Translations under genes and position numbers: made by a program
The notes under the pieces: model-generated
Told to the model about the DNA's origin: nothing
The model's database searches: none
Seen by the model: the letters and a program-made list of their open reading frames with translations, nothing else
Assembly (NCBI GenBank): GCA_030650395.1
Contig: JAUSDY010000021.1
Span: 1-64,000 of the forward strand
Reading direction: 5' to 3'
Origin: Acidobacteriota bacterium
GTDB lineage: Bacteria > Acidobacteriota > Vicinamibacteria > Vicinamibacterales > UBA2999
Length of the DNA: 64,000 bases
Part shown: positions 1 through 64,000 of the stretch, piece by piece
Numbering within the stretch: the stretch's first letter is position 1
Layout: every line of letters starts with the position of its first letter

Positions 1-498
1 TGCGATCAGGCGAAAGCGCTGGTGACCGGCACGCCGGCGCTCGAGACCAGGCTCGCGGCGGTCACGATGAAGCCGTGCTGGGCGGTGCTGGCCGCGTTTG
101 AAGAGCCGGTCGCGGCACGGTTCGACGCCGCCTTCGTCTCAGGCAGCGCGCTGGGATGGATCGCGCGCAATCAATCGAAGCCCAAGCGCGATTGGAAGAT
201 CGACACGTGGGTGCTGCACGCCACCACCACCTGGAGCGCGGCCCACGTGGCAGACGAGGACGACCTGGTCGGCGCGTTCCTGATGGAAGCGTTCGAAGAC
301 CTGGTGCGTGCGGGCCTGCCGCGAGCCTTCTACGCCACGGCACATCGCTGGCGCTACGCCGTGGCCAATCCGCCGCTGGCGATCGGCGCGATTCACGACG
401 CCGAATCGCGAATCACGTTATGTGGCGACTGGTGCGCGGGCCCGCGCGTGGAGGATGCGTTTCTCAGCGGCCTCACGGCCGCTGGGCTTGGGGCTTGA
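1..498 (+). CDS. Renalase-like FAD-dependent amine oxidoreductase, C-terminal part
   Basis: The frame is open from the first base, so the gene begins upstream of the window and only the C-terminal ~165 residues are visible. The sequence resembles the end of bacterial renalase-like NAD(P)/FAD flavoproteins: PCWAVLAAFE early on, a DTWVLHAT strand, an AHRWRYA motif, and near the end CGDWCAGPRVEDAFLSG, the usual final FAD-contacting segment of this amine-oxidase fold. A cytosolic flavin oxidoreductase is likely; the substrate cannot be told. The last codons run into a heptanucleotide repeat array that supplies the final residues and stop. Confidence 0.72.
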   Translation, partial: CDQAKALVTGTPALETRLAAVTMKPCWAVLAAFEEPVAARFDAAFVSGSALGWIARNQSKPKRDWKIDTWVLHATTTWSAAHVADEDDLVGAFLMEAFEDLVRAGLPRAFYATAHRWRYAVANPPLAIGAIHDAESRITLCGDWCAGPRVEDAFLSGLTAAGLGA

Positions 499-547
499 GG
501 CTTGGGCCTTGGGCGTTTCCTCAAGCCTCAAGTCTCAGGTCTCAAGA
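484..547. repeat. Inverted pair of 7-bp tandem-repeat arrays
   Basis: Four units of the type GGGCTTG/AGGCTTG are followed by a short spacer and four units of the opposite orientation (CTCAAGC, CTCAAGT, CTCAGGT, CTCAAGA). The halves are complementary and can form a long imperfect hairpin. The array overlaps the end of the flavoprotein gene. Its unit resembles the 8-bp unit at 11.5 kb and 51.75 kb. Confidence 0.8.
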
Positions 548-680
548 CGATCCGCCCGCGTTCGCCGCCGGTCCAACCCATCTGGCACCAGCGTCCCCAA
601 ACCACTCGCGGTGGATGTCAGCGGATCCCGCGCGCGACGAGCCAGGTGGCCGTCAGCAGGAACACGGCGCCCACCGTCAA
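541..680 (-). pseudogene. Remnant resembling the 3' end of the DUF4203-like gene at 9.9 kb
   Basis: On the minus strand about 50 bases near 549-600 closely match the 3' part of the intact membrane-protein gene at 9895-10539 (segment encoding GTLVQMRWTGGDRGR), with indels that break the frame. Upstream, roughly 615-680, a short hydrophobic reading frame (VGAVFLLTATWLVARG) ends in a stop. This looks like a decayed duplicate or relic whose end is formed by the adjacent repeat array. No functional product is expected. Confidence 0.4.
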
Positions 681-930
681 CCGCTGTGACGGCTTCCATC
701 ACGCGATGTCCCGCCCGCGCGCTACGCACATACACATTACAGTCGTCGGCGTAGCGCACGAAGCGATCACGCACCTGGCCAGCCGACCCATCAAGAAATC
801 ATGGTTCATCCGGTCGAAGAACTTCTCGATATCGAGGTCCACGACGTAGGCCGCCCTTGCGCTTCGCTAGCCCTTCACCTCCATCAGGTCGGGCAGAGGA
901 CTTTCACCTCCAAGCTGTCAAACATGCTCG
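680..930 (-). pseudogene. Group II intron reverse transcriptase/maturase remnant
   Basis: Read on the minus strand, about 780-862 encodes YVVDLDIEKFFDRMNHD and LMGRL, the RT segment around the first catalytic aspartate of bacterial group II intron proteins. After a frameshift, 690-770 encodes RFVRYADDCNVYVRS and AGHRVM, the YADD catalytic box. In intact proteins these two blocks are separated by roughly 90 residues, so a large internal deletion has joined them. Upstream (about 870-930) the minus strand carries GGAGGTGAAAGTCCTC and a CTAGCGAAGCGCAAGGGC stretch, which resemble the intron RNA leader. It is degenerate and certainly inactive. The stretch 931-1185 shows nothing I recognise. Confidence 0.7.
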
Positions 931-1185
931 GCACACCCGGAGCCGTGGACGCTCAGAACGCGCCCACCGCTCCTTGTAAAACCCACAGAACGGGTTTCCC
1001 ACAGCGCCCACAGGCAGAACCGTTGGTGTGTTTGGACCACGAACGACCAACGACTGGGGACATTTCTATTTCGCCTTGACATACCGCTCTGTTGGGCATT
1101 GACAAGAGATAGGCGGAAGCGCACCATGTTCCCGGCGCCATAGACGGCGCCGTGGTGTCGGAAATACAGGAAAGGTGAGGGCACG

Positions 1186-2508
1186 ATGAGGGTTCTCCGA
1201 ACGTTGGTGGCCGGTGTGGTTCTGTTACCAGGCGTCGCGGCGGGACAGTCTGTAACCTTTACGAAGGACGTTGCCCCGATCCTGCAGCGTTCATGCGTAG
1301 CCTGTCATCGGCCGGGCGAGATGGCGCCGATGTCCCTGATGACGTATGAGGACGTGCGGCCGTGGGCACGCTCCGTCAAGGCTCGAGTCGTCGCGCGCGA
1401 GATGCCGCCATGGCACCTCGACCGGCATATCGGCATCCAGACCTTCAAGGACGATCCGTCGCTCACCGACGAAGAGATCAACACGATCGCAAAGTGGGTG
1501 GACAGCGGCGCGGCGCGAGGCAACGCCGCCGACATGCCTCCGCTCCGGCAGTTCGCCAACTCGATCGAGTGGCAGATCAAGCCGGATATCGTCATCAAGT
1601 ACCCTGTAAAAATCGTGCCGGCAGCCGGTCCCGACCTGTTCGGCAACCTCTACGCGGACATTCCGATCACCAAGGACCGCTACATCAAGGCGATTCAGAC
1701 CAGAACCGCGACCGCCGCGTCGCGCAAGGTGGTGCATCACGCGCTGTCGTATGCCGTGGATGACCCCGATACCATCGAGGTTTCGGGCGACGACAGCCAG
1801 GGCGTCGACGGAGGCCAGTTCCTCGTCGAGTTCGCGTCCGGCAAGAACGCCGAGGTGTATCCGGATGATGCGGGCGTCCTGCTCCAGGTTGGCAAGAAGG
1901 CCATGGTCAGCTATCACCTGCACTCGGTCGGCGAAGAGACCAAGGCGGAGATCGAGCTCGGCATCACGCTGCATCCCGAAGGGTACGTGCCGAAACACAT
2001 CCGCTGGTCGAAGCAGCTCGCGCAGCCGACGGCTGCCATCGACATCCCGGCCGGGACGGTCGCGCGCATCGACGGGTATACAGTGCTCCATAAGGCGGCG
2101 CGGCTCATTGCGTTCCAGCCGCACATGCACATCCGGGGCAAGCGGCAGTGCCTCGAGTTGATCTATCCGACGTCCGGTTCGAGCGCGCGCACCGAAGTCG
2201 TGAACTGCGCGAATTTCAACTACAACTGGCACCTGACGTACAACTACGCCGACACCACCCAGCCGCTCGTGCCTGCGGGGACCATCCTGCACACGATCAG
2301 CTGGCATGACAATTCGACCGCGAACAAGTTCAACCCGGATCCGAGGAATTGGGTTGGCGACGGCCAGCGAACGATCGACGAGATGGGCTTCGCGTGGATC
2401 GGCTGGCACGACCTGACCGACGAGGAGTACAAGGCGCAACTCGCGGAACGCAAGGGCCTGCAGCAGAAGGCCGCAACGACGACCGCTCAGCCACAACAGC
2501 GACACTAG
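1186..2508 (+). CDS. Secreted cytochrome c / copper type II monooxygenase-like protein
   Basis: 440 residues with an N-terminal signal peptide (cleavage near AAGQ). Residues ~20-115 form a single-heme domain with CVACH and a MPPWH motif. The remainder resembles the copper type II ascorbate-dependent monooxygenase (PHM-like) fold, with candidate copper ligands in VVHHALSY, SYHLHS and QPHMHIRG. Proteins with this architecture are common in Acidobacteriota and Planctomycetes; the role is probably periplasmic oxidation, substrate unknown. A purine-rich AAAGGTGAG lies just upstream of the start. A related protein with added TPRs is encoded at 3751-5664 on the other strand. Confidence 0.75.
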   Translation: MRVLRTLVAGVVLLPGVAAGQSVTFTKDVAPILQRSCVACHRPGEMAPMSLMTYEDVRPWARSVKARVVAREMPPWHLDRHIGIQTFKDDPSLTDEEINTIAKWVDSGAARGNAADMPPLRQFANSIEWQIKPDIVIKYPVKIVPAAGPDLFGNLYADIPITKDRYIKAIQTRTATAASRKVVHHALSYAVDDPDTIEVSGDDSQGVDGGQFLVEFASGKNAEVYPDDAGVLLQVGKKAMVSYHLHSVGEETKAEIELGITLHPEGYVPKHIRWSKQLAQPTAAIDIPAGTVARIDGYTVLHKAARLIAFQPHMHIRGKRQCLELIYPTSGSSARTEVVNCANFNYNWHLTYNYADTTQPLVPAGTILHTISWHDNSTANKFNPDPRNWVGDGQRTIDEMGFAWIGWHDLTDEEYKAQLAERKGLQQKAATTTAQPQQRH

Positions 2509-2557
2509 ACCGGGGGCGGACGTCATGACGTCCATCCTGTATCCCCCGATCACCGGG

Positions 2558-2591
2558 AGGCCGGGCTTTCTCAGGAAGGCCCGGCCTCGTT
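2558..2591 (+). terminator. Probable intrinsic terminator
   Basis: A perfect 9-bp inverted repeat (AGGCCGGGC / GCCCGGCCT) with a 12-base loop is followed by CGTTT, 50 bases after the preceding stop codon. It separates the cytochrome gene from the next one and argues for the downstream start at 2609 rather than the longer open frame from 2525. Confidence 0.6.
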
Positions 2592-2608
2592 TGCCAGCAA
2601 AGGTGCGT

Positions 2609-3511
2609 ATGTCAACCCGAACACGATGGCTCGCGACGGCAGCCGCTCTCCTCATCGTCCTCGCAGCGCCTCGTGCGTCGAGCGCGCAGGTCGAGTTCGA
2701 CAACAACTTCAAGTTCAGCTCGGGCCAGAACGTTCAGCCGGTGTTCGAAGGGTGGTCCTATAGCCCTGACGGCGGGTTCGCGATGCACTTTGGGTATCTG
2801 AACCGCAACTGGGTGCAGGAGCTGTCGATCGCGGTCGGACCTGCCAACAGCATCGAGCCTGGCGGACCGGATCGCGGGCAGCCGACGTTTTTCTACACGC
2901 GCACGAACCGCAACCTGTTCACGGTGATTGTGCCGAAGGACTGGGGCAAAAAGGAGGTGGTCTGGACGGTCACCGCGAACGGGAAGACGCAGAAGGCGAT
3001 CGGCTGGCTGCAGCCGGAGTGGGAGATCGATCCGGCCGGGGGCGCACAAACCGGTGGTCGTCAGGACGCGGAGTTTCTCAAGAACAAGGCGCCGGCCATC
3101 ACCATCGGTCCCGTGTCGGCTGTGGCGTTGGCGAGCCCGCTCACTCTGACGGCGACGGTCACCGACGATGGGCTTCCCAAACCGGCGGCTGTGCGTAAAG
3201 CGGCCGTCGGACAGGAAACGCCGCCGCTGCTCCAGGGCGGCACGACCGATGTGCCCTCGAATGTGCCCCAGATCCCTCCCGCTCCCGCTGGGGGCGGTGG
3301 TCGGGGCGGCGGCCCACAAGGGCCGACCGTGACGTGGATCATCTGGCGCGGTCCTGCCGGTGCGACCTTCACTCCGCGAACGGGACCTGTGAAAGACGGG
3401 CAGGCCCAGACGACTGTCGTGTTCGCCCGGGCCGGCGACTACGTCCTTCGCGCGCGCGCCAGCGACCGCGTGCTGACGACCCATCGGGACGTCACGGTCA
3501 CGGTCAAGTGA
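2609..3511 (+). CDS. Secreted protein of unknown function
   Basis: 300 residues from the chosen ATG, which gives a standard signal peptide (RTRWLATAAALLIVLAAP, cleavage after SSAQ). The mature part starts with FDNNFKFSSGQNVQPVFEGW, then beta-rich sequence, and a glycine-rich low-complexity stretch (GGGGRGGGPQG) near residues 230-240 before a final Ig-like or PKD-like segment ending HRDVTVTVK. I recognise no catalytic motif. Its placement after a secreted cytochrome/Cu-monooxygenase-like gene suggests a periplasmic or surface role, but a terminator lies between the two. Confidence 0.6.
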   Translation: MSTRTRWLATAAALLIVLAAPRASSAQVEFDNNFKFSSGQNVQPVFEGWSYSPDGGFAMHFGYLNRNWVQELSIAVGPANSIEPGGPDRGQPTFFYTRTNRNLFTVIVPKDWGKKEVVWTVTANGKTQKAIGWLQPEWEIDPAGGAQTGGRQDAEFLKNKAPAITIGPVSAVALASPLTLTATVTDDGLPKPAAVRKAAVGQETPPLLQGGTTDVPSNVPQIPPAPAGGGGRGGGPQGPTVTWIIWRGPAGATFTPRTGPVKDGQAQTTVVFARAGDYVLRARASDRVLTTHRDVTVTVK

Positions 3512-3546
3512 TCTTGGATTGGGGTCATTAGGGTGAGCGGCAGGTG

Positions 3547-3736
3547 GTGCTCATCACGGGATCGCACCACAGCAGGTGTACTGGTATGCGACCGGCCGGA
3601 ACAGGCTGCTCGGTGAGCTGCCAGGCGCCTACCTGATTCGCGAGCAGCGCTGGATTCCGCGCCGCGCGGCGGTGCTGCATCCGCCGGCCGATCCCGTGTT
3701 CTCTGAAACCGGGCATTGGAACAGCACCTCTTGTTG
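3547..3736 (+). pseudogene. Fragment of a multiheme c-type cytochrome, frameshifted
   Basis: One frame reads VLITGSHH and, after what looks like a one-base deletion near 3570, the next frame reads QQVYWYATGRNRLLGELPG, AYLIREQRWIPRRAAVLHPP and SETGHWNST before a stop. This pattern (GSHH.QVYW, LP..YLI..QRWIPR, SETG.WN.TC) recalls acidobacterial multiheme/TPR cytochromes, which continue with a CxxCH motif after NxTC. Here the frame stops exactly there, so only ~60 codons survive. The family match is from memory. Confidence 0.5.
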
Positions 3737-3750
3737 AGGGAGTAACAAGA

Positions 3751-5664
3751 TCAGAATGGTCTTTTTCGTGTTGTCGTGTCTTCCCTCTTCATCGCCAGCT
3801 CGAGATTCTTGCGGGCCGCCTCGTTGCCCGGATCGATCTGCAGTGCCTGTCGGAAGTAGGTAACGGCTTCGTCGAGACGGCCCGTCGCGCCGAGCGCGGC
3901 GCCCATGTTGGCGTGCGCCGTCGCCGACCCGGGACCGACCCGCACGGCCTCGCGGAAGTGTCCGATCGCCCGGTCCATGTCGCCTTGAGAGGCCACGATC
4001 TCGCCCAGGTTGTTGTGCGCTGCCGCCAGGCCGGGCTCGAGCCTGACCGCTTCGCGGTAGTGCCGGACTGCGTCGCCGGCCCGGCCCCGAGCGCGGAGCG
4101 CGTTGGCGAGGTTGAAGTGCGCCGGCACGAAATCCGGCTCGGCGCGCAGCGCGTCACGGTAGTGCGTCACGGCCACATCGAGCTGCCCGCTCTCTTGGAG
4201 GACGACCCCGAGGTTGGTATGTGCCGCGGCGTGGCTCGGGTCGAGGTCGAGCGCCGCGCGGTACTCGCGCATCGCGTCGTCGCGGCGCTGGCTGTCACGA
4301 AACAGATTCGCCAGCTCGTAGTGGACCCACGGATCACCGGGTGTCTTTCGCGCCAGTTGGAGGTAGAACGCCGTTCTCAGCGTGGCGACGTCCTCGGGAT
4401 GGTCCGGCCGCACCTGCAGCTGCAGGTGGGCCATCTCGTCGGCGGACCCCATGCCCGCCACCACTCTCTTCGGGGGACGACTGGGATTGCGCGGATTCTC
4501 CGCCGAATTATCGTAGGTGTACCGGAACGAGATGATCGCACCTTTCGGCAGCTTCAATGGCTCCGCGTACCGATACACGTCCTGCCATTTGAAGTCCCAC
4601 GAGTCGATGCGAATCAAAGGTCGCTCGCTGCCGTCCGGCAGCGTCGCGCGGGCGTCCATGGTCCGCGCCAGCAAGTGCGCGTGCGGATACACGGCCAGCA
4701 CCTGCACGTCGACTGGAAGCTCGAATCGATCGGTCACGACGAACTCGCGCGCGCCGGCAGGAATGTCGAGCTGATGGTCCCCGTCCAGGCGCAGCAGGAC
4801 CATGGGCGGTCCTGTCGGCGGCGCCTGCGCGAAATGGAGCCCCACCTGGGGCTGCACGGACTCGGCCTTTCCCGAAGGCACCATGTGGAGCTGCAGCACC
4901 AGATCGTCTCCCGGCGCGACTCGCCAAGCCGAGCCCTCGACCGACGGAACGGGCGCCATCCCGGGCGTCCACCCGACCAGGTGACCGTCCGGCGGTTGCG
5001 CGTCACCCAGGTCCATGCCGTCGAAGCCGGGCTGGGCATCCCGCGCGTCACGGCGCGCGGACGATCGCGTCTGGTCCATTCCCATAATCGCGTGATGGAC
5101 GAAGCGGGCGCTGCCTGGCCGGAGCTCGACGGCTCGTACGAAGCGCTGCGACGACACCGGCACTGGCATCACGAAATTGCGCCAGACATCCGAGCCGTCA
5201 GCCCTCAACTGGTAGGGGATTGGCAGCGCCACGACCAAGTCGGGCTGGCCCAAGTGCCAGCCCTCGGCGAAAGTCGGCAGCGGAGGCAGGTGCGCCGCTT
5301 CGCCTTCGGGTGTCCCCTGCTCGTGCCAGCTCCGCAGCACGGTGACCTCGCGATCGGAGAGGCGGCGCTCGCCGGCAAACGCCCCGTGACCCGGCACGGG
5401 AAGCCATGGGGGCATCACGCGGCGCTCGGTCACGTCCGCGATCATGCTGGCGCGGCGCTTCACATCGTCGTAGGTCAGCAGCGCGAACGGCGACGACTCT
5501 CCTGGACGATGGCAGGGGGTGCAGCGCCGGAACACGATGGGGGCCACGTCGCGGGTGAAGGTGATGGGTCGCGTGGCGAGCGACTCGGCCGGAGCTGTCT
5601 CCCGGCACGCCAGCCCACACGCGCACATCACGATTCCGGCCGCGAGTCGGGTCGCACGCGACAT
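3751..5664 (-). CDS. Lipoprotein with cytochrome c, Cu-monooxygenase-like and TPR domains
   Basis: 637 residues. The start follows a GGGGGAGCT ribosome-binding site and gives a lipoprotein signal (MSRATRLAAG, lipobox GLAC). Residues ~30-125 hold a heme-binding domain with CTPCH and MPPW. Residues ~130-400 resemble a PHM-like copper monooxygenase fold (FVHHAIMGMD, LQLHMVPSG, YPHAHLLA). The C-terminal ~200 residues contain about five tetratricopeptide repeats (HTNLGVVLQESGQ, HFNLANALRARGR, HNNLGEIVASQGD). Upstream in the same direction is a secreted protein of unknown role 14 bases away. Probably an envelope-anchored oxidase or scaffold; the substrate is unknown. Confidence 0.75.
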   Translation of the reverse strand: MSRATRLAAGIVMCACGLACRETAPAESLATRPITFTRDVAPIVFRRCTPCHRPGESSPFALLTYDDVKRRASMIADVTERRVMPPWLPVPGHGAFAGERRLSDREVTVLRSWHEQGTPEGEAAHLPPLPTFAEGWHLGQPDLVVALPIPYQLRADGSDVWRNFVMPVPVSSQRFVRAVELRPGSARFVHHAIMGMDQTRSSARRDARDAQPGFDGMDLGDAQPPDGHLVGWTPGMAPVPSVEGSAWRVAPGDDLVLQLHMVPSGKAESVQPQVGLHFAQAPPTGPPMVLLRLDGDHQLDIPAGAREFVVTDRFELPVDVQVLAVYPHAHLLARTMDARATLPDGSERPLIRIDSWDFKWQDVYRYAEPLKLPKGAIISFRYTYDNSAENPRNPSRPPKRVVAGMGSADEMAHLQLQVRPDHPEDVATLRTAFYLQLARKTPGDPWVHYELANLFRDSQRRDDAMREYRAALDLDPSHAAAHTNLGVVLQESGQLDVAVTHYRDALRAEPDFVPAHFNLANALRARGRAGDAVRHYREAVRLEPGLAAAHNNLGEIVASQGDMDRAIGHFREAVRVGPGSATAHANMGAALGATGRLDEAVTYFRQALQIDPGNEAARKNLELAMKREDTTTRKRPF

Positions 5665-5678
5665 AGCTCCCCCGCAGT

Positions 5679-6710
5679 CTATCGCCGCACGGACGCGAAC
5701 ACGATATCGGTCTTGCCGACGGAAAACGGCACCGTCCGGCGCACGGCCGTGCGGGCCACCTTGTCGGTGATGACAATCTCGAGCCGGTAGTCGCCGGCGG
5801 CCAAGGCCCTGAGCGGAATCTGTCGTCCCGCCAGGATGAGATCGCCGCCGCTCAGGCTGAACGCCGGTGGCAAGGTCGTGGCATTGAACGCCTCCGGCCG
5901 GATGCCGGCGAGCAGGCTGTCGGCCGTGCCCGGCGCGCCACCGCGCACGCTGTAGGACACCTCCACATCTGGCTTGTCGTCGCGCGCCGCCTGGGCCTGA
6001 TACACCAGAAAGAGGACGGAGAACATCTCGCTGGCGCTGAACGTTCGACGTGTCGCCGGCGTGATGCGCGTACCCCACAGCCTGTACGGATCGTCCAGTT
6101 GCTGCTCGTAGGTGGCGCGGCCTCCGGCGGGGTCGACCTCGACGCGTTCGGCGACAATGATGCTGCTCGTCGTCAGGCCGGACTTCAGATCGGGAACGGT
6201 CACTTCTTGCTTCAGGACTACGGTCCTGGGTGTCGCCGTACTCGAAGACTGCCGCTCCGCCACGGCGACGTACACGTCGTAGGCGCCGGGCGGCGCCGTA
6301 AAGGCCCGGGCGAGACGACCGTCGATCGGTCCCTCCACGATGGCGGCATCCTCGAACGGGTACTGCGCGAGCGGGTCGATGGGGCCCGGTGCCGGGGCGG
6401 GTGCGCCCCGGAGAACCACTCGAACGTACATCGCGACGGGAAGCGAGGTGAACGTTCCGCGCCGGATGTCAAGAGTGAACGGTACCAACACAACGCCGGC
6501 GTCGGCACCGACGAAGTGGCATTGCCAGGACAACTCGACGTCCGCGGGGGCTGGCGCGCCGGCGGCGACGCGTTCCACCAGCAGGAAGAGGGGCCTGACC
6601 TGGTTCCATTCATCGCCCGTTGGGCGCCGGGACTGCGCCCAGCTCGACGCGGGCCCCGCCAGGAGCGATCCGAAGAGTGCTGCAACAAGAACCATCACTC
6701 GCGGCCTCAC
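5679..6710 (-). CDS. Secreted protein of unknown function upstream of the TPR cytochrome
   Basis: 343 residues from a GTG that yields a good signal peptide (VRPRVMVLVAALFGSLLAG, cleavage near SWAQ); starts at 6758 or 6695 are also possible. The mature protein is beta-rich without transmembrane segments or recognisable catalytic residues. The last ~60 residues (GGDLILAGRQIPLRALAAG, DYRLEIVITD) resemble the Ig-like tail of secreted GWxTD-type acidobacterial proteins, but I do not see the GWxTD motif. It lies 14 bases before the TPR-cytochrome gene, so the two are likely co-transcribed downstream of the TonB receptor. Confidence 0.6.
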   Translation of the reverse strand: MRPRVMVLVAALFGSLLAGPASSWAQSRRPTGDEWNQVRPLFLLVERVAAGAPAPADVELSWQCHFVGADAGVVLVPFTLDIRRGTFTSLPVAMYVRVVLRGAPAPAPGPIDPLAQYPFEDAAIVEGPIDGRLARAFTAPPGAYDVYVAVAERQSSSTATPRTVVLKQEVTVPDLKSGLTTSSIIVAERVEVDPAGGRATYEQQLDDPYRLWGTRITPATRRTFSASEMFSVLFLVYQAQAARDDKPDVEVSYSVRGGAPGTADSLLAGIRPEAFNATTLPPAFSLSGGDLILAGRQIPLRALAAGDYRLEIVITDKVARTAVRRTVPFSVGKTDIVFASVRR

Positions 6711-6788
6711 GAGGGAGCGTGCGTGGGGGGCCGGATGTATCACGGGGCCATACGGCACGCAACGAAGCGCGTCAGTGGCGTTCGAGAT

Positions 6789-9785
6789 CTACCACTTGAT
6801 CTGTGTCACCAGGCGAAGCAACCGCCCCTGAAGAATCGTGTTCGGGCGCCCCAACTGGTTACCGAAAATCTGCGTTTCGACGAGGACGTTCGACCCGTTC
6901 AGCGCGTTGTAGACGTCGGCCTGTGCGGTGAACTGGTAGGCGGCAAAGCGGAAATTGCGCTTGATCGCAACGTCGAGCTGGTTCCACCGGGGATAGTAGA
7001 GCGTGCCCGGCTTGTTCAGTCTCACGATCGTGACGGCCGTGCGCTGGCCATTCGGGAACGCCGAGGCCGGCACGTTCCACGTCACCTGGCTTTCGTTGCC
7101 CGCAAAGCTTACGAACGTGCCGCTCAGCTCGAGGTCCCACTTCAGCGGCAGAGTGCCGGCGATCTTGAAGTCGTGGCGGAACGGGATGCCCAAGTCGCGC
7201 TCGTCGCAGAACCGGCCGCCGCGCAGGAAGGCGATGGTGGAGTAGAGGTCGGCCAGCGACGACCCGTTCGGGTTCTCCTGATCGCACATCACCTCGATGT
7301 TGTGTTGGGCCGTCCAGCCGCCAAACACCACGGACCCGTTCGGGAGCCGGCTGTTGAAGCTCAGCTCGAAGTCGTTGGAGATGTGCGTGTCCTTGTCGGA
7401 GTTGTACTCCAGGAAGTTCACCAAGCCGCGCTTGGCCGGGTCCAGGTTGTAGAGCGTGAACGTTTCCGATGGATCGTATGGGTTGACCACCTGGAACCCC
7501 CTGTAGTCGGCCGGGCTGACCGCCACGTTATCCTCGGCGATAAGTGCATAGTACTGACGCCGATACCATCCGGCGGTGATGGACAAGTTGTTCAAGATCT
7601 GGTGCTGCATGCTGGCCGAGTATTCGACGTTGTACTCGCGCTGGATGTCGTCGACCGCGGTCCGGCCCGAGGCCCTTCCGAAGTTCGCGTTGTTGCTCGG
7701 ACCGATCTCGTTGTTCTGCACGATGCCGTCGCCATCGGTCGGTCGTGGAATGCCGGACCGGACCGCTGTGAGGGGCATGAGATCGACGTCGAACCAGTCA
7801 CGAATGTCGGTCGCCAGGCCGCGGACCGGGTTGTACCGCTTGACGAAGCTGCCGGCCATGGGACGCATGTACCGGTTCGCCCCGCCCTTGAGCGCCGTGC
7901 GGCCGTCGCCGAACAAGTCGTAGGCCACACCGAGCCGGGGCGCGATGTCTTTCCAGACCGGCACGTTCCTGATCTCGGGGAAGATGTTGCCCGGCACGAA
8001 CCGCCCTTCCTGCCGCCACTGCTCCTTGATCCTCGAGTTGAAGTACTCGTAGCGGAGACCGGGACTGACGGTGAGACGATTGAACCTCCACGAGTCCTGG
8101 ACGAAGACACCGATGTCGGCCGTGACGTATTCCTGGGTGGCGAACGGGTTGATGGTCACCACGACGGACTCGGGCACGCCGCGGCGATAGCGGACCTCCT
8201 GAAAGTCGCCGTGCGACGCGGCGTCGTTTCGGTCCTGGCCGAACGAGACCTGGAAGCCGCTCTTCAAGGTGTGCGAGCCCGTCACGTACGAGAGAGCGGT
8301 CGTGATGTGGTTTCGATCGGGAAGCGTCCCTGAGTATCCGGTCGCGGCGACCGTGCGTTCGTTCGTCAGAATATCGAGGCGCGAGACGTCGCGGTACCAC
8401 GGGTCCGACTGGGTCGCCACGAAACGCGGGTCGTACGGGCAGGGCGTGGCGAAACAGGGGATCACCGTCGAGGGACGAGGCCACCCGAGCGTGGTGCCGC
8501 CAAACTGCGAATTCCCCTCAAAGTCCTGCGGCTGATAGCCGCTGTGGAGGCGTTCGACAATCTGCGTGAAGCCCAACTCGTACAGAAACCGGCTGCTCAG
8601 CGCGGCCGTCAACTTCGCCCCCATATTGTGGTAATTCGCTTCGCCCCAGTTGCGGCGACGGGACGCGCTGATCGGCTCGACACCGAACACGAATTCCCGG
8701 CCCTTGTACTTGAAGGGGCGATCGTAGAACGCGCTAACTTTGATTTTCGACGTCGCCTGGAATGTGAGCCTGGCCAGCGGGATGTTCACGTACTGATCGA
8801 CGATGGCTGGACTGCCGTCGGGGAAGTAGGCGTCAACCACCTTCTCGTCCACCGACATCCACCGCATGGCCGCGAAGAACCACAGCTTGTTCCGAAGAAT
8901 GGGGCCGCCGATCGAGGGGTTGATGTCATAGATATTCGTGATGCCGGTGGACGAAGTCGCCCCCTTCGCGCGCAACGCGTCATTCAGGTTGTCGCTCTGC
9001 CACGAGCCTTCGGTAAGGCCCGCGTAGAGCGAGCCGTGGAACTCGTTACCTCCGTCACGTGGGATCATGTTGACCCGAATGCCGCCTCCCGACACATCGG
9101 CGCTCTGGGAGCTCGTCGTGAACGCCGTCTCCGCGAATGCCGCCTGGTTGATGTAGTTCTGGATCAGTCCGTCGCTGAAGGCCGGGCTCACGAGCATGCC
9201 GTCGATCTGCAGCGTGGTGTGCACCGGGCCCGCGCCGTGCACGCGCATGTTGACCTGCTCCATCATCTGCGAGCCGCCCACGTCGGGCTTGCTCAGCCGA
9301 ACGCCCTGCGCGAGGTAGCCGAACGACTGCGTGTTCCGCGGCGTCGGGAGCGCGTCCAGCAGCTCGCGCGTGATCACCTCGGTCCGCGCGGCGGACGACA
9401 CGTCCACGAGTGGGCTCTGTCCGCTCACCGTGATGGATTCCTCGAGACCGCCGATGCTCAGCTGAATGTTGACCGTTGCGGTGAAGTCCGCGGGCAAGAA
9501 GAGGCCGTCGCGCTGTGCGGTCGTGAAGCCGGGCAGGGTGTACGTAAGTGAATAGGTGCCCGGACGCAGATCGATGATGGTGTCGCGACCCTGGCCGTCG
9601 GTGACCGCCGACCTGACCTTCTCGATCAGAACGGGGCTCGCCGCGTCGACCGTGACACCAGGCATCACGGCACCCGTGTTGTCCGTTACCGTTCCCGCAA
9701 TCGCGCTCTGCGCTGACGCCGCCACCGGAAGGAACAAGAGAGCGGCCAGAAGCCCACCGCCCCGAATTACCGCCTGTGCCTGCAT
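6789..9785 (-). CDS. TonB-dependent receptor with carboxypeptidase-regulatory-like N-terminal domain
   Basis: 998 residues. A signal peptide (LLAALLFLPVAASAQ) is followed by a carboxypeptidase-regulatory-like beta-sandwich (~27-110: IAGTVTDNTGAVMPGVTV, LRPGTYSLTYTLPGF), a plug domain (SITVSGQSPLVDVSS, LLDALPTPRN, VHTTLQIDGM) and a long outer-membrane barrel ending in a hydrophobic strand. A strong ribosome-binding site AAAGGAGGAT precedes the start. This is the Oar-like receptor class abundant in Acidobacteriota, moving a large substrate across the outer membrane with TonB energy. No substrate hint is visible. Likely first gene of a transcript continuing into 6710-3751. Confidence 0.9.
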   Translation of the reverse strand: MQAQAVIRGGGLLAALLFLPVAASAQSAIAGTVTDNTGAVMPGVTVDAASPVLIEKVRSAVTDGQGRDTIIDLRPGTYSLTYTLPGFTTAQRDGLFLPADFTATVNIQLSIGGLEESITVSGQSPLVDVSSAARTEVITRELLDALPTPRNTQSFGYLAQGVRLSKPDVGGSQMMEQVNMRVHGAGPVHTTLQIDGMLVSPAFSDGLIQNYINQAAFAETAFTTSSQSADVSGGGIRVNMIPRDGGNEFHGSLYAGLTEGSWQSDNLNDALRAKGATSSTGITNIYDINPSIGGPILRNKLWFFAAMRWMSVDEKVVDAYFPDGSPAIVDQYVNIPLARLTFQATSKIKVSAFYDRPFKYKGREFVFGVEPISASRRRNWGEANYHNMGAKLTAALSSRFLYELGFTQIVERLHSGYQPQDFEGNSQFGGTTLGWPRPSTVIPCFATPCPYDPRFVATQSDPWYRDVSRLDILTNERTVAATGYSGTLPDRNHITTALSYVTGSHTLKSGFQVSFGQDRNDAASHGDFQEVRYRRGVPESVVVTINPFATQEYVTADIGVFVQDSWRFNRLTVSPGLRYEYFNSRIKEQWRQEGRFVPGNIFPEIRNVPVWKDIAPRLGVAYDLFGDGRTALKGGANRYMRPMAGSFVKRYNPVRGLATDIRDWFDVDLMPLTAVRSGIPRPTDGDGIVQNNEIGPSNNANFGRASGRTAVDDIQREYNVEYSASMQHQILNNLSITAGWYRRQYYALIAEDNVAVSPADYRGFQVVNPYDPSETFTLYNLDPAKRGLVNFLEYNSDKDTHISNDFELSFNSRLPNGSVVFGGWTAQHNIEVMCDQENPNGSSLADLYSTIAFLRGGRFCDERDLGIPFRHDFKIAGTLPLKWDLELSGTFVSFAGNESQVTWNVPASAFPNGQRTAVTIVRLNKPGTLYYPRWNQLDVAIKRNFRFAAYQFTAQADVYNALNGSNVLVETQIFGNQLGRPNTILQGRLLRLVTQIKW

Positions 9786-9894
9786 GCCATCCTCCTTTGG
9801 AACAAAAGGTCAACACCGACTGCGGCGACCGGACGGAATGATGTCCAGGACATCAAACAACGGCGTAGGCTAACAGAATTCCAAGGACCTGAAT

Positions 9895-10539
9895 CTAGCC
9901 TTCTTTCCCATCCTTCTTCTTGTTCGCCTTGAGGACGCGCCCGCGATCGCCGCCGGTCCAGCGCATCTGCACCAGCGTGCCGAAGGCGCCGACCGCAAAC
10001 CAGGCCCACGGCAGCCAGCCGAGACCCGGCGCCGGATTCATCGGATAGGCCACCCACACATCGCCTTGCGCCGCGGCCCTCAGCGGACCGGCGTCGCCCA
10101 TCACCGCCAGCGCTCCGACGATCAGCGTCCAGGCGCCACCGAACGCGGTGCCGAGAATGATCACGTAGCGTTGCAGCCACGTCGCCAGCAGCGCGCCCGC
10201 CACGGAAAACAGGATCACGACGAACGGGTGCGGGTCGCCCTCGACTTGCGTCCAGATCACGTTGACGAGCAAGGCGCCGAGGCCCGCGCCGATCAGCGCC
10301 ACGCCCACGAAGTAGGCGGCCAGCAGCAGCGCCGCGCCCGCGATGCCGCCAACCAGCGCGGCAATCACCATGGGCGCCGTGTCGGTGGCGCCGAACACGG
10401 AGCTGGCGGCGAGCGCGCCGACGATGAAGCCGAACACGGCGAGCACCACCTTGAACAGGCGGTAGCCGAGAAAACACGCGAGGAATCCGCCAGCGATCAG
10501 CACGGCGGCAGCGGGCACCTGATACGCAGCAGGCAACAT
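9895..10539 (-). CDS. DUF4203 / TMEM198-like multi-pass membrane protein
   Basis: 214 residues with about seven hydrophobic segments (VPAAAVLIAGGFLACFLGY, VVLAVFGFIVGALAASSVFG, MVIAALVGGIAGAALLLAAY and others) and a basic C-terminus with KKK. This matches the glycine-rich DUF4203/TMEM198-like family of unknown function. A decayed fragment resembling its 3' end is present at 541-680. The start codon lies 12 bases from an inverted heptanucleotide array that separates it from recR. Confidence 0.65.
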   Translation of the reverse strand: MLPAAYQVPAAAVLIAGGFLACFLGYRLFKVVLAVFGFIVGALAASSVFGATDTAPMVIAALVGGIAGAALLLAAYFVGVALIGAGLGALLVNVIWTQVEGDPHPFVVILFSVAGALLATWLQRYVIILGTAFGGAWTLIVGALAVMGDAGPLRAAAQGDVWVAYPMNPAPGLGWLPWAWFAVGAFGTLVQMRWTGGDRGRVLKANKKKDGKEG

Positions 10540-10550
10540 TGGGGCTCTAT

Positions 10551-10630
10551 AATCTCAGATGGCAGATCTCAGATCGCAGATATAAATCTCAGATTTAGAT
10601 CTGCAATCTGAGATCTGAGATCTGAGATTC
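10551..10630. repeat. Inverted 7-bp tandem-repeat array (ATCTCAG unit)
   Basis: The left half has units ATCTCAG/ATGGCAG/ATCGCAG, the right half the complement (ATCTGAG x3, with AATCTGAG and AGATCTGC). The two halves can pair into a long hairpin. The array ends at the recR stop codon and fills the recR-DUF4203 gap. Confidence 0.85.
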
Positions 10631-11226
10631 TATACCTCTCGCCGTCCTTCCATCGACTTGCCCATCGTCAGGTCGTCGGCGTAGTCAAGGTCGCTGCCGA
10701 CGGGAATGCCCATCGCGATCCGGGTCACGCGAATGCCCATCGGCTTCAGCAGCCGCGCCAGATAAATCGCGGTGGCCTCGCCTTCCACGGTCGGATTGGT
10801 GGCGAGAATGACCTCGTCCACTTCGTCGACGCCGACGCGCGCCAGCAGGCCTTTGATCTTCAGGTCGTCTGGGCCGACCCCCTGCAGCGGCGAAATCGCC
10901 CCCATCAAGACGTGGTAAACGCCCTTGAAGCCGCCGGTCCGGTCGACGACGTTGACGTTCTGCGGCTCTTCGACCACGCAAATCACGCGGTGGTCGCGGG
11001 TCGAATCGTTGCAGAGCGCGCACGGATCGACGTCGGTGATGTTGTTGCAGGTCGTGCAGTAGGTGACGCGGTCCTTGACGTCGCGGATAGCGGCGCACAG
11101 CTGTTCGGCCTCTTCCCGCGGCGTGCGCAGCACGTGGAAGGCCAGCCGCTGCGCGTTCTTCGCGCCGATGCCGGGGAGCTTCTTGAACTGATCGACGAGT
11201 TCCTGCAGGGACGCGGGCAGTGACAT
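10630..11226 (-). CDS. recR: Recombination mediator RecR
   Basis: 198 residues, the normal length for RecR, which loads RecA with RecO/RecF on gapped DNA. Features in order: N-terminal helix-hairpin-helix ([15 protein letters not shown]), C4 zinc finger ([13 protein letters not shown] and CNDSTRD), Toprim domain ([27 protein letters not shown]) and C-terminal Walker-B-like [13 protein letters not shown]. The start overlaps the ybaB stop by one base (TGATG), so the genes are translationally coupled in the common dnaX-ybaB-recR order. A longer in-frame extension upstream is ruled out by that overlap. Confidence 0.96.
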
Positions 11227-11522
11227 CAGAGGCCGGGAATGCCAAGGCCGCCGAGCAGGCCGCCCATGCGTTGCTTCATCGCCTCGTCGACCTTGCGATG
11301 CGCGTCGTTGACCGCGGCGACGACGAGGTCCTGCAGCATGGCGACGTCGTCTTTCGACACGACCTCGGGATCGATCGTGATCTTCTGCAGATGCTTGTGG
11401 CCGTCGACGATGACCGTGACCATGCCGCCGCCGGCGGTGGCCTCGACCCGCAACTCGCTCATCTGCTGCTGCAGGCGCTCTTGCATCTCCTGCGCCTGCT
11501 TCATCATTTTCTGCATATCCAT
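11226..11522 (-). CDS. ybaB: YbaB/EbfC nucleoid-associated protein
   Basis: 98 residues from the ATG giving [19 protein letters not shown], the usual YbaB start. The fold continues with [18 protein letters not shown] and [12 protein letters not shown] and ends in a glycine-rich tail [12 protein letters not shown]. YbaB dimers bind DNA and sit between dnaX and recR in most bacteria. The frame stays open upstream to 11582, but those 20 codons ([14 protein letters not shown]) lie inside a repeat array, so I judge them non-native; translation from 11582 cannot be excluded. Confidence 0.93.
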
Positions 11523-11640
11523 AGAGGGCTTGGGGGCTTGAGGGCTTGGGGAAAGTGACGCTTTCGGGTCGGGCATTTTCAAGCCCTCGATCCCTCAAGT
11601 CCTCAAGCCCTCGATGTCCTCAAGTCCTCATATCTCCTCA
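11523..11640. repeat. Inverted 8-bp tandem-repeat array (TCAAGCCC unit)
   Basis: Three units of AGGGCTTG/GGGGCTTG, a ~30-base centre, then about seven complementary units (TCAAGCCC, TCGATCCC, TCAAGTCC and variants). It fills the ybaB-dnaX gap and overlaps the dnaX stop. The same 8-bp unit recurs in the 3' end of the RluA-like gene at 51.75 kb, 40 kb away. Confidence 0.85.
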
Positions 11641-13301
11641 ACCGTAGTTTTCTCTACCGGGAAGATTTCCAGCACTGCCTGCACCGTGGCGTTGGCCATC
11701 GCTTCGGCCCTGCTGTCTTCGGCACTGGTGCGAGGCGTCACGATCGGAGGTGGCGGCGCCGCCGCCGTCGAGGCCTCGGCCAGGCTGATCGTGACCGGCA
11801 CGGGCTTGCCCGCCAGTTTTTCGGCGAGCTGCTGCAGCCACGCGCGCTGGTCGTCGGCCTGCTGCTTCGCGTTTTTCTGATTTGCTTGAAACACGAAATT
11901 AATGCCAGACGGAGAGACGTCTATGCGGTAGGCCTGAGCAACCACCAGGTTATAGAACGTGGATTTCGCGGACTTGATCTCGGCCAAAAGACGATCTTTC
12001 AAAACCCCGTCAGTGCCTAAGGTGCCTAAAGTGCCAGGGGTGCCAACGGGGTTGGTGCCGGTGCCCGGTGCCTTGGGCTGCACTTTGGGCACCGTTGGCA
12101 CACTAGGCACCAAACCCTTAGGCACATTAGGCACACTCGGCACCCTTGGCACCTGTGCCCGAGGCTGATTGGGCGCGAGGCCAAGTAATTCGCCGAGCGG
12201 AACGAGCTTCCGAAGATGCATCAAGCGAAGGAGAGCCATTTCGAGGTTGTAGCGCGGCTGATCCGAGATGCGCACTTCCTGCTCCGCCTTGGTCAGCAGG
12301 TCGAACGCGCGCATCAGGTCTTCGCGCGACCATTGGCCCGACATCGCCAGCAGCCGCTCACGCTCGGCGTCGCCGGCGACATCCGGGTCGGCGGCGCGCT
12401 TGGGATCGACCGAGAGGATCAGCAAGTCACGGGTGGCGCGGGCCAGCTCGCGGCACAACAACCGCAAATCGTAGCCGCGCTCGATCGCCCGTTCGACGAG
12501 CGCAAACGCCGCGGGCGCATCCTCCGACACCACCGCGTCGAGCACGTCGAACACCAGGTCCCGGCCCACCAGGCCCAGCACGGTGACCACGTCGTCGACC
12601 GCAATCTGATCGCCGGCAAAGGCGCGAACCTGGTCGAAGGCGCTCAGCGAATCGCGCATGCTGCCTTCGCCGGCGCGCGCCAGCAGCGTCAGCCCCTCTT
12701 CGGGAATCGCTATTTTTTCTTCGCCGGCGATCAGCCGGAGGCGGTCGGCCACCACCTTGCCCGAGATGGTGCGGAACTCGTAGACCTGCGAGCGCGACAG
12801 CACCGTGTCGGGAATCTTGTGCTGCTCGGTCGTCGCCATCATGAAGATGACGTGCGGCGGCGGCTCTTCGATCGACTTGAGCAGCGCGTTGAACGACGAG
12901 GCCGACAGCATGTGGACTTCGTCGATGATGAAGATCTTGTAGCGATTGCGGACCGGCGCAATCGCCAGGCCCTCGATCACCACCTCGCGGACGTTCTCGA
13001 CGCCGGTGTGCGTGGCCGCGTCGATTTCGAGCACATCGATGTCGCGGCCCTCGGCGATCTCGATGCAGGCATCACAGACACCGCACGGCTCCGGCGTCGG
13101 CCCCGTGGCGCAGCTCAGCGCGCGCGCCAGGATGCGCGCCGTCGTCGTCTTGCCGCAGCCGCGCGGACCCGAGAAGACGAACGCCTGCGCGATCCGCTTG
13201 CTCTTGAGCGCGTTCTTGAGGGTGCGCGTAACCGCCTGTTGCCCGAGGACGTCCTCGAAGCGCTGCGGCCGCCATTTTCTTGCCAGGACTTGATAGGCCA
13301 T
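11628..13301 (-). CDS. dnaX: DNA polymerase III subunit gamma/tau
   Basis: 557 residues. The clamp-loader AAA+ core shows Walker A (GPRGCGKTT), a zinc module (CATGPTPEPCGVCDAC), Walker B (IIDEVHML) and the SRC-like sensor region (ATTEQHKIPDTVLSRSQ). Domain III follows, then a linker at ~375-425 that is entirely low-complexity valine/proline/glycine sequence made by a 9-bp tandem repeat (VPSVPNVPKG, GTPGTLGTLGT), and a C-terminal tau-like domain. It encodes the ATPase that loads the sliding clamp. First gene of dnaX-ybaB-recR, with the SRP RNA gene just upstream. Confidence 0.95.
   Translation of the reverse strand: MAYQVLARKWRPQRFEDVLGQQAVTRTLKNALKSKRIAQAFVFSGPRGCGKTTTARILARALSCATGPTPEPCGVCDACIEIAEGRDIDVLEIDAATHTGVENVREVVIEGLAIAPVRNRYKIFIIDEVHMLSASSFNALLKSIEEPPPHVIFMMATTEQHKIPDTVLSRSQVYEFRTISGKVVADRLRLIAGEEKIAIPEEGLTLLARAGEGSMRDSLSAFDQVRAFAGDQIAVDDVVTVLGLVGRDLVFDVLDAVVSEDAPAAFALVERAIERGYDLRLLCRELARATRDLLILSVDPKRAADPDVAGDAERERLLAMSGQWSREDLMRAFDLLTKAEQEVRISDQPRYNLEMALLRLMHLRKLVPLGELLGLAPNQPRAQVPRVPSVPNVPKGLVPSVPTVPKVQPKAPGTGTNPVGTPGTLGTLGTDGVLKDRLLAEIKSAKSTFYNLVVAQAYRIDVSPSGINFVFQANQKNAKQQADDQRAWLQQLAEKLAGKPVPVTISLAEASTAAAPPPPIVTPRTSAEDSRAEAMANATVQAVLEIFPVEKTTVEEI
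12013..12159. repeat. Intragenic 9-bp inverted tandem-repeat array inside dnaX
   Basis: Units of the form GGTGCCTAA / AGTGCCAGG in the left half and the complement TTAGGCACA / CTCGGCACC in the right half, about six to seven each. The array lies in the flexible linker of DnaX. The 9-base period keeps the reading frame, unlike the 7- and 8-base periods seen between genes. Confidence 0.85.
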
Positions 13302-13305
13302 TAGG

Positions 13306-13375
13306 GAGTGCAGAGTTAGGAGTGCAGAGTGCAGAGTCAGTCTTAACTCTTAACTCTGAACTCTGAACTCCGAAG
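13306..13375. repeat. Inverted 7-bp array, exactly five plus five units
   Basis: Left half GAGTGCA, GAGTTAG, GAGTGCA, GAGTGCA, GAGTCAG; right half TCTTAAC, TCTTAAC, TCTGAAC, TCTGAAC, TCCGAAG. It lies between the dnaX start and the SRP RNA 3' end. The same units occur in the array at 37.3 kb between the FHA and PP2C genes. Confidence 0.9.
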
Positions 13376-13479
13376 ACGGCCCGGAGGTCCTCAGCACATC
13401 ACGGAAACGACTTAGCGCTGCTGCCTTCCGGCCCTGACGCGATTCGCCGCCCTGAGATTGCCGAGGTTCCGGGCCGAAC
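13375..13479 (-). ncRNA. ffs: Signal recognition particle RNA, small bacterial type
   Basis: Read on the minus strand, the segment has the diagnostic SRP apical-loop sequence GTCAGGGCCGGAAGGCAGCA followed by GCGCTAA, and the two ends pair (TTCGGCCCGGAACCTC at the 5' side with GAGGACCTCCGGGCCG at the 3' side). Length of about 105 nt fits the 4.5S-type RNA that binds Ffh for co-translational targeting. Location immediately upstream of dnaX is a common arrangement. Exact ends are estimated from the terminal stem. Confidence 0.95.
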
Positions 13480-14715
13480 TTCCAGTGTAACACCTGCCGC
13501 TTGTGGTGTGCGGCGCACGGCCGCGCACCAAGCGCACACGAGCGGACTCGGTAAGTCGTTGTGCGCGAGTGACTTAATCGCTCGTTGCGTCAGGCACTGC
13601 TATTGCTATAAGAAGTAAGGCGGACACATGATCAACTTTCCACCCGTCGGCACAGGCGTCACGGAGCTGTTCGGCGAGCCCGATCGGCTCAGCCTGCTGA
13701 GCCAGGCCGCCCACATCGTCATCCTGGACGATGAGCTGGCGAACGTGACGCTGTTGACGACGATGCTCGAACGCGCCGGCTTCTCGTCGATCACCGGAAT
13801 GACCGACCCAGGCCGGCTGCCGGCGCTGCTCGAGTCGTCGCCGCCTGACCTGGTGATCACCGATCTGCACATGCCGGAATGCGACGGCTTCGGCGTGCTC
13901 GAGATGCTGTCGGGACTGATCAACACCGAGCGCCTGCCCGTGCTGGTCGTGACGGGCGACGGATCGACCGACGCGCGACAGCAGGCGCTGACGCGCGGCG
14001 CGAAAGACTTCGTCACCAAGCCGTACGATGCCATCGAGCTGCTGCTGCGGGTCCGCAACCTGCTCGAAAGCCGCGTGCTCTACCAGGATCTCAAGAAGCA
14101 GAACCGGACGCTGCTCGAGTCGGCCAACGGCAGCACGCTCGAGATCGAATCCACCCGGGTCGAAATGATCGAGCGCCTCGCGCTGGCCGCCGAGTACCGG
14201 GACGACGAAACGAACGAGCACAACCGGCGGGTCGGCGCGCTCGCGGCCAAGCTGGGGATGGCGGTCGGGTTCACGCCGGAAGACGCCGGCCTGTTGCGGC
14301 GCGCGGCCGCCCTGCACGACATCGGCAAGATCGGCATCCCCGATGCGCTGCTCTTCAAGCCCAGCGGCCTGACTTACAGTGAAGTGCGGGTGATGCGGAC
14401 GCACGCCTCGATCGGCGCGCGCATCCTGGGCGGCAGCCGCATCCCGCTGTTGCAGCTGGCCGAAACCGTGGCGCTGACGCATCACGAGCGGTGGGACGGC
14501 AGCGGCTACCCGAACGGATTGAAGGGCGCCGAGATCCCCGCCGCCGGCCGCATTGTCGCCGTGGCCGACGCGTTTGATGCGATGACGAGCAACCGGCCGT
14601 ATCGCGCCGCCCGCAGCGTCACCGAAGCGGTCGCGCTGCTGCGCCTGGAGTACGACCAGCAGTTCGAAGGACGGCTGATCGACGCGCTCGAAACGATCGT
14701 GACGAGCGACCCCGC

Positions 14716-15782
<1,067 letters not shown>

Positions 15783-15795
<13 letters not shown>

Positions 15796-16616
15796 GCTTC
15801 GAGCTCCGTCCGCGCGTCGGTCTTGCCGTCGCGATACTTGACGATCACCGGCGTCGCCAGCGACAGCCCCCACTCGCGCCCGGCGCCGACGGTGACGGCG
15901 CGCGCGCCGGGCACGACCACCGCGCCCTCGGGAATCACCAGCGGCTGGCCGGCGGAAGGCTTGATGATGGTGCCGTTAACGAGGTCATAGACCGGCGTCG
16001 ATCCGGTGAGGATCGTGCCCGCGGCAATCACCGCGCGCTTCTTGATCACCGCGCCCTCATAGATGCCGGTGTTGCCGCCGATCAGCACATCGTCTTCGAT
16101 AATCACCGGCAGTGCGCCCACCGGTTCGAGCACGCCGCCGATTTGCGCCGCGGCGCTGACGTGGACGTGCGCGCCAACCTGCGCGCACGATCCGACCAGC
16201 GCGTGCGAATCGATCAGCGAGCCCTCGCCGACATAGGCGCCGATGTTGATGTACATCGGCGGCATGCAAATCACGCCGCGCGCCACGAACGCGCCGCCGC
16301 GAATCGCCGATCCGCCGGGTACGATGCGAACGCCGCCCTCGACGCCCGGGTTCTGCACCGACTGCGTGTCCTTGTCGTAGAACGGCAGGCCCGCCGACAT
16401 GTCGACCAGATCGCCGAACCGAAATCCGAGGAGGATGCCCTGCTTCACCCAGGCGTTCACCCGCCATCCGCTTGGAGCAGACGGGTCGGGCTCCGCCGCG
16501 CGCACCGCACCGACTTCAAGGGCCAGGCGCAAATCGTCGAACGCCGCGCGCGCGGCCTTCTTGTCGGCGTCGGCGCCCGCGGCCGCGAGCCCCTCGATGG
16601 TGAGCCTAAGCTGCAT
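15783..16616 (-). CDS. dapD: Tetrahydrodipicolinate N-succinyltransferase
   Basis: 277 residues, matching the usual ~275 of DapD, which transfers succinyl from succinyl-CoA to tetrahydrodipicolinate. The left-handed beta-helix with hexapeptide repeats is clear (VICMPPMYINIGAYVGEGS, IDSHALVGSCAQVGAHVHVS, IEDDVLIGGNTGIYEGA). N-terminal helical domain and C-terminal KYRDGKTDA are also typical. It overlaps dapA upstream by 11 bases and the M20 gene downstream, so it is translationally coupled within the operon. Confidence 0.95.
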
Positions 16617-17505
16617 GTGAGATTTCGAGTCCGAGGTCTTTCAGGAAGCCGATGATTTTCTCCTGCGATGCGGCGCGAGGCGGCACCATCGGGAGACGAT
16701 AGACGGGTTCGCACAGTCCCATCGCCGCCATCGCGAACTTGACCGGTCCGGGATTCGACTCGATGAAGTTGCCGAGCATCAGCGGCACGAGCTTGTGATG
16801 CATCTGGCGGGCCGTCTTGTAGTCGCCGCGCTCGGCCGCTTCCACCAGCTGCGACATCTCCGCCGGAATCGCGTTCGACGCCACCGAGATCAACCCGCGG
16901 CCGCCGATCGCCATCAACGGCAGCGTCAGCGCGTCGTCTCCGGAGAGCACGACAAAGTCTGACGGCACCGCGCGGCAGATCTCCACCATCTGGGTGATGT
17001 TGCCGGACGCTTCCTTCACACCGATCACGTGGGGAATGGTGGCGAGCTTCGCGAGTGTGGCCGCCTCGATGTTGCAGCCGGTGCGGCCCGGCACGTTATA
17101 CAAGACGATCGGGAGCGGCGTCGCTTCGGCGATCGCGGAGAAGTGCTTGAACAAACCCTCGGGCGTCGGCTTGTTGTAGTACGGCGTCACCGACAGCAAG
17201 CCCTGCACGCCGGCCGCCTGCATTTCCTTTGCGACGTGCACGACTTCCTTGGTGTCGTACCCGCCGGCGCCGGCCATCACCGGCACTTGCCCGCGCGCTT
17301 CTTCGACCACGAGCTCGACGACACGGCGCCGCTCGTCCGGCGTGAGCGTCGGCGTCTCGCCGGTCGTGCCGCAGGGCACGAGGAAGTGGACGCCCGCATC
17401 AATCTGCCGCCGCGCCAGCCGCTTGACCCCGGCCTCGTCGAGCGCGCCGCTCTTGGTGAACGGTGTGATCAACGCGGTTCCAACGCCGGTAAACATCGTC
17501 CTCAT
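16606..17505 (-). CDS. dapA: 4-hydroxy-tetrahydrodipicolinate synthase
   Basis: 299 residues from the ATG that overlaps the dapB stop (ATGA). It condenses pyruvate with aspartate semialdehyde at the branch to lysine and diaminopimelate. Visible motifs: GVGTALITPF, the GTTGETPTL substrate loop, VTPYYNKPTPEGL, the catalytic tyrosine in YNVPGRTG and the Schiff-base lysine in GVKEASGN. The (beta/alpha)8 barrel is complete. A longer in-frame extension upstream overlaps dapB and is not used. Confidence 0.96.
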   Translation of the reverse strand: MRTMFTGVGTALITPFTKSGALDEAGVKRLARRQIDAGVHFLVPCGTTGETPTLTPDERRRVVELVVEEARGQVPVMAGAGGYDTKEVVHVAKEMQAAGVQGLLSVTPYYNKPTPEGLFKHFSAIAEATPLPIVLYNVPGRTGCNIEAATLAKLATIPHVIGVKEASGNITQMVEICRAVPSDFVVLSGDDALTLPLMAIGGRGLISVASNAIPAEMSQLVEAAERGDYKTARQMHHKLVPLMLGNFIESNPGPVKFAMAAMGLCEPVYRLPMVPPRAASQEKIIGFLKDLGLEISHAA

Positions 17506-18194
17506 ACTCGTGATCCTTCCAACATGTCCCGCATCGAAAACCAGCCACGCTTGCCAACCAACCATTTCGCGGCGACGAGCGCCCCACGAGCGAACACGGC
17601 GCGATCGCGAACGGTATGCGTCAGCTCGATCGTTTCCGACGGCCCATCGAAGCCGATCGTGTGCGTGCCTGGAATCGATCCGGCCCGCGCCGACGATACG
17701 TCTATCGGCCGCGTGTAACCGGCGCCTTCCATCCCCTTCTTCAGGGTCATGGCCGTGCCCGATGGCGCATCCTTCTTCATCGCGTGATGCGCTTCGTGAA
17801 TCCACGCGCCGAACTCCTCGTGCGCCGCGAAGCGGCGCGCCGCCTCTTCGATCACCAACTGGAACACGTTCATGCCGAGCGAGAAGTTCGATGCCGCCAG
17901 CACGCCGATGCCGGCCTTGCTGGCCACCTCGCGCATCACGGCTTCGTGCGCCTGCCAGCCGGTTGTGCCAATCACCACGTTGATGCCGCGCTCCGCCAAT
18001 TGCGGCAGATTCCTTGGCACGGCATCGGCCAGCGTGAAATCGATGGCGACATCGACCTTGCCGAATGTGCCGTCTGCAATCGCGCGGTCACCCGAATGCT
18101 CGTCGAGCACGCCGGCGACCGTCGCTCCATAAGACGGCGCGAGCGACTCCACCAGCTGCCCCATGCGGCCGTGACCGAGCAGCAGCACCCGCAT
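17502..18194 (-). CDS. dapB: 4-hydroxy-tetrahydrodipicolinate reductase
   Basis: 230 residues, at the short end for DapB (E. coli 273). Nucleotide-binding GHGRMGQ is at the start, followed by AIDFTLADA, GTTGW, AASNFSLGMN and the catalytic/substrate region EAHHAMKKDAPSGTA with the HH and K motif. The ATG starts two bases after the lysC stop; a TTG nine bases upstream is an alternative. Reduces the DapA product with NAD(P)H. The stop overlaps the dapA start (ATGA). Confidence 0.95.
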   Translation of the reverse strand: MRVLLLGHGRMGQLVESLAPSYGATVAGVLDEHSGDRAIADGTFGKVDVAIDFTLADAVPRNLPQLAERGINVVIGTTGWQAHEAVMREVASKAGIGVLAASNFSLGMNVFQLVIEEAARRFAAHEEFGAWIHEAHHAMKKDAPSGTAMTLKKGMEGAGYTRPIDVSSARAGSIPGTHTIGFDGPSETIELTHTVRDRAVFARGALVAAKWLVGKRGWFSMRDMLEGSRV

Positions 18195-18195
18195 C

Positions 18196-19578
18196 TCAGG
18201 CAATCACTTCGGAAAAGAACTTGTCGTGAATACGTCCCAGCGCCGCGGGCAGGTCCGATTCACGAATCACGAACGTGATGTTCCGGCGCGACGCCGCCTG
18301 CGACAGCATGCGCAGCGGCACGTCGCCGACCGAGGCCAGCACGCCGGCGGCCAGCGCCGGGTCGCGCTGCAGGCCGTCGCCGACCACGCAGACGATCGCC
18401 ATGGCCTCTTCGCGCGCGACCTCGGCGAATCCCGACAGCGCTTCGATGATCGCCGGCAGCCGCCGCGGATCGTCGACCGTGACCGACACGCTGACCTCTG
18501 ACGTCGTGACCACATCGACCGAAGTCTTGAAACGCTCGAAGACCTCGAACAGCCGCCGCAGGAAGCCGTGCGCCATCAGCATGCGCGTCGACGTGATGTC
18601 GACGACGGTGACGCCTTTCTTGGATGCAACCGCGGTGAGCGGCCGCTCGGTTGGTGGCCGCTGGCCGGTGATCAACGTGCCGCGCGCCTGCGCGCGATGC
18701 GAGTTCAGGATGCGGACGGGAATGTTGCGCGCCACGGCCGGCTGAATGGTGGCCGGGTGCAGGACCTTGGCGCCGAAGTACGCCAGCTCCGACGCTTCCG
18801 CGAACGACAGGTGCGGCACCACTTGCGGTGATTTGACGATGCGCGGATCGGCCGTGAGCATGCCGTCGACGTCGGTCCAGATCTGAATCTCGCTGGCGCC
18901 GAGACAGGCGCCGATGATCGCGGCTGAAAAATCGGAGCCGCCGCGTCCCAGCGTGGTGGTGACGCCGCCGGCCGACGCGCCGACGAATCCGCCAATCACC
19001 GGGATGCGTCCCGCGGCAAGCGGAGGATCGGCATGCGCCATCAGCGCCGCGGTGGTCTCCTGAAAGAGTGGTGCCGCGGCGGTATGCTCGCTGTCGGTCA
19101 CGATCGCCTTGCGGGCATCGACCCACGAGCCCAGCAGCTTATGCGAGGTCAGCGCGGCCGCCACAATCTGGCTGCTGAGGATCTCGCCGCTGGCCGCCAG
19201 CGTATCGAGCCAGCGTGGCGACACTTCCTGCAGCACCGCGAGCGCATGCACGACGCGTTCGAGCTCGTCGAACTCGCGGTTGAGCGCCGCGACCACGGGC
19301 TCGCGCAGCGCGGCATCCGTGATCACTTCCGACACGGTGATGTGACGCTTGCGCAGCTCCTGCAGGCTGGTGCGCGCGCCTTCGACGTCGCCGGCGCCGG
19401 CCTGCGCCGCCACGCCGAGCAGGCGATCGGTCACGCCCGACAGCGCCGAGACGACCACCACCGGCCCGCGCGCATCGCCGCCTTCGCGCTGCCCTTCGGC
19501 CTGCCGCTCGGCACGCACCAGCGCAATCAGCCGCTCGATTGCCGCCTGATCAGCGACCGACGTGCCGCCAAACTTCAT
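18196..19578 (-). CDS. lysC: Aspartate kinase
   Basis: 460 residues. The kinase domain opens with MKFGGTSVAD and contains VVVVSALSGVTD, the GFVGASAGGVTTTLGRGGSD nucleotide/aspartate site, and QIWTDVDGMLTADPR. Two C-terminal ACT domains follow (VTVVDITSTRMLMAHGF and AIVCVVGDGLQ), so allosteric feedback by lysine and/or threonine is expected. It lies between asd and dapB, the first committed step of the pathway. A GTG two codons upstream is an alternative start. Confidence 0.95.
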   Translation of the reverse strand: MKFGGTSVADQAAIERLIALVRAERQAEGQREGGDARGPVVVVSALSGVTDRLLGVAAQAGAGDVEGARTSLQELRKRHITVSEVITDAALREPVVAALNREFDELERVVHALAVLQEVSPRWLDTLAASGEILSSQIVAAALTSHKLLGSWVDARKAIVTDSEHTAAAPLFQETTAALMAHADPPLAAGRIPVIGGFVGASAGGVTTTLGRGGSDFSAAIIGACLGASEIQIWTDVDGMLTADPRIVKSPQVVPHLSFAEASELAYFGAKVLHPATIQPAVARNIPVRILNSHRAQARGTLITGQRPPTERPLTAVASKKGVTVVDITSTRMLMAHGFLRRLFEVFERFKTSVDVVTTSEVSVSVTVDDPRRLPAIIEALSGFAEVAREEAMAIVCVVGDGLQRDPALAAGVLASVGDVPLRMLSQAASRRNITFVIRESDLPAALGRIHDKFFSEVIA

Positions 19579-19591
19579 CACCTTCACAGCG

Positions 19592-19622
19592 TTCTGCCTT
19601 TTGCCTTGTGCCTTCTGCCTTA
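19592..19622. repeat. Four-unit 7-bp repeat in the asd-lysC gap
   Basis: TTCTGCC, TTTTGCC, TTGTGCC, TTCTGCC, then TTA, which read on the minus strand is the asd stop codon TAA. A single-orientation member of the heptanucleotide array class. Confidence 0.75.
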
Positions 19623-20657
19623 AAGAAGTGCCTCGGCATGCATGAGTTCCGCATTGAGTATCGCGGCCCCCGCGGCGCCTCGAATCGTATTGTGACCCAG
19701 CGCGACGAACTTCGCATGCATCACCGGGCATGACCGAAGGCGGCCGACCGATATCGCCATGCCTCCGCCCAGATCGACGTCGAGCCTCGGCTGCGGCCGA
19801 TTCGGTTCGGTCGTGAGCACAATCGGCGGCTGCGGCGCGCTCGGCAGCCACAGCTCCTGCGGGCGGCCGGCGAACGTGCGAATCGCCTCGGCGACGTCCT
19901 CGATCGACGGCCGGCTGTGAAAATCCACCGACACTGTCATGGTGTGGCCATCGACCACGGCAACCCGGTTACAGTGCGCGCTCACCACCGCCTGGTATGG
20001 TGCGCGGCCGCCATCGGTGCCGAGAATCTTCAGCGTCTCGCTCTGCATCTTCTCTTCTTCGCCGCCGATGAACGGCACCACGTTGCCGAGGATGTCGAGC
20101 GACGGCACGCCGGGATACCCGGCGCCAGACACCGCCTGCATCGTCGAGACCACAACGGCGCGGATGTTGAAGGTGCGGAGCGGCGCGAGCGACATCGCGA
20201 GCACGATGGTCGAGCAGTTGGGATTGGTGACGATCGCGCCGGTCCAGCCCTTCGACGAGCGCTGCTCGCCCAACAGCTTCAAGTGGTCGGCATTGATCTC
20301 GGGGATGAGCAGCGGCACCAGCGGATCCATGCGGAAGTTGCGGGCATTGCTGATCACGATGTGACCGGCGGCGGCGAAGGCGCCTTCGATATCGCCGGCG
20401 ACCGAGGCGTCGAGGCCCGAGAACACCACCTTGGGGCCCTTGCCGGGCACGCACGCCTCGACGGTCCGCTCTGCCGACGTGCCCGGCATCGGCGCGGCCA
20501 GCCGCCACGGCGCGACCTCGCGGTAGAGCTTGCCTTGCGAGCGCTCGCTGGCGGCCAGCCAGGTGACGCGAAACCACGGATGGCGCGCCAGCCGCGACAC
20601 AAATTGCTGACCGACCACGCCGGTCGCTCCCAGAATTCCTACCTCGATCGCGTCCAC
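19620..20657 (-). CDS. asd: Aspartate-semialdehyde dehydrogenase
   Basis: 345 residues from a GTG preceded by AGAGG. Features: NADP-binding GILGATGVVGQQFVSRL, catalytic cysteine in NPNCSTIVLAM, SGAGYPGVPSLDILGNVVPF, GGEEEKMQSE and the catalytic histidine in HCNRVAVVDGH. The GAGYPG and EEEKM signatures place it in the archaeal/fungal-type ASADH branch rather than the E. coli branch. It makes the aspartate semialdehyde used by DapA and heads the dap operon. The upstream region carries an 18-bp tandem-repeat array. Confidence 0.94.
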   Translation of the reverse strand: MDAIEVGILGATGVVGQQFVSRLARHPWFRVTWLAASERSQGKLYREVAPWRLAAPMPGTSAERTVEACVPGKGPKVVFSGLDASVAGDIEGAFAAAGHIVISNARNFRMDPLVPLLIPEINADHLKLLGEQRSSKGWTGAIVTNPNCSTIVLAMSLAPLRTFNIRAVVVSTMQAVSGAGYPGVPSLDILGNVVPFIGGEEEKMQSETLKILGTDGGRAPYQAVVSAHCNRVAVVDGHTMTVSVDFHSRPSIEDVAEAIRTFAGRPQELWLPSAPQPPIVLTTEPNRPQPRLDVDLGGGMAISVGRLRSCPVMHAKFVALGHNTIRGAAGAAILNAELMHAEALL

Positions 20658-20680
20658 ATCTGCCTCTAACTGAAGTTTAT

Positions 20681-20766
20681 CGCGGGAGGGCACTTCTTGA
20701 CGGGACCGCACTCCTTGACGGGACCGCACTTCCTGACGGGGCCGCACTTCTTGACGGGAAGGCCCG
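20681..20766. repeat. 18-bp tandem-repeat array upstream of asd
   Basis: Four and a half units of the type GACGGGACCGCACTTCTT in one orientation, 24 bases upstream of the asd start codon and inside the asd/20838 divergent region. The unit is close to the 18-bp unit flanking the S23-family gene at 59.2-59.8 kb (TGTCGGGAGGGCACTACT). Confidence 0.88.
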
Positions 20767-20837
20767 TTACGACTCGGGTCATAACTTTGTTTTATAAAGT
20801 TCTTTGACAGGACCGCGACTTGGTGTAGGATACCGCC

Positions 20838-21443
20838 ATGCCCCGGGCTGTACGTTCGACCCCGCCCCCTGACTCGATTAGCGGCCATGCCGCCGACAAC
20901 CTGCGATTCATCCGGCAGGCCATGGAGCGGGGCTCGACGTTCACCGCGGTACCAGGCGTCGGCGGCGCGGCGATGGGCGTCACGGCACTGGTGGCCGCGT
21001 GGGTGGGGTCGCGGCAGCCGACCGGTGACCGCTGGCTGCTGGTCTGGCTTGGCGCGGCGGCCGTCGCCGCCGTGATCGGCCTGGTGACCATGGCGCGCAA
21101 GGCCAAGGGCGCCGGCTCGACGCTGACCGGCGCGAACGCGCGGCGGTTTGCGGTCGGCCTGGCGGCGCCGTTCGTGGCGGGCGCGGCGATCACCTACGAG
21201 TTGTGGGCGACGAGGAACTTCAGCGTGATGACGCCGGCCTGGCTGCTGCTCTACGGCGCCGGCGTGCTGACGGGCGGGATCTTCAGTGTCGCCGCCGTTC
21301 GCCTGATGGGCGCGGCGTTCATGTTGCTCGGCATGCTCGCCATCCTGACGCCGCCGGATTGGGGCAACGTCTGGTTGGCGGTCGGTTTCGGCGGGCTACA
21401 GATCGGATTCGGCATTTACATCGCGAGGCATCACGGTGGCTAG
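20838..21443 (+). CDS. Multi-pass membrane protein of unknown function
   Basis: 201 residues with a polar N-terminus (AADNLRFIRQAMERGSTFTA) and about six hydrophobic segments, including GAAMGVTALVAAWVG, WLLVWLGAAAVAAVIGLVTM and AWLLLYGAGVLTGGIFSVAA. The stop overlaps the start of the winged-helix gene, so the two form a translationally coupled pair. Such membrane-protein plus ArsR/MarR-like pairs recur in Acidobacteriota, which suggests the regulator and membrane protein act together, but no function is known to me. Confidence 0.7.
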   Translation: MPRAVRSTPPPDSISGHAADNLRFIRQAMERGSTFTAVPGVGGAAMGVTALVAAWVGSRQPTGDRWLLVWLGAAAVAAVIGLVTMARKAKGAGSTLTGANARRFAVGLAAPFVAGAAITYELWATRNFSVMTPAWLLLYGAGVLTGGIFSVAAVRLMGAAFMLLGMLAILTPPDWGNVWLAVGFGGLQIGFGIYIARHHGG

Positions 21444-21834
21444 ATCAGCTTCAGCACGAAAGATCCGCACGGACGGGGTTCCTCACGGGGGGTCTCCACG
21501 GCGGTTCCAAACAAAGGTTCCTCACGAAGGTTCGGCGATTGCGACCGGGCTCGATCGCTTGCTCCACGACCGCATGCGCCTCGGCATCGTCAGCGCGCTG
21601 GCGACGAGCGACGAGCTGTCGTTTTCGGATCTGAAGGCGGCGCTCAGCGCGACCGACGGCAACCTGAGCGTGCATGCGCGCAAGCTCGAAGACGCCGGCT
21701 ACGTGTCGTGCACCAAGAGCTTCGCCGATCGCACGCCGCGCACCGACTACAAGCTCACGGCGTCAGGCCGCCGCGCGCTCGAGAAGTACCTCGATCACAT
21801 GGATGCGATTATTCGCGCCACAAGGAAGACGTAG
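21436..21834 (+). CDS. Winged-helix transcriptional regulator (HTH_34/MarR-like)
   Basis: 132 residues from a GTG overlapping the previous stop by 8 bases. Residues ~40-125 form a winged helix: HDRMRLGIVSALATSDELSF, SDLKAALSATDGNLSVHARK, LEDAGYVSCTKSF and the wing RTPRTDYKLTASGRRALEKY. This is the single-domain type whose promoters are unknown here. The first ~40 residues (RTDGVPHGGSPRRFQTKVP) are coded by a repeat-like stretch and are not part of the fold, so they may be an expansion. Confidence 0.82.
   Translation: MARSASARKIRTDGVPHGGSPRRFQTKVPHEGSAIATGLDRLLHDRMRLGIVSALATSDELSFSDLKAALSATDGNLSVHARKLEDAGYVSCTKSFADRTPRTDYKLTASGRRALEKYLDHMDAIIRATRKT
21471..21535. repeat. Degenerate repeat inside the winged-helix gene N-terminus
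   Basis: Reiterated GGTTCCTCACG-type units (ACGGGGTTCCTC, ACGGGGGGTCTCC, ACGGCGGTTCC, AAGGTTCCTCACG, AAGGTTC) that add about 20 codons before the conserved domain. Unit boundaries are irregular. Confidence 0.5.
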
Positions 21835-21880
21835 CGCGGAACTTTAGTTCCGCGATTCAAGAACTTTAGTTCCGCGATTC
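21835..21880. repeat. Two copies of a small palindrome downstream of the regulator
   Basis: CGCGGAACTTTAGTTCCGCG is a perfect 20-base palindrome directly after the stop codon. A second partial copy (GAACTTTAGTTC) follows 26 bases on, with ATTCAAG/ATTC between. The paired arms could act as a terminator-like hairpin, but no U-run follows. Confidence 0.65.
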
Positions 21881-21900
21881 TTTGATACGGGAGACACGGC

Positions 21901-22446
21901 ATGAACTTTATCACACGAAGTTCTTTGTTCATTACTGTGATGGCGATGAGTGGCTGCGCGATGTTCTTCGAGACGCCGGCGACGCCGCTGCAGCATGCGG
22001 CGTGGCAAGGCGACGTCACGGCGATTCAGTCACTGGTGAAGTCCGGCGTGAGTGTCGACGAACCCGACGACATGGGCAGCTCGCCGCTGTTCTGGGCCGC
22101 GCGCGGCGGGCATGCCTTCGGGCCGCACCAGTGTCACGGCGAGGACGCCGCGCGGCCGGAAATAATCCGGACACTGCTCGAGCTCGGCGCCAACCCCAAC
22201 GTGCAGGACAACCGCCCGAAGGGTTTCGGCCGCGCCTCAGGCTGGACGCCGCTGTTTGTGGCGCTGCATCACGAGCAGTTCAAGTCCGCCGCGGTGTTGC
22301 TCGAGCAGGGCGCCGACCCCAACATCCTCAGCGACCAGGGCATGTCCGCCATGCAGGTCGCCACGGGCGAAGGTGCACCGCGCGAGTTAATCGAATTGAT
22401 GCTTGAAAAGGGGTTCGATCCACAGAAGCTGCGCCGCCGTGGGTAG
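21901..22446 (+). CDS. Ankyrin-repeat lipoprotein
   Basis: 181 residues with a lipoprotein signal (FITVMAMSGC, lipobox MSGC). Three to four ankyrin repeats follow: PLQHAAWQGDVTAIQSLVKS, SPLFWAARGGH, IIRTLLELGANPNVQDNR, TPLFVALHHEQFKSAAVLLE and QVATGEGAPRELIELMLEKG. Lipid-anchored protein-interaction module, partner unknown. The end overlaps the start of the hydrolase gene by a few bases, suggesting co-expression. Confidence 0.85.
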   Translation: MNFITRSSLFITVMAMSGCAMFFETPATPLQHAAWQGDVTAIQSLVKSGVSVDEPDDMGSSPLFWAARGGHAFGPHQCHGEDAARPEIIRTLLELGANPNVQDNRPKGFGRASGWTPLFVALHHEQFKSAAVLLEQGADPNILSDQGMSAMQVATGEGAPRELIELMLEKGFDPQKLRRRG

Positions 22447-23629
22447 CACGAGAACGCGCCGTGTGCTCCGCATGATCGTGATTGGCATCCTGGCTACAGG
22501 CGCGGTCGCTGTCCTCGCGATCGCGGTCCTGCTCGGATCGATGTGGCTGGAGCACCGGCGCGACACGACGCTTCCCGCGCCGACAGGCCCACTGGCGGTC
22601 GGCCGCACCAGCGACGTCTGGAGCGACCCGGCAACCAGGCGGGAGCTCTTTGCCTGGATCTGGTACCCCGCGGTGGCCCGTCAATCGCCGGCAACGGTCG
22701 AGGACTACCTGCCGGCTCCGTGGCGGACGGCGACCGAACGCCAGCGCGTCGCGCTCATCAACACATTCCTGACGCGGGATCTGTCGCGGGTTCGTGCCCA
22801 CAGCATTCGTGACGCCAGTGTCTCGCCGCAGCATGATTCATATCCTGTGATCGTCATGATCGGCGGACTCAACTTCACGACGCTCGCTGAGGATTTGGCC
22901 AGCCACGGTTATGTCGTGATCAGTGTCGAGGCTCCGCACCGAAGCGGCGTGGTCGTGTTCCCGGATGGCCGGGTGATCGAAAGGGCGCCGGAGAACAATC
23001 CCGACCTGGTCAGCGGCGCGCAGCGGGAAGAGCTCGCAGCTAGGCTCGTCGATGCCGGAAGCGCGGACATCGGCTGGGCGCTCGATCAGCTCGAGCGGCT
23101 GAACGCGTCCGACCCCTCGGGACCGTTGTTCGGACGACTCGATCTGCAGCGGGTCGGCGTGTTCGGCCATTCGCTCGGCGGCGCGATCGCGTTGCAGTGG
23201 TGCCATGACGACGCGCGGTGCAAGGCTGTCGTCGACATCGACGGCGCCCCTCACGGCAGTGTGATCGAGGAAGGCGTCACGCAGCCGCTGCTGTTCCTCC
23301 TGAGCGATCACAGCGGCGAGTCCGATCCGGCCACCCGCCAGATCCAGGCGAACATCCGCGCCATCCTCGAGCGACTGCCCAGCGACCGCAGGGTCGAGAT
23401 CGCGATCCGGGGTGCGAATCACTACAGCTTCAGCGACGACGGCGCGATGCTGAAGAGCCAGATCCTGAGGGGAGTATTACGCGTGCTCGGCCTGGTCGGC
23501 ATCGACGGCCGCCGCCAGGTGGTTGTGACGGCGTACTGCGTCCGGAGTTTCTTCGACGTCTACCTGAAAGGGGCGCCCGCGTCCGGGCTCAGGAGCCAAC
23601 CGGCGTATCCCGAGATCCTGATAAACTGA
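22439..23629 (+). CDS. Membrane-anchored alpha/beta hydrolase (PAF acetylhydrolase-like)
   Basis: About 396 residues from a GTG overlapping the ankyrin gene; ATGs at 22403 and 22472 are alternatives. An N-terminal transmembrane helix (VIGILATGAVAVLAIAVLLG) precedes a region like platelet-activating-factor acetylhydrolase isoform II: RELFAWIWYPAV, PVIVMIGGLNFTTLAEDLAS, HGYVVISVEAPHRSG, nucleophile elbow GHSLGGAIAL, acid near DIDGAPHG and histidine in GANHYSFSDD. A complete Ser-Asp-His triad is therefore likely. Extracytoplasmic esterase or lipase-type activity is inferred. Confidence 0.8.
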   Translation: MGSTRTRRVLRMIVIGILATGAVAVLAIAVLLGSMWLEHRRDTTLPAPTGPLAVGRTSDVWSDPATRRELFAWIWYPAVARQSPATVEDYLPAPWRTATERQRVALINTFLTRDLSRVRAHSIRDASVSPQHDSYPVIVMIGGLNFTTLAEDLASHGYVVISVEAPHRSGVVVFPDGRVIERAPENNPDLVSGAQREELAARLVDAGSADIGWALDQLERLNASDPSGPLFGRLDLQRVGVFGHSLGGAIALQWCHDDARCKAVVDIDGAPHGSVIEEGVTQPLLFLLSDHSGESDPATRQIQANIRAILERLPSDRRVEIAIRGANHYSFSDDGAMLKSQILRGVLRVLGLVGIDGRRQVVVTAYCVRSFFDVYLKGAPASGLRSQPAYPEILIN

Positions 23630-23636
23630 AAACCCC

Positions 23637-23681
23637 TCGAACGGAGAGATGTCCGAGTGGTTGAAGGAGCACGCTTGGAAA
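23637..23681 (+). pseudogene. 5' half-copy of tRNA-Ser(GGA) plus six upstream bases
   Basis: These 45 bases are identical to 25732-25776, covering six bases before the gene, the acceptor 5' strand, D-arm and anticodon arm through the last base of the anticodon loop, then diverging abruptly. It cannot fold as a tRNA. A shorter 15-base echo of the D-arm/anticodon segment (GGTTGAAGGAGCACG) lies at 23841-23855. The half-copy and the intact tRNA bracket a ~2.1-kb cluster of toxin-antitoxin-like genes. The remaining space to 23954 shows nothing else I recognise. Confidence 0.9.
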
Positions 23682-23954
23682 TTGCTCTGGCGGTCTGCGA
23701 CGGCGTGCTACAGATTTCGATTACCGTTGCGAAGCCAACCACTTAGCGTCGATCACGTCTACTCCATCGATCGCCGTAAACCGCAGTAGATCTCGCGGAA
23801 TCGACAGGGTCATGTCACAGTTACGTCACGGTCCTGCGCGGGTTGAAGGAGCACGTCTTCAGGCGTGTCGATCACGGCCGCGCCGCTGTATCGCGCTCGC
23901 GGTCGCGCTGGCCGCGCGATAACTCAAGTGCGTGAAGTCCAATCCGTTCTCCGA

Positions 23955-24449
23955 CTACGGCTCGATTCCAGCGATTCGCAAGGCGCGCGCGATGACCGCA
24001 TCTGACAGCCACATGCCCGCAGATCGGAGCTCCAGCAGGACGGCTCGCGGATCCGTGAGTGCTCCTCGGCGGTGAGCGGCGACGATCACGCCGAGCGTCC
24101 CGATGACTCCGATGCCGAGAGCCAGGCCGCATTTCCTGCCGCTCAGATCGTCGATGACCGCGTATGCGCCTGGTAGCTGAAGCGCCATGGCGATGACCGA
24201 CGATTCTCCCGCTCCCAAGTCCCACGCGATGACGGACGCCGGAACCTCTGACGTACGCCCCTTTTCCAGCCAGGCGGCTTCGGAGATCGCCTTGGCCGCC
24301 GCATCTGCGTGTCCGCCAGAGGTCACCTCGTCGAAGACGGGCTCGGGCACGATGATCCGGCCAGCTCCCGTTGCGCGCAGCAGATCGATTCGACCTGCGT
24401 TCGCGAGGAAGATCAGCGGCGACGCGTTGACGACCAGGACGTCAGGCAT
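23955..24449 (-). CDS. DUF3368 PIN-like putative toxin
   Basis: 164 residues. The pattern VVNASPLIFLANAG at the start, IIVPEPVFDEVTSGG, WDLGAGESSVIAMAL, AVIDDLSGRKCGLALGIGV and IGTLGVIVAAHRRG matches DUF3368 proteins, which share the acidic residues of PIN-domain ribonucleases (D/N near the start, E in GAGE, DD). Usually encoded directly after a UPF0175 protein, as here (8-base overlap). Inferred to be the RNase-type partner of a type II toxin-antitoxin pair. Confidence 0.85.
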   Translation of the reverse strand: MPDVLVVNASPLIFLANAGRIDLLRATGAGRIIVPEPVFDEVTSGGHADAAAKAISEAAWLEKGRTSEVPASVIAWDLGAGESSVIAMALQLPGAYAVIDDLSGRKCGLALGIGVIGTLGVIVAAHRRGALTDPRAVLLELRSAGMWLSDAVIARALRIAGIEP

Positions 24450-24714
24450 CCCTCAACTCGCGGGCGAGGTCCTGCTCGTCGACGACGAACACGTCGACGC
24501 GGCGGCGCGCCAGTTCCGCGAGGAACTCCGCCCGGCTCATGCCTGCCGTCTCAGCGGCGCGTGCCATCGAGATCGCACTCTGCTGATACCAGTGAATCGC
24601 CGCCGCGAGGCGCATCTCGTCGGCTACCTCGTGCGGTGCCTTGCGAAGGGCAGCGAGCAAGCTCTCGGGAACGGTCACGTCTACGTGGGTCATCACCGGC
24701 TCCTGATTCGGCAT
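24442..24714 (-). CDS. UPF0175 family putative antitoxin
   Basis: 90 residues, or 83 from the internal ATG giving MTHVDVTVPESLLAALRKAP. The family pattern of a short beta strand followed by helices is visible: DEMRLAAAIHWYQQSAISMA, RAAETAGMSRAEFLAELARR, RVDVFVVDEQDLARELR. UPF0175 proteins have a helix-turn-helix-like segment and pair with DUF3368 genes. It overlaps the downstream DUF3368 start by 8 bases. Confidence 0.85.
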   Translation of the reverse strand: MPNQEPVMTHVDVTVPESLLAALRKAPHEVADEMRLAAAIHWYQQSAISMARAAETAGMSRAEFLAELARRRVDVFVVDEQDLARELRDA

Positions 24715-24790
24715 CGTAATCTGAACTCGGCCTGACCTTCAGGCGCGCTTGCGACGCAGCGTTCCTTTGCAGGAAGGAAGTCGAGCGGCT

Positions 24791-25020
24791 TCACGCCGTG
24801 ATTCTCAGCTCCCAGGCATGCTCGCCCTTGAGAACCCCGGCATACCGAAAGGCCGCCGCGAGGCCGTCGGGCGTGAGCTGGGGATACTGGGCGAGAATCG
24901 TCTCCTGCGTCGCGCCGCTCGCGGCGAGTTCGAGCAGGAACTCAACACTGAGGCGCGTCCACGGACACAGGGCTTGCCGTCGAGAATCTCCGGATTGGAG
25001 ACGATCAGATCTTCAGCCAT
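24791..25020 (-). pseudogene. DUF433 protein, disrupted by a one-base frameshift
   Basis: The start reads AEDLIVSNPEILDGKPCVRG, exactly the DUF433 opening. The frame then leaves the family, but the alternate frame continues perfectly: RLSVEFLLELAASGATQETI, LAQYPQLTPDGLAAAFRYAG, VLKGEHAWELRITA and stop at 24791. A single missing base after CVRG (expected CVRGTRLSVE) explains it. Either a real inactivation or a sequencing error. DUF433 proteins are antitoxin-like HTH proteins usually paired with a PIN-like toxin, which is absent here. Confidence 0.85.
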
Positions 25021-25100
25021 TGATCGTGCCTTTCAGCCATGAGATGGACGGGCTCCTTGGGCCTGAACACGCCGTTCTCGTAAATGGCTTTGACGGTCAT
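25005..25100 (-). CDS. Truncated AF2212/DUF104-like antitoxin fragment
   Basis: 31 codons: TVKAIYENGVFRPKEPVHL matches the conserved start of AF2212-type antitoxins (normally ~60-75 residues), but the rest (MAERHDQWLKI) is off-family and runs into the DUF433 start with a 16-base overlap. Probably a remnant. Confidence 0.55.
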   Translation of the reverse strand: MTVKAIYENGVFRPKEPVHLMAERHDQWLKI

Positions 25101-25161
25101 CGGCTCGCCCTCAAGTCTCATTTTAGCGCCGACCTGGCCCGGCGGCTTTAGAATCGCCTGG

Positions 25162-25389
25162 ATGGCTGGAAAAACACGATTCGTGACCTGGAACGGCAAG
25201 GACCTTCCGTGGGAATTCCGCGACTTGCCGGCCGGCCGCTACGTCATCGAAGCGGTCGAGGACCAAGCGCCCGCCTTGTCGCCAGACGAAGAATCCGGCA
25301 TCGAGGCGGCGCTTGAGTCGTACCGTCAGGGGCGTGTGGTTGACGCGAAACGCGCCCGCCAAATCATCGACGCAACCCTCGGGCGTTGA
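25162..25389 (+). CDS. Small antitoxin-like protein
   Basis: 75 residues: a beta-rich N-terminus (TRFVTWNGKDLPWEFRDLPA, GRYVIEAVED) and a helical C-terminus (DEESGIEAALESYRQGRVVD, AKRARQIIDATLGR). This layout resembles small antitoxins encoded with PIN or RelE toxins, but no toxin gene follows. It lies inside the tRNA-bounded islet. Family assignment is tentative. Confidence 0.5.
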   Translation: MAGKTRFVTWNGKDLPWEFRDLPAGRYVIEAVEDQAPALSPDEESGIEAALESYRQGRVVDAKRARQIIDATLGR

Positions 25390-25731
25390 CGGTTATCTAC
25401 TCTTCGTTTCGCAAGTTCCCGAACCTCTAAGTGTCCATCATGATCGATCCGACCGAGCCGTGGCTACAACGTGTCCGCTACACTGCCGCAGAACCGACGG
25501 CGTGGCTGAACCACGCGCGACCACTCCGGCAGGAGACCGCGACTTTGGCTGACGCCGTAGGACTCACGGCCAGCATTGGTCTGGGAGGAGAACGGCCGCT
25601 GCCCGAGGCCGACAGCGGCCACGATCCAGAAATCGAGACGATCGTCGAGGTCTCCGACGACCTCACGTCACCGTCACGTCACAGTTTGACTTTGAGCGGG
25701 TCCCCGCCTCACGGTAAGCTATTGATTCCAT
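25390..25731. other. Intergenic stretch without recognisable gene
   Basis: About 340 bases between the small antitoxin-like gene and tRNA-Ser. A plus-strand frame from 25431 is open through the region and into the tRNA, but its translation has no recognisable domain and it overlaps the tRNA, so I do not call it. No repeat or hairpin stands out. Confidence 0.4.
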
Positions 25732-25737
25732 TCGAAC

Positions 25738-25824
25738 GGAGAGATGTCCGAGTGGTTGAAGGAGCACGCTTGGAAAGCGTGTGTACGAGAAATCGTACCA
25801 AGGGTTCGAATCCCTTTCTCTCCG
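25738..25824 (+). tRNA. tRNA-Ser (anticodon GGA)
   Basis: 87 bases forming a complete class II tRNA: acceptor GGAGAGA pairs with TCTCTCC, D-arm, anticodon stem CACGC/GCGTG with loop TTGGAAA (anticodon GGA at 25772-25774, reading UCC/UCU), a long variable arm (TGTACGAGAAATCGTACCA) and T-arm GGGTTCGAATCCC. The discriminator is G and CCA is not encoded. The first half plus six upstream bases is duplicated at 23637-23681. Confidence 0.97.
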
Positions 25825-25830
25825 CACTCC

Positions 25831-26517
25831 TCACCGTGCAAGAGCGTCCTGCCCGAGGATCTCGTCAGTTGGGGTTGAGACCAATTCGGCTGACGATCGG
25901 TTGAGGCGTTTCATCGCAAGATCCACCAGATACGTTCCAGCTTTTAGTCCAATCCAGCGTCGCCCGTCAGGATGCCGCGACAACCAATCGGCGCGATTTG
26001 CAGTCGGTGGCTGCTTCGCGAGTTCGTCCACCCAATTCGACACGTCGCCAGGGTACTCAGCCCACAAGGGCGAAACCCCGGCAAAGTCGCGCTCGAACGC
26101 GGTCGCCAGCCCCTCAGTGACGACGTGATCCATGAGAGTCCGGGAATTGACTGCGCTGCCACGAACCAGATGATGAAACTCGTGGAAGAGTGCGCCTCGA
26201 AGATGGGTCTCGGCAATCCTAAGCACTCCTTGCGCGTTGTCAGGGTCGACGGTCCACGACACCCAGTCTGGCGACACGGCTGCCGCGGTTGCCCCTAATT
26301 CCGGTATGACGTCCTTGCCAGACTGAACCCGCAAGGTGATTCGGGAAGCGAGCGCTGGTAAGGATCGTCTCGCATCAATCGCCGCCAATCCGGCGATTCG
26401 AGCAATGGTTCGTCGCTCAGTCGCCGAGAAGGGGTATGAGCCGACGAACTGCGTCTGAATGCCCTTGGTCGAGGAACCGCATGCGCAAAGCAGCGAGACG
26501 GCGAGTACTCGCCACAT
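25831..26517 (-). CDS. DUF2268-like putative zinc protease lipoprotein
   Basis: 228 residues. A lipoprotein signal is present ([15 protein letters not shown], lipobox LCAC). The central segment has HEFHHLVRG followed by [13 protein letters not shown], i.e. an HExxH-type zinc site with a downstream glutamate as in DUF2268 predicted metalloproteases. [12 protein letters not shown] and the C-terminal [19 protein letters not shown] segment also fit. Lipid-anchored envelope enzyme; no substrate known. It follows tRNA-Ser by 6 bases on the opposite strand. Confidence 0.75.
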
Positions 26518-26660
26518 CAGCGTTGCGCAATCGCGCGACGGTGGAGCGCGTCATGCGCCGCGGCCGATTCCGAGCGCGAGGTTAATCCCGCTCGTTGTGA
26601 ACTGAACCCTGACACTCGAGCTGCGCGCCAAACCTTGAACATCCGCGCCGTCAGCCCGGC

Positions 26661-27251
26661 TTATTTGCGGCGTCGCGGTACGCCGAGCTCGGCCAGCTTG
26701 GCCGCGACGGCCTGGCCATGAGTTGCGGGGCTGACATGCTTGTCGATGTACAGGATCTTCCCGTCGGGCCCGATGTAGAACGTCCAGCGAGAAGCGAACG
26801 GCTGATCGACATCAACCACGCCGTAGGCCTTGGCCACCTCTTTCGAGGGATCGCTCAGGAGCGGATAGTCGACGCCGAGCGATTGCGCGAAAGATTTGTT
26901 CGTCTCCGGGGTATCGACACTAACGGAAAAGTAAGCCACGTCGAACGGTCGGATTTCATCGCCACTCTCACGGAGTGACTGGCATTCGGCCGTTCAAGGA
27001 CCGGTGAAGGCCTTGGCGAACCAGGCCAGCACCACCGCCTGGCGTCCCTTGAAATCCGCGAGGCGGTAGGTCTTGCCATCCGTACCCGGGAGCGAAAAAT
27101 CGGGAGCGACATCGCCGACTTTCAACTCGTGCACACCCGGAATCGCGGCGTCCCTGGCATCGGCCGCGGAGGAGGGCGCGGACTGGCCCTGACACGACGA
27201 GACCAGGACGGTGATGACAATAAACGCGCCAACCGGATGACGGCTTCGCAT
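26661..27251 (-). CDS. Peroxiredoxin-like lipoprotein, probable selenoprotein (UGA = Sec86)
   Basis: One continuous frame of 197 codons interrupted only by TGA at codon 86 (26994-26996). Signal and lipobox (VITVLVSSC), then the redoxin fold: [38 protein letters not shown], then [57 protein letters not shown]. In homologues the residue at the UGA is the peroxidatic cysteine (FTGGCTAEC type), so UGA replaces exactly the catalytic residue and reads as selenocysteine. A hairpin meeting the bacterial SECIS rules starts ten bases after the UGA. Reading it as a nonsense mutation would need coincidence. Expected role: peroxide reduction at the envelope. Confidence 0.85.
26961..26983 (-). promoter_or_regulatory. 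Bacterial SECIS-like hairpin in the peroxiredoxin gene
   Basis: Minus-strand sequence ten bases after the UGA: GCCA, four-base bulge GTCA, CTC, apical loop CGTGA, GAG, TGGC. Seven base pairs, a three-pair upper stem, a G in the first two loop positions and 21 bases from UGA to loop, all inside the ranges I recall for bacterial SECIS elements. Confidence 0.75.
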
Positions 27252-27278
27252 CGCTGAGAGAATAGCACGCCGCGCCTC

Positions 27279-27284
27279 TATAAT
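27279..27284 (+). promoter_or_regulatory. Possible -10 box upstream of the kinase gene
   Basis: TATAAT occurs 47 bases before the kinase GTG, in the divergent gap between it and the peroxiredoxin gene. No convincing -35 hexamer is seen 17 bases upstream, so this is weak. Confidence 0.25.
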
Positions 27285-27330
27285 CGGGCATCACCATGGG
27301 CTGTGCCGCGTCGATTCGGGACTGTTACTT

Positions 27331-29979
27331 GTGCGCCTGACTAACGGTGCGAAACTCGGCTGGTACGAAATCATCGAGCCGCTCGGCGAAGGCGGGATGG
27401 GCGAAGTGTATCGCGCGCGAGATGGCCGCCTCCAGCGCGACGTCGCCCTGAAGATCATCCATCCCGATCTGACCGGAAGCGATCCCCTGGTACGGTTTCG
27501 CCGGGAAGCGCGCGTGCTGGCGTCGCTGTGCCATCCCAACGTCGCGAACGTCTACGAGTTCGACGAGCTGGCCGAAACCGCATTCATCGTGATGGAGCTC
27601 GTGCCAGGTCAGACCCTGGCGAGCCGGCTCGCGCGCGGGCCGATGCCGATCGCCGAGGCATTACGAGTGGCCGGGCAGGTCGCCTCCGCGCTCCAGGCCG
27701 TCCACGACAAAGGCATCATTCATCGCGATCTCAAGCCCGCCAACATCAAGATCACCAGTGATGGTCTCGTCAAGGTCCTGGATTTTGGACTGGCGAAGCA
27801 CACCGAAGAGTCGCCGACGCCCGCCGATCATCCAACGATGACGGCCGACAACACCCGTGCCGGTGTCGTTCTTGGCACTGCGGCCTACATGAGTCCCGAA
27901 CAGGCGCGCGGCTGGGAGGTCGATCGCCGGACCGACGTGTGGTCGTTCGGCTGCGTACTGTTCGAGATGCTGACCGGAGGGCGCGCGTTCGCGGCGACCA
28001 CGCAGGCCGACACGATCGCTGCGGTACTCGAGCGCGAGGTGGACTGGAGCGCGCTGCCCCAGTCGACGCCGCCCAGCATCGCGCGGCTCCTCCGCCGATG
28101 CCTGACGCGCGATCCCAAGCGCCGGTTACGCGACATTGGCGATGTGCAGCTCGAGTTGGAAGACGCGCTCACGGAATCTCCATCCGATCGCGCGAACCCT
28201 GCCGCCGATCCGCGTTCGACCTCACGCCGCGGCGTGATGGCTGGGACCGTCTTCGCGACCGGACTGCTGATCGGCGGCGCGGCGATATGGCTCGGCCGAC
28301 CGCAACCGCAGACGCCGGGTACCGCCGTGCATTTCGTGGTGCCGCTGCCTTCGACAGCGCAACTCGCCGGACTCGATTTTCCAGGCCTGGCAATTTCTCC
28401 AGATGGCGCGACGCTGGCGTATGTGGCCAGCCGTGACAATCAGACGCAGTTATTTGTCCGTCCGATGAACGCCCTCGAGTCGAAACCCCTGCCGGGTACG
28501 ACCAATGCGGTAGCCCCGTTCTTCTCCCCTGACGGCCGCTGGATCGCATTCTTCGCCGGCGGCGAGCTCAAGAAGGTCGCGCTGTCGGGCGGTACGCCCG
28601 TCACGTTGTGCGAAGCGCCGGTCGGTCTCGGCGGCAGCTGGAATCAGGACGACGTGATTGTCTTTGCGGCTACGACCGGGTCCGGCATCTCGCAAGTCTC
28701 GGCGTTCGGCGGCCGTCCGCAGCGCATCTCGAGTCTCGACGACGCCAAGGGCGAGTTCAGCCATCGTTGGCCAGAGTGGTTGCCTGCCGCCAAAGCGATT
28801 CTGTACACCGTCGGCACCGTCGGCAGTTGGAACGACGCACAGATCGTGGCACAGTCGCTCGCGACCGGCGAACGAACTGTCGTGGTCCAGGGCGGCAGCA
28901 ATCCTCGCTATCTCGCCAGCGGCCACCTGCTCTATGTGCGTAATGGCACCATCATGAGCGTGCCGTTCGATGCCGACGGCCTGACCGTCACCGGCACCGC
29001 CGTTGCTGTCCTGGAGGGCGTGATGCAGTCGTCGGATGGCGCCGCGCAGTTCAGCATTTCGCCAAACGGTCACGCGGCGTATGTGGAAGGTGGATTGGGA
29101 TCGGAGGGACGCCGCCTCGTGATGGTCGGCCGCGACGGGGGGGTCACGCCGCTGTCCGCGCCGCCGCAGGCATATCGATGGCCGCGCGTGTCGCCCGACG
29201 GCCAGAAGGTTCTGGTGACGGTCGAAGGACCGCCGCCTGATCTATGGCTCTACGATCTGCGGTCGGGTGCGGCGACGCAGCTGACATTTGACGCCGGTGC
29301 GACCTTCGCCGCCTGGACCCGGGACGGGCAACGCGTCATCTACACCTCGTCCAGGAATGGGCCGCCGAATCTCTTCGTCACCCCGATCACACAACCGGCA
29401 TCGGCCGAAAGGGTCGTCTCGGGCGATCACATGCAGATCGCGGGGTCGTGGTCTGCTGACGGTGACACACTGGCGTTTGTCGAGCGTCGCCCAGACACCG
29501 GACGCGACATCCTGCTGATTTCGCCACGCGCACGCCGGCCAGCGCAGCCGTGGCTCGCATCGCCATCCGACGAAAGTACTCCGCGCATTTCACCCGACGG
29601 CCGGTGGCTCGCGTATGTCTCGAACCAATCGGGTCAAGACGAGGTCTACGTCAAATCCGTCGCGGACGCCGAACGTGTGCATCCGATCTCAACCGGTGGA
29701 GGCGCTGAACCGGTGTGGGGCACAGACCCGAAGGAGCTGTTCTATCGCAATCCAGACGGGATGATGCTGGCCATCTTCGAAGGCACAACGGCCCGCGAGT
29801 CTCGGGCGCAACTGCTCTTCAAGGGTGAGTTCGCGGGAGGCACCATCGACTCGCCCAACTACGACGTGATGCCCGATGGCCAGCGGTTCATCATGATTCA
29901 GCGTCAGTCGGCCGCCCCCACGACGCTGCATGTGCTGATGAATTGGTTCGACCGTTCACGCCTCGCATCATCGCCCTGA
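27331..29979 (+). CDS. Ser/Thr protein kinase with C-terminal WD40-like propeller
   Basis: 882 residues. The kinase domain (~10-275) has the glycine loop GEGGMGEVYRARD, VALKIIHPD, catalytic HRDLKPANIKI, DFG in VLDFGLAKH, and the activation region MSPEQARGWEVDRRTDVWSF. A single transmembrane helix (GTVFATGLLIGGAAIWLG, ~305-325) leads to an extracytoplasmic beta-propeller of PD40/TolB-like blades (FSPDGRWIAFF, VSPDGQKVLVTVEG, ISPDGRWLAYVSNQSGQDEV). This kinase-propeller architecture is a hallmark of Acidobacteriota. The propeller is presumed to sense a ligand. It converges on, and overlaps by 12 bases, the HMA lipoprotein gene. Confidence 0.93.
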   Translation: MRLTNGAKLGWYEIIEPLGEGGMGEVYRARDGRLQRDVALKIIHPDLTGSDPLVRFRREARVLASLCHPNVANVYEFDELAETAFIVMELVPGQTLASRLARGPMPIAEALRVAGQVASALQAVHDKGIIHRDLKPANIKITSDGLVKVLDFGLAKHTEESPTPADHPTMTADNTRAGVVLGTAAYMSPEQARGWEVDRRTDVWSFGCVLFEMLTGGRAFAATTQADTIAAVLEREVDWSALPQSTPPSIARLLRRCLTRDPKRRLRDIGDVQLELEDALTESPSDRANPAADPRSTSRRGVMAGTVFATGLLIGGAAIWLGRPQPQTPGTAVHFVVPLPSTAQLAGLDFPGLAISPDGATLAYVASRDNQTQLFVRPMNALESKPLPGTTNAVAPFFSPDGRWIAFFAGGELKKVALSGGTPVTLCEAPVGLGGSWNQDDVIVFAATTGSGISQVSAFGGRPQRISSLDDAKGEFSHRWPEWLPAAKAILYTVGTVGSWNDAQIVAQSLATGERTVVVQGGSNPRYLASGHLLYVRNGTIMSVPFDADGLTVTGTAVAVLEGVMQSSDGAAQFSISPNGHAAYVEGGLGSEGRRLVMVGRDGGVTPLSAPPQAYRWPRVSPDGQKVLVTVEGPPPDLWLYDLRSGAATQLTFDAGATFAAWTRDGQRVIYTSSRNGPPNLFVTPITQPASAERVVSGDHMQIAGSWSADGDTLAFVERRPDTGRDILLISPRARRPAQPWLASPSDESTPRISPDGRWLAYVSNQSGQDEVYVKSVADAERVHPISTGGGAEPVWGTDPKELFYRNPDGMMLAIFEGTTARESRAQLLFKGEFAGGTIDSPNYDVMPDGQRFIMIQRQSAAPTTLHVLMNWFDRSRLASSP

Positions 29980-30318
29980 GCCGCCAGGCTGCGGCGCAAC
30001 TTTGACGGTAGCCTTGTACGGAAGCGGGCCCACGGGTGCGGCGGCGGCGACGGCGCTAATCATGGCTTGAGTCGTGGCCGGCGGATCGTAGGTCACGATG
30101 GCCTCACTGGTCTCGAGCGAGACCTGAACTCGCGTCACGCCTTTGACCTCGAGCAGTGCAGACCGCACTGCCGAAATGCAGCCTTCTCAGGTCATGCCTT
30201 CGATGGCGAGTGTGACCGTTCCCGGCTTGGGTGGCTGGTCAGGCTCGCGCGCGCCGCTACAGGACGCCACCAGCGTCGCGCCGATCATCACTAACCAGGC
30301 TCGTCTTGCGATCTGCAT
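29968..30318 (-). CDS. Heavy-metal-associated domain lipoprotein, probable selenoprotein (UGA = Sec44)
   Basis: A 117-codon frame interrupted only by TGA at codon 44 (30187-30189). Lipoprotein signal (WLVMIGATLVASC), then an HMA fold: GTVTLAIEGMT, UGA, EGC, ISAVRSALLEVKGVTRVQVS, LETSEAIVTYDPPATTQAM. In HMA/MerP/Atx1 proteins the loop is GMTCxxC, so UGA stands exactly at the first metal-binding cysteine, giving a UxxC site. A perfect 7-bp hairpin with loop GGTCT follows 15 bases later. UxxC MerP-like selenoproteins are, to my recollection, on record from environmental surveys. Expected function: periplasmic binding or shuttling of Cu, Hg or another soft metal. Confidence 0.87.
30153..30171 (-). 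promoter_or_regulatory. Bacterial SECIS element in the HMA gene
   Basis: GCAGTGC-GGTCT-GCACTGC on the minus strand: seven perfect base pairs and a five-base loop beginning GG, with 22 bases between UGA and loop. The GGUCU loop closed by G-C pairs resembles the E. coli fdhF SECIS apex as I remember it (AGGUCU). Confidence 0.85.
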
Positions 30319-30540
30319 CGTCCGCACAGTTTACGCTGGTTGAGCGTCGGGCGACGGCTAGAGGTCAGCGTCGCCGGGGCCAGCTCATCAGTTACAAGTG
30401 AGCACCACCTTTGCCGAGACCGCGCTCGCACACGCGAGGCTCGCGGGCGTGCCCCGAGAGCGCGTGATCAATTGCTGGCCGCTGGCGCGATTACGTGACT
30501 GGGCAGGCCGCCGCACTCGCGCGGCAGCCTAGAGTCTAGA
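30319..30540. other. Intergenic region with a possible gene relic
   Basis: A plus-strand frame at 30398-30532 (GTG start, 44 codons) reads TTFAETALAHARLAGVPRER and VINCWPLARLRDWAGR. Its composition looks coding, but no family is recognised and it ends at a repeat array. It may be a fragment of a lost gene. Nothing else stands out before the array. Confidence 0.3.
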
Positions 30541-30676
30541 GTTGAAAGTTGAAAGTTGAAGGTTGAAAGTTTTAGTTTCGAGTTCAGTTCTAAGTTTCAA
30601 GTTTTGAGTTGTAGAACTATGAACTAGAAACTGAAACTTCCAACTTTCAACTTTCAACTTTCAACTTACAACTTAC
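30541..30676. repeat. Long inverted 7-bp array (GTTGAAA unit)
   Basis: About nine left-hand units (GTTGAAA, GTTGAAG, GTTTTAG, GTTCAG and variants) followed by about nine complementary units (ACTAGAA, ACTGAAA, ACTTTCA, ACTTACA). The halves can form a hairpin of roughly 60 bp. Its end overlaps the stop codon of the reductase gene at 30673. Low GC compared with its surroundings. Confidence 0.88.
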
Positions 30677-31518
30677 GTGAGCGCAAGATGTTCGAACTTG
30701 ATTGGCTGGTCCGTCCCTGTCTCGGTCTTGCGCACGATCGTCGCGTACTTCGGCGGCTGCTTACCGCAGTAGAACGGCGTGTTCGGCTCTCCCCCGTCGA
30801 TCGCTGAAGTGGTCAGATAAAGATCCTGCACCAGCCACTGATCGATCAACGCCGTTGCGATAGTTCGCCCACCCACCGCTGATACCCGTTCGATACCATG
30901 GTCGGCGCGCAGGCGGGCGAGCGCGCCGCCGAGACCGCTCGCATCCGTCGGCACGACGGTGACCCACGGCCGGCGTAAAAACTCGGCCGCGTGCTTGGTG
31001 CGGCAGCCGGCGCCGGCAAGCATGAACACCGGCACCTCCGGCTCGTTGAAGACCATGCTGTCGAGATCGATGCGGCCGTCGTTCGACACCACGATCTGCG
31101 CGGGGTGCCGCGGCAACCCAAGCTCGCGGCGAAGCGACACGAGCTCGGGATGCCACACCGTGAAAAACACGGTGCGCCCGACCGTCGACGCACCCGCCAG
31201 CACGCCGTTGGCGGCGACACGTGACAGGCCTTCGTAGATCAGGTGCAGGTCGGTTGGCCCGCCACCGAGGTCGCCCGGATTATCGGCGCCGGTGTTGCCG
31301 TCTTTGGTGTGCACGAACACCAGCGACACCGCGGGGCGACTGGGAGGCGGAGGCGGCGGCTCGAACAGATGAAAATCGCCGTCGTAATATTTTCGCGACC
31401 ACGCATTGCCGATCGGCCGCACTGGCCACGCAGCCGAGCAGTCTTCAACAGTGGCAAGCGCGCGAATGCCTGCGCGGACCGCTTCTTCAGTTTTTCTATC
31501 CGCAAAGGCGCGATCCAT
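30673..31518 (-). CDS. RibD C-terminal-domain / dihydrofolate-reductase-like reductase
   Basis: 281 residues from the internal ATG (an upstream ATG at 31542 is possible). The core resembles RibD-C/DHFR-family proteins: PAVSLVFVHTKDGNTG, a GVLAGASTVGRT nucleotide loop, IVVSNDGRIDLDS, VPVFMLAGAG, GIERVSAVGGRTIATALIDQ and WLVQDLYLTTS. NADPH-dependent reductase of a pteridine- or pyrimidine-like substrate is inferred. There is no riboflavin gene nearby, and an N-terminal ~90-residue extension with a proline run (EPPPPPPSRP) is unusual. Confidence 0.75.
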   Translation of the reverse strand: MDRAFADRKTEEAVRAGIRALATVEDCSAAWPVRPIGNAWSRKYYDGDFHLFEPPPPPPSRPAVSLVFVHTKDGNTGADNPGDLGGGPTDLHLIYEGLSRVAANGVLAGASTVGRTVFFTVWHPELVSLRRELGLPRHPAQIVVSNDGRIDLDSMVFNEPEVPVFMLAGAGCRTKHAAEFLRRPWVTVVPTDASGLGGALARLRADHGIERVSAVGGRTIATALIDQWLVQDLYLTTSAIDGGEPNTPFYCGKQPPKYATIVRKTETGTDQPIKFEHLALT

Positions 31519-31602
31519 GCGCCCTATCCTAAATCTGTTCAATGGCTAGCGCGCGGGCGTGGAAGACGGCGCCCTGATTCAGCGGTATGCTCTAAAAACG
31601 CA

Positions 31603-33153
31603 ATGGCGATCCCGAACAGCTCCGACATCCTGCAAGCCGTGATCGGCGCGACGCCCGACGCAATTTTTGTGAAGGATCTCGACGGGCGCTATGTGCTGGT
31701 CAACGACGCGGCGGCGAAGTTTGTCGGGCGGCGGTCCCAGGACGTGGTCGGCAAGAACGACCTCGAGCTTTATCCGGAAGAGACCGCGCGCCGCTTCATG
31801 AAAGACGATCAGGAAGTGCTCGCGAGCGGCACGGCGCTGTCGTTCGAGGGTGTGGCCACCAGCTCGGCGGGCACGCAAGCCTACCTCGTGACCAAAGGCG
31901 TCTACCGCGACAACGACGGCAACATCCTCGGCATCTACGGCATCTCGCACGACATCATGGAGCTGCGCACCGCGCAGGATTCGCTGGAGCAAACGCGGGC
32001 GGCGCTGTTTCGAGTGCAGAAAATGGAAGCGGTCGGCCAGCTGACCGGCGGCATCGCGCACGACTTCAACAACATCCTGATGGTGATTCTCGGCAACCTG
32101 GAGCTGCTCAAGCTGCGGATGCCCGACGACGACCCGCAGGCGATCGAGCTGATCGACGAAACGCTGCGCGCCACGCGCCACGGCCAGGACCTGACCGGGG
32201 ACCTGCTCGCCTTCTCGCGCCGTCGTCAACTGAACCCCGAACCGGTCGGGATCAACGCACTCGTCGACAACATCGTGCGGCTGCTGGTGCGCACGCTCGG
32301 CGCCACCATCCGCGTCACCACCGCGACCAGCCGCGACGCCGGCGTCGCGCTGGTTGACCCGGCCGCGCTCGAGGCCGCCATCTTGAACGTCGCGCTCAAC
32401 GCGCGCGATGCCATGCCCGAGGGCGGCACGCTGACCATTCGCACCTCGAAGGTCGAGATCAGCGACGTGCCTCGGTCGGACGACGACCTCAGCATCGGGT
32501 CGTACGCCATGCTCGCGCTGCAAGACACCGGCACCGGCATGCCACCCGACGTCGTCGCACGAGCCTTCGAGCCGTTCTTCACGACCAAGACCGGCGGCGG
32601 TGGCAGCGGCCTGGGCCTCAGCATGGTCTACGGCTTCGCCAAGCAGTCGGGCGGCACCGTGACGATCGCGTCAGAGCCGGGCCGCGGCACCACCGTGATC
32701 ATCTTCCTGCCGCTGACCAAGACCGAGCCGCGCGTGGCGGCCGTGCCCGCATTGCCGGTGACGCCGAACATCGTGATGCGCACCATCCTGCTCGTCGAAG
32801 ACGAAGCCGCGGTGCGTACGACGGTGCGCCGGCAGCTCGAGACGCTCGGCCACAAGGTGCAGGTGGCCGCCAGTGCGGCCGACGCGCTGACGATCCTGAA
32901 GAGCGCCGATCAGCCCGAGGTGTTGCTGACCGACGTGGTACTCGGAACGGGAATGAACGGGATCGACCTGGCCGACGCCGCGCGCGTCTTCCTGCCGGGC
33001 CTGCCGGTGATTTTTATGTCGGGATTTACGTCCGTGCCCGAGGCGCAGCAGCGCATCCGCGAAACGGGCGCGCCGCTACCGTCGAAGCCGTCGACGATTT
33101 CACAAATGGAGCGAGCGTTGAACGCCGTCCTGGAGAAGGACGGGGGCGCTTAG
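31603..33153 (+). CDS. Hybrid sensor histidine kinase/response regulator with PAS domain
   Basis: 516 residues, no transmembrane segment. PAS domain (~8-125: AVIGATPDAIFVKDLDGRYV, VGKNDLELYPEE, GNILGIYGISHDI), histidine kinase core with H-box GGIAHDFNNIL, N-box LNVALNARDAMPEGG, DTGTGM and GGGGSGLGLSMVYGF, then a C-terminal receiver domain (ILLVEDEAAVRTTVRRQLE, LLTDVVLG, IFMSGFTS). Soluble phosphorelay protein; the PAS domain may bind a small ligand or sense redox state. The downstream MEDS gene is on the opposite strand. Confidence 0.92.
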   Translation: MAIPNSSDILQAVIGATPDAIFVKDLDGRYVLVNDAAAKFVGRRSQDVVGKNDLELYPEETARRFMKDDQEVLASGTALSFEGVATSSAGTQAYLVTKGVYRDNDGNILGIYGISHDIMELRTAQDSLEQTRAALFRVQKMEAVGQLTGGIAHDFNNILMVILGNLELLKLRMPDDDPQAIELIDETLRATRHGQDLTGDLLAFSRRRQLNPEPVGINALVDNIVRLLVRTLGATIRVTTATSRDAGVALVDPAALEAAILNVALNARDAMPEGGTLTIRTSKVEISDVPRSDDDLSIGSYAMLALQDTGTGMPPDVVARAFEPFFTTKTGGGGSGLGLSMVYGFAKQSGGTVTIASEPGRGTTVIIFLPLTKTEPRVAAVPALPVTPNIVMRTILLVEDEAAVRTTVRRQLETLGHKVQVAASAADALTILKSADQPEVLLTDVVLGTGMNGIDLADAARVFLPGLPVIFMSGFTSVPEAQQRIRETGAPLPSKPSTISQMERALNAVLEKDGGA

Positions 33154-33182
33154 AGCGCCCTCAACACCCTTAATCTAAGGGG

Positions 33183-33836
33183 TTACTGCGGCTGCTGCGA
33201 GACGCCGGGCGTGAAGCGCCACGGCAAGCTCTTACCCTCGGGCGCCTTTTTGGCCTGCGCGGTGAGGAACGTGCCGAGCTCGTCGGCGGCAGCGGTGTGC
33301 ATATGCGCGTGCGCGTCACAAATGGCGCGTAGCGCCGCAGCCGAGCGATGGTCGCCGAAGTGCGCCGAGGTGTAGCCGCAAAATAAGTCGAACGGCGTGC
33401 GGTCGGCAATGCCGTTCCACAGCTCTTCCAGGCGATGGGCGCCGCGGTAGTTGCCGGCTTCTGCGAGCACATCGACCATTTCGCCGGAGATATGCAGGCG
33501 GCCGGGACGCTGCGCGAGCCGCGCGACAAGCGCGCCCACGACGTCTTCGAGCTTGGCGGGGTCGGGTGCGTTGCCGCGCATGAACTTGGCGAGCGTTTCA
33601 GCGGCGTCGAGAACCGTCAGCGTGCCGTTGGCGATGGCCTTGTCAATCTCGATGCCTTCGCACTCAAGCAGCTTCTTGGTGGCCTCCCAATTGGCCGGTT
33701 TGGCAACGACCAGGACGCTGTTGCCATGTCGGAGTCCCTGCAGCAGGTAGGTCGATATTCCAGCGGCGCGCGACGCTACCGAATCGAACAGTTGCACACT
33801 ATGACCCGGCGCCGCACCCGTGCTAGTTTTCATCAC
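33183..33836 (-). CDS. MEDS domain sensory protein
   Basis: 217 residues. HSVQLFDSVASRAAGISTYL, LQGLRHGNSVLVVAKPANW, LDAAETLAKFMR, GRLHISGEMVDVLAEAGNYR and DLFCGYTSAHF match the MEDS (DcmR-like) sensory domain, a RecA-like fold that usually precedes an HTH or kinase domain. Here it stands alone. It is convergent with the hybrid histidine kinase, and a functional link is possible but unproven. Confidence 0.82.
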   Translation of the reverse strand: MMKTSTGAAPGHSVQLFDSVASRAAGISTYLLQGLRHGNSVLVVAKPANWEATKKLLECEGIEIDKAIANGTLTVLDAAETLAKFMRGNAPDPAKLEDVVGALVARLAQRPGRLHISGEMVDVLAEAGNYRGAHRLEELWNGIADRTPFDLFCGYTSAHFGDHRSAAALRAICDAHAHMHTAAADELGTFLTAQAKKAPEGKSLPWRFTPGVSQQPQ

Positions 33837-33924
33837 CGATACCCAGAATAGACGCCGCCCCTGAACAAATTCAAGGTCAGCCTTAACGAGTCGCTGGGAT
33901 TACAGCCGAGCTGGCTGCCGCTAT

Positions 33925-34683
33925 TTAAGAGCCGCAGCCCGTGAGGAACTTCGACGACTGGAGCCACCCCTTGTCGGGATAGTAAGCAAACACCAGACCA
34001 TCGCCTTTGATCCGATCGATCATCTCGCGCGCGAGGTCGGCGCGAATCGCCGGGCAGCCCCAGCTTCGGCCGAGACGGCCGTTGGCCTGCACGAAACTCT
34101 GGCTGACATACGGCGCGCCGTGAATCACGATGGCCCGCTCGCGCGCGCGATCGTTGATGCCGGCGTCGAGGCCGTCGAGCCGCAGCGAATAACCGTTCTT
34201 GCCGACGTAGGTCGTGTCGGTGGCGAACAGGCCCAGGCTGGTGCGATGGGTCTCGGGCTCGTTGGAGAATGCGTTGGGTACGTTGCCGCCGCTGCCCTGG
34301 CCGTGCGCGACCAGTTCCTCATAGAGGAGATTGCGGGTTTTGAGGTCGTACACCCACATGCGCTTCTCGCTCGAGGGCCGCGAGTAGTCGATCACGGTCA
34401 GCGTGCGCGGGTTGTTCACCTTACCGCTGCGCACCGCGCACGTCGCCGCCCCGAGAGCGAGGTCGAGGACGTTGTTTCCGATGCTGCCGCGCGACTTCGA
34501 TTCGAAATCGGCCGCGGAGAAGGTTACGGAATTATTCGTCGCGGCATGGCTCGCCGCGGAAGTGTTCGCCGTCGATCGGGGTGCAGCGTTCGCCATCATC
34601 GCGCTCGGCAAGAATGACAACACGGCAGCCATGAAAACCGTCCGGACAGGCGAGACACGAATATGCACGTCTACTCCCAGCAA
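33925..34683 (-). CDS. Murein L,D-transpeptidase family protein (YkuD_2)
   Basis: 252 residues with a signal peptide (VFMAAVLSFLPSAMMANA). The catalytic domain shows MWVYDLKTRNLLYEELVAHG, YSLRLDGLD, RAIVIHGAPYVS and GRLGRSWGCPAI, with His and the nucleophilic Cys of YkuD-type enzymes. Members of this branch are predicted to cross-link or trim peptidoglycan through a cysteine mechanism. A second, unrelated L,D-transpeptidase follows upstream on the same strand. Confidence 0.87.
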   Translation of the reverse strand: MLGVDVHIRVSPVRTVFMAAVLSFLPSAMMANAAPRSTANTSAASHAATNNSVTFSAADFESKSRGSIGNNVLDLALGAATCAVRSGKVNNPRTLTVIDYSRPSSEKRMWVYDLKTRNLLYEELVAHGQGSGGNVPNAFSNEPETHRTSLGLFATDTTYVGKNGYSLRLDGLDAGINDRARERAIVIHGAPYVSQSFVQANGRLGRSWGCPAIRADLAREMIDRIKGDGLVFAYYPDKGWLQSSKFLTGCGS

Positions 34684-34812
34684 GTGAGGAACGGCTAATT
34701 AGTGGAAGTCGCATGGCTCTTTCAGCCACGCGAAGGGCTAATTATACGATGCCCAGCGCGGAGAAACGTGTCTAATCGACAGTTGAGGTAGTCAGTTTGG
34801 CAACTGAAGTAT

Positions 34813-36462
34813 TCAGTTCGTGCGGCGGACCCCTGGTGACGGGGACTGACCAGCTGCCTGCTTGGCGTCGTAGCCGTAAACGTCGGGCTGGAAGTGCAGC
34901 CCGCCGTTCTCATCCACCCACGCCGTGAAGTACACCACGTGCACCGGGATCTTCTCCTTGAGCTTGACGTGCTTTTCGACGCCTGAGTGCATCGCCGCCT
35001 GCATCGTCTCGGGGGTCCACTCGGGGTAGCCCTTGAGCACGTACTCGGCGAGCTTCTCGGGCTCTTCCACTCTCATGCAGCCATGACTGAAGGCACGCGT
35101 CGGACGGCCGAACAACGCATCGGCCGGCGTGTCGTGCAGGTAGACGTTGTACTCATTCGGGAACAGGAACTTCACGTTGCCCAACGCGTTGTTCGAGCCG
35201 GGCCGCTGGCGAAACGCCAGGCCGCGAAGCTCGCTCGGGTTATCCCAATTCACCTCAGACGCGCTGATCGTTTCCGTCTTGCCGCCCGAGGTCCGCAGGA
35301 TCTCGATGTTCTGCTTCGACAGATATGCCGGGTCGCGGGCCATCGCCGGCGCCGTCTCGTTTTCCGCAATCGAATCGGGGATGTTCCAGTAGGGACTGAA
35401 CACCACGCTCTCCATTTCGTCGCTGAAGAGCGGCGTTTCGTTGCCGGGCCTGCCGACCACGACGCGGATGTCCATCACGGTCTTGTCGTCCTTACGCGCG
35501 AGCAGGTGGAAGTACGGCACGTTCACCATGAAGTGGTGCGCGCCAAGATCGTCGGGCATCCAGCGCCAGCGCTCGAGATTGAGCTCGACCTGCTGGATGC
35601 GCTTCTCAATCGGCACGTTCATCGCAGCCAGCGTCGGCGCGTCGACGACGCCGGATGCCTTCACGGCGTGCAGATCCTGAAATGACTTGACCGCTTCGAC
35701 GAGCTCGTTGTCGTAGGCGGTCGACGTGCTCGCCGCGTCGCCTTTGAAATGTCCGCTCGCCGCCAGCCGCTGGCGCAACGCCACGACGGCCGGGTGCGAG
35801 TCGCCCGGCTTGAGCGAGGTCGCCTTCACCTGCGGCCAGCCACCCTTCGCCTGCTGGCCTCGCACGTCGGCCAGCGCTTTTTGCAGCGCGACGTATTCGG
35901 GATGTTGCGGGCGCACCTTCTCGATCCACGAGTTGAGGTCGTCATCGATCGCGGCGTTGAGCGTCGCGGCGAAATCCGGCTCTGCGCGGCGCGTCTTCCA
36001 CTTGGCGTTGATCACGTTGGGCGAGGTCCGGCCGAGCGCCACGTCACGCCCCATCGCAAGCAGCGCCGCCGTCAGGCGCACGTCGAACTCGGCCAATCGA
36101 CGGTGAATGTCGGGCGTGTCGCGTTCGAGCTTCTGGATCTCCTGGTAGATCGCATCGATCTCGGTTTCGCCGTACCCGGCCGGATCGAACGCGTGGTCGG
36201 TCGCGGTATGAAGAATCTTGATGGCGTCGGTTGCCTTCTGGGTGGGTTGTTTGTGATTGACCCACGCCGGCGCGCCGCCCCGCAGTGTGTAGAACTTGGC
36301 TACATCTGTCCAGATGGCAGGCTCAACCGTGGCAGGCCGCTCGCCCGACAGCACCGTCGCGAGGGCCGGCGCCACCTCGTGCGGACGGGCGGTTGAGACG
36401 CATCCAGCGATGACGAAGGCCGGAATCAGAGAAACGAGAGCTGCCGCGAGTGAATGACGCAC
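34813..36462 (-). CDS. YcbB/LdtD-type L,D-transpeptidase lipoprotein
   Basis: 549 residues. Lipobox IAGC after a hydrophobic signal. N-terminal scaffold domain (~40-230), a peptidoglycan-binding PG_binding_1 domain (SHPAVVALRQRLAASGHFKG, AVKSFQDLHAVKASGVVD), then a YkuD catalytic domain with a capping insertion (NIPDSIAENETAPAMARDP) and the active site SHGCMRVEEPEKLAEYVLKG. Length and order match YcbB/LdtD, which forms 3-3 cross-links and confers beta-lactam tolerance in other bacteria. A positive envelope role here is inferred. Confidence 0.92.
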   Translation of the reverse strand: MRHSLAAALVSLIPAFVIAGCVSTARPHEVAPALATVLSGERPATVEPAIWTDVAKFYTLRGGAPAWVNHKQPTQKATDAIKILHTATDHAFDPAGYGETEIDAIYQEIQKLERDTPDIHRRLAEFDVRLTAALLAMGRDVALGRTSPNVINAKWKTRRAEPDFAATLNAAIDDDLNSWIEKVRPQHPEYVALQKALADVRGQQAKGGWPQVKATSLKPGDSHPAVVALRQRLAASGHFKGDAASTSTAYDNELVEAVKSFQDLHAVKASGVVDAPTLAAMNVPIEKRIQQVELNLERWRWMPDDLGAHHFMVNVPYFHLLARKDDKTVMDIRVVVGRPGNETPLFSDEMESVVFSPYWNIPDSIAENETAPAMARDPAYLSKQNIEILRTSGGKTETISASEVNWDNPSELRGLAFRQRPGSNNALGNVKFLFPNEYNVYLHDTPADALFGRPTRAFSHGCMRVEEPEKLAEYVLKGYPEWTPETMQAAMHSGVEKHVKLKEKIPVHVVYFTAWVDENGGLHFQPDVYGYDAKQAAGQSPSPGVRRTN

Positions 36463-36499
36463 GCTGGGGGAACAGCAACGGCCGTGCCAGCGCGCCAGC

Positions 36500-37267
36500 T
36501 CATGTAGGGCGCGTGGTCTTTTGTCGAAACTCCAGCGTCAGCCCGCTCACCTCGACGATGTCGCCATCCTTCAGATCGTGGCGGCCCTCGAGCGGCTGGC
36601 CGTTGATCTTGACCTTGCCGCCGAGCGCCGTCACCGAGTACCCCTCGCCCTTGCGCGCGATCGCGGCCGCCATCTTCGGCTTGAACCATCCCGAGAGGCG
36701 CACCAGTGCGGTGTCGGCCTTGCCGATGATCGACGTGTGCGCCGACAGGCTGTACTGACGCTCGTTCGCCTTGCCGGAGAGGACCTTCAGCGTGCCGATG
36801 TGGGCGGGCGCGGTCGCGCGTTCGGTCTTCGACCCGGGTGGCGGCGCGGTCGAGCCTTTCGCCAGGCCGTCGCTGTCGAGGCCGCCCAATAACTCTCGTT
36901 GTTGACGCGTATCGAGCATCATCGTCCCGCCGATTTCCGGGACGAAGGCTTCCGGCTCGACGGCCTCGGCGTCTTCGCCGCCCGCCATCGAAAACGTGAC
37001 GGTATGTTTGCCGACGATCATCGCGTCGCCGTCGCGCAGCGTATGCCGCGTGATCGGCTTGTTGTCGATGAAGGTGCCGTTGGTGCTCTTGAGGTCCTCG
37101 ACGACGTAGCGCTCGCCTTCGCGGTAGACGCGTGCGTGCCGGCCAGAGACGGCGGCATTGTCGATGACGAGCAGGTTGTCGGGGAGGCGCCCGATGGTCA
37201 CGCCGTGTAGCCCGATGGCGCATTCCAGCAGTTCGCGATCGTCGAACTTGAGAATCAGCTTCGGCAT
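36500..37267 (-). CDS. Protein with two FHA domains
   Basis: 255 residues. First FHA (~1-100): VTIGRLPDNLLVIDNAAVSG, RHARVYREGE, LKSTNGTFIDNKPI and LRDGDAMIVGKHTV, with all phosphothreonine-contacting residues. A linker rich in polar and proline residues, then a second, weaker FHA-like domain (~160-255: SIIGKADTALVRLSGW, GKVKINGQPLEGRHDLKDGD). It should read phospho-Thr marks made by Hanks-type kinases and is next to a PP2C phosphatase, a typical pairing. Confidence 0.9.
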   Translation of the reverse strand: MPKLILKFDDRELLECAIGLHGVTIGRLPDNLLVIDNAAVSGRHARVYREGERYVVEDLKSTNGTFIDNKPITRHTLRDGDAMIVGKHTVTFSMAGGEDAEAVEPEAFVPEIGGTMMLDTRQQRELLGGLDSDGLAKGSTAPPPGSKTERATAPAHIGTLKVLSGKANERQYSLSAHTSIIGKADTALVRLSGWFKPKMAAAIARKGEGYSVTALGGKVKINGQPLEGRHDLKDGDIVEVSGLTLEFRQKTTRPT

Positions 37268-37284
37268 TCGGCCCTCATCACGTT

Positions 37285-37366
37285 GAGTGCAGAGTTCAGA
37301 GTTAGGAGTTAAGAGTAAGTTCTTAACTCTGCACTCTTAACTCTGCACTCTTAACTCTGCACTCAG
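37285..37366. repeat. Inverted 7-bp array between FHA and PP2C genes
   Basis: Left units GAGTGCA, GAGTTCA, GAGTTAG, GAGTTAA, GAGTAAG; one base; then six right units alternating TCTTAAC and TCTGCAC. These are the same units as in the array at 13306-13375, 24 kb away. The array abuts the PP2C stop codon. Confidence 0.9.
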
Positions 37367-37368
37367 TT

Positions 37369-38160
37369 TCATCCCAGCAACCGTCCAAACACGCCACCCA
37401 GCCGTGGGCCCGCCACTTCCACGACAAGCACGGTAACGTTGTCTTGCCCTCCGTTGGCGTTGGCGGCCGCGACCAGCCGATCGCAGACGCCCTGGGGATC
37501 GCCCCGCCCGCTGGCGAGCGCCGCGGCAATGGCCTCGTCGGGCACCATTCTAGTCAGCCCGTCGCTGCAGAGCAGCAAGGCATCGCCGGTTTGCATCGGC
37601 ACTTCGTCGAGCTCGACCTCGACGACCGGCTCGCGCCCAAGCGCGCGCAGCAGGATGTTCTGGTGCTCGGACTTGAGGCTTTGCTCGCGGTCGATCAGCC
37701 CGGCTTGGACCTGCGCTTCGACCAACGAGTGATCTCTCGTGACGGGCTCGAGTTGAGCGTTGTGCCACAAGTAGGCGCGGCTGTCGCCGACGTGCGCCAG
37801 GCTGGCGATGTTCTCATCGAGCCACACGCCCACCATCGTCGTGCCCATGCCCGATTGGCCGGCCTGCGTTCGCGCCTGATCGTAGATGGAGCGATTGGCC
37901 AGCCGCACCGCTTCGGCGAGTCGGAATGTCTGGGGCAGGAACTGATGCTCGCCGGTGCCGGGGTCGTCGCCGTTGGGAGGCTCACCGAGCCGGCGCGCGA
38001 TGGTCTGCACCGCGATCTTGCTGGCCACCTCACCCGAGGCGGCGCCGCCCATTCCGTCGCAGACCAGGAATAGTCCCCGGTCGATTTGCGACAGGAAGGA
38101 GTCCTCGTTCGTCTGGCGGACCTTACCCACGTCGCTGGCCGCACCAGCCCTGAGCCGCAT
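37369..38160 (-). CDS. PP2C-family Ser/Thr protein phosphatase
   Basis: 263 residues from the ATG giving MRLRAGAASDVGKVRQTNED. PPM motifs I-XI are recognisable: DGMGGAASGEVAS (metal Asp), GMGTTMVGVWLDE, LAHVGDSRAYLW, TRDHSLV, LLLCSDGLTRMVPDE and NGGQDNVTVLVVEV. A soluble, Mn/Mg-dependent phosphatase that would reverse Hanks-kinase phosphorylation. It precedes the FHA gene on the same strand across a repeat array. Confidence 0.94.
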   Translation of the reverse strand: MRLRAGAASDVGKVRQTNEDSFLSQIDRGLFLVCDGMGGAASGEVASKIAVQTIARRLGEPPNGDDPGTGEHQFLPQTFRLAEAVRLANRSIYDQARTQAGQSGMGTTMVGVWLDENIASLAHVGDSRAYLWHNAQLEPVTRDHSLVEAQVQAGLIDREQSLKSEHQNILLRALGREPVVEVELDEVPMQTGDALLLCSDGLTRMVPDEAIAAALASGRGDPQGVCDRLVAAANANGGQDNVTVLVVEVAGPRLGGVFGRLLG

Positions 38161-38199
38161 TGCCGGTGATGATACATGCCTTCCGCGTTGTTGTAACCT

Positions 38200-38619
38200 G
38201 TGCTCGTGAAATGGCTCGTCAAGGAAGAACCTGAGAATTATTCGTACTCCCAGTTCCTGAAAGACGGGAGCACGGTGTGGGCCGGCGTGAAGAACCCGGT
38301 GGCGCAGCGCAACCTGCGCAGCATGAAGAAAGGCGACCGCGTCTTCTTCTACCACACCGGCAAGGAGAAGGCGGTGATCGGCACGGCCACCGTGTCTGTG
38401 CCCGCCTATCCGGACCCGAAAGACAAGACCGGCAGCCTGGTCGTGGTGGAACTGTCGGCGGGCAAAGCGCTCAAGCGCCCGGTGACGCTGGCAGAGATCA
38501 AGGCCGACAAGCGATTCGCCTCAATGCCGCTGGTCCGGATCCCCCGGCTCTCGGTGCAGCCGGTGACCGATGACGAGTGGGACATGATCGAGGCGATCGG
38601 GAATAACCTTGGGAAATAA
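38200..38619 (+). CDS. EVE domain protein
   Basis: 139 residues from GTG (a second GTG two codons on is possible). KWLVKEEPENYSYSQFLKDG, WAGVKNPVAQRNLRSMKKGD, RVFFYHTGKEKAVIGTATV and SMPLVRIPRLSVQPVTDDEW match the EVE family, which has a PUA-like pocket that binds modified bases. Roles range from RNA metabolism to modified-DNA recognition. The last codons lie in a heptanucleotide array that creates the stop. Confidence 0.9.
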   Translation: MLVKWLVKEEPENYSYSQFLKDGSTVWAGVKNPVAQRNLRSMKKGDRVFFYHTGKEKAVIGTATVSVPAYPDPKDKTGSLVVVELSAGKALKRPVTLAEIKADKRFASMPLVRIPRLSVQPVTDDEWDMIEAIGNNLGK

Positions 38620-38679
38620 CCAATAACCAAGAACGAATAACAAAAGGGAAACCTTTGGTTATTTGTAATTGGTTCTTGG

Positions 38680-38687
<8 letters not shown>
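38601..38687. repeat. Inverted 7-bp array (AATAACC unit) overlapping two stop codons
   Basis: Left units AATAACC, AATAACC, AAGAACG, AATAACA; right units GGTTATT, TGTAATT, GGTTCTT, GGTTATT. The left end contains the EVE stop (GGGAAATAA) and the right end contains the ABC-F stop (TTA at 38680). The unit recurs at 54.72 kb. Confidence 0.88.
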
Positions 38688-40683
<1,996 letters not shown>

Positions 40684-40685
40684 TG

Positions 40686-40810
40686 TTTAGTGTGCGTACG
40701 GTGCGTACAGTTCCAAGAGTGCGTACAGTGCGAGTACTAAGTACATCGTACGCTAGGCACTCGGCACCCAAGCACTGTACGCACACTTCGCACTGTACGC
40801 ACAGTACGCA
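40686..40810. repeat. Inverted array of GTGCGTAC-type units
   Basis: Left half with GTGCGTAC, GGTGCGTAC, GTGCGTAC, AGTGCGAGTAC; right half with CACTGTACGCAC, ACTTCGC, ACTGTACGCAC, AGTACGCAC. Complementary halves separated by about 35 bases. It fills the gap between the ABC-F start and the MFS stop. Confidence 0.82.
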
Positions 40811-40817
40811 CTTTTAT

Positions 40818-42377
40818 TTAGAGCGTCATTTGGAGAGCGAGCGAGACGGTGTTGTAAACGCCCCAGGCGAGCGGGAGCGCGACGAGCACCCATGCGGCGG
40901 CGACGAGCGGCCAGCTCGATGAGCTCGCAGGTTCCACAGCGGTCAACGGCTCTTGCCCGAAGCCCACCGGCTGACTGCCGGCGGCGGGAGCGAGCGTGAA
41001 GAGCGACTCGTCGACGGGGCGGACCGCGAGGTTGGCGAAGAACCCGGCCACCAGCAGCGACGCGAGCACGTACATCGTGACCGTATACGCCTGCGCGGGC
41101 GGCACGCCGCGCCCGATCTGGAACTCGCGGATGTAATTGACCAGCACCGGGCCCAGCACGCCGGCCGTCGACCACGCCGTCAGCAGCCGCCCGTGGATGG
41201 CGCCGACCTGCGCGGTGCCGAAGAGATCCGCCAGGTACGCGGGAATCGCGGCAAACCCGCCACCGTACATCGTCAAGGCGACGCAGAAGATCGCGACGAA
41301 CAGGCCGAGCGCGCCGGCGGCGCCGACAACCGGCACGCTCGCATAGAGCACCGTGCCGAGCACGAAGAACACCGTATAGGTGGCGCGACGGCCCAACACA
41401 TCCGACAACGACGCCCAGAAGATCCGGCCGACGATGTTGAAGAGGCTCAGCAGGCCGGCGAAGCCCGCCGCCGACGACGGCGTCACGCGATCCTTGAACA
41501 TCTCCTGGATCATCGGCGACGCCATGCCGAGAATGCCGATGCCCGCGCTGACGTTCAGGCACAGCACGGCCCACAGAAACCAGAACTGCCGCGTGCGCCA
41601 GGCGATCGACACGGGCACGCTGCGCCCGGCCGCGCTCGTCGCCTGGGCCTGTCCTGAGCGAGATGGAGCTCGCTCGCGAGGTCCATCGAGTCGAAGGGCC
41701 GCGCGCGACATGCCCGCAGGCGACCAACCCGGAGGTGGCAGCCGGTAACCGAACGCGCCGATCATCATCGCGGTGAAATACAGCGCGCCCATCACGAGAA
41801 AGGTCTGCCACACGCCGACCGATTGGGGCGTCGCGAACCGGTTCATCAGCAGGTTCGCGAGCGGCGTGCCGATCATCGCGCCGCCGCCAAATCCCATGAT
41901 GGCAAGACCGGTGGCCATCCCCCGCCGATCGGGAAACCATTTGATCAACGTCGAGACCGGTGAGATGTAGCCGAGACCAAGACCGCAGCCGCCGATCACG
42001 CCGGAGCCAATCCACAGCAGCCAGATCTGGTGCGTGTAGACGCCGAGCGCCGATAACACAAAACCGCCGCCCCAGCAGCACGCGGCGACGACGCCGGCTT
42101 TACGCGGTCCTTCGCGCTCGACCCACGGACCGAACACCGCGGCCGACGAACCAAGAAAGACGAAGAACAACGTGTACATCCACCCGAGCGTGCTGACTCG
42201 CCAGTCGCCGGGCGCGGGCGCGGTCACGCCGATCGCGCGGCTCAGCGGCAGCCAGAACACGCTGAATCCGTACGCCATGCCGATCGACAGGTGAATGGCG
42301 AGCGCCGCGGGTGGCACGAGCCACCGGTTGAAGCCGGGCGCGGCGACGATGCGGCTCTTCGCGAGGATGGAGGACAT
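40818..42377 (-). CDS. OFA-family MFS transporter (oxalate/formate antiporter-like)
   Basis: 519 residues and 12 predicted membrane helices. LSIGMAYGFSVFWLPLSRAI, GWMYTLFFVFLGSSAAVFGP, GGCGLGLGYISPVSTLIKWF, FPDRRGMATGLAIMGFGGGA and the second-half FGTAQVGAIHGRLLTAWSTA are typical of OFA-family (OxlT-like) carriers of small monocarboxylates. The start chosen (SSILAKSRIVAAPGF) is after a 24-codon in-frame extension coded by a REP-like palindrome. The central loop between halves contains another REP-derived insertion (LRLDGPRERAPSRSGQAQ). Confidence 0.87.
   Translation of the reverse strand: MSSILAKSRIVAAPGFNRWLVPPAALAIHLSIGMAYGFSVFWLPLSRAIGVTAPAPGDWRVSTLGWMYTLFFVFLGSSAAVFGPWVEREGPRKAGVVAACCWGGGFVLSALGVYTHQIWLLWIGSGVIGGCGLGLGYISPVSTLIKWFPDRRGMATGLAIMGFGGGAMIGTPLANLLMNRFATPQSVGVWQTFLVMGALYFTAMMIGAFGYRLPPPGWSPAGMSRAALRLDGPRERAPSRSGQAQATSAAGRSVPVSIAWRTRQFWFLWAVLCLNVSAGIGILGMASPMIQEMFKDRVTPSSAAGFAGLLSLFNIVGRIFWASLSDVLGRRATYTVFFVLGTVLYASVPVVGAAGALGLFVAIFCVALTMYGGGFAAIPAYLADLFGTAQVGAIHGRLLTAWSTAGVLGPVLVNYIREFQIGRGVPPAQAYTVTMYVLASLLVAGFFANLAVRPVDESLFTLAPAAGSQPVGFGQEPLTAVEPASSSSWPLVAAAWVLVALPLAWGVYNTVSLALQMTL
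41646..41700. repeat. REP-like element inside the MFS central loop
   Basis: Contains GAGCGAGATGGAGCTCGCTC (hairpin) and ends TCCATCGAGTCGAAGGGCC. This CTTCGACTC...CTCAGGACAGG type of palindrome is one I associate with dispersed bacterial REP sequences. It adds ~18 residues to the cytoplasmic loop without breaking the frame. Confidence 0.55.
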
Positions 42378-42387
42378 GTTTTGTGGG

Positions 42388-42441
42388 GACAAACCTTCCA
42401 CCTTCGCGCGGAGCGCTACGGCGGACAAGTCAGGTTTGTCC
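42388..42441. repeat. REP-like palindrome at the MFS gene start
   Basis: GACAAACCTTCCACCTTCGC ... GGCGGACAAGTCAGGTTTGTC, about 80% identical to the copy in the ABC-F gene at 39602 with the same GACAAACC/GGTTTGTC ends. It lies in the divergent gap between the MFS and histidine kinase genes and can be read through as an MFS N-terminal extension. Confidence 0.8.
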
Positions 42442-42522
42442 TGCGTCACCCTGCCGATTATGGATCCGATACGGTCCTCACCGATTCCTCACAGAATCCC
42501 GCTAGGATGGGGCCCAATCCAT

Positions 42523-44481
42523 ATGGCCCTTCGTGAATGGCTGCAGCCGCCGCGACGTCTGATCGCGTTGTTCCTGCTCGTGACACTCGTACCGTCGCTG
42601 GCGCTCCTTGCGTCGGGGTGGCGGCTCCTCGAACAGGACCGCGCGCTGTCACTCAATCAGCTGTCCGAGCGACGTGAGCAGGCGGCCGACCTTGCCGTCT
42701 CGGAGCTCGAACATGTCGTCGCTGCGGCTGAGCAGGCGTTGAGCGACCCCCAAGCACTCCGATCTGCGGCCGCTGGTGACGGTGAGGTCGTGGCTGTGAT
42801 GTTCGAAACGGAGCGAGTCGAGGCGTTTCCGGTTGGGCGGTTGGCGTTCTACCCACGCACCCAGGCCGGTACCGAAGCGCCGGCCGGGCGCTTCGCTGAA
42901 GGCGAGCAGTTCGAGTTCCGTCAACAGGCGCCGGCCGCGGCGATTCGCCTGTATCGCGGTCTGGCACGATCGCCGGATCCCGCTCTTCGTGCCGGCGCGC
43001 TCATCCGTCTGGCACGGACCCTCCGTAAAACCGGCGAAGGCGAGGAAGCGTTGGACGCTTATGCAGAGGTCGTCAAGCTATCGGGAGCGGCAGTTGGCGG
43101 CGTGCCCGCCGACCTCCTCGCGCGCTGGGCTCGATGCGAAATGCTCGAGTCGCTGCAGCGGCGCGACGATCTTCGGAGGGAGGCGCTCGCGCTGCAAACG
43201 GACCTGATTCAGGGCCGCTGGCATCTCGACCGCGCAACCTACCAGTTGCACGCTGAAGAAGTGCGGCGCTGGACGGGGACAGATGTGACCGTCACCGGTG
43301 CCGAGGGGCACCTCGCGTTGGCCTCGGTGGTCGAAACCCTCTGGAACGACTGGCGGCGTCAGGCTCCGGATCGGCGCGCCGGGGCCGGACGCCGGGTGAT
43401 CGAAACATCCAACACTCGCATCACCGTCGTGTGGGCGGGAACGCAGGAGCGGCTGTCCGCTTTCCTCGTGGCACCGGCATTCATCGACAGGCAATGGCTC
43501 ACGAAGGTCACGCCCGCTCTCGATCGACAGCACATGCGCGTGGAGCTCGGCGAGACCGCACGCGGCGTCACCGGCTCGGAAGCGCGCCGAGCGGCGGCCG
43601 AAACGGGCCTGCCCTGGACGATGGTCGTTAGCGATGTCGATCCGCAGGGCGAGCTGACGCGCATCGCCGGGCGGCGGACGCTCTGGCTGTGGGGCCTCGT
43701 CCTCCTGATCGGCGTCACGGGCGGAGGCTTCGTCATCATCGCGCGCAGTGTCATGCGCGATCTGGCGGTCGCGCGACTGCAGTCCGATTTCGTGTCCGCC
43801 GTGTCGCACGAGTTCCGTACGCCGCTGACCTCGCTCCGCCAGCTCACGGAAGTGCTACTCGATGGACGCGTGGCCGCCGAGGAGCGCCGCGAGACCTACT
43901 ATCGCGCGCTCGCGCGACAGACCGAGCGGCTACACCGGCTGGTGGAAAGCCTGCTCGACTTCGGTCGCATGGAAGCGGGCACCTCGCCCTACCGGCTGGA
44001 ACCGCTCGACGCCTGCGCGCTGATTCGTTCGGTGGTCGCGGAATTCGAGCAGGACAGCGCCGCGAACGGTTATCACGTGGAGCTACAGGTGGATGGCCTC
44101 CAGGGTGCCGCGCCGACGGTTGCGGGCGATCGCGAGGCGCTGACGCACGCCGTCTGGAATCTTCTCGACAATGCGGTGAAGTATTCCCCGGAGTGCCGGA
44201 CGGTGTGGGTGGAAGTGGAGCGAACGGGACCGCGCCTCGCCATCCGGGTGCGCGACCGGGGACTCGGCGTCCCACGCCATGAGCACGCGGATATCTTCAG
44301 GAGATTCGTGCGCGGCGCCGACGCGAAAACGCAGGGCATCAAAGGCACCGGCATCGGCCTCGCCATGGTGCAGCACATCGTCTTGGCCCACGGCGGCGAT
44401 GTCCTGGTGGCGAGTGAACCAGGCGCCGGCAGTACCTTCACGCTCGTGCTGCCCCTGGTGGACGCATGTCCCGCATCCTGA
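42523..44481 (+). CDS. Membrane sensor histidine kinase
   Basis: 652 residues. Transmembrane helices at ~12-33 (LIALFLLVTLVPSLALLASG) and ~387-408 (WLWGLVLLIGVTGGGFVIIA) enclose a ~350-residue extracytoplasmic sensor that includes TPR-like helices (AAIRLYRGLARSPDPALRAG, ALIRLARTLRKTGEGEEALD). The cytoplasmic kinase has H-box SAVSHEFRTPLTSLRQ (His ~428), N-box WNLLDNAVKYSP, RDRGLGVP, and GIKGTGIGLAMVQHI. Its gene overlaps the response regulator by 16 bases, so the two form a cognate pair. Confidence 0.92.
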   Translation: MALREWLQPPRRLIALFLLVTLVPSLALLASGWRLLEQDRALSLNQLSERREQAADLAVSELEHVVAAAEQALSDPQALRSAAAGDGEVVAVMFETERVEAFPVGRLAFYPRTQAGTEAPAGRFAEGEQFEFRQQAPAAAIRLYRGLARSPDPALRAGALIRLARTLRKTGEGEEALDAYAEVVKLSGAAVGGVPADLLARWARCEMLESLQRRDDLRREALALQTDLIQGRWHLDRATYQLHAEEVRRWTGTDVTVTGAEGHLALASVVETLWNDWRRQAPDRRAGAGRRVIETSNTRITVVWAGTQERLSAFLVAPAFIDRQWLTKVTPALDRQHMRVELGETARGVTGSEARRAAAETGLPWTMVVSDVDPQGELTRIAGRRTLWLWGLVLLIGVTGGGFVIIARSVMRDLAVARLQSDFVSAVSHEFRTPLTSLRQLTEVLLDGRVAAEERRETYYRALARQTERLHRLVESLLDFGRMEAGTSPYRLEPLDACALIRSVVAEFEQDSAANGYHVELQVDGLQGAAPTVAGDREALTHAVWNLLDNAVKYSPECRTVWVEVERTGPRLAIRVRDRGLGVPRHEHADIFRRFVRGADAKTQGIKGTGIGLAMVQHIVLAHGGDVLVASEPGAGSTFTLVLPLVDACPAS

Positions 44482-45140
44482 TCGTCGAAGACGAGCCCGA
44501 CATCGCTCTGGGCCTGAGCGACGACCTGACGATAGAGGGGCATCAGGTCGAGGTAGTTGGAGACGGCGAAACGGCCGCCCGGCGCGGTCGCGAACCCGGG
44601 TGGGACCTGATTGTGCTCGACGTCATGCTGCCTCGAAAGGACGGGTTCGATGTCTGTCGCGATCTGCGGAGGAGCGGCGTCCTTACGCCCATCATCCTGC
44701 TGACGGCGAAAACCCAGGAAGCCGAGAAGATTCTGGGCCTCGAGCTTGGCGCGGACGACTACGTGACCAAGCCGTTCAGCCCGCGCGAGCTGCGCGCCCG
44801 GATCAAGGCTGTTCTGCGCCGGCAGTCGCCGGGTTCCGGCGAGACCTTCCGCTTTGGTGACGTCGATGTCGATTTCGCGCGCGCGGAAGTGCGTCGTGAT
44901 GGGCGGACAGTTGACCTCACAAAGCTGGAGTTCAAGCTCCTCGAGACGTTCATTCGCCGGCGCGGTCGGCTCCTGACACGCGATCAGTTGCTCGAAGCCG
45001 CCTGGGACCACAACACGCACGTGACCGACCGTGCGGTGGACGCCCACATCGTCAATCTGCGCCGGAAGATTGAGCCGCATCCGGCCGAGCCGCGCTTCCT
45101 GCAGAGCGTGCGGGGGCTGGGGTACCGGTTCGATGGCTGA
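44466..45140 (+). CDS. OmpR/PhoB-family response regulator
   Basis: 224 residues. Receiver domain (SRILIVEDEPDIALGLSDDL, phospho-Asp in LIVLDVMLPRKDGFD, switch LLTAKTQ, lysine in DDYVTKPFSPRELRARI) followed by a winged-helix DNA-binding domain (VDLTKLEFKLLETFIRRRGR, DRAVDAHIVNLRRKIEP, FLQSVRGLGYRF). Translationally coupled to the upstream kinase. It probably controls transcription of this locus, including the propeller protein and cytochrome peroxidase that follow. Confidence 0.95.
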   Translation: MSRILIVEDEPDIALGLSDDLTIEGHQVEVVGDGETAARRGREPGWDLIVLDVMLPRKDGFDVCRDLRRSGVLTPIILLTAKTQEAEKILGLELGADDYVTKPFSPRELRARIKAVLRRQSPGSGETFRFGDVDVDFARAEVRRDGRTVDLTKLEFKLLETFIRRRGRLLTRDQLLEAAWDHNTHVTDRAVDAHIVNLRRKIEPHPAEPRFLQSVRGLGYRFDG

Positions 45141-45215
45141 AAGCCTCACGAGATCTTCATGGTCCCGTCATCGCGATCTCGCGGTCGTCCGCCAGAGTGG
45201 AGGCAGGAGGCGAAC

Positions 45216-47342
45216 ATGAGAGTCATGCCATTCGTGCGCGTTGGGATCGTGACGGTACTGGTCAGCGTCAGCCTGTCGGCGCAGAATCTGAGCGTTGAAC
45301 TTCAGCGAATCACGCAACAGGAAACCGTGACCGGCGATCTGCGAGCGGCGATCGACGGCTATAAGAAGATCGTCGCCAGGGCCGGAGCGAACCGCGAGGT
45401 CGCGGCCCGGGCGCTTGTGAGGATGGCGGAGTGTTATCAGAAGCTCGGTGACTCGGAGGCGCAGAGGATCTACGAACGGCTGCTCCGGGAATACGGGGAT
45501 CAGAAGGACGCCGCTGCGATTGCTCGAGAACGTCTCGGCGTTCGTGATGCCACGTCACGCGTGGCCAGCGAGCGGGCCGTCTTGAAGGGACCGAACGTCG
45601 ACGGATTCGGCACGGTATCCGCTGACGGCCGCTACCTGACCTACGTCGATCTGGCCACCCGACAGGTCACGCTGCGGGACGTGAAGGCTGGCACCGACCG
45701 TCCGCTGACCACGGGGCCTCGCGAGGTGATTGTGGGCAGAGATGTCGACCCACTCACCGCGATTTCGCGCGACGGCAGGCAGGTCGCCTTCGAGTGGGCG
45801 GCACCCAAGACCGGGGAGATCGAGCTCCGCATCGTGAACGTGCAGGGAACTGGTGTCCCAGAGGCGCGCCGCCTGCTTGCATTACCGCTCGACGATGCGC
45901 TGGAGATTGCACCATTCGATTGGTCCCCCGACGCCAAATGGCTGGCGGTCGCTGTGCAGCGGAAGGACCTCGTCGGCCAGCTCGCCCTCGTCTCGGTTCA
46001 GGACGGCTCTCTGCGCGTGCTCAAGTCCACGGCGTGGAACGGACCACATCGAGCGTTCTTCTCACCCGACGGTCGGTATCTCGCCTACAGCCTGTCGGGA
46101 GACGACTCTCTCGACGAGAGCCGCGTGTTCGTGATGGCGGTGGATGGAAGTCGCGAGAGCACGGTGGTGGACTATCCCAGCCGGAACATCATCATGGGCT
46201 GGTCCCCAGACGGCACGTCCGTGCTGTTCGGCAGCGATCGCACCGGATCGTTCGGGCTGTGGTCGGTGGCCGTCAGCGACGGACAGGCTCGTGGAGCTGC
46301 GACGCTTCTTAAGGCGAATATCGGCTCGTCCTGGTCGCTCGGCGTCACGGCTTCAGGAACGTTGTACGTGTGGAAGCAAACGATGGCGAGGTACTTACAG
46401 GTCGCTCCGATTGACGTGGGCATGGGGACTGCCTCGGCAACGAAAGCCGACAGCTTTCAAGCGTTCCTCGGTCCGGGCGGCAATCCGGTATGGTCTGCGG
46501 ACGGAAAGTACCTCGCCTACATGTCAGGTCTCACCGACGAGAATGTCGAGTGCTGCAGCACCTTCTCCATACGTACGGCGGACGGCAGCCTGGTCAGGAA
46601 GCTGCCGCGACGGCTGGCCTACCTGCAACGGTTCTCGTGGTCCATGGACGGCCGCGCCCTGATCGGCCGCGGCAGAGACTTGAAAGGCCGCTGGGGAACG
46701 TATCGAGTGGATGTGCAGACCGGCGAACCGACGCGCATCGGTGATGGCGACGAGTTCATGTGGCCGAACGAGACTCCCGATCATCGAACGAGGGCCGCCA
46801 ATACGACGATCGACGGGACCAAACTGTACCATCGGGCCATGTCGGTCAATCCGTCCACCGGCATTGCCGAACCTGGTCGCCATCTTCTCGAACGCGAGCT
46901 GTCGTCGGGGACGGACCGCGTAATCTTTGAGGATACGGCTCCAGGGGCGGCAGTCTTCCTGTCACCCGATACCAGGCACATTGCCTTCAGCAGCAATCTC
47001 CCGGGCGGGGCGCCGAACACCGCACTGAGGGTCATTCCCGCCGGCGGCGGTGTGCCGGTGGAGCTTGCGCGGGGGGTACGTCGCGTCCTGTGGACACCCG
47101 ACAGTCGTGCCTTACTCGTGCTGAAGGCGCGACCCGAGCGGCAAGAGCTCTGGCTCATTCCCATTGATGGCGGCGCACCTCGCAATCTGGGTATCGAGGT
47201 GCATGACTCGTCAGGATCCTTTCCGTTCAGTATGCGGCCCGATGGGCGCCGGATCGCGTTCGTCGCCGGAAACTCGTCCCCGTCGTGGTCGGAGATCTGG
47301 ACGATTGAGAACGTCCTGCCCGAAGCACGCGCGAGCAAGTAA
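45216..47342 (+). CDS. Secreted TPR / WD40-like (PD40) propeller protein
   Basis: 708 residues from the ATG preceded by GCAGGAGG. Signal peptide (VRVGIVTVLVSVSLSAQ), an N-terminal helical TPR-like segment (GDLRAAIDGYKKIVARAG, ARALVRMAECYQKLGDSEAQ), then two arrays of TolB/PD40-type blades (VSADGRYLTYVDLATRQV, FSPDGRYLAYSLSGDDS, GWSPDGTSVLFGSD, LSPDTRHIAFSSNLPGG). Probably a periplasmic sensor or binding protein, placed 75 bases after the response-regulator gene. Its stop overlaps the start of the cytochrome peroxidase gene (TAATG). Confidence 0.85.
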   Translation: MRVMPFVRVGIVTVLVSVSLSAQNLSVELQRITQQETVTGDLRAAIDGYKKIVARAGANREVAARALVRMAECYQKLGDSEAQRIYERLLREYGDQKDAAAIARERLGVRDATSRVASERAVLKGPNVDGFGTVSADGRYLTYVDLATRQVTLRDVKAGTDRPLTTGPREVIVGRDVDPLTAISRDGRQVAFEWAAPKTGEIELRIVNVQGTGVPEARRLLALPLDDALEIAPFDWSPDAKWLAVAVQRKDLVGQLALVSVQDGSLRVLKSTAWNGPHRAFFSPDGRYLAYSLSGDDSLDESRVFVMAVDGSRESTVVDYPSRNIIMGWSPDGTSVLFGSDRTGSFGLWSVAVSDGQARGAATLLKANIGSSWSLGVTASGTLYVWKQTMARYLQVAPIDVGMGTASATKADSFQAFLGPGGNPVWSADGKYLAYMSGLTDENVECCSTFSIRTADGSLVRKLPRRLAYLQRFSWSMDGRALIGRGRDLKGRWGTYRVDVQTGEPTRIGDGDEFMWPNETPDHRTRAANTTIDGTKLYHRAMSVNPSTGIAEPGRHLLERELSSGTDRVIFEDTAPGAAVFLSPDTRHIAFSSNLPGGAPNTALRVIPAGGGVPVELARGVRRVLWTPDSRALLVLKARPERQELWLIPIDGGAPRNLGIEVHDSSGSFPFSMRPDGRRIAFVAGNSSPSWSEIWTIENVLPEARASK

Positions 47343-48234
47343 TGGCGTGGTTACTCACGCTGGTCCTGGCCATTCCTCTGGGACTGGATCTCTACATGCC
47401 AGTCCCCGAGGACAACCCGATCACGGTCGAGAAGGTCGCGCTCGGGCGTCGGCTCTTTCACGACCGCCGCCTCTCGCGCGACCGTTCGATCTCGTGCGCC
47501 TCGTGTCACGATCCCGACCATGCGTTCACCGACGGCCGTCCGATCGCGATCGGGGTCCACAACCGGCTGGGGCGCCGCAGCGCCCAGCTCTCGTCAACCG
47601 CGGCTACGGCCGGGCGTTCTTCTGGGACGGTCGTGCATCGACGCTCGAAGAGCAGGTCGTGCAGCCGATCCAGTATTCCAACGAGATGGACATGACGCTG
47701 GCGGAAGTCAGCGCGCGTGTGGGGGTCGAGGAGCCCGACATCGCCCGCGCGCTCGCCAGCTACGTGCGCTCGATCTTGTCGGGTAATTCCCTCTACGATC
47801 GCTACATCAACGGCGATCGCTCCGCGCTCTCTGAGGAACAACAGGCGGGCCTCCAGATCTTCCGCGGCAAGGGCAACTGCACCGCCTGCCACGTCGGCCC
47901 GACCTTCTCGGACGAGAAGCTCCACAACACTGGCGTCGCTTGGCGCGAAGGCCGGCTGCAAGACGAGGGCGGGTTCGCCGTGACCGGCAAAGCGGAACAC
48001 CGGGGCGCGTTCAAGACACCGACGCTGCGCGAGGTCGTGCGCACCGCGCCTTACATGCACGACGGCAGCCTGGCGACGGTCGAAGAGGTGGTCAGGTTCT
48101 ACGACGAGGGCGGGCGGGCCAATCCCACGATCGATCCCGAGATTCACCCGTTGCGACTCACCGTCGAACAGAAGCAGGCGTTGGCGGCGTTTCTCGAATC
48201 TCTGTCGGGGACAATCCGAGAGGGTGTTCGGTGA
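47342..48234 (+). pseudogene. MauG/cytochrome-c-peroxidase-like diheme protein, frameshifted
   Basis: The first ~80 codons (signal-like hydrophobic start, VEKVALGRRLFHDRRLSRDR, heme site CASCHDPDHAFTDGR) are in one frame. From about 47575 the family continues in another frame (ALVNRGYGRAFFWDGR, SNEMDMTLAEVSARVG, heme site GNCTACHVGPTF, FKTPTLREVVRTAPYMHDGS). Total length is one base short of a multiple of three, consistent with a single missing base near 47582. If intact, ~298 residues of a periplasmic diheme peroxidase. May be a sequencing error rather than a true pseudogene. Confidence 0.88.
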
Positions 48235-48242
48235 AGGTTGAT

Positions 48243-49013
48243 TCAAGGCACGATGCGCGGCAGGGCACCGCCAAGGGTGGCGCGGTGAGGCAAGTAGCCC
48301 GGATCGTCGTACCAGCCGAGAGTGCCGCTTTCGTGAACGAACGCGAGGCCCACCTCGATGCCCGCCACCCCGGCTCGTTCGAGTTCACGCTCCGCCAGCG
48401 CGGATAGTTCGAGCCATCTGGTCTTGAGGCTCTGCGGCTCGAGCGACGCGCCCATCTCTCGCAGTTCGGCGGGGTCCACACGGGAGTGGCGGCGCATCTG
48501 GCTCAATAACAGCAAAGGGCCGAACCCGGGATCCTTCGTGCAGGCGGCCCAGATGACGGCGTGCAGGGGACAGCGCGACGCGTACGTCACGATGTCCACG
48601 AGGTCCCGCGTTTCCGCCCGGCTGCCCATGGCCAGCGCCTTGTTGGTGATCGCGTCGAACCAGTGCAGCTTCCAGCCGAGCAGATCGTCCTGTTCGATCG
48701 GAAAGAACCGCCACGCCGAGTCGTGGCACCACTCGAGCTTGACCCCTTCGCCGCCGCGAGCCACCCAGGCGCGCCGGAACGAGGGTGTCCAGACTTCCTG
48801 CCGCGTGACGTAACCCGCATCGTGCAGGGTCGCGATATCGGCGTCGCTCGAGCGCATCACGGCGTCCTCGGCATCGTGAAATACGTCAACGTCCGCGCTC
48901 CAGCGGACAGCCTCGCGCGCGTTCAACGCGATACCACCCGCCACGAAACTCTCGGGCGAACGGTTCGAGGCCAGGCGTTTCAGGATCGTGGTTTGGAACG
49001 GTGTTAGAGGCAC
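48243..49013 (-). CDS. Nucleotidyltransferase (AbiEii-like) protein
   Basis: About 256 residues from a GTG giving PLTPFQTTILKRLASNRSPE. ESFVAGGIALNAREAVRWSA followed by DVDVFHDAED matches the nucleotidyltransferase G-G-x(n)-S-x-D-x-D pattern, and KLHWFDAITNKALAMGSRAE with TRDLVDIVTY fits the AbiEii/AbiGii toxin-type fold. Chromosomal members form toxin-antitoxin-like pairs. It overlaps the small upstream gene by 10 bases. Confidence 0.75.
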   Translation of the reverse strand: MPLTPFQTTILKRLASNRSPESFVAGGIALNAREAVRWSADVDVFHDAEDAVMRSSDADIATLHDAGYVTRQEVWTPSFRRAWVARGGEGVKLEWCHDSAWRFFPIEQDDLLGWKLHWFDAITNKALAMGSRAETRDLVDIVTYASRCPLHAVIWAACTKDPGFGPLLLLSQMRRHSRVDPAELREMGASLEPQSLKTRWLELSALAERELERAGVAGIEVGLAFVHESGTLGWYDDPGYLPHRATLGGALPRIVP

Positions 49014-49219
49014 CGCTCGACCTCGACGGCCGCCCGCCATGCCGAGGCCGGGCCCTGCTGCCGGAGGCGTCGCACGACGAGGGCAACGTCTTCGCGAGTC
49101 TCGAGCGGCGCGTGGGGCTCGCGCGTCCAGAAACAGGCCGGAAAGTCGCGAAGCGCGTCTCGCGCCAGCATGAGGGCCCGGTCCAGCGAGCCCTGAGTCG
49201 TCGCCGAACCCATCTCCAT
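49004..49219 (-). CDS. Small partner of the nucleotidyltransferase, possible antitoxin
   Basis: 71 residues, helical and arginine-rich: GSLDRALMLARDALRDFPAC, FWTREPHAPLETREDVALVV, RRLRQQGPASAWRAAVEVER. No family recognised. The 10-base overlap with the AbiEii-like gene and the size suggest a cognate antitoxin or accessory subunit. Confidence 0.5.
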   Translation of the reverse strand: MEMGSATTQGSLDRALMLARDALRDFPACFWTREPHAPLETREDVALVVRRLRQQGPASAWRAAVEVERCL

Positions 49220-49409
49220 ACGCTCGATTATAGCGGCACGACTCTCGCGCGACGGGGCCTCATCCGGTGCCGAGCGCGCCCTTGATGGCGCGAATGGAAA
49301 GCATCAAGCCGCCCACGAGACCCTCCACTGGTCTGCAATGCATTGGCAGGGTCCACCCGCCGTTTCCGCCACGTTGCGTGGCGTCGACACTGCGGTATCC
49401 TGCGAGAGC

Positions 49410-50843
49410 ATGACCACGAAAACGTTGCTCCTCCTCACAGTGGGTGTCCTCGCGTGGTCGGAACAAACTTTTAGGTTTGTCCGGGACGCCAGCGCACAAG
49501 CCCCGGCCAACGCCGCCTTCGAAGCCGAAACGATGCAGCACTTCCAGGCGCTGATGCGGCTCGACACCAGCAGCCCTCCCGGCAACGAGATCCGCGCCGT
49601 CGACTACCTCAAGCAGGTCCTCGACAAGGAAGGCATTCCGAGCCAGGTGTTCGCGAAGGATCCGAAGCGGCCGAACCTGGTGGCGCGCATCAAGGGCAAC
49701 GGCAAGAAGCGGCCCATCCTCGTCCTCGGCCACACCGACGTCGTCACCATCGACCCCGCCAAATGGACCCACCCGCCGTTTGGCGCGGTGCGCGAGGGCG
49801 GCTACGTCTACGGCCGCGGCGCGGTCGACGACAAAGACAACCTGGTCGCGAGCCTGATGATGGTGCTGACGCTCAAACGCACCAACGCCGCGCTCGACCG
49901 CGACGTGATCTTCCTTGCCGAGTCTGGTGAAGAAGGCGCGCCCGATGTCGGCGCACAGTTCATGATCGATAACCACCTCGACGCCATTAATGCGGAGTAC
50001 TGCTTCGCCGAGGGCGGCGGCGTGGTGCGGACCGGCGGAGTGGTGCAGCAGGCCAACATCGGCACTACCGAGAAGGAGCCGCGCTTTGTCGAGATCATCG
50101 CGCGGGGACCCGCGGGCCACGGCTCGGTGCCGTCGAAGAACAATGCCGTCACGCGGCTCTCCGCCGCGGTCGGCAAGGTCGCGGAATGGTCGCCGCCCCT
50201 GCGCATCAACGAAACGACCGGCGCCTACTTCCGCAAGCTGGCCGGGATGGTGCCGCCCGACATCGCCAAGCACTATCGTGACGTGCTCAGCCCCGATCCG
50301 AAGGTCTCGAAGCCCGCGTCAGACTGGCTGCTCGACAACCAGCCGACGCACTGGTCGATGCTGCACACCTCGCTCGTGCCGACGATCATCGACGCCGGCT
50401 TCCGCTACAACGTCATTCCGTCGGAGGCCAAGGCGACGATCGACGTGCGCCTGCACCCCGACGAAGATCAGGCGTCGTTTCTCGACAACGTGCGGCGCGT
50501 GATCAACGATCCGAATGTTGAAGTGCGATGGGGGCGCGAGCGCTATCGTCCTGCGGGCGGATCGAAAATCGAGACCGAGGCGTTCGCGGTGCTCGAGGCG
50601 CAGATCAAGAAGCACTACAACACCGTCGTGCTGCCGACGATGGGCACGGGCGCGACCGACATGTCGAACATCCGCTCGAAGGGCATCCAGTGCTACGGGA
50701 TCGGGCCGGCGCTCGACACCGAAGACGGCCCGAAGGGCTTCGGCGCGCACAGCGATCAGGAGAGGATCCTCGAAAGCGAGCTGCACCGGTTCGTACGCTT
50801 CCAATATGACGTCGTGATGGAGCTGGTGAGAGCGCGCAAATGA
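49410..50843 (+). CDS. Secreted M20-family metallopeptidase
   Basis: 477 residues. Signal peptide with an odd insertion (EQTFRFVR) coded by a small palindrome before the ASAQA cleavage site. M20 motifs: LRLDTSSPPGNE, VLGHTDVVTIDPAKWTHPPF, YGRGAVDDKDN, LAESGEEGAPDVG, GPAGHGSVPSKNNAV, FRYNVIPSEAKATIDVRLHP and GIGPALDTEDGPKGFGAHSD. Metal ligands and catalytic Glu are intact. Probably a periplasmic or secreted aminoacylase/carboxypeptidase. Confidence 0.87.
   Translation: MTTKTLLLLTVGVLAWSEQTFRFVRDASAQAPANAAFEAETMQHFQALMRLDTSSPPGNEIRAVDYLKQVLDKEGIPSQVFAKDPKRPNLVARIKGNGKKRPILVLGHTDVVTIDPAKWTHPPFGAVREGGYVYGRGAVDDKDNLVASLMMVLTLKRTNAALDRDVIFLAESGEEGAPDVGAQFMIDNHLDAINAEYCFAEGGGVVRTGGVVQQANIGTTEKEPRFVEIIARGPAGHGSVPSKNNAVTRLSAAVGKVAEWSPPLRINETTGAYFRKLAGMVPPDIAKHYRDVLSPDPKVSKPASDWLLDNQPTHWSMLHTSLVPTIIDAGFRYNVIPSEAKATIDVRLHPDEDQASFLDNVRRVINDPNVEVRWGRERYRPAGGSKIETEAFAVLEAQIKKHYNTVVLPTMGTGATDMSNIRSKGIQCYGIGPALDTEDGPKGFGAHSDQERILESELHRFVRFQYDVVMELVRARK
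49460..49482. repeat. Small palindrome in the M20 signal-peptide codons
   Basis: GGAACAAACTTTTAGGTTTGTCC: near-palindrome with the same GACAAACC/GGTTTGTC-type ends as the REP-like copies at 39602 and 42388, apparently a core-only version. Confidence 0.6.
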
Positions 50844-50850
50844 TCGCGGC

Positions 50851-51798
50851 ATGGCCGTGAACCGCGGTTGGTCGTATCGCGAGCAAGTGACAGCCGATGC
50901 TCATGGCTGCACGGTGCTCGCGCACCTGGCGGCCAGCCGCCGTCATTCAACCGCGCGCGAGTGGTCCGACCGCATTCGCCGCGGTGAAGTCGAAGTCGAC
51001 GAGGTTGTCGCGGAGCCGGAGACCCTCCTGCGCGCCGGGCAGGCGCTGGTCTGGCACCGGCCACCCTGGCACGAACCCGAAGTGCCGCAGCACTTCGAGG
51101 TGATCCACGAAGACGCAGCAATCGTCGCGGTTACCAAGCCGAGCGGCCTTCCCACCATGCCCGCCGGCGGGTTTCTCGATCACACGCTGCTGGCGCTGGT
51201 GCGCGCGCGCTATCCAGAGGCCAGCCCGCTGCACCGGCTGGGACGCCACACCTCGGGAATCGTACTGTTCGCGAGAACTCACGCGGCCGCGGCCGCGTTG
51301 TCACGATCGTGGCGGGACCATGATGTGAAGAAGCATTACCTGGCGCTCGCCAGCGGCGTCGCGGCACGCGACACCTTCAGCATCGAGGCGCCGATCGGGC
51401 CGGTGCCGCATCCAACCCTCGGCGAAGTGTACGCGGCGTCGGCGGGTGGCAAGCCGTCGCACAGTGTGGCGACGGTGCTTGAACGACGGCACCCCATAAA
51501 GGGGTGCCCTACAGACGAGGGCAGTACGCTCTTTGAAGTCGAGATCACAACGGGGCGGCCGCATCAGGTCCGCATCCATCTCGCCTACGCCGGACATCCA
51601 TTGACCGGCGATCCGCTGTACGACACCGGAGGCGTGATCAAGTCACACCCGGGTCTGCCCGGCGACGGCGGCTACCTGCTCCACGCCGCACGCCTGGCAT
51701 TCGTGCACCCGCTGACCGGTGCGGAGATGGTCTTGGACGCAGCCTCCTCAAGCCCTCAAGCCCTCAAGTCCTCAAGCCCTCGAGTCTCTTACTACTGA
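50851..51798 (+). CDS. RluA-family pseudouridine synthase with HRLG in place of HRLD
   Basis: 315 residues. S4-like N-terminal domain (WSDRIRRGEVEVDEVV), then the RluA core: VIHEDAAIVAVTKPSGLPTM, SPLHRLGRHTSGIVLFART, VKKHYLALASGVA, GRPHQVRIHLAYAGHPLTGD, LHAARLAFVHPLTG. The family's catalytic aspartate lies in HRLD; this sequence reads HRLG (codon GGA). The protein may be catalytically inactive or belong to a divergent subgroup. A small palindrome adds HPIKGCP in mid-domain, and the C-terminal tail (SSSPQALKSSSPRVSYY) comes from an 8-bp repeat array. Confidence 0.85.
   Translation: MAVNRGWSYREQVTADAHGCTVLAHLAASRRHSTAREWSDRIRRGEVEVDEVVAEPETLLRAGQALVWHRPPWHEPEVPQHFEVIHEDAAIVAVTKPSGLPTMPAGGFLDHTLLALVRARYPEASPLHRLGRHTSGIVLFARTHAAAAALSRSWRDHDVKKHYLALASGVAARDTFSIEAPIGPVPHPTLGEVYAASAGGKPSHSVATVLERRHPIKGCPTDEGSTLFEVEITTGRPHQVRIHLAYAGHPLTGDPLYDTGGVIKSHPGLPGDGGYLLHAARLAFVHPLTGAEMVLDAASSSPQALKSSSPRVSYY
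51488..51508. repeat. Perfect 21-base palindrome in the RluA-like gene
   Basis: GGCACCCC-ATAAA-GGGGTGCC: eight base pairs with a five-base loop, inside the coding region and encoding RHPIKGCP. Looks like an inserted hairpin rather than native RluA sequence. Confidence 0.65.
51746..51789. repeat. 8-bp array (TCAAGCCC unit) at the RluA 3' end
   Basis: TCAAGCCC, TCAAGCCC, TCAAGTCC, TCAAGCCC, TCGAGTCT in one orientation. Same units as the right half of the array at 11523-11640. It codes the final residues of the RluA-like protein. Confidence 0.82.
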
Positions 51799-53036
51799 GA
51801 GTGGCCGCGCGCCGTGACCGGCCACACTACTTCAACGCGATCCTTGCGGATGCCGTAGATGTAGTCGTAAAGATTCACGACCGGATCGCAGTGCGGCACG
51901 ATCAATTCCAGCCGGTCGCCCATCTGATACGTCTGGCTCGCTGCCTTGAAGGTGATCGTTCCGAATTCGTCGGACCCGGCGTTGTAGTCCATGCCCGGCT
52001 CGCCGATCACGCCGGCGTGCGGCACGTTGAGGGTCAGCGCCTTCGCCCCCGCATCTGTCGTCAAACGTCCAGGGAAACGGTTGTTGACCACGGTGGCCAG
52101 CACGGTCAACGACGGCGCGAAGTCGGTGTAGACGGCGTTGCCGTCTTCGCCGCCGATGGCGAGGTACTGCATGTCCATGAACACGTAGCTGCCCACTTGC
52201 ACGTCGGTGAAGCCGGGCACGAGATGCTGGACGTTGTAGGTGCCGGTGCCGCCGCCGCTGAAGATCTCGGTGTTGAGGCCGGCCTTCTTCATCGCCTCGA
52301 AGGTCCGGGCGTTCTCTTCGATGTTCTTGAGCGTCCGCTCCTTGCGCGTGGCGAAGGTGTTGATGTGTTGCGCGCCGCCGTCGTACGAGAGCATGCCGCG
52401 CAGCCGCAGGTTCGGCAGGCGATCGACCAGCTTGGCGAGCGCCAGCGCGCCCTCGCCGGCGGGGATGCCGCTGCGGGTGCCCACGGCGACATCAATCACG
52501 ACATCGGCCACGACGCCCGCCGCCTTGGCGGCGGCTGACAGGTCGTGCGCGTTGGGTTCGTAATCCACGGCCTGGATGAAATCTTTGGCCTGCTTGCGTA
52601 GCTGCATGGCGCGGCGAATCTTGTTAGGCGACAGGTTGCCAGTGGTCATGCAGACCTTGTCCACACCCTGCGCGACCATCGCCTCCGCTTCGCTGAGCTT
52701 GGCGGCGCAGATCCCGATCGCCCCGGCCGACATCTGCAGCTTCGCGATCGCCGCACACTTGTGCGTCTTGGCGTGCGGCCGGCTGTCGAGTTTGTTGCGG
52801 CGGAGCGCCGCCTGCATCTTCGCGATGTTGGCGTCGAGCTTGTCGAGATCGACGCACAACGCCGGGGTATCGAGGTCCCACTTCGAGACGCCCGAGCCCA
52901 TCGGCGTGACGGGCGTCATGGCGATGACTTCGGCGGTCGAATATCCCTTCAGCGGCCGTGGGATCCAGACGTGAGCGGCGCCGGCGGCGGCGGTCGCAAG
53001 AAAGGCACGACGCGACGATGAAGATGCGTTGCTCAT
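51792..53036 (-). CDS. D-threonine aldolase-like / D-serine dehydratase-like PLP enzyme, Tat-exported
   Basis: 414 residues. The start has a Tat-type signal (SSRRAFLATAAAGAAHVW). The alanine-racemase-type barrel follows: WDLDTPALCVDLDKLDANIA, PLP lysine in SRPHAKTHKCAAIAKLQ, GLNTEIFSGGGTGTYNVQH, and a C-terminal beta domain with the zinc/manganese site LIVPHCDPVVNLYD. The family covers D-threonine aldolase and D-serine dehydratase; which activity applies is uncertain. Last gene after cytochrome c and PQQ dehydrogenase on this strand. Convergent, 7-base overlap with the RluA-like gene. Confidence 0.85.
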   Translation of the reverse strand: MSNASSSSRRAFLATAAAGAAHVWIPRPLKGYSTAEVIAMTPVTPMGSGVSKWDLDTPALCVDLDKLDANIAKMQAALRRNKLDSRPHAKTHKCAAIAKLQMSAGAIGICAAKLSEAEAMVAQGVDKVCMTTGNLSPNKIRRAMQLRKQAKDFIQAVDYEPNAHDLSAAAKAAGVVADVVIDVAVGTRSGIPAGEGALALAKLVDRLPNLRLRGMLSYDGGAQHINTFATRKERTLKNIEENARTFEAMKKAGLNTEIFSGGGTGTYNVQHLVPGFTDVQVGSYVFMDMQYLAIGGEDGNAVYTDFAPSLTVLATVVNNRFPGRLTTDAGAKALTLNVPHAGVIGEPGMDYNAGSDEFGTITFKAASQTYQMGDRLELIVPHCDPVVNLYDYIYGIRKDRVEVVWPVTARGHSQ

Positions 53037-53063
53037 AGCCTCCTGATCCTCCTGTTTCTTGCT

Positions 53064-54692
53064 TTACCGCGGCAACGCCCACGCCGTCAGCGTGGTACCC
53101 GACGGGACGAGCAGATGCTGCCGTCCATCGATCATGTAGGTCGTCGGCGAGGTGCCGTGCAGCGGCGAGCCCATCTGGTAGCGCCACAGCAACGTTCCGT
53201 TGCGTGAGTCGAGCGCCAGCAGGTTGCCGTCGGCGTCGCCGCTGAACAGCAGGCCCGATGCCGTCGTCAGCACACCGGCCGTTGCCGGCGAGAGGAACTT
53301 GAACTCCCACTTGCGCGCTCCGGTGGCGGGATCGATCGCGCGCAGCGCGCCGTAGGCGGGGCTGTCGGGCGAGGTCACGCGCTGCCCGGCGCCCCCGGTA
53401 AACCGCTCGCCCGGCGTGTACTCAGGCTTCCAGGCGTAGTAGGTCATGCACACCTCGCGCGCCTGGACGAAGAACAAGCGCGTCGCCGGATCGAAGCTCG
53501 GTGGATAGAAGTTGGTCCCACCGACCAGATCCGGACAGGTGACGGCGCCCTTCTCGTTCGGCACATGGCCCGGCAGCAGCACGGGGCGGCCGTCGGCGCC
53601 GATCTCCTTCGCCCACGTCGTCACCACAAACGGCTTGGCCACGATCACCTTCCCGGTCGTGCGATCGAGCGTGTAATAAAAACCGTTGCGGTTCGCAAAC
53701 ATCACGACCTTGCGCGTTTGCCCGCCAATCGGCAGGTCCGCGAGGATCGGCACTTCGGTCGCATCCCAGTCGTGCACATCGTGCGGCGTGAACTGGTAAT
53801 GCCAGCGCAGCTTGCCGGTGTCGGCGTCGAGCGCGACGAGCGAGTTGCTATAGAGGTTATCGCCCTTGCGGCTGTCGCTGTGGTAGTCGGGGCCGGGATT
53901 GCCGATGCCGTACAACAGCAGGTTCTGCTCGGCGTCGTACGCGCCGGTCACCCAGACGCTCGCGCCACCGGTCTTCCACGAATCACCCGCCCACGTCTCG
54001 TTGCCGGGCTCGCCGGGTCCGGGCACGGTGTAGAAGCGCCACGCGCGCTTGCCGGTATTCGCATCGTAGGCGTCAATGAACGCGCGGATGCCGTACTCGC
54101 CGCCGGCGGCGCCGACAATGATCTTATCCTTCACCACCAGCGGCGCAATCGTCGACGAATGCCCGACCTTGTACTCCTCCATCGTCGCGTCCCACGCGAT
54201 CGTGCCGGTCTTGATGTCGAGCGCAATCAGGTGTGCATCGAGGGTGGTCATGAACAACTTGTCGCCGAGCACGCCGAAGCCGCGATTGACGAGGCCGCAG
54301 CACGCGGTGAGGTTCGGCGGCAGCTCGCGTCGATAGCGCCAGATCTGGCGGCCGGTCCGCGCATCGATCGCCCACGCGACGTTCTGCGGTCCCGTGACAT
54401 ACAGCACGTTGTCGCGCATCAGCGACGTCGTTTCGAAGTTGCCCAGCGTGTTGGTCTGGAAGGTCCAGAGCGGCACGAGCCGATTGACGTTGTCGGGCGC
54501 GATCTGCGTGAGCGGGCTGTGCCGGTGGTTGGCATAGTCACCGCCGAACGTCAGCCAGCGCGACCCGTCGGCGGTGAGGCCGTCCGCGATCTCCTGCAGA
54601 GTGACGCGAGGCGGCGGCGCTTGCTGTGCGATCGCGACAACGGATGCGGCGGCGGCCAGGGACAAAACAACCGCTGTGTGAAGAATTCTCAT
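53064..54692 (-). CDS. PQQ-dependent alcohol dehydrogenase
   Basis: 542 residues from the ATG after GAGGCCC, giving a signal peptide (AVVLSLAAAASVVAIAQQ). Eight-bladed quinoprotein propeller with the vicinal disulfide CCGLVNRG, WAGDSWKTGGASVWVTG, GIGNPGPDYHSD, HDVHDWDATEVPI, and tryptophan-docking repeats such as LDADTGKLRWHYQFTPHD and LDSRNGTLLWRYQMGSPLHG. A periplasmic PQQ/metal alcohol dehydrogenase that passes electrons to the diheme cytochrome encoded upstream. Ca versus lanthanide preference was not resolved. Confidence 0.92.
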   Translation of the reverse strand: MRILHTAVVLSLAAAASVVAIAQQAPPPRVTLQEIADGLTADGSRWLTFGGDYANHRHSPLTQIAPDNVNRLVPLWTFQTNTLGNFETTSLMRDNVLYVTGPQNVAWAIDARTGRQIWRYRRELPPNLTACCGLVNRGFGVLGDKLFMTTLDAHLIALDIKTGTIAWDATMEEYKVGHSSTIAPLVVKDKIIVGAAGGEYGIRAFIDAYDANTGKRAWRFYTVPGPGEPGNETWAGDSWKTGGASVWVTGAYDAEQNLLLYGIGNPGPDYHSDSRKGDNLYSNSLVALDADTGKLRWHYQFTPHDVHDWDATEVPILADLPIGGQTRKVVMFANRNGFYYTLDRTTGKVIVAKPFVVTTWAKEIGADGRPVLLPGHVPNEKGAVTCPDLVGGTNFYPPSFDPATRLFFVQAREVCMTYYAWKPEYTPGERFTGGAGQRVTSPDSPAYGALRAIDPATGARKWEFKFLSPATAGVLTTASGLLFSGDADGNLLALDSRNGTLLWRYQMGSPLHGTSPTTYMIDGRQHLLVPSGTTLTAWALPR

Positions 54693-54711
54693 GGGCCTCT
54701 CGTAGTTGTTT

Positions 54712-54750
54712 TTTGCCAATTGGTTATTTCTAATTGGTTATTTCTTTACT
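54712..54750. repeat. 7-bp array related to the 38.6-kb array
   Basis: AATTGGTTATTTCT repeated twice (units GGTTATT, TCTAATT, GGTTATT), then TTTACTGC at the cytochrome stop codon. Same units as the right half of 38601-38687, 16 kb away. It lies between the cytochrome c and PQQ dehydrogenase genes. Confidence 0.8.
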
Positions 54751-55552
54751 GCTTCACAGCCGGGTCGAACCCGCGGAGCGTCTGCAGGTACCTGAGAATA
54801 TCGTCGAGGTCGCTGTCGCTCAGGCGATCGGGACCGAAGATCGGCATCGCCGACTTCCTGGTGTTCACCACCGCCTTCATCTTGTCCTTCTCGTATCCCT
54901 GGATGCGCTCGCCGGAATCCATGATCTGCACCGAGAAGAGGTCTTCGTTCTTCTTGACGCCTTGAATGGGTTTGCCGTCGGGCGGCGTCACCGTGACCGG
55001 CTCGAAGCCGGCGCGAAAGTCTTCACTGCCCCGCCGAATGCGGGCCGCCATCACGTCGCGCGTGCGCGCCGAGCCGACGCGGGACAAATCGGGCCCTAGC
55101 CGGCCGCCGGTCGTGCCGACGCGATGGCAGCCGGCGCACTGGGCGCGAAAAAGAAGCGCGCCGTTCTCGGCGTTGCCGCGTGGCGGATCCGCGGCAGCGG
55201 GCGCGGCCAGGGTTTTCAGGTACGCGAGCATCTGCCACACATCGCGATCGGATGTGCGCGGCGCCGCAAACGCCGGCATCTCGCTGTTGGGCACGCCGGT
55301 GCGGATCGTCTTGAAGAGGCCCTCGTCGCTACGGCCGGAGCTCCAAATCTGGGTGATGTCTGGACCACGCACGCCGCGGGCATCGGTGCCGTGGCAGTCG
55401 GCGCAACGCAGGCGGTAATTGCCCATGCCCGCCAGGATCGCGTCGGGATTTCCTTCGAGCGGATTCTTGCCCGTGGGAATTTGGGCCGACAGATGCATTC
55501 CCGCAGCGACCCAAAGAAGCAGCACGGCCGTTATCGCGCGTGTCCACGTCAT
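54746..55552 (-). CDS. Secreted diheme cytochrome c
   Basis: 268 residues with signal peptide (ITAVLLLWVAAGMHLSAQ). Two c-type heme domains: first CADCHGTDARG with axial Met in NSEMPAF, second CAGCHRVGTTGGRLGPDL with SAMPIFG near the end. RLSDSDLDDILRYLQTLRG is the typical terminal helix. Likely electron acceptor for the PQQ dehydrogenase encoded next. Confidence 0.92.
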   Translation of the reverse strand: MTWTRAITAVLLLWVAAGMHLSAQIPTGKNPLEGNPDAILAGMGNYRLRCADCHGTDARGVRGPDITQIWSSGRSDEGLFKTIRTGVPNSEMPAFAAPRTSDRDVWQMLAYLKTLAAPAAADPPRGNAENGALLFRAQCAGCHRVGTTGGRLGPDLSRVGSARTRDVMAARIRRGSEDFRAGFEPVTVTPPDGKPIQGVKKNEDLFSVQIMDSGERIQGYEKDKMKAVVNTRKSAMPIFGPDRLSDSDLDDILRYLQTLRGFDPAVKQ

Positions 55553-55590
55553 GGCGCAGAGTATGCCACGTGCTACGCTTGAGAGTTCTC

Positions 55591-57228
55591 ATGATCTCTT
55601 TTGCCACCATCAACAAGCAGTACGGCAAGCAACTACTCTTCGTGGACGCCTCCTTTCAGTTGAACCCGGGCGAAAAGGTCGGCTTGGTCGGCCCAAACGG
55701 TGCGGGCAAGACCACGATCTTCCGGATGATCGTCGGTGAGGAAGCGCCGGACGAGGGCGAGGTGACCGTCCCGAAGAAGTTGACCATCGGCTATTTCCGG
55801 CAGGACGTCGAGGAGATGTCGGGCCGATCGGTGCTCGACGAGGCCATTGCCGGCAGCGGCCGCGCCGGCACCCTGCATCACGAGCTCGAAGAGCTGCAGC
55901 ACGCCATGGCGGACCCGGCGCGTGCCGGCGACATGGACAAGATCCTGGCGCGGTTTGGCGAAGTGCAGGAGGAGTACGACCACCTCGGTGGCTACGCCCT
56001 CGAGAGCCAGGCCCGCGAAGTGCTGCACGGGCTCGGGTTCGAAGACGACCGGATCGACGGCGATGTCGGCGCGCTCTCGGGCGGATGGAAGATGCGCGTG
56101 GCGATGGCGCGCGTGCTGCTCGGCCGGCCCGACGTGCTGCTGATGGACGAGCCGACCAACCACCTCGACATCGAGTCGATCATCTGGCTCGAGAGCTTCC
56201 TCAAGAGCCACGACGGCGCGCTGCTGATGACCTCGCACGACCGCGAGTTCATGAACCGCATCGTCTCGAAGATCGCCGAAATCGATAGCGGCGAGATCAC
56301 CACCTACTCGGGCAATTACGATTTCTACGAGCGCGAGCGTGCGCTGCGCGAGGCGAACAAGGAAGCCGCCTACGCCCGGCAGCAGTCGATGCTCGCCAAA
56401 GAGCAGCGCTTCATCGACCGCTTCAAGACGCACGCGGCGAAAGCCGCGCAGGTGCAGAGCCGCATCAAGGCCCTCGACAAGATCGAGAAGCTCCAATTAC
56501 CCAAGCAGCGCGTCGTCGTCAAGTTCACGTTCCGCGATCCACCGCGCTCAGGCGATCAGGTGGCCGTCATCGAAGATCTGCACAAGGCGTACGGCAAGCG
56601 CGTGATCTACGACGGCTTCAACCTGACGATTCGGCGCGGCGAGCGCTGGGCGGTGATGGGCAGGAACGGCGCCGGTAAGACGACGCTGCTGAAGATGTTG
56701 TCGGGCGCGCTGGCGCCAGACGACGGCGACATTCGACTGGGCGCGAGCGTGAAGATGGGCTACTTCGCCCAACAGTCGCTGGATCTGCTGGACGCCGATC
56801 TCACCGTCTTCGAGCAGCTGCAGAAGGATTTTCCCCGCGAAGGCGTTGGCCCGTTGCGCTCGCTCGCCGGCGCGTTTCAGTTTTCCGGCGACGATGTCGA
56901 CAAGAAGATCCGGGCGTTATCCGGCGGCGAGAAGTCGCGCCTGGTGATGGCGCGCATGCTGTTCGATCCGCCGAACTTCCTGGTGCTGGACGAACCGACC
57001 AACCACCTCGACCTTGCCACGAAAGAAATGTTGGTGGACTCGCTCGGCGCATTCGATGGCACCATGATCTTTGTGTCGCACGATCGCACCTTCCTGCGTG
57101 GGCTGAGCAACCGCGTGCTCGAGCTTGGCGGCGAAAGCGGCACCGATGCCACGCCTCACGCCTACCCGGGCTCGTACGTCGAGTACGTCGAGCGCACCGG
57201 CCACGAGGCGCCCGGGGTGCACACCTAG
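55591..57228 (+). CDS. ABC-F family ATPase (YheS/EttA-like)
   Basis: 545 residues. Two ABC domains with GPNGAGKTT and GRNGAGKTT, LSGGWKMRVAMARVL and LSGGEKSRLVMARML, LLMDEPTNHLDIES and LVLDEPTNHLDLAT. The linker between them (KEAAYARQQSMLAKEQRFID, RFKTHAAKAAQVQSRIKALD) is the ribosome E-site arm type. No extra C-terminal coiled coil, unlike the Uup-type copy at 38.7 kb. Soluble translation factor-like ATPase; no resistance role can be inferred. Confidence 0.9.
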   Translation: MISFATINKQYGKQLLFVDASFQLNPGEKVGLVGPNGAGKTTIFRMIVGEEAPDEGEVTVPKKLTIGYFRQDVEEMSGRSVLDEAIAGSGRAGTLHHELEELQHAMADPARAGDMDKILARFGEVQEEYDHLGGYALESQAREVLHGLGFEDDRIDGDVGALSGGWKMRVAMARVLLGRPDVLLMDEPTNHLDIESIIWLESFLKSHDGALLMTSHDREFMNRIVSKIAEIDSGEITTYSGNYDFYERERALREANKEAAYARQQSMLAKEQRFIDRFKTHAAKAAQVQSRIKALDKIEKLQLPKQRVVVKFTFRDPPRSGDQVAVIEDLHKAYGKRVIYDGFNLTIRRGERWAVMGRNGAGKTTLLKMLSGALAPDDGDIRLGASVKMGYFAQQSLDLLDADLTVFEQLQKDFPREGVGPLRSLAGAFQFSGDDVDKKIRALSGGEKSRLVMARMLFDPPNFLVLDEPTNHLDLATKEMLVDSLGAFDGTMIFVSHDRTFLRGLSNRVLELGGESGTDATPHAYPGSYVEYVERTGHEAPGVHT

Positions 57229-57251
57229 GGTGACGCGATAAGGTCGACACG

Positions 57252-57671
57252 ATGACCGAGATCGAGCAACGCTTCTTCGACTTGACCAACGTGCAGCGGC
57301 ATCGCAACCGGCTGCGTCCGCTCGTCGAAGCGACGACCCTGACGATCGCCGCCAATCGCCACAGCGTAGACATGTTGCGCCGCCGCTTCTTCGGGCACGT
57401 CAATCCCGACCGGAAGACGCACGCCGATCGCATTGATGCGGTGTTGAAGTGGAAGTCGGGGGAAACCGCGGAGAACATCTGGATGCGCTCGGGTCCGGTG
57501 ACCGCAGCGAACATTGCCAGGATTGTGGAGGAGGGCATCGCGCAACTGATGGCGAGCCGTCATCACCGGGCCAACATCCTGAGCCGCCGTTACACGCACA
57601 TGGGTATGGGCGTGGCGCTCACGACGTCAGAGGTGCGCGTGACCCAGCTGTTCGCCCGTTTCGAACGCTGA
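57252..57671 (+). CDS. CAP-domain (SCP/PR-1-like) protein without signal peptide
   Basis: 139 residues: EQRFFDLTNVQRHRNRLRPL, IAANRHSVDMLRRRFFGHVN, GETAENIWMRSG, ASRHHRANILSRRYTHMGMG and VALTTSEVRVTQLFAR fit the CAP fold, with His in FFGHVN and Glu in GETAENIW. Bacterial CAP proteins are normally secreted, but no signal peptide is visible here. Confidence 0.82.
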   Translation: MTEIEQRFFDLTNVQRHRNRLRPLVEATTLTIAANRHSVDMLRRRFFGHVNPDRKTHADRIDAVLKWKSGETAENIWMRSGPVTAANIARIVEEGIAQLMASRHHRANILSRRYTHMGMGVALTTSEVRVTQLFARFER

Positions 57672-57691
57672 GTCACGCGACCGGTGTCTAT

Positions 57692-58882
57692 CTAGAAGTG
57701 GATGCGCACGCCACCCCAGAGCAGGTAGTTGTCCTTCAGGCCGTCCGCGAAGAAGAGCCGGCTCTGGCCAACGAAGTGGGCACGGTCCGACGACCCAAGC
57801 GGCACGCCGAAGTGCAGCAATAACCCCGGCACGGTCTCGTTGGCGAAGTCCCACACTGTGAGGCCGGTGCCGATGAAGCCCCTGCCGATGTACTTGTTCA
57901 GTTCGAGGTCGGCGAACACCGCGTGCTCACGCACCTTGTTGTCGTCGCTGACGAGGCTGAGGCCGAGCCCGACGGCGCCATTCAGTTCCGTGTCGTTCGA
58001 GAACCGCTTGCCCGCGCCGAACTTGAGGCCGAGCAGCGGTGAGCACTGGGCGTACTCGCCGGCTCCCGCGTTGGCGAACGCCTGCCCGCCACCAATGGTT
58101 TCCAGCGGGAGGTCCCGCACGCGGCGTTCTTTACCCGCGAGGATGTCGAAGAAGAACGGCTTCGCCTTGACGGTCTGAAGGGCCGGCGGCGGCGCCATCA
58201 CTGGCGGCGGGGGCGGCGGGGGCGGCTCAACTCGCGGCGCGGGCGGCGGCGGTGGCGGCTCAACGCGCGGAGCCGGCGGCGGAGGCGGCGGAGGCGTTTC
58301 GCGGCGGGCCTCCTGGAAATTCACCAGCGACAGGTTGCCGCACGGCTTGGGCACGACGAACGTGTAGACGCCCCGGCTATTGGTCACGCGGAACAGGAAC
58401 GCCCCGAACGTCTGACGCCCGGCCCAGCGGAATTTATTAATCATGCCCGGCGTGCGATCGCCACGGCCGATGTTGGGACGGTACGCCATCCACTCGAGCG
58501 TGCCGCCGATCGGGAAGTCGCACTCGAGCAGCACGCCGTCCGCCGGCGTCGCGCCGACGCACGAACCACCCTTGGTCGAGGGCGCGCCACCCGACAGCAC
58601 GGCCACGACGGCATCTGCCGAGTCGGAAATGCCGTTGTCGCTCAGGACCTTGCGAATGTCGTCCGCCATCCCCTTGGTGCTTGCCATCCGCTTGAGGCTT
58701 GCCGGATTGGTCAGCGCGGGCCGATAGAAAGAGGTCGTGCCGCCGAGACGGCGCGCATTGCGATACCCATCCGCATCCGTGCGCGGCTGGGCGGTGGCCA
58801 CCGAGGCCGACATCAGAGCCACGACGACCGCAAGCGCCGCGCTCACTGCCGTGCGTCTGATCAACAAACTTCTCGCCTTCAT
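57692..58882 (-). CDS. Secreted protein with proline-rich linker and barrel-like C-terminus
   Basis: 396 residues. Signal peptide (AVSAALAVVVALMSASVATA). N-terminal ~170 residues with LKRMASTKGMADDIRKVLSD and two conserved cysteines (GGSCVGATPADGVLLECDF), a central region of repeated proline runs (PPPPPPAPRVEPPPPPPAP), then ~130 residues of alternating strands (GLGLSLVSDDNKVREHAVFA, DLELNKYIGRGFIGTGLTVW) ending YLLWGGVRIHF. The final aromatic residue suggests outer-membrane insertion. The proline hinge resembles periplasm-spanning linkers. Function unknown. Confidence 0.7.
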   Translation of the reverse strand: MKARSLLIRRTAVSAALAVVVALMSASVATAQPRTDADGYRNARRLGGTTSFYRPALTNPASLKRMASTKGMADDIRKVLSDNGISDSADAVVAVLSGGAPSTKGGSCVGATPADGVLLECDFPIGGTLEWMAYRPNIGRGDRTPGMINKFRWAGRQTFGAFLFRVTNSRGVYTFVVPKPCGNLSLVNFQEARRETPPPPPPPAPRVEPPPPPPAPRVEPPPPPPPPVMAPPPALQTVKAKPFFFDILAGKERRVRDLPLETIGGGQAFANAGAGEYAQCSPLLGLKFGAGKRFSNDTELNGAVGLGLSLVSDDNKVREHAVFADLELNKYIGRGFIGTGLTVWDFANETVPGLLLHFGVPLGSSDRAHFVGQSRLFFADGLKDNYLLWGGVRIHF

Positions 58883-59162
58883 AAGAGTCCTCCGAGTCGT
58901 GGCACAACGCCTACTGCGCCCGACGATGCATTACCGCCTGCGGTCTACCCAACCACGAGGGCGCGCCCGCCAAAAACGACCGCCACCCACTATCTGGGCG
59001 GTGGCTTCAGGTGCACAATCTGCAAGAGCGCTGCCAGCGCTGAGATGTGGAATTTCGCTAAATGCGCCTCAGTTGGGCTGTTTATGACTGAATTAAGGCA
59101 ATACAGGTCGCAGGAATTCCGGTCGCACTACCCTCCCTACGGCTGAGCAGGCTCCGTTAGGC
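58883..59162. other. Intergenic region before the S23-flanking array
   Basis: About 280 bases between the start of the proline-rich barrel gene and the first 18-bp repeat. GCCACC/GGTGGC around 58982-59010 could pair as a short hairpin. No gene or promoter is clear. Confidence 0.35.
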
Positions 59163-59252
59163 CTGACGGGAGGGAACCACTGGTCGGGAGGGAATCTCCT
59201 GTCGGGAGGGAAATACCTGTCGGGAGGGCACTACTTGTCGGGTTTCTTATCC
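59163..59252. repeat. Left 18-bp repeat array flanking the S23-family gene
   Basis: Five units of ~18 bases: CTGACGGGAGGGAACCAC, TGGTCGGGAGGGAATCTCC, TGTCGGGAGGGAAATACC, TGTCGGGAGGGCACTACT, TGTCGGGTTTCTTATCC. Same orientation as the asd array at 20681, opposite to the right-hand array at 59777. Confidence 0.92.
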
Positions 59253-59388
59253 GGCAACTCTTGTTACTTCGAGCAACTGAAGTTACCGCGAGTTTCTTGA
59301 GAAACGACAACGACGGTTGCGCACCCGCGCGATAAACGCCGAAATCCCTAACGATTTCGGGGGCACGATTGATGCTCGCGCCGACGCC

Positions 59389-59751
59389 ATGGCTTCCATT
59401 ACTTCGTATCGGGATTTGGATGTGTGGATGATTGCCATGGACCTGGTCGATCGGGTCTATGGGGATGTGAAGGCGATGCCGCGGGTTGAGTTCGACCTGC
59501 GACGTCAGATTACGAAGGCCGCGACTTCCATTCCATCCAACATCGCCGAAGGCTGGCGGCGAAAACGACGACGGCCGGCGTACGCCAACCATGTCTCAAT
59601 TGCGATGGGCTCCCACGGCGAACTCGACACCGAGTTAGAGATCTGTTTTCGAAACGGTTTTCTCAATCGTGCGGATTGCGCCGAGACCGTGAAACTGCTG
59701 GCTCGAGTTGGATCGATGCTCGATCGACTCTACGACTCACTCGACCCGTAA
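59389..59751 (+). CDS. Four-helix-bundle protein (S23 / IVP family)
   Basis: 120 residues from the ATG in GACGCCATGGC. The family pattern is complete: ITSYRDLDVWMIAMDLVDRV (helix 1), FDLRRQITKAATSIPSNIAE (the conserved SIPSNIAEG), AYANHVSIAMGSHGELDTEL (helix 3) and KLLARVGSMLDRLYDSLDP. TIGR02436-type proteins were first seen in intervening sequences of spirochaete 23S rRNA; their function is unknown, and they share a fold with the Avd protein of diversity-generating retroelements. Here the gene lies exactly between two inverted 18-bp repeat arrays, so it may be the protein of a small mobile or repeat-spreading element. Confidence 0.93.
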   Translation: MASITSYRDLDVWMIAMDLVDRVYGDVKAMPRVEFDLRRQITKAATSIPSNIAEGWRRKRRRPAYANHVSIAMGSHGELDTELEICFRNGFLNRADCAETVKLLARVGSMLDRLYDSLDP

Positions 59752-59776
59752 GTGAGGGCTAGCACCCATCGACAGG

Positions 59777-59830
59777 GGTTGCCGTCCCGACAAGAGGTGC
59801 CCTCCCGACAAGAGGTGCCCTCCCGACGAG
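59777..59830. repeat. Right 18-bp repeat array flanking the S23-family gene
   Basis: Three exact 18-base units (GGTTGCCGTCCCGACAAG, AGGTGCCCTCCCGACAAG, AGGTGCCCTCCCGACGAG) in inverse orientation to the left array. It ends immediately before TTA, the stop codon of the CorC-like gene on the minus strand. Confidence 0.92.
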
Positions 59831-61252
59831 TTACTTAACGCCTCCCGTCGGAGCTTTTGTGCCTCCCGTCCGGATCACGAGCACTTTGTCGATGCGACGG
59901 CCGTCCATGTCGATGACCTCGAACTTCATGCCGCCCCACTCGAAGGCATCTGCAGTCTTCGGGACGCGGCCGAGGCGCGCCATGACGAACCCGCCGATGG
60001 TGTGATACGCGCCGGCCTCGCCCTCGGGCAGCGAGTCGATGCCGAAGTGGGTGGCGACCTCTTCGATCGGCGCCGAGCCTTCGACCAGCCACGAGCCGTC
60101 GGGGCGCGCGACGAAGGCGCCCACCGCTTCGCTGGCGTCGCCCGGCAGATCGCCGACGATCGCGATGAGCAGGTCCGTCACCGTGACCAGGCCCTCGACG
60201 GCGCCGTACTCATCCATCACGAGCGCGACGTGCTTGTGCGAGCTGCGGAACGACTCGAGCAGCTGCACCGCCGGCATCGAATCGGGCACGAACAGCGCTT
60301 CGCGCGTCAGCGTGCGAAGCTGAATGGGCGTGCCCTTGAACGCCTGCGGCAACATGTCGGCGGATCGCACGATGCCGAGCACGTTGTCGAGGCCGCCCTG
60401 GCACACCACGAACTGCGTGTGGGCGTGCGAGGCGAGAAACGCCTTCAGCTCGTCGGCCGACGCATCGACGTCGATCCATTCGATGTCGGGCCGCGGCGTC
60501 ATGATCGCCGCCACGGGTTGATCGCCCAGCTGAAACACCCGCTGCACGATGTTCTCTTCGGTGGCGCCGACGGCTCCGGTTTCGGCGCCCTGACTGATGA
60601 GCGCCTTGATCTCGTCTTCGGTCAGGTGCGGCTCGGCCTCACCCTTGATCCCGAACACGCGCAGCACCAGGTTGGTCGACGCGGTGAGCAGCGCGACGAT
60701 GGGGGCGCCCAGGCGCGACAGCCACAGCATGGGCCGGGCGACCCACGACGCGATCGTTTCCGGATTGTTGAGCCCGATGCGCTTGGGCACGAGCTCGCCG
60801 ATGATCAGCGAGAGAAACGTGATGCCCGCCACGACCACGCCGAGCGCGATCCCTTCGGCATAGGGCGCCAGCAGTTCGACATTGCCGATCGGCACCGCCA
60901 GCTGCTCCGCGAGCGTGGCGCCACCGTAGGCGCCGGCCAGCACCCCGACCATCGTGATGCCGACCTGCACGGTGGCGAGGAACTGGTTGGGATCGTGCGC
61001 GAGTGCGAGCGCGCTCTTGGCGCGTTCGTCGCCATCCTCGGCGCGTTGCTTGAGCCGGACCTTCCGGGCAGCCACGACGGCGATCTCCGACATCGCGAAG
61101 ACGCCGTTGGCGAGAATCAGCAGGAAGATGATGACGAGTTCGGTGCCGATGAGCCGTATTGTACGCCCTTCGTACCGCGATTCCGGCCGCTCGACCGGGC
61201 CACCCGAACCCCGGGTGCACCGGCACGTATAGTCAGGTAGCCCAATGCTCAC
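59831..61252 (-). CDS. CNNM/CorC-family (hemolysin C-like) membrane protein
   Basis: Conserved part of ~439 residues: DUF21 (CNNM) transmembrane domain (LVIIFLLILANGVFAMSEIA, FLATVQVGITMVGVLAGAYG, FLSLIIGELVPKRIGLNNPE), two CBS domains (IMTPRPDIEWIDVDASADEL and ALVMDEYGAVEGLVTVTDLL) and a C-terminal transporter-associated domain (AYHTIGGFVMARLGRVPK). Probable Mg/Co or Na-coupled efflux. No ATG/GTG/TTG lies just before the conserved start; the nearest is this GTG, which overlaps the divergent ABC gene by 8 bases and leaves ~34 unconserved residues, so the start is uncertain. Confidence 0.88.
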   Translation of the reverse strand: MSIGLPDYTCRCTRGSGGPVERPESRYEGRTIRLIGTELVIIFLLILANGVFAMSEIAVVAARKVRLKQRAEDGDERAKSALALAHDPNQFLATVQVGITMVGVLAGAYGGATLAEQLAVPIGNVELLAPYAEGIALGVVVAGITFLSLIIGELVPKRIGLNNPETIASWVARPMLWLSRLGAPIVALLTASTNLVLRVFGIKGEAEPHLTEDEIKALISQGAETGAVGATEENIVQRVFQLGDQPVAAIMTPRPDIEWIDVDASADELKAFLASHAHTQFVVCQGGLDNVLGIVRSADMLPQAFKGTPIQLRTLTREALFVPDSMPAVQLLESFRSSHKHVALVMDEYGAVEGLVTVTDLLIAIVGDLPGDASEAVGAFVARPDGSWLVEGSAPIEEVATHFGIDSLPEGEAGAYHTIGGFVMARLGRVPKTADAFEWGGMKFEVIDMDGRRIDKVLVIRTGGTKAPTGGVK

Positions 61253-62558
61253 ACTGACTGACCTCCGCAAAACCTTCGGCAAGACCGTGGCGGTCGACGG
61301 CCTTTCGCTCTCGGTTCGCAAGGGCGAGCTGTTCGGTCTGTTAGGCCCGAACGGCGCCGGCAAGAGCACCACCGTCAGCCTGTCAGTCGGACTGCTGGCG
61401 CCTGATTCAGGACAGGTCTCGATCGAAGGGCTCGGCAACCCGATGGAGCCGGCCGTTCGGCAGCGCATCGGTGTGGCGACGCAAGCCGTCGCGCTCTACG
61501 AGCAGCTGAGCGGCGAAGAAAACCTGCGGTTCTTCGGCGAGGTCTATGGCCTCAGCGGCGCGACGCTGTCGTCGCGCGTGGCGTGGTGCCTCGATTTTGT
61601 TGGACTGACCGATCGCAAGGGCGATCGGGTGGGCACCTACTCAGGCGGCATGAAGCGCCGGCTCAACCTCGCCGCCGCGCTCGTGCACGAGCCCGACCTG
61701 CTGCTGCTCGACGAACCCACCGTGGGCGTCGACCCGCAATCGCGCAACAAGATTTTCGAGAACATCGAGACGCTGCATCGCGAGGGCCGCACCATCATTT
61801 ACACGACGCATTACATGGAAGAGGCCGAGCGCCTTGGCGACCGCACCGCCTACATCGTGATCAAGCCGGGGTTCGGCACCGCCTCGGAACAGATGTTTTA
61901 CGGCTCGCCGAGAGAAATCGAGCTCGGCGTCGACCCGCGGCGCCAGGCCGAGGCCGGCATGGTGGAAGGCCTGCTGATGAAACACGCCTCCGCCGACATG
62001 CAGAAGATGTTTACCGACCCCGCGGCCTCCGCGCAGATGGCGGAGAAGGCGCTGGCCGACATCAAGCGGGCACCCGCAGGGGTAGCTCCCCAGCTGGCCC
62101 CCGTGGAACGGTTCCTCGGCGAGCTCAAAACCTTCATGGGCTCGGCGGCCTCCGCCGGTCCAGGCGCCGCTGCGGGCGGATCCAACGAATGGCAGCCGCT
62201 CAAGATCACTGCGAAGGATGTGGCCCGCGAGTATCGCGGACCGCAGAACGCCTTCGACATCACGTTTCCCCAGGGCGTGATCTGGGGCTCGATCGGATGC
62301 GTGATGACGTTCGGCATCAGCCTGGTGACCGAACGCACGCACGGCACGCTGGTCCGCTTGCGCATGGCGCCGCTCAACCGGGGGCAGATTCTCGGCGGCA
62401 AGGCACTGGCGTGTTTTCTCTCGATCATGCTCGTGGAGGTGATCTTCGTGATCTTCGTGTGCTTCGTGGTTGCCTTTAAATATACTCACCTGATGCGAAA
62501 GTCGCTGCTGGCGAGTTCCGTCATCCTGGTATACGAATTACTTCCGCTGACATGTTGA
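61245..62558 (+). CDS. Abnormal fusion of ABC-2 ATPase and partial permease
   Basis: 437 residues. Residues 1-~205 are an ABC exporter ATPase ([65 protein letters not shown]). At DRTAYI it passes straight into the extracytoplasmic domain of an ABC-2 permease ([40 protein letters not shown]) and two membrane segments ([40 protein letters not shown]). The ATPase C-terminus, permease helix 1 and the last helices are missing, and the tail after VAFKY is off-family. An internal deletion joining two adjacent genes is the likely cause; a mis-assembly is possible. Confidence 0.75.
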
Positions 62559-63382
62559 AGCGCAAAACAGAAGGGTCCGTGCTGTGCACGTCGTGCGGCG
62601 TGCTGGTCGGCGTGAACGACGACAGCTGTTACAACTGCGGCCGCCGCAATCCCGGCTTGTGGGGGTTCGCGCCGCTGCTGCGCAGCCTCGGCAACGATTT
62701 AGGCTTCGTCAACATCGTCACCGGCGGAACCGTGATCCTGTTCCTGCTGTCGCTGGTGATGTCGCGTGACGGCGCGAGCATGGGGCTGACACCCCACAAC
62801 GCGGCGCTGCGCGTGCTCGGCGCGAGCGGCGCGTCGCCGGTGTTCGAGTTCGGATGGTGGTGGACGGTGCTCACGGCCGGATGGCTTCACGGCGGCATAC
62901 TGCACATCTTCTTCAACGTGCTCTGGATCCGCCAGCTGGGACCCGAGATCGCGAATCTGTACGGCGCCGGGCGGATGATCATCATCTACACGGTCGCGGG
63001 AGTCACTGGCTTCACCTTGAGCTCGGTACTGGGGCTGGTTTCAATTCCTTTCTTTGGGGCGTACGTCACCGTCGGTGCGTCGGCATCGATCTTCGGATTC
63101 CTCGGTGCGCTCGTCCATTACGGACGGCGCACCGGCAGCAGCCACATTGGCCAGGCAGGCCTGCAATATGCGCTCATCATGGGCGTGATGGGCCTGGTGA
63201 TGCGCGGCGTCGACAACGGCGCGCATCTCGGCGGATTTCTCGGCGGCTATCTCGCCTCGCTCATCCTCGATCCGCTGAAGAAAGAACGCATCGACCACAT
63301 CGCGATCGCGGTCGGCTGCCTGGCGATCACCTTCATCGCGATTCTTTACACCGTCATTAGCGCAATGCCCTACCTCAAATAA
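62552..63382 (+). CDS. Rhomboid-family intramembrane serine protease with zinc ribbon
   Basis: 276 residues. N-terminal zinc ribbon (CTSCGVLVGVNDDSCYNCG), then six or seven membrane helices with WWWTVLTAGWLHGGILHIFF, NVLWIRQLGPEIANLYGAGR, the catalytic serine in VGASASIFGFLGALVHYGRR and the catalytic histidine in DNGAHLGGFLGGYLAS. The Ser-His dyad is complete. Starts within the last 7 bases of the fused ABC gene. Confidence 0.9.
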   Translation: MLKRKTEGSVLCTSCGVLVGVNDDSCYNCGRRNPGLWGFAPLLRSLGNDLGFVNIVTGGTVILFLLSLVMSRDGASMGLTPHNAALRVLGASGASPVFEFGWWWTVLTAGWLHGGILHIFFNVLWIRQLGPEIANLYGAGRMIIIYTVAGVTGFTLSSVLGLVSIPFFGAYVTVGASASIFGFLGALVHYGRRTGSSHIGQAGLQYALIMGVMGLVMRGVDNGAHLGGFLGGYLASLILDPLKKERIDHIAIAVGCLAITFIAILYTVISAMPYLK

Positions 63383-63389
63383 TCAGTGC

Positions 63390-64000
63390 CTACTTGGTCG
63401 CGGTCGCGCCCTTCCTGGTCACGAGCTTCTGCACGCGCCAATTGATCAACTCGCCCACCCAGATTTCGTTTTCCGACGGACACGCGATGGCGTGAATCCA
63501 TCCGAACTCGCCGAGGTTGCGTCCCGGTTGCCCGTAGACGCCGAGCAGCTTGCCGTCGAGCGACACCTTGTAAATGCGGCTTGGGTAGAGATCACCGACG
63601 AACAACACCGGGTTCGGGCCGGGCGTCATGCACAGCGCATCGGGCGCGCCGGGCGCGAGCGATCCGGTCGTGGCATTCGGCGCTTCCTGGCCGTAGACAA
63701 TCTTGCCGCGCGTCGTATCAACCGGAACGTCGATGGTGAACTCGCGAAGGTACTTGCCCGTATTATCGAGGACCTGGATCCGGCGGTTGCCGCGATCGGC
63801 GACATAGATTTCATCTTTCGGCCCCACCGCGATGCCGTGCGGCGTGTCGAACTGTCCTGGCCCCTTGCCGAGCGAACCCCAGCTGGCGACCCACTCGCCT
63901 TTCGCATTCACCTTGGCGACGCGTGAATTAACGTAGCCGTCGCTGAAGTAGGAATTGCCCTGGGAATCCCACGCGACGTCGGTCGGCTGATTGAACGCGT
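63390..64000 (-). CDS. NHL-repeat beta-propeller protein, partial
   Basis: The frame is open to the window edge, so the N-terminus is missing. Visible C-terminal ~203 residues carry NHL blades: FNQPTDVAWDSQGNSYFSDG, FDTPHGIAVGPKDEIYVADR, GNRRIQVLDNTGKYLREFTI, PVLFVGDLYPSRIYKVSLDG, FGWIHAIACPSENEIWVGEL. Typical of secreted six-bladed propellers (peptidylglycine alpha-amidating lyase-like) in Acidobacteriota. Catalytic assignment is not possible from this part. Confidence 0.82.
   Translation of the reverse strand, partial: AFNQPTDVAWDSQGNSYFSDGYVNSRVAKVNAKGEWVASWGSLGKGPGQFDTPHGIAVGPKDEIYVADRGNRRIQVLDNTGKYLREFTIDVPVDTTRGKIVYGQEAPNATTGSLAPGAPDALCMTPGPNPVLFVGDLYPSRIYKVSLDGKLLGVYGQPGRNLGEFGWIHAIACPSENEIWVGELINWRVQKLVTRKGATATK

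Follow-up and report, generated by a model that had tools for sequence, protein, structure and literature searches.

A predicted single-domain heavy-metal-associated selenoprotein with a Sec-x-x-Cys site and its relatives in Vicinamibacterales

Introduction

For the most part, the selenoproteins that are known or predicted are regarded as redox proteins. A small gene from an acidobacterial genome of the order Vicinamibacterales raises the question of whether a UGA at the first metal-binding cysteine position of a heavy-metal-associated (HMA) domain is read as selenocysteine (Sec), and whether the selenium there would serve metal binding or redox chemistry. The gene lies in the window, by which we mean the whole stretch of 64,000 nucleotides that was analysed (contig JAUSDY010000021.1, positions 1 to 64,000), and the genome of the window, here G000, is a 5.4 Mb assembly of 180 contigs (GCA_030650395.1) with a completeness of 98.4%. 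A preliminary description had proposed a lipid-anchored selenoprotein metal binder with a SECIS hairpin. To follow up this proposal, homologues were searched in 162 genomes of the order and 396 genomes of the phylum (overlapping sets) and the TGA-containing matches were fetched.

Results

The reading frame described previously, 117 codons with the stop counted and a TGA at codon 44 as the sole internal stop, was found as described, running from 30318 to 29968 on the minus strand. The gene and the elements of its product are the following.

29971..30318, minus strand: gene of the predicted HMA-domain selenoprotein (Sec-HMA), 116 codons (evidence: frame, Pfam HMA at 1.2e-14, orthologues)
29968-29970, minus strand: TGA stop of the Sec-HMA gene
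30187..30189, minus strand: in-frame UGA, codon 44, predicted to be read as Sec, at the position of the first CxxC ligand (TGA at the same codon in at least 25 genes)
30178..30180, minus strand: codon of Cys47, second ligand of the U-E-G-C site (invariant in the 15-member alignment)
30040..30219, minus strand: HMA (MerP/CopZ-like) domain, residues 34-93 (MerP structures 1afi and 1osd at 8e-11; predicted fold)
30259..30318, minus strand: putative lipoprotein signal peptide with lipobox VASC at Cys20 (read by eye)

The strand of the gene had been left unstated in the preliminary description. The protein begins with a short lipobox-bearing N-terminus and a linker; the HMA domain, which spans residues 34-93 approximately, is followed by a short tail. 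The metal-site motif is GMT-U44-E-G-C47. Past the UGA the frame is kept in three other genomes, with 54-56% identity over nearly the full length. A simple lipobox pattern fits 12 of the 17 Sec proteins examined, and in the window protein the VASC at Cys20 was recognised by eye; export of the product, probably with a lipid anchor, is thus rated as quite likely.

The window protein scored 54.8 bits with the Pfam HMA model (PF00403, gathering threshold 24.8, E value 1.2e-14). An AlphaFold2 model, with a mean pLDDT of 77 that exceeds 90 in all but one of the six ten-residue blocks of residues 31-90, places strands at residues 33-40, 61-67 and 72-77 and helices at 45-56 and 84-93, in the order strand-helix-strand-strand-helix-strand. 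The top two PDB structural matches of the model were oxidised and reduced MerP, whose structures (1afi, 1osd) were also matched by sequence at 8e-11, and the other structural and sequence matches listed were metal-binding HMA domains, e.g. CopZ and ATP7B. According to this model, the protein is folded as a single MerP/CopZ-like HMA domain, and we infer the binding of metal from the HMA homology and the predicted fold with MerP as its best structural match. Among the NCBIfam models the best match of the window protein was NF041115 (61.8 bits, below the cut-off of 95), which matched all 15 members scanned; its UxxU motif with two Sec residues is absent from the window protein, which has U-E-G-C instead. 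The MerP model TIGR02052 (51.4 bits, cut-off 92.55) and NF045683, matching with its C-terminal part (42.9 bits, cut-off 375), also stayed below their cut-offs.

The homologue search revealed a U at the metal site in at least 25 genes of 22 genomes, always in place of the first Cys of CxxC. Counting genes present in several loci once and leaving out the listed TGA row G116:C81:69583, the motifs were UGGC (13), UEGC (4), UTGC (3), UAGC (2), UGAC (1), UDSC (1) and USGC (1), while CxxU and UxxU, which the pattern allowed, were not seen among the matches listed. Twelve loci with a TGA elsewhere in the frame and an ordinary CxxC (L053, L060, L062, L080, L095, L101-L104, L106, L107 and L111) were rejected as Sec forms. 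When 15 members were aligned over their full length, no variation was seen at G41, M42, residue 44 (written C), G46 and C47. A tree of 64 HMA domains, 25 of the Sec and 39 of the Cys form, was calculated from loci L021-L117 with the trait column masked, frames longer than 230 aa being dropped (26 of 87) and three Sec rows put back. The alternation of Cys and UGA among homologues, which the preliminary description had proposed to look for, is evident there: Sec sits in five places among Cys relatives, and the tree needs five Sec/Cys changes, compared to a mean of 20.2 in shuffled data with none of 500 shuffles as low; the starred branches force at least two changes. The tree is based on few columns and has an unsettled bootstrap and long branches (including the Sec row of G367), and gain of Sec is indistinguishable from loss. 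The window clade, comprising G000, G013, G027, G082 and G250, and the UGGC/UGAC clade are both supported at 100/98, a group of four UAGC/UTGC domains at 100/93, and the pairing of the G359 Sec domain with a Cys row at 100/91.

Downstream of the UGA, the hairpin reported in the preliminary description was recovered with its spacing, 15 nt past the UGA and 22 nt from the UGA to the loop, which begins with G.

30153..30171, minus strand: SECIS-like hairpin GCAGTGC-GGTCT-GCACTGC with a 7-bp stem (evidence: position, conservation, likeness to fdhF)

The hairpin is kept at the same start position in all five members of the window clade, with a 6-bp stem CAGTGC..GCACTG, which extends to 7 bp in the window gene and reads CGGTGC in G250, and a loop [GA]GTC[TCG]. 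We consider it credible because it is retained throughout the clade with GCA as the Ala codon of the 3' arm in 5/5 genes, a codon that accounts for roughly 7% of the Ala codons counted in eight G000 genes. Of 200 synonymous recodings, 3% matched the window hairpin (0.03), so that taken alone it is only modestly unusual and weak evidence, and covariation cannot be shown within the clade, since five of the six pairs are invariant. Across the at least 25 Sec genes, the same recoding, with an unbroken stem as the rule, gave values of 0.05 or lower in 4/25 and a median z of -0.92. Under this rule the UAGC/UTGC genes (one of G000, two of G080, one of G098) and that of G359 were no better than their recodings; for the four UAGC/UTGC genes a stem with one bulge and a loop 17 nt past the UGA can be drawn, post hoc, and for L110 this is not the minimum-energy fold. 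The UGGC/UGAC clade has a 6-bp stem with the loop 17 nt after the UGA, paired in 84/84 cells of 14/14 genes, a pairing that was reached in 8/500 shuffles. In one pair C-G gives way to G-C and G-U, with both sides altered by linked amino-acid changes; one pair altered on both sides also arose in 133/500 shuffles. The Rfam search of the window yielded SRP RNA and tRNA, with no SECIS family. The SECIS claim is therefore based on position, conservation and likeness to the E. coli fdhF SECIS, not on energy. Both hairpins lie within the gene just past the UGA and have the string GGTCTGCAC in common, whereas GGTCT starts 18 nt after the UGA in fdhF and 22 nt after it in the window gene, and the predicted fdhF stem is interrupted while that of the window gene is a perfect 7-bp stem.

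To decode the UGA as Sec, the organism would need the selenium machinery. The preliminary description had named the lack of selB and tRNA-Sec as one observation that would speak against Sec; both are present in G000 above their cut-offs (selB 324.5 bits; tRNA-Sec 65.9 bits, anticodon UCA), and so is selA (539.6 bits). The search for sel genes that it had called for came out incomplete for selD, for which the G000 assembly gave three matches below the cut-off (L018, L019 and L020) and none above it; L018 and L019 we take to be ThiL-like and PurM-like proteins. In the genus, all eight other genomes have selD above the cut-off with one TGA per match. In G082, selD stands between genes that we read as parA-parB and atp genes. 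The atpA orthologue of G000 (94% identity) starts on contig C85, 1.1 kb inside the contig start. Another contig carries the best G000 match of the G082 parB, at only 43% identity; since the syntenic atpA is near a contig end and the parB counterpart elsewhere, selD of G000 probably falls into an assembly gap. Among the 22 genomes with Sec-HMA genes, 20 have a selA match, 19 of them over the cut-off and that of G236 a weak fragment; none was found in G101 and G367, and G101 (93% complete) has neither selA nor selD above the cut-off. As selA is found at 1e-60 in 123/162 genomes of the order, its correlation with Sec-HMA is uninformative. We conclude that the window gene very likely encodes a genuine selenoprotein, the UGA being read by SelB and tRNA-Sec with the help of the downstream hairpin.

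To learn in which context the gene occurs, we inspected the genes around it.

26664..27251, minus strand: Prx-like (AhpC/TSA) protein with a lipobox-like start and a UGA at codon 86 (26996-26994), motif FTGPU-TAE-C (Pfam AhpC-TSA, 6.7e-34)
26961..26979, minus strand: SECIS-like hairpin of the Prx-like gene, GTCACTC-CGTGA-GAGTGGC, 7 bp
27331..29979, plus strand: Ser/Thr kinase with PD40 propeller repeats, convergent neighbour

The position beside a kinase-propeller gene, stated in the preliminary description, holds for four of the five clade members: in G000, G082, G013 and G027 the kinase-propeller gene and the Sec-type Prx-like gene both adjoin the Sec-HMA gene, with the Prx-like gene directly upstream, on the other side of the Sec-HMA gene, in G027 and interrupted by a contig end in G013, and neither neighbour is found in the stretch of G250. 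The preliminary description made no mention of this second selenoprotein gene, which adjoins in 4/5 members. In its relatives the hairpin of the Prx-like gene shows a change from A-U to G-C in the stem. Most of the Prx-like matches listed contain a TGA, which was placed at the Sec residue only in the loci inspected in detail. There is no mer gene beside the window gene, the scanned neighbours being RibD_C, kinase, Prx and DUF2268, so that the window copy is not part of a mer operon.

Neighbourhoods were compared for 21 of the at least 25 Sec genes (20 stretches and the window; G146, G118, G098 and G367 were left out). In the UGGC/UGAC clade, with 14 known members, a gene for a MerT-like small membrane protein lies just downstream in 10 of the 12 loci examined, the exceptions being G140, where the contig ends, and G101, which has MerR-like genes. 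Three of these ten neighbours match Pfam MerT at 8e-7 to 7e-6, below the gathering threshold, and a fourth that was scanned gave no match. MerR exceeds the gathering threshold in four scanned loci (L123, L134, L135 and L136), lying 1.6 kb off in L136 of G250, and zf_CopZ proteins do so in L123 and L125. In G359 the gene order is CsoR-type repressor, MerT (92.3 bits), Sec-HMA, CopZ-like protein, MerC, pyridine-nucleotide oxidoreductase, and the second Sec-HMA gene of G000 (contig C120) has a MerR gene on one side and CusB/OEP-type efflux genes on the other.

Discussion

Selenolate is a tighter ligand of Hg(II) than thiolate. In the window protein a soft metal would be bound in two-coordinate fashion by Sec44 and Cys47, which replace Cys-x-x-Cys, and the selenolate together with the thiolate would hold the metal more tightly than two thiols. 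The likeliest job of the protein, to which we assign a probability of roughly 0.65, would be the binding of a soft metal ion outside the cytoplasm, Hg(II) before Cu(I). The mer-type genes beside the sister clades suggest that selenium here probably serves to grip a soft toxic metal and argue for mercury, which as the particular metal we propose tentatively, at slightly less than even odds. The window copy has no such genes beside it, so that it may instead bind Cu(I) or act in redox chemistry together with the Prx-like protein next door. The presence of this second selenoprotein suggests that the two have a common extracytoplasmic function against metal or oxidant stress.

The main alternative is that the HMA fold of the selenoprotein works as a thiol/selenol redox protein, for instance as partner or reductant of the Prx-like FTGPU selenoprotein, and not as a metal carrier. 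The adjoining Sec-type Prx-like gene in four of the five clade members and the lipobox-like starts read by eye on both proteins fit such a role, and UxxC is given as a redox-related selenoprotein motif in a 2026 inventory of selenoproteins (PMC13188914). On the other hand, the structural and sequence matches listed are metal-binding HMA domains (MerP, CopZ, ATP7B), sister clades occupy mer-type loci, and the Prx-like protein of the window has matches in 155/162 genomes of the order (at 1e-12, paralogues included) compared to at least 4/162 with a UEGC HMA gene. We therefore regard the redox role as unlikely, at somewhat over one third of the weight given to metal binding. A more speculative and slightly less probable idea is that the Sec-HMA and Prx-like proteins make up a unit of two selenoproteins that acts outside the cytoplasm and is conserved in Vicinamibacterales. 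Here the Sec-x-x-Cys of an HMA domain turned oxidoreductase would be the selenol redox or metal-delivering partner of a Sec peroxidase.

Compared to soft-metal binding by Sec44 and Cys47, readings without selenium carry little weight. Insertion of some other amino acid at the UGA, or its use as the end of a short peptide, would agree with the missing selD of the G000 assembly, but the tRNA-Sec with its UCA anticodon, selD in all eight congeneric genomes searched and the alternation of Sec with Cys at this position make it highly improbable; the UGA is still used as a stop, since TGA ends both the Sec-HMA gene and the kinase gene, and a reassigned code is rejected. An ordinary CxxC gene whose Cys codon was misread in sequencing or hit by a nonsense mutation, or a pseudogene, would require a change of one base between TGA and TGC or TGT in an assembly of 180 contigs, and is excluded by the independent genomes with TGA at the same site (at least 25 genes in 22 genomes), the frame conserved beyond it and the presence of the Sec machinery.

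Several known systems resemble the window protein. It shares the fold and motif of MerP (TIGR02052; PDB 1afi, 1osd), and its sister clades stand beside MerT/MerR-type genes, but its first Cys is replaced by Sec and the window copy lies outside a mer operon. In the cation-transporting ATPase E1-E2 selenoprotein, Sec lies in an HMA domain. This selenoprotein is listed with the same UxxC motif in two inventories (PMC13188914; PMC2398784) and is a membrane ATPase, whereas the window protein is free-standing and single-domain. NF041115, the best NCBIfam model for the window protein, likewise describes an HMA-type domain, with UxxU and two Sec residues according to the published inventory (PMC13188914), in contrast to the one Sec of UxxC here. 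NF045683, a MerT/CopZ fusion-like heavy metal transport selenoprotein, is similar as a named metal-transport selenoprotein whose C-terminal part matches, and differs as a fusion from the separate genes of the Sec-HMA loci. The statement in the preliminary description that such a protein is not described was thus too broad with respect to HMA-type selenoproteins, for which NCBIfam already holds the models NF041115 and NF045683; the 2026 inventory of 119 families includes the NF041115 UxxU, ATPase UxxC and MerT-type proteins (PMC13188914), and the 2008 GOS table counts 2 Sec sequences, for which it gives no motif, in a row "Mercuric transport protein MerP" (PMC2398784). It stands for the single-domain UxGC form, of which no description was found in the PMC literature, most subscription papers lying outside this scope, and for which the 2026 inventory table has no row whose name denotes a single-domain HMA protein of the UxxC type (PMC13188914).

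Conclusions

That Sec replaces one ligand of the pair, always the same one, at five points of the tree makes it possible to ask directly whether selenium serves metal affinity (Hg-Se) and not redox speed. The small size of the HMA domain and its clean Cys counterparts would allow an in vitro comparison of the Sec and Cys forms. Gene callers that halt at UGA would miss the Sec-HMA gene, and, with selA in 123 of the 162 genomes, the use of Sec may be common in the order.

Further selenoprotein genes and neighbouring features

The window carries, besides its Sec-HMA gene (a single-domain MerP/CopZ-like HMA selenoprotein gene), the following features:
26664-27251 (-), Prx-like selenoprotein, motif FTGPU-TAEC, lipobox-like start
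23955-24714 (-), two overlapping genes, one for a UPF0175 and one for a DUF3368 protein
30533-30676, intergenic AT-rich inverted repeat whose best arms are 47 nt long with 91% complementarity

The Prx-like gene, encoding the window's second selenoprotein, has its own 7-bp SECIS-like hairpin, and some relatives elsewhere in the Vicinamibacterales share TGA at that residue. The overlapping UPF0175 and DUF3368 genes resemble a toxin-antitoxin-type pair. The inverted repeat is built of GTTGAAA-like heptamers.

Sec-HMA genes in other genomes and on a second contig

In genome G080, a short lipoprotein-like protein with the motif LVFLTR(E/Q)GCVNT is encoded downstream of both Sec-HMA genes:
L133:7126-7464
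L134:744-1073

These proteins, for which no Pfam match was found, resemble a protein near the Sec-HMA paralogue of G000, the genome of the window. Genome G101 (loci L027, L068, L121; 93% completeness) harbours a Sec-type UGGC gene, whereas searches of it yielded no match for selA and nothing over the cut-off for selD; an assembly gap, a contaminant contig or loss of the machinery are the alternatives.

The second Sec-HMA gene of G000 lies on another contig:
G000:C120, about 21.5 kb (L051/L135), motif GMTUAGC

This gene apparently lacks the signal peptide of its relatives and overlaps a MerA-like pyridine-nucleotide oxidoreductase fragment, with a MerR gene adjoining. The locus is possibly a rearranged mer locus.
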